Of a stretch of DNA of 22,726 nt, positions 1 through 22,726 are shown one piece after another. The notes beneath the pieces are model-generated. The model did not search any database, was not told the origin of the DNA, and saw only the letters and a list, made by a program, of their open reading frames with translations. The stretch covers positions 1-22,726 of IMG/VR virus record IMGVR_UViG_3300042480_000900. The stretch is one strand, 5' to 3'. Source of the stretch: a virus. The first letter of the stretch is position 1. Every line of letters begins with the position of its first letter. Made by a program: the position numbers and the translations under genes.

Positions 1-1
1 C

Positions 2-622
2 GACATGTTCACCGGCTGGCTACACGAGGAGTCAGTCGCAAACACGCTGCTCGCGCCGGGCGACGCGGCGACGGAGTTCGCTCGCATCTTCGCCAGCGGC
101 GTCCAATTCATCCTCGACAACAGCGACTTCCGCGTCACCGGAGTGATGCTGCCTGGCAACCACGGGCGCATGACGAAGAAGGTGCACTACGGCGACCCCA
201 CGGGCACGTCGCTCGAGACGGTGGCGTACCACGCCATCGCCGACCGCTTCGCCGGCAACCCGCGCGTCCATCTCGACGTGGCCAAGCACGGCACGGTGTA
301 CCGGCGCTTCCACGAGCGATTCGTGGTGCGGCACATCCACGGGTACGAAGTGAAGTACGGCGGCGGCGTCGGCGGCCTCACCATCCCGCTCAACAAGAAA
401 ATCGCCAAATGGGACACGGCGACGAGAGCCAACCTCACGACGCTCGGCCACTTCCACCAGAAGGTCGACGGCGGCTCGTTCCTCGTGAACGGTAGTCTCA
501 TCGGGTACAACGAGTTCGCCCAGGCCATCGGCGCGAGCTACGAGCCGCCGCAGCAGGTGTTCTACCTCATCGACGCGCGCAACGGAGGCGAGAAGACCGT
601 CGTGGCGCCCGTGTTCGTCTAG
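2..622 (+). CDS. Phage metallophosphoesterase (calcineurin-like), 5' end missing
   Basis: The reading frame is open to the left edge, so the start and the first metal-binding motif (D-x-H) lie outside the window; the first ATG seen at 5 need not be the real start. The visible 205 residues carry GNHGRMTKK, which is the GNH(D/E) metal and phosphate motif of calcineurin-like phosphoesterases, and near the C-terminus GHFHQ followed by NGSLIGYNEFA, the GHxH motif with the typical phage-version ending. Family members hydrolyse phosphodiester or phosphomonoester bonds with two metal ions; the substrate of phage versions is not known. It is the only plus-strand gene in the left part of the window and converges on the minus-strand operon. 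Its TAG stop shares the palindrome CTAG (619-622) with the stop of the opposing gene. Confidence 0.85.
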   Translation, partial: DMFTGWLHEESVANTLLAPGDAATEFARIFASGVQFILDNSDFRVTGVMLPGNHGRMTKKVHYGDPTGTSLETVAYHAIADRFAGNPRVHLDVAKHGTVYRRFHERFVVRHIHGYEVKYGGGVGGLTIPLNKKIAKWDTATRANLTTLGHFHQKVDGGSFLVNGSLIGYNEFAQAIGASYEPPQQVFYLIDARNGGEKTVVAPVFV

Positions 623-849
623 CGAATGCCGAGCGGACGTGCTGCGCGGCGAGCCTTCGGCTTCGGCCTGGGCTCGAACTTCTCGATGATGAGCTCTCGG
701 TTGTAGTTGAGCCAGGTGTGACTGACACCGAACTCGAGCGCCATCGAGCGAGCCGAGCGGCCCTGCTTGAAGCCGACGTAGATGAGGCGGAGCGCCTCGG
801 CAGCGAGCGACTTCCGCCAGCGAAAGCCTCCGTGCCCTGAGTCGCTCAC
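619..849 (-). CDS. Small helix-turn-helix protein (76 aa)
   Basis: The frame stays open much further upstream, but the start is placed at GTG 849 because it overlaps the stop of the preceding gene as GTGA and is preceded by CCGGAGGGGAC, a strong Shine-Dalgarno sequence. Residues about 12-57 are rich in helix-forming and basic residues and contain GRSARSMALEFGVSHTWLNY, which fits a helix-turn-helix of the homeodomain-like type. A basic tail follows (RPKPKARRAARPLG). It is the last gene of the long minus-strand operon. A role as a small regulator or DNA-binding accessory protein is inferred; nothing in the sequence shows its target. Confidence 0.65.
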   Translation of the reverse strand: MSDSGHGGFRWRKSLAAEALRLIYVGFKQGRSARSMALEFGVSHTWLNYNRELIIEKFEPRPKPKARRAARPLGIR

Positions 850-1037
850 GTCCCCTCCGGGTACTTCGCCCGCCACTGCTCGTGCTCGACGGCGAACCGA
901 CCTACGATGGTGCCGACGCACGCATTGTAGGTGCGGACGTAGGAGAGCGCCGTGTTTGAATCCTCGATGCCCTGGCGCAAGACGCACGAGCAGATGGGCG
1001 GCATGAGCAGCGGAAACACCATGATGCTGAGACTCAT
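846..1037 (-). CDS. Hypothetical small protein (63 aa), possibly with N-terminal membrane or export segment
   Basis: ATG 1037 overlaps the stop of the preceding gene (ATGA) and has CCGGAGGGGAC directly upstream, so the start is well supported. The N-terminal stretch MSLSIMVFPLLMPPICSC is hydrophobic and could be a short membrane or export segment, even a lipoprotein-like sequence ending at Cys, but it lacks basic residues at the start. The rest is soluble (TYNACVGTIVGRFAVEHEQW). The last six residues, KYPEGT, are identical to those of the upstream 316-aa protein because the terminal codons form the ribosome-binding site of the next gene. The family is not recognised. Confidence 0.6.
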   Translation of the reverse strand: MSLSIMVFPLLMPPICSCVLRQGIEDSNTALSYVRTYNACVGTIVGRFAVEHEQWRAKYPEGT

Positions 1038-1984
1038 GTCCCCTCCGGGTACTTCGCAAGGACGGCGCGGGCGGCGACGCGTGCCGGGTCGCTGTAGTCA
1101 ACACACTCTTCGGACCACGACGCGACCGATGAACACGCATCATCCAGTCCGCGCAGCGCCCGCACCGCCTCGTCACGCTCAGCCACCGTCGCCCGCAGAC
1201 GCTCGTAAAGCTTCCCGCGGTGGCGCTCGATGGCGTCGACGTCGACCGCCGTGTACGCCGGGCCCGGCGAGAGGCCTGGGACGTCCGACGTGAGTCGCGC
1301 CAACTCGGCCTCAAGGCGCGAGGTATCCTGCGCGTGCGCCTTCTCCCAGAACTCGGCGCGATCGCGCCCCGCTTCGAGGTAGCGGTTCGCAATCTCCACC
1401 TTCGCCTCCAGACCAGCGCACTTCTCCCCGAGTTCCCGGTACGCGGCGAGCCGCTTGGCTGCCGCCGGCGACATGAGCCATACCTGCTGGAGCCGTTCGA
1501 ACTCCTTCACCCGAGCCTCGGCCTCCTCGGCGCGCTCGCGCATCGCGTCCACCTGTCGCCACGCTTCCTGCTCGCCGCGTTCGGCTTCGGCCAATTCGTC
1601 CGCCAGCGGCGTAGCGTCGAGGGGTGTGGCGCGAATGCGCTCGGCACCACACCCGCACTGCTGGCGCTGCGTCCCGGTGGGGCAATAGTGGTCATAGGTA
1701 GAGTCGTCGCAGTACGGGCATGGCACCGGCCGCTCAACGAACCCAACACCGAGGCAGTTCGGGCAGAACTTGGCGTCGGCCTCGCGCTGCTCCTCCCTCG
1801 CCCGCGCCACTGCATCGGCCATGCGGGCGGCCTCGCCGTCGATGTGGGCGAGGCAGTCCGCCAACACGACGTCGGGGTCGGTAGGGTCGACAGGAAGGCG
1901 CATCACGCCGGCCCCGGACGTCACGCGCCGGATGGCCTCGCCGATGCGCGTCGACAGCGCCTTCACGTCGTCAGAATGGGACAT
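1034..1984 (-). CDS. Coiled-coil protein with DnaJ-like zinc cysteines (316 aa)
   Basis: The start at 1984 is preceded by GAAGGAGGCCGAAG and overlaps the upstream gene by 14 nt. Residues 70-115 hold a cysteine cluster: C74-x2-C77 in the form CPNCLGVGF (the CxxCxGxG pattern of DnaJ-type zinc modules), C89-x2-C92, then C101, C110 and C112. This suggests one or two zinc-binding sites. From about residue 125 to 300 the protein is charged and heptad-like with many Glu, Arg and Ala residues, so a long coiled coil is likely. Such proteins are common in phage early operons and usually have no assigned function. It ends with KYPEGT, whose codons supply the Shine-Dalgarno sequence of the next gene. Confidence 0.7.
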   Translation of the reverse strand: MSHSDDVKALSTRIGEAIRRVTSGAGVMRLPVDPTDPDVVLADCLAHIDGEAARMADAVARAREEQREADAKFCPNCLGVGFVERPVPCPYCDDSTYDHYCPTGTQRQQCGCGAERIRATPLDATPLADELAEAERGEQEAWRQVDAMRERAEEAEARVKEFERLQQVWLMSPAAAKRLAAYRELGEKCAGLEAKVEIANRYLEAGRDRAEFWEKAHAQDTSRLEAELARLTSDVPGLSPGPAYTAVDVDAIERHRGKLYERLRATVAERDEAVRALRGLDDACSSVASWSEECVDYSDPARVAARAVLAKYPEGT

Positions 1985-2162
1985 CTTCGGCCTCCTTCGC
2001 GCGGTCGGCCCGCTCGGCCTCCATGGCCACGTTGAGCGCGTAGACCAAGGCCTCCCTCTGCGCGTCGGTCAGCCGGCCTCGGCCGACAACCTCCTCGGCG
2101 TCCTCCCACGAAAATTCCACCACAACAACATTGACCCGACGCTCCTGCACCGTTGCTTTCAT
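1971..2162 (-). CDS. Hypothetical small acidic protein (63 aa)
   Basis: ATG 2162 overlaps the stop of the upstream gene (ATGA). The 63-residue product begins with a beta-strand-like stretch (VNVVVVEFSW) and continues with predicted helices (LTDAQREALVYALNVAMEAERADRAKEAED). It is compatible with a small alpha/beta fold, but the family is not recognised. Its position between a one-pass membrane protein and the zinc coiled-coil protein, with overlaps on both sides, indicates translational coupling in the operon. Confidence 0.65.
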   Translation of the reverse strand: MKATVQERRVNVVVVEFSWEDAEEVVGRGRLTDAQREALVYALNVAMEAERADRAKEAEDVPF

Positions 2163-2437
2163 CGAACACCTCGCGATTGAATGAGAATGCGAATCCTGGC
2201 TGCGACCGACTTCATGCTGTCCGGCATCTTCTCGTCACGCTCGAGCATCTCCGCGATGCGGGCGCAGGCTTCGCGCTCCGAGAGCACCTCTTCGCTCTCG
2301 ACCTCGGCTCGACCTTCCGACTCCTGCTTCTTGATGACCTGAATCAACCGCCACCCCTCGATGTCGTGCGACTGGAACCTGCTCAGGTATAGCGCCGCCC
2401 AGACGACGAGCAGCAGGATGGCGATGAGCCAGCTCAC
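2159..2437 (-). CDS. Single-pass membrane protein (92 aa)
   Basis: An ATG lies further upstream in frame, but GTG 2437 is preferred because it overlaps the stop of the upstream gene as GTGA and places a transmembrane helix at the N-terminus. Residues 3-17 (WLIAILLLVVWAALY) form that helix. The remaining 75 residues are charged, with the segment EREACARIAEMLERD followed by AARIRILIQSR. That motif pattern recurs in small phage proteins of unknown function. The topology is probably N-out with a cytoplasmic C-terminal tail, although the orientation is a guess. A role in lysis, superinfection exclusion or membrane anchoring is possible but unsupported. Confidence 0.6.
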   Translation of the reverse strand: MSWLIAILLLVVWAALYLSRFQSHDIEGWRLIQVIKKQESEGRAEVESEEVLSEREACARIAEMLERDEKMPDSMKSVAARIRILIQSRGVR

Positions 2438-2625
2438 CGAGGCACCACCAAGTACACCTGCGGGGGAGCTCCGCGACCTCCACGAATCTTCGTGCGCGTG
2501 CGCTTCAGCTTGAAGCCCTCGGCCTTCAGCCGATTCTCGATGTTGGTGTACGAGCAGCCCAGATACTCGGCGAGTCCAGGCTTCGTCCACTTCTGAAGTA
2601 CCAGCAACCCTGTAGGAACCATCAC
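2434..2625 (-). CDS. Small HTH or winged-helix DNA-binding protein (63 aa)
   Basis: Translation can begin at GTG 2625, overlapping the resolvase stop as GTGA, or at the adjacent ATG 2622. Residues about 12-35 (KWTKPGLAEYLGCSYTNIEN) look like a helix-turn-helix in which the second helix begins at LAEYLG and the recognition helix at SYTNIENRL. A basic wing-like segment follows (KLKRTRTKIRGGRG) and then a short beta-strand (QVYLVVP). The small size and place after the resolvase suggest a regulator or accessory DNA-binding protein. The exact family is not recognised. Confidence 0.6.
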   Translation of the reverse strand: MMVPTGLLVLQKWTKPGLAEYLGCSYTNIENRLKAEGFKLKRTRTKIRGGRGAPPQVYLVVPR

Positions 2626-3056
2626 TTCACCATCCCTCTCTTGAGTCTCCCGAGCGCGAACAGGCCAATCCCGATTGCGTCGTAGACGTTGTGCATCTCG
2701 CCTCCTCTGTATACACGACTAATTTCTGCGCTGTCAAGCTCGGCGATGATTCTTTCTTTCGTAATGTCCTTCGGCACTTGCGCCTTCCACTCGGCGGGCT
2801 TGACGAGCACCGTCGGCAGTCCTTGGCGCTCGTAGAACCGGCCCGCCGCGTAGGCGAGTGCGATGAGGTCGTTCGGGTCGGTGCGCAGGCCCTTCGCGCC
2901 GGGGTACACGACGGGAATCTCGCCGACGAGACGAGCGTAGTCGTGCGCGGAGAGCCAGTCAGGAGCCACGTTCATCGCCTCCCGAAGACGACCGCGCTCG
3001 TCCCACCCTGCCACCGCCATCCGATGCACACCGGGGTCGACGCTCATCAAGCCCAT
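2622..3056 (-). CDS. RuvC-like Holliday junction resolvase
   Basis: This 144-aa protein has the RNase H fold pattern of phage RuvC-like resolvases. It has a first acidic residue in SVDPG (D7), a probable second at the end of a strand in GEIPVVYPG (E46), and a last one in NVYDAIGIGLFALG (D126) on the C-terminal helix. Family members cleave four-way DNA junctions formed during replication and recombination, often just before packaging. ATG 3056 is chosen because GGGGAGG lies 8-9 nt upstream; a second ATG at 3047 overlaps the polymerase stop but is too far from that site. It overlaps the DNA polymerase gene by 10 nt, so the two are co-transcribed. Confidence 0.8.
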   Translation of the reverse strand: MGLMSVDPGVHRMAVAGWDERGRLREAMNVAPDWLSAHDYARLVGEIPVVYPGAKGLRTDPNDLIALAYAAGRFYERQGLPTVLVKPAEWKAQVPKDITKERIIAELDSAEISRVYRGGEMHNVYDAIGIGLFALGRLKRGMVK

Positions 3057-4999
3057 GGAATCAACCTCCCCTTCTCGTCCAGCTTCTTGTCGGCTTCCTT
3101 CGTCCAGTACCGCATCAGCGCCGGCTCAGCGCTCACCCGCACGTCCGGCACCACCTCTCGCATCTTCGCCACCATCACCTCGGCCTGACGCCGAGCCGCC
3201 GCGTCCACGAAGTCGACGCCCCTGTCTGGAATGTCGATGATGGTTTCGTCGTGGGCGAAGATGCACAGCCGCGAGCCGGTCAGCGCCGTCTCCTCCGCGC
3301 CGTACATCTCCCGCGTCATCTGCACCACGGCGCGCTTCGCCCCGTCAGCCGCGAGGCCCTGGAACAGCGTGTTCGCCGCCGACGTGTACGTCACCCCGCC
3401 ACGGATGCGGTGCGAGACGAACTGCTCGACGGAGTCCTTCTCCTGAAGCTGCGCGTCGACCCACTTCAGGTACGAGCGCATCTCGGGCAGTGTGGCGAAC
3501 CAGATGCCGCGCAGCTCGCGGGTCTGCTCGAGGCACCGCAGGCACGCCGGAGCGCGGCACGGCCGGTCCTTCCACTCCATCACCTTCTTCTCGCCGCACC
3601 GGCCGTCGCGGTAGAACCACTCGCAGACCGACGAGCCCTCTTTGCGCTTGGCGCTGACGAACGCCTCCTCGCCCATGCCTCCGGGGAATCCGAAGTTGGC
3701 AGCCTTGCCAGCTTGTCGAAGGTCCTTCGCCGCGGCGTCCTTGGCGTCGATGCGAGCGCGGAACTCCTCGTAGGACACGCCCGTCAGCGACGCGCCCATG
3801 ATGCTGTGCGGGTCCTGCCCTGCGTTGATGATGTCGGCGAGCTTCGAGCCGCCCACCGTCCAGAGGCAGACCTGCGCCAGCGTGGAGAGCTCGATGGCCG
3901 AGTAGTCCACGCTCGACCCGACGCCGCGGAACTTGAAGCACTCGCGCACCCCACCCTTGCGGGGCATGAGCTGCACGAGGCCCTCGTAGCTCGTGCGGCC
4001 CGTGGCGAGGATGACGTTCGGGCGGACGTTCAGGGGCGCCCTTGAGGCCTCCTCAAGCGCCGGCACGTAGGTCGAGAGCTTCTCCCACTTGGAGAGCTCG
4101 CCGAGGGCCTGGAGCGGCGGGCTGCCGGAGTCCTCGAGCACCTCGCGGGCGGTGGACACCTGCCCCTTCTCGGTGACGGGGGCCTGTCCGAGCCAGGCTG
4201 CCTGCACCGCCTCGCGGATGGCCGCCATGTTCTTCGACAGCTCGTTGTGGCGGTTCGACTTCATCAGCCCGGCCTTCACGACGACCTGCCGAAGCTCGTT
4301 CAGCCTGGACTCGATGGAGCCCTTCAGCGCCGCCACCTTCTCCGGGTCGGTGCGAAGGCCATTGATGGCCGACAGGTGAAGCGCGAGGGCCACCTGGCTC
4401 TGAAACGGCACCTCGTGCAGGTTCATCGCGGTGGGGAGCATCGCCCTCGCCACCTCGAAGGTGTTCACCGCGTCGTCCTTCGGGTACTGGATGGCGTTGG
4501 CGGGCCACGCAGAGAACGGCAGCCCGTCGAACTCGGCGTAGCGCAGACGGAACTCGGCGTTCTCCTTCGCGTCGTCCCGCCCGAGCCACTCCTTCACCGC
4601 GCACGCCAGCGTGTACCGGTTGGTCTGCTTGCCCGTGCCGGGGTCGACCATCCGCCGCCCCGAGCGGTCGAACAGTTCGCCGTCCCTGAGCCGCCCCTCG
4701 GCGATGGCGTTGAGGGTGCAAGCGATGAGGATGTCGAAGACCTTGCCCTCGTCGTACTTCTTCCAGACGAGCGCGAAGTCCTCGGGGTAGTGGCGCAGGT
4801 GACACCCGAAGTCGTAGGCGACGTTGGCGCCGATGACCATCTCTGGCGTCATGAGGATGTGCCGGACGCGCTCGAGCGCCTCGGGGCGCTGCTCGAGCAG
4901 CGGGGTCGTCTCTCCGTCGAAGAAGGCCCCACAGACGATAGGGGGGTTCAGGACGCCTGGCTGAATGAGCCACGTCTCGAAATCGAACGCGACTGGCAT
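3047..4999 (-). CDS. Family A DNA polymerase with 3'-5' exonuclease domain
   Basis: The 650-aa replicative polymerase begins with a proofreading domain: Exo I FDFET (D6, E8), Exo II NVAYDFG (D63) and Exo III YPKDD (Y172, D176). The polymerase domain has motif A VDYSAIELS (D365, E370), motif B RQAGKAANFGF (R428, K432, F436) and motif C FAHDETI (H583, D584, E585). No 5' nuclease domain is present. Two features are odd. The O-helix tyrosine of the canonical RxxxKxxxFxxxYG pattern is replaced by glycine (G440 in NFGFPGG). Between motifs B and C a cysteine cluster (C459, C468, C481, C486, C489) looks like a zinc-binding insertion. ATG 4999 has GGGGGAG about 6 nt upstream. Together with primase-helicase and SSB-like protein it forms the replisome. 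Confidence 0.95.
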   Translation of the reverse strand: MPVAFDFETWLIQPGVLNPPIVCGAFFDGETTPLLEQRPEALERVRHILMTPEMVIGANVAYDFGCHLRHYPEDFALVWKKYDEGKVFDILIACTLNAIAEGRLRDGELFDRSGRRMVDPGTGKQTNRYTLACAVKEWLGRDDAKENAEFRLRYAEFDGLPFSAWPANAIQYPKDDAVNTFEVARAMLPTAMNLHEVPFQSQVALALHLSAINGLRTDPEKVAALKGSIESRLNELRQVVVKAGLMKSNRHNELSKNMAAIREAVQAAWLGQAPVTEKGQVSTAREVLEDSGSPPLQALGELSKWEKLSTYVPALEEASRAPLNVRPNVILATGRTSYEGLVQLMPRKGGVRECFKFRGVGSSVDYSAIELSTLAQVCLWTVGGSKLADIINAGQDPHSIMGASLTGVSYEEFRARIDAKDAAAKDLRQAGKAANFGFPGGMGEEAFVSAKRKEGSSVCEWFYRDGRCGEKKVMEWKDRPCRAPACLRCLEQTRELRGIWFATLPEMRSYLKWVDAQLQEKDSVEQFVSHRIRGGVTYTSAANTLFQGLAADGAKRAVVQMTREMYGAEETALTGSRLCIFAHDETIIDIPDRGVDFVDAAARRQAEVMVAKMREVVPDVRVSAEPALMRYWTKEADKKLDEKGRLIPWA

Positions 5000-5002
5000 G
5001 GA

Positions 5003-5263
5003 CTACTCCCCCGACTTCGGCTTGGGCAGGCTTTCGTAGCGGATGCGGATGGCCTCTTGGACCTCGGCGTCGGTCATGTCGACGAGCGAGGTGTCGAGCT
5101 CAGGGTTGGCGAGCGCCAGGCCGAAGACGGTGGCGCAGGCCACGCTCGCCATGTCCTCGATGACGACGAGGTTGCCGAGGAGGCGTCGCTGGAGCTTCAC
5201 GTTCTCGCGCTCCAGCTCGGCGATGATGCCACGCATCTTGAAGACGAGGCGGTCATCGGACAT
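5003..5263 (-). CDS. Hypothetical coiled-coil protein (86 aa)
   Basis: ATG 5263 is chosen over the upstream in-frame ATG at 5305 because GAGGAGG lies 7 nt before it and because the upstream codons belong to the preceding gene. Residues 5-32 (KMRGIIAELERENVKLQRRL) form a leucine-rich coiled coil. A hydrophobic helix follows (VVIEDMASVACATVFGLALA), then an acidic tail. The protein ends 3 nt before the polymerase start, so it may be translated with the polymerase. The family is not recognised; a small polymerase accessory role is only a guess from position. Confidence 0.6.
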   Translation of the reverse strand: MSDDRLVFKMRGIIAELERENVKLQRRLLGNLVVIEDMASVACATVFGLALANPELDTSLVDMTDAEVQEAIRIRYESLPKPKSGE

Positions 5264-5432
5264 GGCCAAGCCTCCTCGCCTCTGCCGCCCGCCTCTCCGC
5301 GTCATAGCGGTCGCGCTCCTTGCGCTCGAGCCGGACGCGCATCCACTGCGCTGCGGCTTCGATGTCCTCTCGGCTGACCGGGTAGCCGGCCTGCACCTTG
5401 TCGACGAACAGCTTCGCTTCTTCTGGCGTCAC
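5253..5432 (-). CDS. Hypothetical small charged protein (59 aa)
   Basis: GTG 5432 is preceded by AAGGGAGGCATC, a strong Shine-Dalgarno sequence. The frame runs 59 codons to TGA 5253 and overlaps the next gene by 11 nt. The product begins MTPEEAKLFVDKVQAG and continues YPVSREDIEAAAQW, then becomes a basic, arginine-rich helix (RVRLERKERDRYDAERR). It fills what would otherwise be a 190-bp gap in a gap-free operon and follows the same overlap pattern as its neighbours. The family is not recognised. Confidence 0.55.
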   Translation of the reverse strand: MTPEEAKLFVDKVQAGYPVSREDIEAAAQWMRVRLERKERDRYDAERRAAEARRLGHVR

Positions 5433-5451
5433 GATGCCTCCCTTTGCTGGT

Positions 5452-5709
5452 TCACTTCATCTCTGCGCTCAACACCAGGTCGATGGCCTGATGCAGCTCC
5501 AGGCCCTCGTACTGCTTCCGCAGCGCGTCGACCGCGCGCTTCTGCGTCTCCGACAGCTCGAAGGCGTACACGTACCCCGCACGGAACTCCGACGACTTGC
5601 CAGCGCCGCCGCCCTCGCCCTTGTTGCTCATGAACTGGCGAAGGAGCTTCTGGGCCTTCGGGTCGGCGTGGAACTTCGCCCTCGTCGAGTAGTACGGCTC
5701 GGCTGCCAT
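5452..5709 (-). CDS. Hypothetical protein (85 aa) sharing a motif with the SSB-like protein
   Basis: ATG 5709 is chosen because TTGGAGGCACC precedes it; the longer reading frame upstream only reads through the tRNA gene. The product is mixed in charge, with a Gly/Lys-rich loop (NKGEGGGAGKSSEF) and a C-terminal helical region (SETQKRAVDALRKQYEGLELHQ). The segment LLRQFMSNKGEG (residues 22-33) closely matches ALRQFTSNNGEG in the neighbouring 180-aa SSB-like protein, and 28 of 33 nucleotides are identical. This suggests a partial duplication or a shared interaction motif. No family is recognised; a link to single-strand DNA handling is inferred from that motif. Confidence 0.65.
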   Translation of the reverse strand: MAAEPYYSTRAKFHADPKAQKLLRQFMSNKGEGGGAGKSSEFRAGYVYAFELSETQKRAVDALRKQYEGLELHQAIDLVLSAEMK

Positions 5710-5720
5710 GGTGCCTCCAA

Positions 5721-5792
5721 TCGCGGGGGCCGGAATCGAACCGGCCTGGCGTGGATTATGAGTCCACTGAGGAGCCACTCCTCAACCCCGCA
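5721..5792 (-). tRNA. tRNA with CAU anticodon (Met elongator or Ile2)
   Basis: The minus strand folds into a complete 72-nt cloverleaf. The acceptor stem is TGCGGGG with CCCCGCG (U-G at pair 1-72). The D-stem is GAGG/CCTC with a short loop holding GG. The anticodon stem is GTGGA/TCCAC around the loop CTCATAA (anticodon CAU). The variable loop is GCCAG, the T-stem GCCGG/CCGGC with loop TTCGATT, and the discriminator base A. No CCA is encoded. The anticodon stem lacks the three G-C pairs of an initiator tRNA. A CAU anticodon can mean elongator Met, or Ile2 if the wobble C is changed to lysidine; the sequence alone does not decide. It lies within the operon between two protein genes, so it must be cut out of the transcript. 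Confidence 0.9.
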
Positions 5793-5831
5793 CTCAAAGC
5801 GCCCCGTGTCGCCGGGGCCACGCGCCTCTGG

Positions 5832-6374
5832 TCAGCGAGGGTAGAGCTTCATCATCTCGTCGATGCTGGCGTCGGTGTTCGCCGCGCCCATGCCCGAGAA
5901 CTGCACGGGGTGGATGGTCTTCTTGCTCGCGCGGGTCAGCTTCGTGTGGACGTCGAACGCGACCTTCACGCCGTGGAGCGCGCGCCCGTCGTCGACTCGG
6001 CAGAGCTCGACGATTTGCGCGAACTGCTCGGGAGTGCAGGACTCCTCGCTCGTGTCGTTGATGGCCAGGATGGCCGCCTTCGCGGCTCCCGGCGCCGCCT
6101 TGTGCTTCGACAGCATGTAGAGACTCGAAACCTTCGTGCCGGAGCTCTGGACGAGGACGTCGGCCAGCTCTCCGGTGCTCATGTCCTTGACGTACTTGTC
6201 GCTCTTCTTCTCGCTCTTGTGGATGGCGAACTCCAGGACGAGAATCTCGCCCTCACCGTTGTTGCTCGTGAACTGCCGCAGTGCCAGCACCACCGCCTCA
6301 CCCTTGGTGCCGGGAGAGAAGGGGGTTCCGGTCTTCGTCGCACTCGCCTTGCCAATCAGGTCCCACGCGCTCAT
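5832..6374 (-). CDS. Putative phage ssDNA-binding protein (DUF669-like)
   Basis: The 180-aa protein begins SAWDLIGKASATKTGTPFSP and continues with strand-rich sequence (EILVLEFAIHKSEK), then GTKVSSLYMLSKHKAAPGAA. That order, with an N-terminal W, a conserved strand and then a [S/V]-S-x-[L/M] strand before a helix, resembles DUF669-type phage single-strand DNA-binding proteins. The resemblance is from memory and weak at residue level. ATG 6374 is preceded by AAAGGAAAG. The position between tRNA and methyltransferase, in an operon with helicase and polymerase, supports a role in coating single-stranded DNA during replication. A different nucleoid or recombination function is possible. Confidence 0.5.
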   Translation of the reverse strand: MSAWDLIGKASATKTGTPFSPGTKGEAVVLALRQFTSNNGEGEILVLEFAIHKSEKKSDKYVKDMSTGELADVLVQSSGTKVSSLYMLSKHKAAPGAAKAAILAINDTSEESCTPEQFAQIVELCRVDDGRALHGVKVAFDVHTKLTRASKKTIHPVQFSGMGAANTDASIDEMMKLYPR

Positions 6375-6394
6375 CGTTCTTTCCTTTCGATTCG

Positions 6395-6409
6395 GCCCCG
6401 AGATGGGGC
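6395..6409 (-). other. Short GC hairpin in the intergenic gap
   Basis: GCCCC and GGGGC flank a five-base loop in the 44-bp gap between the methyltransferase stop and the SSB-like gene. It has no U-tract on the minus strand, so it is more likely an RNA-stability or attenuation element than a terminator. Confidence 0.3.
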
Positions 6410-6418
6410 ACGGCTTGT

Positions 6419-7507
6419 TTAATTACTCTTGAGGCCGGTGTCAAGCACGTCCATCATGGAGCGGACGAACGTCGCCGCGACTTCCGAGACGATGGCGTTC
6501 CCGTAGGCCCTCAGCTTCCCGACCCTCGGTTGCGTTTCCATGGAGCCGTCAGGTCCCACTCGGGCGGGAGCCCCATGAGCCAGCGGGAATGTGCCGGGTT
6601 CAACTGGCCGCCACTTGTTGACGGGCTTGTCTCGGCAGAGGACCCAATCCGGGTCGCTCCAAAAGCCTGACGTGGGAGTTGGTCCATGCGGCTGCGCTGC
6701 GTCCCGTCCGGGTTGGTGCCCGTCTTGGCCATGCCCGGCGTGTCCTTCCAGTCCCTCGTCGTCGTCGTCGCCCAGCCCGCGAATTGGGCCTGGTGCGAGA
6801 GATGCGTCACCGACTGCCCGCACGGCAGTCCCTTCTTGCGCTCGAGGGCCTGCTCCGGCGTCCCGCCCGGCTCGTGCGCCGCCGGTGTCGCCCAGCCCGC
6901 GAGCCGCGCCGCGTCCGCCAGCGTCGTGCCGGAGTGGTGCGTGTCCGACTTCGGGTAGCCCGCCACGCCCGACGAGGCCCCGTCCTGTCGCGTCGGCGTC
7001 GGCCAGCCGGACTGCGCCGAAGTAGAGTCGCTGGCGGATGTGCGGGGCGCCGACGCCCGCAGCGCACAAATCGGCAGCCCCGACGGCATAGCCCAGTGCT
7101 TCCAGGTCAGCGCGTACAGCGTCGAACCACGCCCGGCCGTCAGCGCTCGCAACCTGCTCTCCAAAGACGACTGGAGGGAGGCACTCGGCGATGAGGCGAC
7201 GCCACTCGGGCCAGAGGTGTCGCTCGTCGTCGGTGCCTTTGCGTCGGCCGGCGACGGAGAAAGGCTGGCAGGGGCAGGAGCCGGTCCAGACGGGCCGGTC
7301 GTCGGGCCATCCGGCGAGTCGGAGCGCGTGGCTCCAGACTCCGATGCCGGCGAAGAAGTGCGCTTGCGTAGCAGCTCCAACAGACTCACGGGTGACCTCC
7401 AGGATGCTTCGGGAATCGACCTGCCCTCGTGCGATGTGGCCGGCCTCGACGAGGTTGGTGAGCCACTGCGCCGCGTACGGGTCGAACTCGTTGTAGTACG
7501 CCGCCAT
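6419..7507 (-). CDS. DNA (cytosine-5) methyltransferase
   Basis: The 362-aa enzyme has the C5-methyltransferase motifs in order: motif I HFFAGIG (residues 50-56, SAM binding), motif IV GSCPCQPFS with catalytic Cys80, motif VI FGEQV in place of ENV (E117), motif VIII PHIRQRLYF (R158-R160) and motif X AYGNAIV near residues 334-340. The N-terminal extension YYNEFDPYAAQWL is typical of phage versions. The middle (about 168-290) is rich in Gly, Arg and Asp with repeated LAD/LGD units and is probably the target-recognition region. ATG 7507 overlaps the helicase stop by one base (TGATG). It would methylate cytosines in phage DNA, probably against host restriction. A second reading frame lies inside the gene. 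Confidence 0.9.
   Translation of the reverse strand: MAAYYNEFDPYAAQWLTNLVEAGHIARGQVDSRSILEVTRESVGAATQAHFFAGIGVWSHALRLAGWPDDRPVWTGSCPCQPFSVAGRRKGTDDERHLWPEWRRLIAECLPPVVFGEQVASADGRAWFDAVRADLEALGYAVGAADLCAAGVGAPHIRQRLYFGAVRLADADATGRGLVGRGGLPEVGHAPLRHDAGGRGAARGLGDTGGARAGRDAGAGPRAQEGTAVRAVGDASLAPGPIRGLGDDDDEGLEGHAGHGQDGHQPGRDAAQPHGPTPTSGFWSDPDWVLCRDKPVNKWRPVEPGTFPLAHGAPARVGPDGSMETQPRVGKLRAYGNAIVSEVAATFVRSMMDVLDTGLKSN
6511..7389 (-). CDS. Possible overlapping (+1 frame) protein inside the methyltransferase gene
   Basis: This 292-codon frame lies wholly inside the methyltransferase gene. Its GTG start at 7389 is preceded by GGAGGTCACCC, a good Shine-Dalgarno sequence at normal spacing. The product has ordered motifs: SLQSSLESRLRA and LYALTWKHW (71-99), CALRASAPRTS (108-118), three repeats WPTPTRQD (129), AGWATPAAHEPG (164) and AGWATTTTRDWKD (204), and LNPAHSRWLMGLPPEWD (263-279). 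From memory, the same motif order occurs in phage proteins deposited as hypothetical proteins or methyltransferases. The high Ser, Pro, Thr and Ala content is also what a shadow frame in GC-rich DNA would give, so this is a candidate and not a certain gene. Confidence 0.45.
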   Translation of the reverse strand: MSLLELLRKRTSSPASESGATRSDSPDGPTTGPSGPAPAPASLSPSPADAKAPTTSDTSGPSGVASSPSASLQSSLESRLRALTAGRGSTLYALTWKHWAMPSGLPICALRASAPRTSASDSTSAQSGWPTPTRQDGASSGVAGYPKSDTHHSGTTLADAARLAGWATPAAHEPGGTPEQALERKKGLPCGQSVTHLSHQAQFAGWATTTTRDWKDTPGMAKTGTNPDGTQRSRMDQLPRQAFGATRIGSSAETSPSTSGGQLNPAHSRWLMGLPPEWDLTAPWKRNRGSGS

Positions 7508-9393
7508 CAGAACCCCCACGTCGCCTTGGTGACGAGCTTCTGCGTAGCGCCGAACGCGCCCTGGATGTACGCCGACAGTTCCCGAGCCGTCTCGATGGCT
7601 TCGCGGAAAGGCTGCGTGTGGCGGTACACCTCGACCGTCACCTCGTCGGCCACCTGCCCCTGACGGTGCGTGCGGCCCAGGAGCTGCTCCCACTCCGCGC
7701 CGCCGCTCGGCGGGTTCGCCACTAGGTTGCGGTTGAACATCTGAAGGTTCTTCCCCGTGCCGTGACTGCGAATGGTGAGCAACGCCCGCTCCTTCCCCGT
7801 CAGCTTCAGCACCGCCCCAGCGCCCTCGTCGCCCGGCCCACAGTGCACCACCGGCACGCCGCGCTCGCGAGCCTTCTGCATCACCCGCACGCCGAAAGCG
7901 TCGCTCTCGTACCACGCCAGCCCAGGCTTCTCCTCGAGCCACGTCACCACGTCGTCGACGAGGAAGTCGGAGAACCACACACCTTCCGTGACGGGACTCG
8001 CAGAATCCTTCACTTCTCGCCACTTCGGGAAAGTCTCGGCGCGCCAGATGGGGTGCTTCTCGATGTTCGACGGCGTCTCGGGAGCGACGACATGTCGCAC
8101 ACCAGCCTCGTCGAGCCACGCGAAGCCGTCGTACCAGCGAATGGCCGCGCGAGCGCAGAGCATCGGGGAGTCCATCCACGTCTTCGACTGCTTCAGCTTG
8201 TCGCGAAGCTCCTTGTTCCAGGCCTTGCGTGCCTCGAGCCACTTCTCGATGACCTCCTTGGGCTCGCCGCGGGGCCACCGCCACCGGTACCAGAAACCGC
8301 AGGACACCTCGCGAGCGCAGCGCGCCACCGAGAGCGGGTCGATGAGCTCTTCGCCGTCGGGGCGCTGCCACATCTCCACCACGGCATCGAGGCGGACCTG
8401 CACCTCTGGCGGGGCTTGAATCTTCCGCTCGGTGATGACGAGCGACGCCTGACAGGCCTGCGCGTCTCCGCTTGAGACGACTCCAGGGGTGAGCAGCACT
8501 CGGCGGGAGAAGGCTTCTTGCGGCGTCTCGCCGGGCTCGCACAGCTTCGTCAGCTCGCCGGCCGGGGACGGGAAGTCGCTTGGGTCGAGCGCGCTCGCCC
8601 AGGCTTCGAGCGTCGGGTAATCGAGCGGGGCCGGTGAGCCTTGCTTCAATGCCGCGGCGGACAAGTGGGCCCAATCAAGCAAGCTGCGCTTCGTCAGCGT
8701 GCCGCTCCAACACAGCACCTTCGTGCTCGGGTGCTGACGGAGGAAGCGACCGAACCGCTTCGTGCGCGCTGCGGTGGCGTTGGCGAGGCTGTGCGCCTCG
8801 TCGATGATGATGAGGTCTGGCTGGAGCCGCTCGAGGATGTCGGAGTTCTTCGCGCCCGAAAGCTCCGAGAACGCCACGACGTGGAGTAGCGGTCGGCCGG
8901 GGTATTGGAACTTCCCGCCGACCAAATTCGGCAGCTTCCAGTGCTGACCGTAGTAGTGCCAGTCCACTTCGAGGAGCTGGCGCTTCAGGTTCGGCGGCAG
9001 GAACAGCACCGCAACGCGGCACTTGACGACCATCGCCGAGAGCAGGTCAAGGAGGGTTTTCCCGTGGCCGACGCCGATAGGACCGAGCAGTCCCGCATTC
9101 TCCTGAGCCTCGTGGAGCGCCCAGGCCTGCACCGGGAGCAGGCTCGAGCAGCACGGCCGGTGGAACTTCGACATGCACTGACAGATTCCGCCCTCGATGC
9201 CGAGGCGGGCCTTGTACGCCGCAGCGAGTTCTTGAAGCTCTTCCGTGCGCGGAGGCTGCCTCCGAGGCAGGCTCTTGATGCGCTCGAGTTCTCGTGGGAC
9301 CGGCGGCGGCGTCGGCATCGAGACGGCGGGCTTCGGTGTCGGCGTCGCGGCCGGCCCTTGAAGACGGCTCTGGAGGAGCTTCAGAAGGTTCAC
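7507..9393 (-). CDS. SF2 DNA helicase (SNF2/DEAH-like)
   Basis: The 628-aa protein has Walker A GVGHGKT (107-113), motif II IIDEAH (196-201), motif III WSGTLTKR (229-236) and motif VI QLLGRTHRQGQ (570-580, with R574 and R577), the pattern of SNF2-like phage helicases. The N-terminal 50 residues are Pro-rich and likely disordered. A small cysteine/histidine cluster (C71, C73, H78, C81, C82) lies just before the helicase core and may bind metal. ATP-driven DNA translocation or branch migration at phage replication forks is the expected role. GTG 9393 overlaps the upstream nuclease stop as GTGA. Close coupling to nuclease and primase-helicase supports a joint replication or recombination function. 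Confidence 0.88.
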   Translation of the reverse strand: MNLLKLLQSRLQGPAATPTPKPAVSMPTPPPVPRELERIKSLPRRQPPRTEELQELAAAYKARLGIEGGICQCMSKFHRPCCSSLLPVQAWALHEAQENAGLLGPIGVGHGKTLLDLLSAMVVKCRVAVLFLPPNLKRQLLEVDWHYYGQHWKLPNLVGGKFQYPGRPLLHVVAFSELSGAKNSDILERLQPDLIIIDEAHSLANATAARTKRFGRFLRQHPSTKVLCWSGTLTKRSLLDWAHLSAAALKQGSPAPLDYPTLEAWASALDPSDFPSPAGELTKLCEPGETPQEAFSRRVLLTPGVVSSGDAQACQASLVITERKIQAPPEVQVRLDAVVEMWQRPDGEELIDPLSVARCAREVSCGFWYRWRWPRGEPKEVIEKWLEARKAWNKELRDKLKQSKTWMDSPMLCARAAIRWYDGFAWLDEAGVRHVVAPETPSNIEKHPIWRAETFPKWREVKDSASPVTEGVWFSDFLVDDVVTWLEEKPGLAWYESDAFGVRVMQKARERGVPVVHCGPGDEGAGAVLKLTGKERALLTIRSHGTGKNLQMFNRNLVANPPSGGAEWEQLLGRTHRQGQVADEVTVEVYRHTQPFREAIETARELSAYIQGAFGATQKLVTKATWGF

Positions 9394-10640
9394 CGCTTCG
9401 TGCTCCCGAGGACCTCGGCGGGGACGGGGGCCTGGACCGTGCGGCCGGCCACGCCCTCGAGCGCGGCGTCGAGCTGCTTCTTGACGACGTCGGTCAGCTT
9501 CATGAACGCCTCGTTCGGGTCGCCCGAGTAGTCCGCGGTCTGGCTGACGTGGATGTCGAGGCTCTGGTAGTGCCCCATGTTCAGCTTCCCCGTCATCGCC
9601 ACCGTGACGCTGCGGAAGACGATGGCGTTGACTGCGGGGCTGCCCTGCGCGGCGATGAGTTCTTCGGTCGTCGGCTCCTTCGGCTTGTTCTTCGAGCCCG
9701 GCGGACGACCGGGGCCGCGCTTCGGGGCCACCGGAGGGGCCTCGGCCTGGGCCGGAGCCGGCGCGGGCGTCTCGACTGGCGCGGGAGCGGCCGGAGGCGG
9801 TGGCGGGGCAGCGGGCGCCTCGGTCTGAATCTCGAGCTTGCGCTCGAAGTTCTTGACCGGCGCGGGGGCGTCGGGCGGCGTCACGGCCTGCGGCGCGGGG
9901 GCGGCCGGAGCGGCAGCGGTGGAGTTGAGACGAGCACGAAGACGGTCAGTTGCGAGCATGATGGTTTCCTTGTCAGCGGGGCAGATGTCCTTGTAGGGAC
10001 ACCGGAAGCACTTCTCTGGACTGCGGGGGAGGTCCTCCACTTTCGACTTCTCGGCCGCCTCCATTCGGCTCACGAGATTAATAATTCGGTTTCGGCCCTC
10101 TGTCAAGCGGGCGCTCGTCATGTTCGCGTCGATTCTTTGCGCGATGGGCTGGCCCTTGGTCTGCACGTAGACGTGCGTCACCTGGCTCGGCATGGCGCAC
10201 TCCTCGGCCTGCCACGCCGAGTACAGGAGCATCTGCGTCGACTGCGCCAGCTTGAACGGCGTGGGCGCGTACTTCAGGTCGCTCGTCGTCTTCCAGTCGA
10301 GCGGGCCCTCCTTGCGCACCACGTCGATTCGACCCACCACACGGATGTCCGGCGCGAGCTCGAAGTCGATGGGGCGCTCCAGGTCGACGAAGCCCTCCTC
10401 GCGCACTCGGATGACCTCCGGCTTGATGCCGACGAAGAGCCGCGCGACGTCTGGAGCCATCTCGCCAGGCGCTCCCTTGAGCAGGAACCGCTCGACCGCG
10501 GCGTGCAGGTCCGTCCCCAGCTTCTGGTTGCTCGTGCCCGGGTCGGGCACCTTGGCCACGTACTTGAACCACCACTTCCGCTCGCAGCCGAACGCGGTGG
10601 TGCTGTCGAACGCCTCGACGCTCGTCGGTGAGATTTTCAC
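9390..10640 (-). CDS. Cas4/RecB-like PD-(D/E)XK nuclease with AT-hook and extra C-terminal domain
   Basis: GTG 10640 is chosen because it overlaps the primase-helicase stop as GTGA and is preceded by GGGAGGACGAC; the frame open further upstream is only a shadow. Residues 1-230 form a RecB-type nuclease: H46 in GTDLHAAVE, D106 in GRIDVV, D115 and K117 in DWKTT, and Q133/Y140 in LAQSTQMLLY. Cysteines C19, C211, C214 and C220 match the split four-Cys iron-sulfur site of Cas4 and AddB nucleases. A Pro/Ala-rich linker (about 240-305) leads to an AT-hook-like RGPGRPPGSKNK (308-319) and a separate domain of about 90 residues (MGHYQSLDIHVS...GDPNEAF). The expected role is exonuclease processing of DNA ends in recombination. 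The fused tail is unusual. Confidence 0.85.
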   Translation of the reverse strand: MKISPTSVEAFDSTTAFGCERKWWFKYVAKVPDPGTSNQKLGTDLHAAVERFLLKGAPGEMAPDVARLFVGIKPEVIRVREEGFVDLERPIDFELAPDIRVVGRIDVVRKEGPLDWKTTSDLKYAPTPFKLAQSTQMLLYSAWQAEECAMPSQVTHVYVQTKGQPIAQRIDANMTSARLTEGRNRIINLVSRMEAAEKSKVEDLPRSPEKCFRCPYKDICPADKETIMLATDRLRARLNSTAAAPAAPAPQAVTPPDAPAPVKNFERKLEIQTEAPAAPPPPPAAPAPVETPAPAPAQAEAPPVAPKRGPGRPPGSKNKPKEPTTEELIAAQGSPAVNAIVFRSVTVAMTGKLNMGHYQSLDIHVSQTADYSGDPNEAFMKLTDVVKKQLDAALEGVAGRTVQAPVPAEVLGSTKR

Positions 10641-12904
10641 GTCGTCCTCCCAAGTACTTCCCCCTTCGTCATCCCGAAGTACCGCACCTTCTCGGGCACC
10701 AACCACACCACCAGGTTGTTCCTCCGCACGCGATGGAACCCCATCGCCCGCAGGTCGAGCGCCACGGTCTTCGACACCCGCGCGACCTCCTGCGGCATGA
10801 GCATCATCTTCCCCGCCAAAAATTCCTGCAAGCTGACCGTCTCCGGCCGCTTGTCGGGCGGCATCTGCCTCACCCACTCGCAGATGGCCTCGGCGATGGC
10901 GCCCGTCTCGGTCATCAGGCCCCGCTCTTCCGCCGCGATGGCCTCCTCTTCGCCGGTGAACCACCACTGCTCGCCGGCGCGGTACTTCGCCACGGCTTCC
11001 GCGAAGAGCTGCTCCCTGTCTGCCTCGAGTTCGTCGCGGAGCAGCGGCTTGCTGATGCGCACCGGCCAGTACCGCCGAGCCCCCATCGCATCCGTGATGG
11101 GCGTCTCATCGTTCGACGTGGCCACGAAGACGCATCGCCTGGGGAACTCCTGAACGACGCGACCGTAGGGCGGTCGGAAGCGGTCGACCGTGTCGGTGAG
11201 GAAGCCGCGAATGCGCTCCTTGTCGGTGCGGCGGTGCGTGGCCATCTCCGCGAACTCGACAATCCACTTCCCCGTCACCTTCTGAAGCGCGTCCTTGTCG
11301 ATGTGGGCGTCGAGCGTGCCGTACCACGGGCCACCGAGGATGCGCGCGAAGGTCGTCTTCATGAGGCCCCCGCGGCCGTCGTCGGCGAGCAGGAGCGTCG
11401 TGTCCATCTGGCTGCCGGGCCTCAAGCCCCGCGCCGCGGCGCCAATGAGCCACTTCTCGGACACCATCGCCATGTAGCGGTGGTTGCCCTGGTCCTTCTC
11501 GACCTGGAAGTAGTGCTCGATGAGCCGGTGGCAGCGGTGCACGCCGTCCCACTGGAGCCCCTCAAGCCACTCCTTCACCGGGTCGAAAATTCTCTGGCGC
11601 GAGACGAGGTAGACGTTCGAGGCGCAAAGCATCGCCCCCACGTTCAGGTTGTACTCGCTGGCCACCAGCCAGTTGCTCAGGGCGGTGTCCAGGCTGTCGA
11701 CCGGCGCGTCCTTGAGCGGCCCCGAGCGCCATACCGGCTGCATCTCGACCGAGTTCCAGACCAAATCGCTCAGCCGCGGGTCGTGGCGCAGGATGAGCTC
11801 GACGTTTCGGCCCACGGGCTGGAGGTACACCACGCCCTTGACTTCCTTCTTGATGAGCTGGCTCTTCCACCCGTCGTCGGCCTCGCCGGCCTGGACGCTC
11901 GGCGTCTCGTCCTTCGGGTGCTGGCTCTTGGGATGTTGGCCGGCAGGGAACAGCGCCTTCTCCATCTCGACGCGGCGCTTCTCGCGCTCGAGCCTGCCCT
12001 CCAGCGCTCGCTTGAACGAGAACATCCACTTGTCAAGCCAAAAATCTCCACCCTCGGGAAGAGCGGCGTCCCCCATGCGAGCGACGATGAGCTGGCCCAA
12101 GCCCCGCGCGTACTCCTCGGTGGGCGCGGGCTCGAGCAGGGCCGCCACGCACGCCGCGGCTCGGTGGAGTTCGTTGTCGCGCTCGCCGGGCTTCGGGGCG
12201 AACAGACCGCTCGCGATGGCGGACAGGGTCGCGCGGCTCTCGGGCTTCGCGCCTCGGGCTTCCTTGGCGGCCTTGGCGACGGGTTCCAGGTCGACCGCGA
12301 CATCGGAAAGCAAGGACCCCGCCGCAGAGGGAGGGGCTACGGCGGGGCCCTCGGCGCGTTCCGATGTGGACGCGGCTGATGTTTCAACGGTAGCAGCGTC
12401 GGGCGTGGTGTCAACCCATGCGTCGACGTCGAGCGGCCCGCCATCACCTCGGCGGACCTCAAAAATTTCCGGACTTGGCACGCACGGTCCGAAGTAGAAG
12501 CGGCTCGGGTCGGCCGCTTGGCTGGGCCCCAGCCGCTCGTCGATGCCGTACTCGGCCATGACGGCTCGGCGAAGGGCGGTGTGTTCTTCGGCTCGGTAGG
12601 GGCGGGTCAGCTCGAGCACGAGGCGCCAGTGGCCCGAGAACGTGCGGTGGGCGAACCATCGCAGGCCCGCAGGCATGGTGGGCAGCTCCGCGGTGTCGAC
12701 GTCGAGCACGAGGCACGAGACGCCCTCGACGTGCTCCTTGCGTCGGTAGTCGCCCTGGAACGTCGCCGGCGACCAGCCCCGCTGGCCCATCTTCTGGGGG
12801 CTGACGACGACTTCGGAGAGCATGGCCTCGAGGGCCAAAAAATCTTGGAGGTCGACGCGCACTCCCTGGGCGTCGGCTTCGCTGGTGAAGAGCGTGACGA
12901 GCAT
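10637..12904 (-). CDS. Primase-helicase: AEP primase-polymerase fused to VapE-like ATPase
   Basis: The 755-aa protein begins with an archaeo-eukaryotic primase-like domain: LVLDVD (D68, D70), FSGHWRL (S90, H92, R94) and ADPSRFYFG (D132). A linker of about 170 residues follows. The C-terminal part is of the VapE/VirE-type phage ATPase family: ATP-binding loop DGRGGLMKTT (510-517), Walker B VEFAEM (549-554) and sensor region FVATSNDETPITDAMGARRYW. The ATP loop has Met where the canonical glycine precedes Lys. It would make primers and unwind DNA at the phage origin. ATG 12904 has no good Shine-Dalgarno sequence; a possible 18-codon ORF ends 2 nt upstream and may couple its translation. It is the first large gene of the leftward operon. 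Confidence 0.88.
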   Translation of the reverse strand: MLVTLFTSEADAQGVRVDLQDFLALEAMLSEVVVSPQKMGQRGWSPATFQGDYRRKEHVEGVSCLVLDVDTAELPTMPAGLRWFAHRTFSGHWRLVLELTRPYRAEEHTALRRAVMAEYGIDERLGPSQAADPSRFYFGPCVPSPEIFEVRRGDGGPLDVDAWVDTTPDAATVETSAASTSERAEGPAVAPPSAAGSLLSDVAVDLEPVAKAAKEARGAKPESRATLSAIASGLFAPKPGERDNELHRAAACVAALLEPAPTEEYARGLGQLIVARMGDAALPEGGDFWLDKWMFSFKRALEGRLEREKRRVEMEKALFPAGQHPKSQHPKDETPSVQAGEADDGWKSQLIKKEVKGVVYLQPVGRNVELILRHDPRLSDLVWNSVEMQPVWRSGPLKDAPVDSLDTALSNWLVASEYNLNVGAMLCASNVYLVSRQRIFDPVKEWLEGLQWDGVHRCHRLIEHYFQVEKDQGNHRYMAMVSEKWLIGAAARGLRPGSQMDTTLLLADDGRGGLMKTTFARILGGPWYGTLDAHIDKDALQKVTGKWIVEFAEMATHRRTDKERIRGFLTDTVDRFRPPYGRVVQEFPRRCVFVATSNDETPITDAMGARRYWPVRISKPLLRDELEADREQLFAEAVAKYRAGEQWWFTGEEEAIAAEERGLMTETGAIAEAICEWVRQMPPDKRPETVSLQEFLAGKMMLMPQEVARVSKTVALDLRAMGFHRVRRNNLVVWLVPEKVRYFGMTKGEVLGRTT

Positions 12905-12906
12905 GG

Positions 12907-12963
12907 CTAGGGCATACCACCGGAGCGGGTGGTCGTCACGGCTCTGCCTTCATGGTTCTGCAT
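12907..12963 (-). CDS. Possible 18-aa leader peptide coupled to the primase gene
   Basis: ATG 12963 follows CACAAGGGAGGAGAACC, one of the strongest ribosome-binding sites in the window, while the primase ATG 12904 has none. The frame encodes MQNHEGRAVTTTRSGGMP and stops at TAG 12907, two bases before the primase start (TAGCCATG). This arrangement suits termination-reinitiation coupling. The peptide itself shows no feature beyond two Met and several Thr/Ser residues. It could equally be a non-coding ribosome-loading site. Confidence 0.45.
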   Translation of the reverse strand: MQNHEGRAVTTTRSGGMP

Positions 12964-12985
12964 GGTTCTCCTCCCTTGTGTCACC

Positions 12986-13014
12986 AGCATGTAGTGCTCG
13001 CCCCGTCGTGTCAA
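12986..13014 (-). promoter_or_regulatory. Candidate sigma70-type promoter of the primase operon
   Basis: TTGACA at 13014-13009 is a perfect -35 box. With a 17-bp spacer the -10 position reads CATGCT, which is poor. Transcription would begin about 16 nt before the leader-peptide ATG. Confidence 0.35.
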
Positions 13015-13043
13015 GGGCAAAAATTTCGGCAGGGCAAAAATTT
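13014..13043. repeat. Direct repeat AGGGCAAAAATTT, two copies
   Basis: The 13-mer occurs at 13014-13026 and 13031-13043, 17 bp apart, just upstream of the candidate primase promoter -35 box. It is AT-rich in a GC-rich genome. It could be an operator or an UP-like element. Confidence 0.5.
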
Positions 13044-13111
13044 TTGGAGTTGCAAAAGCCGGGGCGGGGGGTCGCCCCGAGCTCGAGTTGGCGCGAATCT
13101 TGTGCCAGACG

Positions 13112-13153
13112 TAAGTCGTTGATATTGCTAGGCCCAGTGAAATCAATGGGTTA
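13112..13153. promoter_or_regulatory. Inverted pair of IHF-type sites (first module)
   Basis: TATCAACGACTTA (minus strand, 13124-13112) and AATCAATGGGTTA (plus strand, 13141-13153) both match WATCAANNNNTTR exactly. They lie in opposite orientation with centres 29 bp apart, upstream of the primase operon. Confidence 0.6.
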
Positions 13154-13154
13154 G

Positions 13155-13196
13155 CAAGCCCTTGATTGTACTAGCTCTAGTAAAATCAAGGGCTTA
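13155..13196. promoter_or_regulatory. Inverted pair of IHF-type sites within a 40-bp near-perfect palindrome (second module)
   Basis: AATCAAGGGCTTG (minus, 13167-13155) and AATCAAGGGCTTA (plus, 13184-13196) match WATCAANNNNTTR. They are the arms of a palindrome at 13156-13195: left arm AAGCCCTTGATTGTACTAG, two-base centre, right arm complementary at 18 of 19 positions. The module repeats the previous one exactly 43 bp away. In RNA it would form a very stable hairpin and could also act as a terminator after the 103-aa gene. Confidence 0.6.
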
Positions 13197-13231
13197 CAAG
13201 GCCTGTCGCTGGAAGCGGCACGAAAGCGCGG

Positions 13232-13543
13232 TCAAATGCAGGGGTCAAACGACGCCAGCGCACGCCGCATCGCGCGACGATTAAGCCTTGCGGCCATGCG
13301 CTCCGCACTCGCGATTGCCATCTGGCCGACAGACCGCGAAGTCTTTCCCAAGTGAAGCGCACGGCGGAATCCCCAAGTGTGGACGATGCGTACGACGTTT
13401 CGACCGCGCACATCGATGGCTGGAACGCTCGTCACGCCTTCTGGTACCTCCAAGACCGCTAGGCGAATGTACCTGCTAGCAAAGCGACGGGCCCTGCCTT
13501 TAACGGGCGCGCTGCTGATACGGACGATGTAGTGGGTTTGCAT
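13232..13543 (-). CDS. Hypothetical basic protein (103 aa), accessory gene with shared leader
   Basis: ATG 13543 is preceded by CACACAAGGGAGAACAC, identical to the leader of the Gene product 88 gene and nearly identical to that of the 91-aa gene. The protein is strongly basic: it starts QTHYIVRISSAPVKGRARRF, has a middle beta-like part (GRNVVRIVHTWGF) and ends with an Arg/Ala-rich helix (ERMAARLNRRAMRRALAS). It could bind nucleic acid, but no family is recognised. Codon use is less GC-biased than in the replication genes (more A/T in third positions), which suggests a different origin from the core operon. Confidence 0.6.
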   Translation of the reverse strand: MQTHYIVRISSAPVKGRARRFASRYIRLAVLEVPEGVTSVPAIDVRGRNVVRIVHTWGFRRALHLGKTSRSVGQMAIASAERMAARLNRRAMRRALASFDPCI

Positions 13544-13582
13544 GTGTTCTCCCTTGTGTGTTCTGCGTTGGGTGCTGCTTGG

Positions 13583-13608
13583 GACCGGGCCCGTCACCCT
13601 GCCCGGTC
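13583..13608 (-). other. GC-rich hairpin between the 91-aa and 103-aa genes
   Basis: GACCGGGC and GCCCGGTC form an 8-bp perfect stem with a 10-nt loop just after the 91-aa gene stop. There is no U-run after it on the minus strand. It may separate or protect the two transcripts. Confidence 0.45.
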
Positions 13609-13616
13609 AAAGGGTG

Positions 13617-13892
13617 TTAGATGCACGCGCGGCATGCGGTTTCGGGTCCGTAGGACAAGCCCGTGAACCCTCTACCGTCGCACACCTCGCACGTAGCAAC
13701 GGGTGGCGGCACGTAGAGTGTCTGACCGTTCGCGTACGACTCTGGGCAGTCCGGGTCGCCCGCGTAAACCCGAGCCGATTCCTCTCCGTTCGCTCGTAGC
13801 GCGTCGATTGCTAGAGCGATTTCCTCCCGTGTGTCGGTAGGGTATACGGTCCCACCGGGTGAGTCGTGAACAACGATGTAGGTGCTAGGCAT
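13617..13892 (-). CDS. Small zinc-ribbon protein (91 aa), accessory gene with shared leader
   Basis: ATG 13892 follows CACACAAGGGAGATAGACA, almost the same leader as in the 103-aa and Gene product 88 genes. The first 60 residues look like a compact alpha/beta domain (TYIVVHDSPGG, EEIALAIDALRAN, ARVYAGDP). The C-terminus carries a zinc motif: CEVCDGRGFTG followed by CRAC, i.e. C-x2-C-x-G-x-G and C-x2-C as in one DnaJ-type half-module. The function is not known. The gene follows the 127-aa gene after an 83-bp gap without another obvious feature. Confidence 0.6.
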   Translation of the reverse strand: MPSTYIVVHDSPGGTVYPTDTREEIALAIDALRANGEESARVYAGDPDCPESYANGQTLYVPPPVATCEVCDGRGFTGLSYGPETACRACI

Positions 13893-13975
13893 TGTCTATC
13901 TCCCTTGTGTGTTCTGCATTGGTGCAAGGCCCGCACGGGTCGCGACTACCGTGGGTGACGCTACGGGCTGGTGAG

Positions 13976-14359
13976 TCACGACGCGAGGATTCCAGCGACG
14001 GTCAGGGTGCTGATTCGCTCTGCGATTGGTTTACGCGCCGCCAAGTCAACGGCATTCTTTGCGGTCAGAAGGGCCGCGACACTCGCGCCCCACGGAAAGT
14101 CTGCAGGCATGCGGCCAATGACGTCAACCGCCAAGTCTCTCAGCATGTCGAGGTCATCCGACTCCGCAATCTTCAGACCGCATTCGGTGGTCAGCTGAAA
14201 CCTTCGCGAAAGCTTCAGGCGCTTCCATGCGGCTTTCGGCGCTTTGGTGAGGTACAGGGGACCGCACGATTCCACGACCGTCAGCATCGTTCGGACCTCG
14301 CGACCATTGGCGCAGTGGGTCGCTGGCGTACCTCTGAGCACTGCAGGAGTAATCTTCAT
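13976..14359 (-). CDS. Hypothetical protein (127 aa) coupled to the Gene product 88 gene
   Basis: ATG 14359 overlaps the stop of the upstream Gene product 88 gene (ATGA), so the two are translationally coupled. The product is mixed alpha/beta: a region with several Cys (C16, C32, C60), a basic middle (KAAWKRLKLSRRFQ) and a C-terminal helical part (DMLRDLAVDVIGRMPADF, AALLTAKNAVDLAARKPIAE). No motif allows a function call. The coupling suggests it works with, or modifies the same target as, the upstream protein. Confidence 0.55.
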   Translation of the reverse strand: MKITPAVLRGTPATHCANGREVRTMLTVVESCGPLYLTKAPKAAWKRLKLSRRFQLTTECGLKIAESDDLDMLRDLAVDVIGRMPADFPWGASVAALLTAKNAVDLAARKPIAERISTLTVAGILAS

Positions 14360-15096
14360 CGGTCGACCTCGACGACGAACGCTGGAAAGCGGCCACTTTC
14401 GTCACGCCTGCGAGCGGGGCCCTTCGCGCGCAAACCAACGACGTGACCCGGGGCATCCAGGAATCGGAGGTCGTGCTCGTCACCATCGAGCACAGGAAAG
14501 CCACACCACGTTTTCGGGAGGTCGCCTGCCTTCGAGGTAGCGAAAACGACCGCGACATTGACCCCGCGCGCCAACAGCGGCGTGACCTTGTGCAGAGGTA
14601 CCGTGATGGGGTCATACGACACGGTCAGACTGTAGTTGCTAGGAAGGTCGCGACGTTTAAGCGTTCCCGTTAGTTTTGTGTAGTCGTAGAATTGGATTGA
14701 CGGAAACGTGCGCGCCAATTCCAGCGCATCGCCCGGAAGGTCGGAGGTACCGTTGACGCGCACGGCGAGTTTCATTCCCGTCCTGTCCGCCTTGACCTTT
14801 GCTGCAAGGATTTCGTCAACCATCTGCGCCAGGTGGGCCTCACGCTGAGTCCACCGATGGTGAGTCTTGGCGATGCGGGCCCGCTGCGTCGTCGCAAACA
14901 CGCCGCGACCTGCCGTGTAGAGACACACACTCGCGCATGCGCCTGCATTCGGGCAGGTGTTGAGCGCGGGGTGGTTCGTGTCGCGTGCTTCGGTAGCAGG
15001 CGCGAGGTAGCGGATTGCGGTCACCCACCCAAGGCTTTCGCCCTTGGTGGTCTTGGCATTCTCGAAAGTGAAGATGGGCTTGTCGTAGCGTGGCAT
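14356..15096 (-). CDS. Gene product 88 family protein (iron-sulfur or radical-SAM-like cysteine cluster)
   Basis: The 246-aa protein matches, from memory, the phage family named after mycobacteriophage gene product 88: KTTKGESLGWVTAIRYLAP near the N-terminus, then the cysteine cluster NTCPNAGACASVCLYTAGRG (C48, C54, C58), RVNGTSDLP (about 118-126) and FYDYTKLTG. The C-x5-C-x3-C spacing could hold an iron-sulfur cluster, but it is not the canonical CxxxCxxC of radical-SAM enzymes, and the biochemical role is unknown. ATG 15096 has the leader CACAAGGGAGAACAC. It lies in the accessory block between the two control regions and is coupled to the 127-aa gene downstream. Confidence 0.75.
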   Translation of the reverse strand: MPRYDKPIFTFENAKTTKGESLGWVTAIRYLAPATEARDTNHPALNTCPNAGACASVCLYTAGRGVFATTQRARIAKTHHRWTQREAHLAQMVDEILAAKVKADRTGMKLAVRVNGTSDLPGDALELARTFPSIQFYDYTKLTGTLKRRDLPSNYSLTVSYDPITVPLHKVTPLLARGVNVAVVFATSKAGDLPKTWCGFPVLDGDEHDLRFLDAPGHVVGLRAKGPARRRDESGRFPAFVVEVDR

Positions 15097-15123
15097 GTGT
15101 TCTCCCTTGTGATGCGTGTGTAG

Positions 15124-15153
15124 GTGCTACATGGGACCCCTTACGAGGGTCAA
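15124..15153 (-). promoter_or_regulatory. Candidate promoter of the Gene product 88 gene
   Basis: TTGACC at 15153-15148 is a good -35 box. At a spacing of 17-18 bp the -10 position reads GTAGCA or TAGCAC, which is weak. It sits 57 nt before the start codon. Confidence 0.3.
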
Positions 15154-15159
15154 GCGTGA

Positions 15160-15411
15160 TTACAGCACGACTACTACGCGCCCACATCGGGCTGCAGCGA
15201 TGCGGGCTACGAGGTCTGCCGCGTCGGCTACCGTCTTTTTGACGACGATTTGCAGCCGACCATTGAAGCGAACGACGACAAGCCTATTCTGTCGATACGC
15301 GAGGCGGCGCACAGCCCTAGCGAATCGTGCTTTTTCGTAGGCGCTCACGGCACGCTCTTCCGTCTTGCGCTTGCGCGCGTCGTCGGCTGCAGCCCTGATT
15401 CCGGCCCTCAC
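15160..15411 (-). CDS. Hypothetical basic protein (83 aa)
   Basis: GTG 15411 overlaps the stop of the 70-aa gene as GTGA, which sets the start; the frame open further upstream is a shadow of that gene. The product is very basic: an Arg/Lys-rich helix (RKRKTEERAVSAYEKARFAR), then a beta-hairpin-like part (RLVVVRFNGRLQIVVKKT), then a hydrophobic end. It could be a nucleic-acid-binding protein, but no family is recognised. It is followed by a short gap and the Gene product 88 gene. Confidence 0.5.
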   Translation of the reverse strand: MRAGIRAAADDARKRKTEERAVSAYEKARFARAVRRLAYRQNRLVVVRFNGRLQIVVKKTVADAADLVARIAAARCGRVVVVL

Positions 15412-15620
15412 AGCGACCCCCCCGTGAGGTCCGAAACGTGCCTCAGGTAGCTGCGCAAGCCGTTGGCGTCCTCCGCGATGGCCAGCGTAGCTTGAACATC
15501 GCCAAGCCGTTCCCAGCGCGGCCATTCGGGCATGCGACTGAGCAACGCGCCAGCAAGGGCGATGTCCTGAGATGATTCGGTGGGTCCGTGATAGACGCGC
15601 GTGTTTTCGATGGTTTGCAT
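15408..15620 (-). CDS. Hypothetical protein (70 aa), first gene of the leftward accessory block
   Basis: ATG 15620 follows GGGAGGATGCACAC, and a promoter-like sequence lies about 45 nt further upstream. The product begins QTIENTRVYHGPTESSQDIA and continues as mostly helical sequence (ALAGALLSRMPEWPRWERL, LAIAEDANGLRSYLRHVSD). No motif is recognised. As the first minus-strand gene next to the divergent control region it is likely expressed early. Confidence 0.55.
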   Translation of the reverse strand: MQTIENTRVYHGPTESSQDIALAGALLSRMPEWPRWERLGDVQATLAIAEDANGLRSYLRHVSDLTGGSL

Positions 15621-15663
15621 GTGTGCATCCTCCCATTGGCGCGGGGGGAATCCCCGCAAACCC

Positions 15664-15692
15664 AATATGCACCATTATCGGCTGGGCGTCAA
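15664..15692 (-). promoter_or_regulatory. Leftward sigma70-type promoter of the accessory block
   Basis: TTGACG (15692-15687), a 17-bp spacer and CATATT (15669-15664) form a good promoter pointing at the 70-aa gene 44 nt downstream. Confidence 0.5.
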
Positions 15693-15892
15693 CACTGTTG
15701 CGTCCTTTATTTGCTAACGCGATGCGTCAAAAACCGAGCTAGAGCTCAATCAATCCGATAGGTTGCGGGCGCTATTGTGCGGCGTGCACGCGCGAGCGGC
15801 TTAGAAAGAAAGGCGTTTTTGGGTGATTCCTGAGCGATTGCGCATGGTTGCGAGGCCGCCAGGCGACCATCACCGAAAAACGCGTCAACACT

Positions 15893-15966
15893 CTACGCGT
15901 ATACACGCTATGTAGTATAATATCCTACATACTAATCTTCTAACTCCTCACACACTACTAACTATG
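15893..15966. other. AT-rich stretch with ATGTAG/CTACAT hairpin, candidate unwinding element
   Basis: In a GC-rich genome this 74-bp segment is mostly A/T and pyrimidine-rich. It contains TACGCGTA (15894-15901), a TATAAT (15916-15921) and the inverted repeat ATGTAG-N9-CTACAT (15910-15930). No -35 box sits at the right distance from TATAAT. Confidence 0.4.
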
Positions 15967-16041
15967 AGGGTCGCGCGGCGACTGCGCAAGTGTGCGCAAT
16001 GCCTGGGGATTTACGAGATTTGCAACGCGATGCGTTAAGAA

Positions 16042-16060
16042 TGACCATACGTGACCATAC
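16042..16060. repeat. TGACCATAC direct repeat at one helical turn
   Basis: Two copies (16042-16050 and 16052-16060) start exactly 10 bp apart, placing both on the same DNA face, directly before the GGGGTGGACCCC dyads. Confidence 0.5.
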
Positions 16061-16064
16061 ATTC

Positions 16065-16149
16065 TGTGGGGTGGACCCCACACTTTGGGGGGTGGACCCC
16101 ACACCTCGAGCCGAGCTCCCACTGTTCAGGTGTGGTGTGGACCCCACAC
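16065..16149. repeat. Three dyads with core GTGGACCCCACAC
   Basis: GTGGACCCCACAC occurs at 16071-16083, 16092-16104 and 16137-16149. The first copy lies in a perfect dyad TGTGGGGTGGACCCCACA (16065-16082), the second in GGGGTGGACCCC (16089-16100), and the third in a dyad with one mismatch (16131-16148). The first two are 21 bp apart, two helical turns. A partial GTGGTCC follows at 16161. Confidence 0.7.
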
Positions 16150-16198
16150 ATTGGGCTAGGGTGGTCCATTTTGGGGCACCTTCGACGCATCGCGTTAC

Positions 16199-16381
16199 TG
16201 ACCCGTCAGTCACTGACTAACGTTCGTTAATGACCCGTCAGTCAATAATGGCCATGACGCGGTGCGTTATTGACCGGATATTCACTAACGGATGTAAGTC
16301 CTTGATTTCATTCATGTCAAGCCCTATTTCCTGGCTGAATATCCAGTCATTAACGAACGTTCGTCAGTGACTCGTCAGTCA
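16199..16381. repeat. TGACYCGTCAGTCA elements and a 27-bp inverted repeat
   Basis: The 14-mer TGACCCGTCAGTCA lies at 16199 and 16231, and TGACTCGTCAGTCA at 16368. The segment 16208-16234 is the inverted complement of 16346-16372 at 26 of 27 positions. A second inverted pair, containing GGATATTCA (16266-16284 and 16336-16354), matches at 17 of 19 positions. TGAC-N2-GTCA is itself a dyad. Confidence 0.75.
16292..16320 (-). promoter_or_regulatory. Strong leftward promoter with IHF-type site in its spacer
   Basis: TTGACA (16320-16315), a 17-bp spacer and TTACAT (16297-16292) form the best sigma70-type promoter in the window. AATCAAGGACTTA (16307-16295), an exact IHF-consensus match, covers the spacer and the -10 box. 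A transcript would have a leader of about 670 nt before the first gene or act as a non-coding RNA. Confidence 0.5.
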
Positions 16382-16423
16382 ATAACGAGCTGGGCATGGG
16401 GCTTGCAGTTGTGCAAAGGCCTT

Positions 16424-16447
16424 GCCAGTCCACCATCCTGGACTGGC
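16424..16447. other. Hairpin GCCAGTCCA / TGGACTGGC
   Basis: A perfect 9-bp stem with a six-base loop (CCATCC). There is no T-run on either side, so a terminator role is weak; an operator or origin stem-loop is possible. Confidence 0.5.
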
Positions 16448-16456
16448 ATGGAATCG

Positions 16457-16469
16457 CAACCCGTTGATA
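16457..16469 (-). promoter_or_regulatory. IHF-type site
   Basis: TATCAACGGGTTG on the minus strand matches WATCAANNNNTTR. It is followed by AT-rich sequence (GATATCATTGATGTTAATCA on the plus strand). Confidence 0.5.
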
Positions 16470-16550
16470 TCATTGATGTTAATCAGTTAACGTGCAACCC
16501 TCGTGCCAGCCTTGTAAGGCCCTGGATTTATTGGGGAATTTCTAGAGCTC

Positions 16551-16563
16551 TAACCCCTTGATA
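16551..16563 (-). promoter_or_regulatory. IHF-type site
   Basis: TATCAAGGGGTTA on the minus strand matches WATCAANNNNTTR. A degenerate copy of the same element (CCCTGGATTTATTGG, 16520-16534) lies 30 bp to the left. Confidence 0.5.
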
Positions 16564-16629
16564 TTATTGGGTTCGACTCCAGGTGGGGGGTTGGCACGGT
16601 TCTTGCAACTACCCCATCCACGTACTAGC

Positions 16630-16755
16630 CAATTTTTGAAATTGGTTTTCAGCCAATTTCCAAACTCGATTTCCGGCCCCGGTCAATTTCCGAAATCGGT
16701 TTCGTGCGGAAACCCCGAGTTGCAGTTGCAACACTTGGCCGAGTTGCAATTGCAA
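16630..16755. repeat. Two iteron sets upstream of the rightward promoter
   Basis: Three related 19-mers start at 16630, 16654 and 16684 (consensus CAATTTCCGAAATCGGTTT, 16 of 19 or better between the third and each of the others). Two 17-mers CCGAGTTGCARTTGCAA start at 16715 and 16739. They could bind an initiator or a repressor of rightward transcription. Confidence 0.6.
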
Positions 16756-16857
16756 TTGCGTACTGGTCAGTATGGAAACCAGCTTATTGCGGAAACCCAT
16801 TTCCCGGACCCGAGTCCGTCCATGGTGTCAACGCCAGCCTGTGAAAGAGTCAAGGAC

Positions 16858-16893
16858 TTGACATCGTCACCGAAGTACGCTACGGTGGCAGCA
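16858..16893 (+). promoter_or_regulatory. Rightward sigma70-type promoter, probably giving a leaderless mRNA
   Basis: TTGACA (16858-16863), a 17-bp spacer and TACGGT (16881-16886) are followed after 6 bp by ATG 16893. Transcription would begin at or beside the start codon, and no clear Shine-Dalgarno sequence is present. Confidence 0.5.
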
Positions 16894-17330
16894 TGAGCCT
16901 CCGCGACCCGCTCACGAAAGAGACGAACCCCAAGGCCGCCTTTGCCGACAAGAAGGCGCCCCTTCAGGCCATCCCCGGCCCGGTGCTCTACGAGCTCGGC
17001 CTGGCGCTGCTCGAGGGCGCCCTCAAGTACGGCCGTCACAACTGGCGCGTCTCGGGCGTGCGAGCCTCCACCTACTTCGACGCCGCCATGCGACACCTCT
17101 GGCGATGGTGGGAGGGAGAGGACATCGACCCCGACAGCGGCGTGCCCCACCTCGTCAAGGCCATGGCCTGCTTCGCCGTCGTGCGCGACGCGGAGCTGTG
17201 CGGCAAGATGACCGACGACCGACCGCCCAGGCACACGGCGGATTGGTCGGGTATCGTCGACGCCGCGTCCGTGCGCCTGCGCGAGAAGTACCCCGAGCCG
17301 AAGCCGCCGCACACGGAGAAGAAGCCTTGA
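16893..17330 (+). CDS. DUF5664-type dATP/dGTP diphosphohydrolase (MazG-like)
   Basis: The 145-aa protein matches the phage family formerly called DUF5664: DKKAPLQAIPGPVLYELG, ALKYGRHNWR, YFDAAMRHLWRWWEGEDIDP and SGVPHLVKAMACF. The repeated acidic residues in EGALKYG and EGEDIDPDSG are those that bind Mg in MazG-like all-alpha pyrophosphohydrolases. Members cleave a purine dNTP to dNMP and pyrophosphate and shape the nucleotide pool during infection; in some phages they serve the 2-aminoadenine (Z) pathway. No PurZ or DatZ gene is visible here, so that link is not supported. It is the first rightward gene, directly at the promoter. Confidence 0.8.
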   Translation: MSLRDPLTKETNPKAAFADKKAPLQAIPGPVLYELGLALLEGALKYGRHNWRVSGVRASTYFDAAMRHLWRWWEGEDIDPDSGVPHLVKAMACFAVVRDAELCGKMTDDRPPRHTADWSGIVDAASVRLREKYPEPKPPHTEKKP

Positions 17331-17809
17331 CGAAGTCGATGGAGAAGAGCGGCCCGTTCGCCGTCGTCCGCGACGCGGAAGGCCGCATCGCCCATCGACA
17401 CCTCGACCGAGGAGGGCCGAGGAAGAACTGGAAGCACTACGCCCGGCTCCGCTCGAACGACGGCGCCGACATGCTCGACATCATCGAGCGCATCGCCCGC
17501 GGCGAGGCCATGCAGACCGAGGTGACGCTGCCCACCGGCGAGAAGGTGCTCTCCGAGCCGCAGGTGCCCAACGTGTCGACGATGCTCGAGGCGGCGAAGA
17601 GCTACTTCGAGTTCGTGCACGGCAAGGCGGTCGCCGCGACCGAGGTCGTCAAGGCCGAAGAGGAGGCCGAGGCGATGGCGCGGCTGAAGAGCATGAGCGA
17701 CGAGGAGCTCGAGCGCCTGGTGCGCGTCGAGGAAGAGGCGCAACTCGTAGATGGTGAGCCCGAGCCGGCGCTTCAGGACTTCGCGCCCTACGACATGGAG
17801 GAAGGATGA
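17327..17809 (+). CDS. Possible terminase small subunit (160 aa)
   Basis: The start is either TTG 17327, overlapping the previous stop as TTGA with GGAGAAG upstream, or ATG 17339. The protein has a basic N-terminal third (HRHLDRGGPRKNWKHYARL), a helical middle (DMLDIIERIARGEAM, NVSTMLEAAKSYFEFVHGKAV) and an acidic C-terminal coiled region (EEEAEAMARLKSMSDEELERL). The segment around EAAKSYFEFVHGKAVAATEV resembles phage small terminase subunits, which bind the packaging site. TerL follows three genes later. The call rests on this pattern and position only. Confidence 0.45.
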   Translation: MTKSMEKSGPFAVVRDAEGRIAHRHLDRGGPRKNWKHYARLRSNDGADMLDIIERIARGEAMQTEVTLPTGEKVLSEPQVPNVSTMLEAAKSYFEFVHGKAVAATEVVKAEEEAEAMARLKSMSDEELERLVRVEEEAQLVDGEPEPALQDFAPYDMEEG

Positions 17810-18336
17810 GCGACGCGATGGCGGTGGCACTTGACGCGCTTCGGATGGCTGGGCGTGACGACGTGGCGGACGCGTGGGCGTTCGTGACGGAGGCGGTGCG
17901 ACTGCGCGAGTGGCTCATCGAGCATCTCGAGTGCGACGTCGAGGGCTACTGCGCCGCGTGTGGTGTGCACTCTTCGTCCGAGCCGCACCGGCTGAGTTGT
18001 CGTCTGGTTCCGTTGCTGGCGACGCAGCCCGGTTGGAGCGTGGCCGAGTTCGACCGCGCGTGGGACGCGGCAGTTCGCGAGCAGATTCTCCGAAACGCGT
18101 TCGTCAGGTACGGGCGCATGGATTTCCGACTCGGCCACACGGCGGACGCCGAGGGCTACCTCACACGAGTCCTGTCCAACACGAGCATCGAGGCGTCCGA
18201 GCACATGAAGGACGGCGCCGTGTACGTATTTCAACGCCTACCGCCGGCCGACGTCAGCTTCGGCTCGCCGCACCATCGAGCAGTCCTGACGAACATCGAC
18301 TACGACCCGCCCCCCACGGAGAAGGAGAAGAAGTGA
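17806..18336 (+). CDS. Hypothetical protein with zinc-like Cys/His motif (176 aa)
   Basis: ATG 17806 overlaps the previous stop (ATGA) and is preceded by GGAGGAAGG. The first 60 residues are helical and Leu-rich, then YCAACGVHSSSEPHRLSC (C-x2-C...H-x3-C) suggests a single zinc site. The rest is mixed alpha/beta with an Asp/Pro-rich tail (YDPPPTEKEKK) whose codons supply a ribosome site for the next gene. No family is recognised. Confidence 0.65.
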   Translation: MSDAMAVALDALRMAGRDDVADAWAFVTEAVRLREWLIEHLECDVEGYCAACGVHSSSEPHRLSCRLVPLLATQPGWSVAEFDRAWDAAVREQILRNAFVRYGRMDFRLGHTADAEGYLTRVLSNTSIEASEHMKDGAVYVFQRLPPADVSFGSPHHRAVLTNIDYDPPPTEKEKK

Positions 18337-18746
18337 GCCTCGTCATCCGACCGCTTCAGCCGAACGAGCGCAACTTCGTGCGCGACTCCTGGCGCTCGTG
18401 CCTCTGGAAGAACGAGGTCGACCGCAACGCCGTCACCTTCGAGACGTTCTTCAACGGCATGGAGGACTACTGGACCGCCATCGAGATGTGGCGCGACACG
18501 GTGTACACCGTGGCCGAGTTCAAGGATGTGCCGGGAGAAATCATCGGCTACGCCGTACATGTTGGTCCTGACGACTGCGTCTGGGTCTACGTGAAGTCTC
18601 CATACCGGAGGCAGGGGGTCGGGACGGCCCTGCTCAGAGGTGCGACTCGTCTCGGAACCATCACGCAGCGGGGGAAGAAGTTCGCGGAGTCGCGCGGACT
18701 GACGCTCGACCCCTGGATGCACTACCGAAGGAAGTCACAACGATGA
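18333..18746 (+). CDS. GNAT-fold acetyltransferase-like protein
   Basis: GTG 18333 overlaps the previous stop as GTGA and follows GGAGAAGGAGAAGAA. The 137-aa product has the GNAT order: IRPLQPNERNFVRDSW at the start, a central strand (EIIGYAVHVGPDDCVWVYV) and the acetyl-CoA motif SPYRRQGVGTALLRGA, with the Q/RxxGxG/A pattern. The C-terminal strand-helix is short. Small GNAT proteins often sit near phage terminase genes and may modify a host or virion protein; the substrate is unknown. Confidence 0.75.
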   Translation: MSLVIRPLQPNERNFVRDSWRSCLWKNEVDRNAVTFETFFNGMEDYWTAIEMWRDTVYTVAEFKDVPGEIIGYAVHVGPDDCVWVYVKSPYRRQGVGTALLRGATRLGTITQRGKKFAESRGLTLDPWMHYRRKSQR

Positions 18747-19012
18747 AGATTCCACTCAAGCGCCTCACCTTCCCCAAGGACCTCGCCATTCAAATCGGCG
18801 GGGGCTACAAGAGCTCGGTCAACGTCGGTACCACGCAGAACGACGCGAAGAGCATCTACCTCGACACGGACCTCGGCGCTTTCGTCGTGGTGCCCGTGCG
18901 GAGCCATCCGAAGCACGGGGAGGCTATCATCATCTCGCAGGGTGCCGCGGGATGCGACCTGGCCGACCTCGCACCCGCCGCTCCGGCTCCCGTCAAGCCC
19001 TCGGGGAAGTGA
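18743..19012 (+). CDS. Hypothetical protein (89 aa)
   Basis: ATG 18743 overlaps the previous stop (ATGA); GGAAGGAAG lies upstream. The sequence is mainly beta-strand (IYLDTDLGAFVVVPVRSH, GEAIIISQGAAG) with a Pro/Ala-rich tail (APAAPAPVKPSGK). The gene ends 3 nt before TerL. It may be a small structural or packaging-related protein; no family is recognised. Confidence 0.65.
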   Translation: MKIPLKRLTFPKDLAIQIGGGYKSSVNVGTTQNDAKSIYLDTDLGAFVVVPVRSHPKHGEAIIISQGAAGCDLADLAPAAPAPVKPSGK

Positions 19013-19015
19013 CCG

Positions 19016-20506
19016 ATGGACCGCCGCCTCGCGCTCGAAGAGCTCGCCCGTCGTAAGGAGCTTCGCCAGCAGGCCGATGGCGTGGCCGGCGAGATTCTGG
19101 GCGAGCTCTTCGACAAGCAGCGGCGGTTCGCCGACTCGCCGAGCCGCAACCTTGCGGTCATCGGTTCGCGCCGAGCCGGCAAGACGGACATGTGGCCCCG
19201 CATCGCCACCGCCAAGGCCCTCATCAGGCCGCGGAGCCTGGTGCGCGTGTGGAGCCACGCTCGAGCGCGAACGAAGGAACTTCTCTGGCAGCGGTTCCAG
19301 TACCTGCTCGGCCGGCAGGGCATCAAGCACAAGCCGCACGAAGTCGAGCTCTCCTTCAAGTTCGAGAACGGCTCCGAGGTGCGGCTCGTCGGCGCCGACA
19401 AGGACAAGGAGGTCCAGAAGAAGCGCGGTGACTCGACGTGGGTCGAGATTGTGCTCGAGAGCCAGAACTTCGGCTCGCTGCTCAAGCCGCTCGTCGAGGA
19501 CGTCATCCGCCCTTCCCTCATCGACACCCGCGGCACGGTGTACCTCGAGGGCACGCCCGGTCCCATCTGCACCGGGTACTGGTGGGACATCACCGGCGGC
19601 GAGGACGTAGCGCAGGTTTGGCAGTCCAAGGGGCCCAAGGACGTTTCGATGTTCGAGGTCCATCGCTGGACGATGCTCGACAACCCCTACATCCCTCACG
19701 CGCGTGAGGAGCTGGAGGAAATCAAGACGGCGAAGGGGTGGACGGACGACAACCCCACCTACCTGCGCGAGTGGCTCGGGCGATGGGTCAACGACGTCGG
19801 GGCGCTCTACTACGCCTTCGACACCCTGCGAAACACCTACGACCCGAGGAAGGTGCAGCCGTGGGGGCGGGGCTGGAGCCACGTCCTGGGTTGGGACCTC
19901 GGCGGCAAGGACGACATGGCGCTCGTGTGCTGGGGTTGGCACGAGGACGACCCGACGCTCTACGAGGTGTTCTCGTGGAAGCAGTCCGGCGCGCTCTCGC
20001 ACGAGGTGATGTCCGTCATCGAGCAGCACGAGAGGGAGAAGGGCTTGCAGTTCGTCAAGCAGGTCGCCGACACGCAGGGCGGCGGTCGTGCATACGTGGA
20101 CGACGTGATGAACCGGTACACTCGGCCATTCGAGGCCGCGCAGAAGGGCGGAAAGTACGCGCACGTAATGCTGCTGAACGACGACCTTCGTACCGGCAAG
20201 GTGAAGGTGCGGCCGGGCAGCCCGCTTCAGGAAGAACTCGCGGGGTTGATGCGCGACCCGGACTGGCCGAACTCGAACGACCCAGACGCACCTCCGACCG
20301 AGGACCCATCGTGTCCGAACCACTGCGCCGACGCCGGCCTGTACGCCCACCGAGCGGCGTTCCACTTCCTCCCTCGGGAGGTCAAGCCGAAGCGCGTCGG
20401 GCCACACCAAGCTGACGCCTACGAAGAGCAGGCGCTGAAGGAACTCACGAAGGGCCGGAAACCGTGGTACGAGGACGAACAGGAGAGCCGCAATGACGAC
20501 TGGTGA
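19016..20506 (+). CDS. terL: Terminase large subunit
   Basis: The 496-aa motor has an ATPase domain with Walker A GSRRAGKT (50-57), the adenine or arginine-rich region RVWSHARARTKE, a Walker B region at 142-149 (WVEIVLES) and the coupling motif LEGTPG (177-182). The nuclease domain has D294 (LGWDLGGKDD), D352 (ADTQGG) and D439 in HCADAGLYAHR, the usual three-acid arrangement. It translocates and cuts DNA into proheads. Walker B ends in LES rather than the usual DE, so the Asp is missing at that place although the Glu (E148) is kept. The start is 3 nt after the previous gene, and its end overlaps the next gene by 14 nt. Confidence 0.93.
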   Translation: MDRRLALEELARRKELRQQADGVAGEILGELFDKQRRFADSPSRNLAVIGSRRAGKTDMWPRIATAKALIRPRSLVRVWSHARARTKELLWQRFQYLLGRQGIKHKPHEVELSFKFENGSEVRLVGADKDKEVQKKRGDSTWVEIVLESQNFGSLLKPLVEDVIRPSLIDTRGTVYLEGTPGPICTGYWWDITGGEDVAQVWQSKGPKDVSMFEVHRWTMLDNPYIPHAREELEEIKTAKGWTDDNPTYLREWLGRWVNDVGALYYAFDTLRNTYDPRKVQPWGRGWSHVLGWDLGGKDDMALVCWGWHEDDPTLYEVFSWKQSGALSHEVMSVIEQHEREKGLQFVKQVADTQGGGRAYVDDVMNRYTRPFEAAQKGGKYAHVMLLNDDLRTGKVKVRPGSPLQEELAGLMRDPDWPNSNDPDAPPTEDPSCPNHCADAGLYAHRAAFHFLPREVKPKRVGPHQADAYEEQALKELTKGRKPWYEDEQESRNDDW

Positions 20507-20708
20507 CCAGCTCGAGCTGCTCGCGAAGGTGCGCGCCCTGGGCGCGAAGAACGTGACGTTCGGCCTCGGGATGACGATTCTTCAGGTCGAGTTCTTCCCG
20601 CCCGAGCCGCCCGCGCTTGAGAAGCAGCGCAAGGTAGAGGAGAGGCGAAGTGACGACACGGGCTTGACTCAGAGCGAGAGCCGTGAGTTGTTCCTGATGG
20701 ACGAGTGA
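20493..20708 (+). CDS. Hypothetical protein (71 aa)
   Basis: ATG 20493 lies inside the end of terL with GGAGAGCCGCA upstream. The product has a short helical start (DQLELLAKVRALGAKN), a strand pair (VTFGLGMTILQVEFFPPEPP) and an acidic charged C-terminus. The N-terminal layout resembles small phage proteins of unknown role placed after TerL. The family is not recognised. Confidence 0.6.
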   Translation: MTTGDQLELLAKVRALGAKNVTFGLGMTILQVEFFPPEPPALEKQRKVEERRSDDTGLTQSESRELFLMDE

Positions 20709-20711
20709 CCG

Positions 20712-21071
20712 ATGGCCGTTCGCGTGAAGCCCACCGTCGTCGCGGTCGCACCCACGACGACACCGCTGTTTCCTGCGCTTACGGTGGGCGCGATGGAGTC
20801 TGTGTCGGTGCAGGTCGAGAACCTCGACGGCACGCAGACGTTCAACGGCACGCTTCGCTCGAGGCTCGACCCCGGCAACGGCATGTCCGACTCGACGATG
20901 CCGGACCTGCTCGGCATTGGCCCGAGCGGTTCGGCAGTCGTCACGGTGAGTCTGCCTGCCACCGCCGAGTTCGACGTGGTGGGGACGATGAGCGGCGCGG
21001 GCGGGGACGTGCGCGTGACGGTGCTCTCGCGCATGGGTGGCCAGACGCTCTCGATGGGAAGGACGCGATGA
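20712..21071 (+). CDS. Hypothetical beta-rich protein (119 aa), possible virion protein
   Basis: ATG 20712 starts 3 nt after the previous stop. The 119 residues are mainly beta-strand (KPTVVAVAPTTTPLF, ESVSVQVENLDGTQ, SAVVTVSLPATAEFDVVGT, DVRVTVLSRMGG), like a single Ig-like or jelly-roll domain. No cysteine or catalytic motif is present. Position between terminase and fibre-like genes suggests a structural or decoration protein, but this is inferred. Confidence 0.6.
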   Translation: MAVRVKPTVVAVAPTTTPLFPALTVGAMESVSVQVENLDGTQTFNGTLRSRLDPGNGMSDSTMPDLLGIGPSGSAVVTVSLPATAEFDVVGTMSGAGGDVRVTVLSRMGGQTLSMGRTR

Positions 21072-21661
21072 CCGCTGCCTTCCTCGCATTCGTGCTCTCC
21101 CAGGCGCAGCCCCTGACGCCGAACCTGAACCTCCAGCCCATCGACGGCCGGCAGAACGGCGTGCGCTTGTCGAAGTGGAGACAGTGGGCCATCGACTGCC
21201 GCACCAACATGACGTGTACGGCCGACGGCGGCGTGCTGACGCTCAACGCTTCGGGCGGGGGTGGCGGTGGAGGCGCGCCGGTTGACGGCGGGTACGTCGT
21301 CTGGACGTCGGTCGGCTCCACCAACGAGCGCGTGCTGACGGCAGGGACGAACGTCACGCTAGACACCTCGACGCCGGGGCAGCTCATCGTCAACGCCTCG
21401 GGCGGCGGCGGTGGCTCTGTCAACACGGCATCCGGCTCGGCTTCGTTTGACGGTGGCTCGCTCGACGCGCGCACGACCGTCACGGCAGCTTGGGTCACGC
21501 CTTCAAGCGTCATCGTCTGCACGCCCACGGGCGAGGAGGCCAGCGTTGAGGGCCTCGTCACCACAGTGCTCTCGCAAAGCTCGGGTTCTTTCGTCGTCCG
21601 CGCGGAGCCGCGCCACGGCTCGCACTGGGGCGCCATGCCCTTCGTCTGCATCGGGAACTAG
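21068..21661 (+). CDS. Tail-fibre-like protein with glycine linkers (197 aa)
   Basis: ATG 21068 overlaps the previous stop (ATGA). The N-terminus MTAAFLAFVLSQAQPLTPN looks like a weak signal sequence. A short domain ends in a run of seven glycines (NASGGGGGGGAP), then a fibre-type unit with NERVLTAGTNVTLD and QLIVNASGGGG, then a C-terminal domain (DARTTVTAAWVTPSSVIVC, HGSHWGAMPFVCIGN) that may bind a receptor. The RVLTAGTNVTL unit is typical of phage tail-fibre and appendage proteins, usually as part of much larger proteins; this one is short. Confidence 0.6.
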   Translation: MTAAFLAFVLSQAQPLTPNLNLQPIDGRQNGVRLSKWRQWAIDCRTNMTCTADGGVLTLNASGGGGGGGAPVDGGYVVWTSVGSTNERVLTAGTNVTLDTSTPGQLIVNASGGGGGSVNTASGSASFDGGSLDARTTVTAAWVTPSSVIVCTPTGEEASVEGLVTTVLSQSSGSFVVRAEPRHGSHWGAMPFVCIGN

Positions 21662-21663
21662 TC

Positions 21664-21903
21664 ATGAAGCCTTCAATCGCTCGAATCGTCCACTACACCA
21701 ACCTCGGCGACCGCGACGGGAAGTACCCGCCGACGGTGCAGGCCGCCATCGTCACCGGACTCAACGCCGATGGCACGGTGTCGCTCCACGTCTTCTACAA
21801 GACCGGCGCGTTCGACCTTGCATCGTGCGAGTTCACCGAAGCCGCAGCGGGGTCGGAAGACGCTCGCGGTAAGTGGTGTTGGCCCGCACGAGAGGGAGTC
21901 TGA
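21664..21903 (+). CDS. Phage protein of the MKPxxxRIVHY type (79 aa)
   Basis: The sequence KPSIARIVHYTNLGDRDGKYPPTVQAAIVT and the ending GKWCWPAREG match, from memory, a widespread small phage protein whose function is unknown. In other phages it usually lies among structural or tail genes. It starts at ATG 21664, just after the stop of the previous gene. There is no strong Shine-Dalgarno sequence. Confidence 0.65.
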   Translation: MKPSIARIVHYTNLGDRDGKYPPTVQAAIVTGLNADGTVSLHVFYKTGAFDLASCEFTEAAAGSEDARGKWCWPAREGV

Positions 21904-21905
21904 CC

Positions 21906-22726
21906 ATGCGCCTTTCATTCATTCTTTCACTCATTTCGACACTGGCCCTCGCCGACGTAACCGTCAACGGCACCGTTCGCGTCGTCGCCGACGGCGGACT
22001 GCAAATCACCGACGAGTTTGGCGACCAGCTCGTCTTCACCGACGAGCGAATGGACGTTGGGCGCGACACCCCGCTGTTCACCGACCGCTTCGTCGGCACG
22101 GCGGTAGCGGCGAACAACAAGTGGATGCAGAGCCTCCTCACGATGACTGCCCCTGTCAGCGCGGGCGCCATCAGCCTCAACGCAGGCGCCTCGGTGCTAG
22201 CCAACACCTACGCGACGCTCGCCACCACATCAAAGTTTCGCGGCTACGTCGACGCGGCGCTCGTCGTGCAGGTTCGCGCAAGACCGGTCAACTTGCCGCA
22301 GACGAACGCGGTTGCGGAGATAGGGTTGGGCAACGCCACCGCAAACACAGCCCCCACTGACGGCGCGTTCTTCCGGTGGACGAGCAGCGGCGGCTTCGAG
22401 TGCGTCATCAGTCGCGGCGGCGTCGAGACGTCGGTGGCCATGACTGCTCCGACGGCGAACGTCTACTCAATCTTCAGCATCAGAACCAAGGCAGACCGAC
22501 AAATTTGTCGGTACATCACCCCGAGCACAGGCGCAGACGTGCGCGCAGTTATCGCCCTCGATGCCGCCGCTCCAAGCGCGTTCAATGAGGCCCCGGGCGG
22601 ATTGATTCGTTTGTACAACGGCGCGACCTCGCCAGCCCTTGCGCCACAGCTCATCGTCGGTCTTTTTGAGTTGTCCAAAAAGGTTCTCGACGAGGCTCGA
22701 CCGCCCGAGGTTGCGGCGGCCATTGC
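21906..22726 (+). CDS. Virion or fibre-like protein with signal-peptide-like start, 3' end missing
   Basis: The frame starts at ATG 21906, two bases after the previous stop, and is open to the right edge (273 codons seen). Residues 1-16 (MRLSFILSLISTLALA) form a clear signal-peptide-like sequence with an ALA cleavage pattern before DVTVNG. The rest is beta-rich and Asn/Thr/Ala-rich: PLFTDRFVGTAV, AGAISLNAGASV, APTDGAFFRWTSSGGF, GLIRLYNGATSPALAPQL. The last pattern resembles, from memory, phage structural proteins of unknown function. A Sec signal on a virion protein is unusual. Confidence 0.65.
   Translation, partial: MRLSFILSLISTLALADVTVNGTVRVVADGGLQITDEFGDQLVFTDERMDVGRDTPLFTDRFVGTAVAANNKWMQSLLTMTAPVSAGAISLNAGASVLANTYATLATTSKFRGYVDAALVVQVRARPVNLPQTNAVAEIGLGNATANTAPTDGAFFRWTSSGGFECVISRGGVETSVAMTAPTANVYSIFSIRTKADRQICRYITPSTGADVRAVIALDAAAPSAFNEAPGGLIRLYNGATSPALAPQLIVGLFELSKKVLDEARPPEVAAAI

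Follow-up and report, generated by a model that had tools for sequence, protein, structure and literature searches.

The methyltransferase locus

The window (the whole stretch of 22,726 nucleotides that was analysed, from IMG/VR virus record IMGVR_UViG_3300042480_000900) carries on its minus strand a gene of 362 amino acids (6419–7507; start ATG 7507, end 6419), whose reading frame is termed frame 0 and whose product was assigned as the putative large (alpha-like) subunit of a C5-cytosine DNA methyltransferase. The protein matched PF00145 (E=4e-14) and phrog_363 (E=5e-79), and M.HhaI was found as a sequence match. Motifs I (HFFAGIG, 7334–7360), IV (CPCQPFS, 7256–7276), VI-like (VFGEQV, 7151–7168), VIII (IRQRLYFG, 7016–7039) and X (LRAYGNAI, 6476–6514) were located in this frame, all on the minus strand; motif X, for which the profile match was weak, was read directly. 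Motif VI has GEQV instead of ENV, which counts against the interpretation preferred below. The criteria for a C5-cytosine methyltransferase of the PF00145 family were met (catalytic PCQ, FxGxG, GN(A/S)(I/V) and an M.HhaI-like fold). Motifs I–VIII and X are present in the frame-0 protein of the window and motif IX is absent from it; the single-chain criterion of PF00145, motif IX and the catalytic motifs in one chain, was thus not met, as motif IX occurs only in the overlapping frame described below.

The AlphaFold model of the frame-0 protein was confident at residues 1–170 and in the C-terminal helix and disordered at residues 180–274. The initial annotation had noted a low-complexity methyltransferase frame where the repeats of the overlapping frame lie, and this was found at the same residues 180–274 (pLDDT 33–48). 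The best fold match of the model was M.HhaI (Z 15.4, 175 residues aligned), with the structural alignment beginning at M.HhaI residue 34, past motif I of that enzyme. The order of the motifs in this part (7334–7498, minus strand) seems permuted, with a motif II-like segment YYNEFDPYAAQWL (residues 4–16) ahead of motif I (residues 50–56).

The gene adjoins replication genes. Upstream of it lies a helicase-like gene (7507–9393, minus strand; phrog_62, E=4e-10), the TGA of which overlaps the methyltransferase ATG (TGATG); read from the sequence, this overlap suggests translational coupling of the two genes. Among the neighbours of the locus, which are only partly annotated, no restriction endonuclease gene was recognised.

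The +1 open reading frame

An open reading frame in the +1 register of the methyltransferase (6511–7389, minus strand) had been proposed in the initial annotation as a possible overlapping gene. Its position was reproduced: it runs for 292 codons from GTG 7389 to a stop at 6511–6513, lies wholly inside the methyltransferase gene (ATG 7507 to 6419), stops where motif X begins and is preceded by GGAGGT (7395–7400), a Shine–Dalgarno-like site read in the sequence six bases upstream of the GTG (7387–7389; whole element 7387–7400). All of the motifs that had been listed for it were found, namely LYALTWKHW, GWPTPTRQD, AGWATPAA, AGWATTTTRDWKD and LNPAHSRWLMGLPPEW. The product, 292 amino acids in length, is here assigned as the putative small (beta-like) subunit; its register is kept in relatives, and frame-0 third-position substitution is reduced over it.

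Three parts of the +1 protein were distinguished, all encoded on the minus strand. A conserved N-terminal block (SLQSSLES...LYALTWKHWAMPSGLPICALRAS, 7051–7179) overlies the region of frame-0 motifs VI–VIII, where the frame-0 third-position rate is 0.16–0.39 (codons 103–150). The GW[PA]T repeats (6742–7008) comprise GWPTPTRQD (6982–7008), AGWATPAA (6877–6900) and AGWATTTTRDWKD (6742–6780); their W and T are nearly invariant, and frame 0 over the same bases is of low complexity and predicted to be disordered. The C-terminal motif LNPAHSRWLMGLPPEW (6556–6603) aligns to motif IX of single-chain relatives and coincides with a frame-0 third-position rate of 0.06.

No Pfam match to the +1 protein was obtained up to E=1, and the +1 profile found no match among PDB sequences. 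Structure prediction was weak (mean pLDDT 64, pTM 0.29), and a fold search with the model returned only low-Z matches to unrelated chains, none of them informative. The better-scored parts of the model are a helix at 68–84, strands at 93–99 and 107–113, and helices at 265–280 over motif IX.

Comparison with related loci

The openness of the +1 frame in the window alone was assessed by shuffling codons while keeping the frame-0 protein and comparing the +1 open length; an equal or longer +1 frame arose in 8% of shuffles (P=0.08). Since this is not significant, only comparison with relatives could decide. The caveat raised earlier about a +1 shadow of GC-rich DNA is therefore fair for the window taken alone; on comparison with relatives the frame did not behave as such a shadow.

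Two viral-contig searches, using the +1 protein and the frame-0 protein respectively as query, gave 137 distinct loci, in all of which (137/137) both frames match in the same register, including the loci found with the frame-0 protein alone. The search of phage proteins with the +1 sequence that had been proposed as a check returned 207 phage records and the family phrog_1008 (E=7e-26). These database copies are not gene-calling artefacts, as had been feared; the suggestion that the frame resembles independent phage proteins found no support, no stand-alone copy being present among the loci searched. A further search, the sole query of which was a DNA pattern specifying the +1 motif NPx[FWY]VExLMG[FY]P, recovered 80 viral loci with a GC content of 0.32–0.67, in nearly all of which the open reading frame containing the motif lies +1 inside a methyltransferase open reading frame over hundreds of bases. 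Long open +1 frames are not expected by chance at 32–40% GC.

From motif VI to motif X the +1 frame is free of stops in 118 of the 121 two-frame loci (about 12 expected), compared with 0 of 28 single-chain loci. Frequent +1 stops in relatives, which would have refuted the proposal, were thus not encountered; the frame is almost never interrupted, AT-rich relatives included. The locus counts are not independent, owing to shared ancestry; the substitution tests also covered independent pairs. The overlapping gene is considered real with very little remaining doubt.

Some individual loci deviate from the general pattern. In L002 and L049 frame 0 is interrupted early (codons 98 and 108, respectively) and the +1 frame is open, reflecting decay, sequencing error or real loss. 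In two contigs (L122 and L151, near 3140–3190) both frames change register together in the variable region, as after an indel.

Starts of the +1 frame preceded by a Shine–Dalgarno-like site cluster at frame-0 codons 31–41 in 128 relatives, close to where the GTG of the window lies (codon 40). A Shine–Dalgarno-preceded start within codons 30–59 was present in the +1 frame of 95 of these 128 loci, against 39 of 128 for the +2 frame. The position of the GTG start varies among relatives, which counts against the preferred interpretation. AT-rich loci have the +1 frame mostly closed 13–34 codons upstream of motif IV and carry candidate +1 starts with AAGGAG-like sites 12–18 codons upstream of that motif. 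From this closure and the clustering of Shine–Dalgarno starts, independent initiation of the +1 product is more likely than frameshifting; translation from GTG 7389 is itself an inference.

Codon-position substitution

The wobble position of the +1 frame is codon position 1 of frame 0. Across 29 independent pairs the frame-0 third-position rate was 0.257 before the overlap, 0.159 at codons 116–165, 0.094 at codons 281–316 and 0.182 after it; the reduction was significant for both internal segments (Fisher P=2e-9 and 3e-21, respectively). The sliding profile of the same rate lies at about 0.6 at codons 19–48, falls to 0.16–0.22 at codons 127–144 (LTWKHWAMPSG in the +1 frame), is 0.29–0.36 at two GW[PA]T repeats, where frame-0 substitutions rank p1>p2>p3, reaches about 0.06 over LNPAHSRWLMGLPPEW and returns to 0.5–0.6 at the end. 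First-position changes over LNPAHSRWLMGLPPEW remain at 0.23, as is characteristic of a +1 codon. Between the GW[PA]T repeats, in low-complexity sequence, neither frame is clearly constrained and the alignment is unreliable.

A second, largely separate set of sequences was used to compare the motif IX block, in which the rates at p1/p2/p3 were 0.250/0.103/0.087 in two-frame loci and 0.063/0.045/0.235 in single-chain loci (P=2e-14 for the contrast). As p1 is fast in the former and p3 in the latter, the wobble position tracks the frame that carries motif IX. The test of synonymous constraint suggested in the initial annotation thus had a positive outcome, variation being strongly reduced in the overlap and most of all over the LNP...LMG...W motif, and its impression that constraint moves between the frames was confirmed by third-position rates that drop over the +1 motifs and recover afterwards.

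Identity of the +1 product

The initial annotation had left the +1 product unidentified. Judged by sequence comparison, its C-terminal motif is motif IX of C5 methyltransferases, the motif missing from frame 0. A locus found by the motif pattern (L357) encodes an ordinary single-chain methyltransferase (PF00145 over residues 5–336) that carries RLNPDWVEWLMGYPISWT in the methyltransferase frame, just ahead of motif X. This segment aligns to M.HhaI 270–318 (motif IX, then X); the match is weak for the segment alone and its place is as expected. Of the 158 loci that passed a strict filter, 28 have motif IX in frame 0 only and 121 in the +1 frame only, with none having it in both frames and none in the +2 frame. 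Nine of the 158 lack motif IX by the strict pattern, and three of these show a variant in the +1 frame. With hhalign, the match of the +1 profile to that of the single-chain enzymes was confined to motif IX (Prob 91, E 1e-6), and the frame-0 profile covered motifs I–VIII and, weakly, X.

In a tree built from the methyltransferase core, the single-chain loci fall into what is essentially a single group next to the two-frame loci, with two label changes compared with a shuffled mean of 24.5. This is consistent with one change of frame arrangement in the history of the family, the direction of which is left unsettled by a tree with midpoint rooting only.

Two loci are unusual in their layout. In L364 (4036–5112) the N-terminal motifs I–VI share one frame with the GW[PA]T/LNP part, as if an indel or sequencing error had fused the frames, and one contig (L368, 809–1885) has two LNP...LMG motif open reading frames in tandem, each overlapping a methyltransferase open reading frame.

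Proposed split enzyme and alternative explanations

Both frames are conserved, the +1 frame is under protein-level constraint and motif IX occurs in one frame or the other, never in both. The interpretation that we consider probable, and hold with good confidence, is that the +1 gene encodes the motif IX subunit of a split heterodimeric phage C5 methyltransferase; translation, heterodimer formation and activity are inferred, no expression or protein data being available. The same DNA, read in two overlapping frames, would specify both polypeptides of a single C5-cytosine DNA methyltransferase. Frame 0 would supply the large subunit with the cofactor-binding and catalytic motifs I, IV, VI, VIII and X, and the +1 frame, probably from the internal start GTG 7389, a small subunit ending in motif IX, ahead of which a conserved helix/strand block and the GW[PA]T repeats would occupy the place of the variable target-recognition region. 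The two subunits should associate into an active enzyme methylating phage, and perhaps host, DNA, probably as protection from restriction. The start, the heterodimer, the enzymatic activity, the target site and the protective role all remain inferences.

The variable region is predicted to be disordered in frame 0 and is overlain by the +1 GW[PA]T repeats. A wider reading, which is possible but doubtful, is that of a widespread phage architecture with the motifs spread over two frames, in which the small subunit gained its N-terminal domain by overprinting the catalytic region and variable +1 GW[PA]T modules took over target recognition as the frame-0 counterpart decayed to a disordered linker.

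Explanations without a second protein were weighed against the split enzyme. Were the +1 frame a passive shadow in GC-rich DNA, with conservation that merely mirrors the methyltransferase frame and database copies produced by gene calling, its openness in the window would need no explanation, as it is not unusual for this protein and codon usage (P=0.08); however, the third-position rate should then stay high, yet it drops several-fold over the +1 motifs, the frame is open in AT-rich loci too, +1 stops are present in 28 of 28 single-chain relatives and motif IX is never found in both frames. The codon-position pattern and the single-chain control already contradict this explanation, which was rejected as most improbable. 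If a nucleotide-level element (an RNA structure or DNA site) restrained synonymous change, fewer third-position changes would be expected as well, but at the motif p1 is high (0.23–0.25) and both p2 and p3 are low, which is the pattern of a +1 codon; moreover, the +1 motif corresponds to a known protein motif of the single-chain relatives and the constraint recurs in separate blocks across several hundred bases, so that such an element can hardly be the cause.

Other explanations accept a +1 product and differ in its origin or function. Ribosomal frameshifting from the methyltransferase frame would fuse the frame-0 N-terminus to the +1 C-terminus without a start of its own, and in some loci the +1 frame is indeed open far ahead of the conserved block. 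The closure before motif IV in AT-rich loci, with constraint beginning only about 20–25 codons past that motif, and the enrichment of Shine–Dalgarno starts in the +1 frame speak against it (slippery sites were outside the analysis); the shift would have to precede motif VI, losing motifs VI, VIII and X, and frameshifting was judged unlikely. An independent gene of other function has a precedent in hidden out-of-frame HNH genes reported inside a phage methylase (PMC11855218), for instance the homing endonuclease of ShiLan. It was given very little credence for the window, where the +1 protein lacks a Pfam match, is no insertion but spans methyltransferase motifs VI to IX, is best conserved in motif IX itself and has no stand-alone copy among the loci searched.

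Comparison with known systems

The split enzyme proposed here, the small polypeptide of which would be read out of frame from within the gene for the large one, is like M.EcoHK31I (C5, YGGCCR), the small polypeptide of which is likewise encoded inside the large gene in a different frame. The window resembles it also in having a large subunit with motifs I–VIII and X but not IX and a small polypeptide with IX. Of the two polypeptides of M.EcoHK31I, the larger has motifs I–VIII and X, and the smaller has motif IX alone (PMC3404938). Unlike M.EcoHK31I, the locus of the window is found in phages and adjoins replication genes, its +1 protein, 292 amino acids long, contains GW[PA]T repeats as well as a further conserved block, and its frame 0 begins with the motif II-like segment. 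The locus fits the M.EcoHK31I kind of organisation; this concerns organisation only, without sequence comparison with M.EcoHK31I, a system that was not identified in plasmids, nor in the E. coli genomes searched with the epsilon15 gene.

M.AquI (two-subunit C5, CYCGRG) is likewise a naturally split C5 methyltransferase, but has motifs IX and X together in its small subunit (PMC3404938), a criterion that the window does not meet as its motif X lies in frame 0. Phage C5 methyltransferases of the single-chain type, L357 among them, differ in having motif IX in the methyltransferase frame and stops in the +1 frame. In ShiLan an HNH endonuclease gene with a proposed GTG start is hidden out of frame in a phage methylase (PMC11855218). 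The window shares with ShiLan a second frame inside a phage methylase gene and a proposed GTG start; unlike that inserted homing endonuclease, its +1 product most likely belongs to the enzyme itself as a subunit, and no HNH endonuclease domain was detected in it by the Pfam search up to E=1.

PHROG 1008 corresponds to the +1 family and PHROG 363 to the frame-0 family. Both are labelled only 'DNA methyltransferase', a label that is silent on their being two frames of one locus.

Distribution and implications

The two-frame arrangement is present in cultured phages (N15 and epsilon15) and in many environmental ones. Both frames are annotated in PhiXhv-5 and PhiXhv-28, and one frame is annotated in N15, epsilon15 and Pseudomonas phage 5399, in which both are open. 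In an E. coli prophage (L501, 1492–2661) frame 0 is open for 390 codons, yet RefSeq records two incomplete pseudogene fragments, a call that possibly results from the split architecture and the variable middle.

No description of overlapping methyltransferase genes in phages was found in the open-access literature. The two-polypeptide design itself is known; new are its wide occurrence among phages, a +1 protein with repeats and the extra conserved block. A long overlap between genes on one strand is difficult to prove, and gene callers usually reject such genes; in the present case, single-chain relatives with the same motif in the other frame provide an internal control. Since N15 and epsilon15 carry the arrangement, it can be tested directly in cultured phages. 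If the proposal is true, many phage 'DNA methyltransferase' annotations would describe half an enzyme, activity assays on frame 0 expressed by itself would come out falsely negative, and a design with two polypeptides that is known from very few enzymes would be common in phages.
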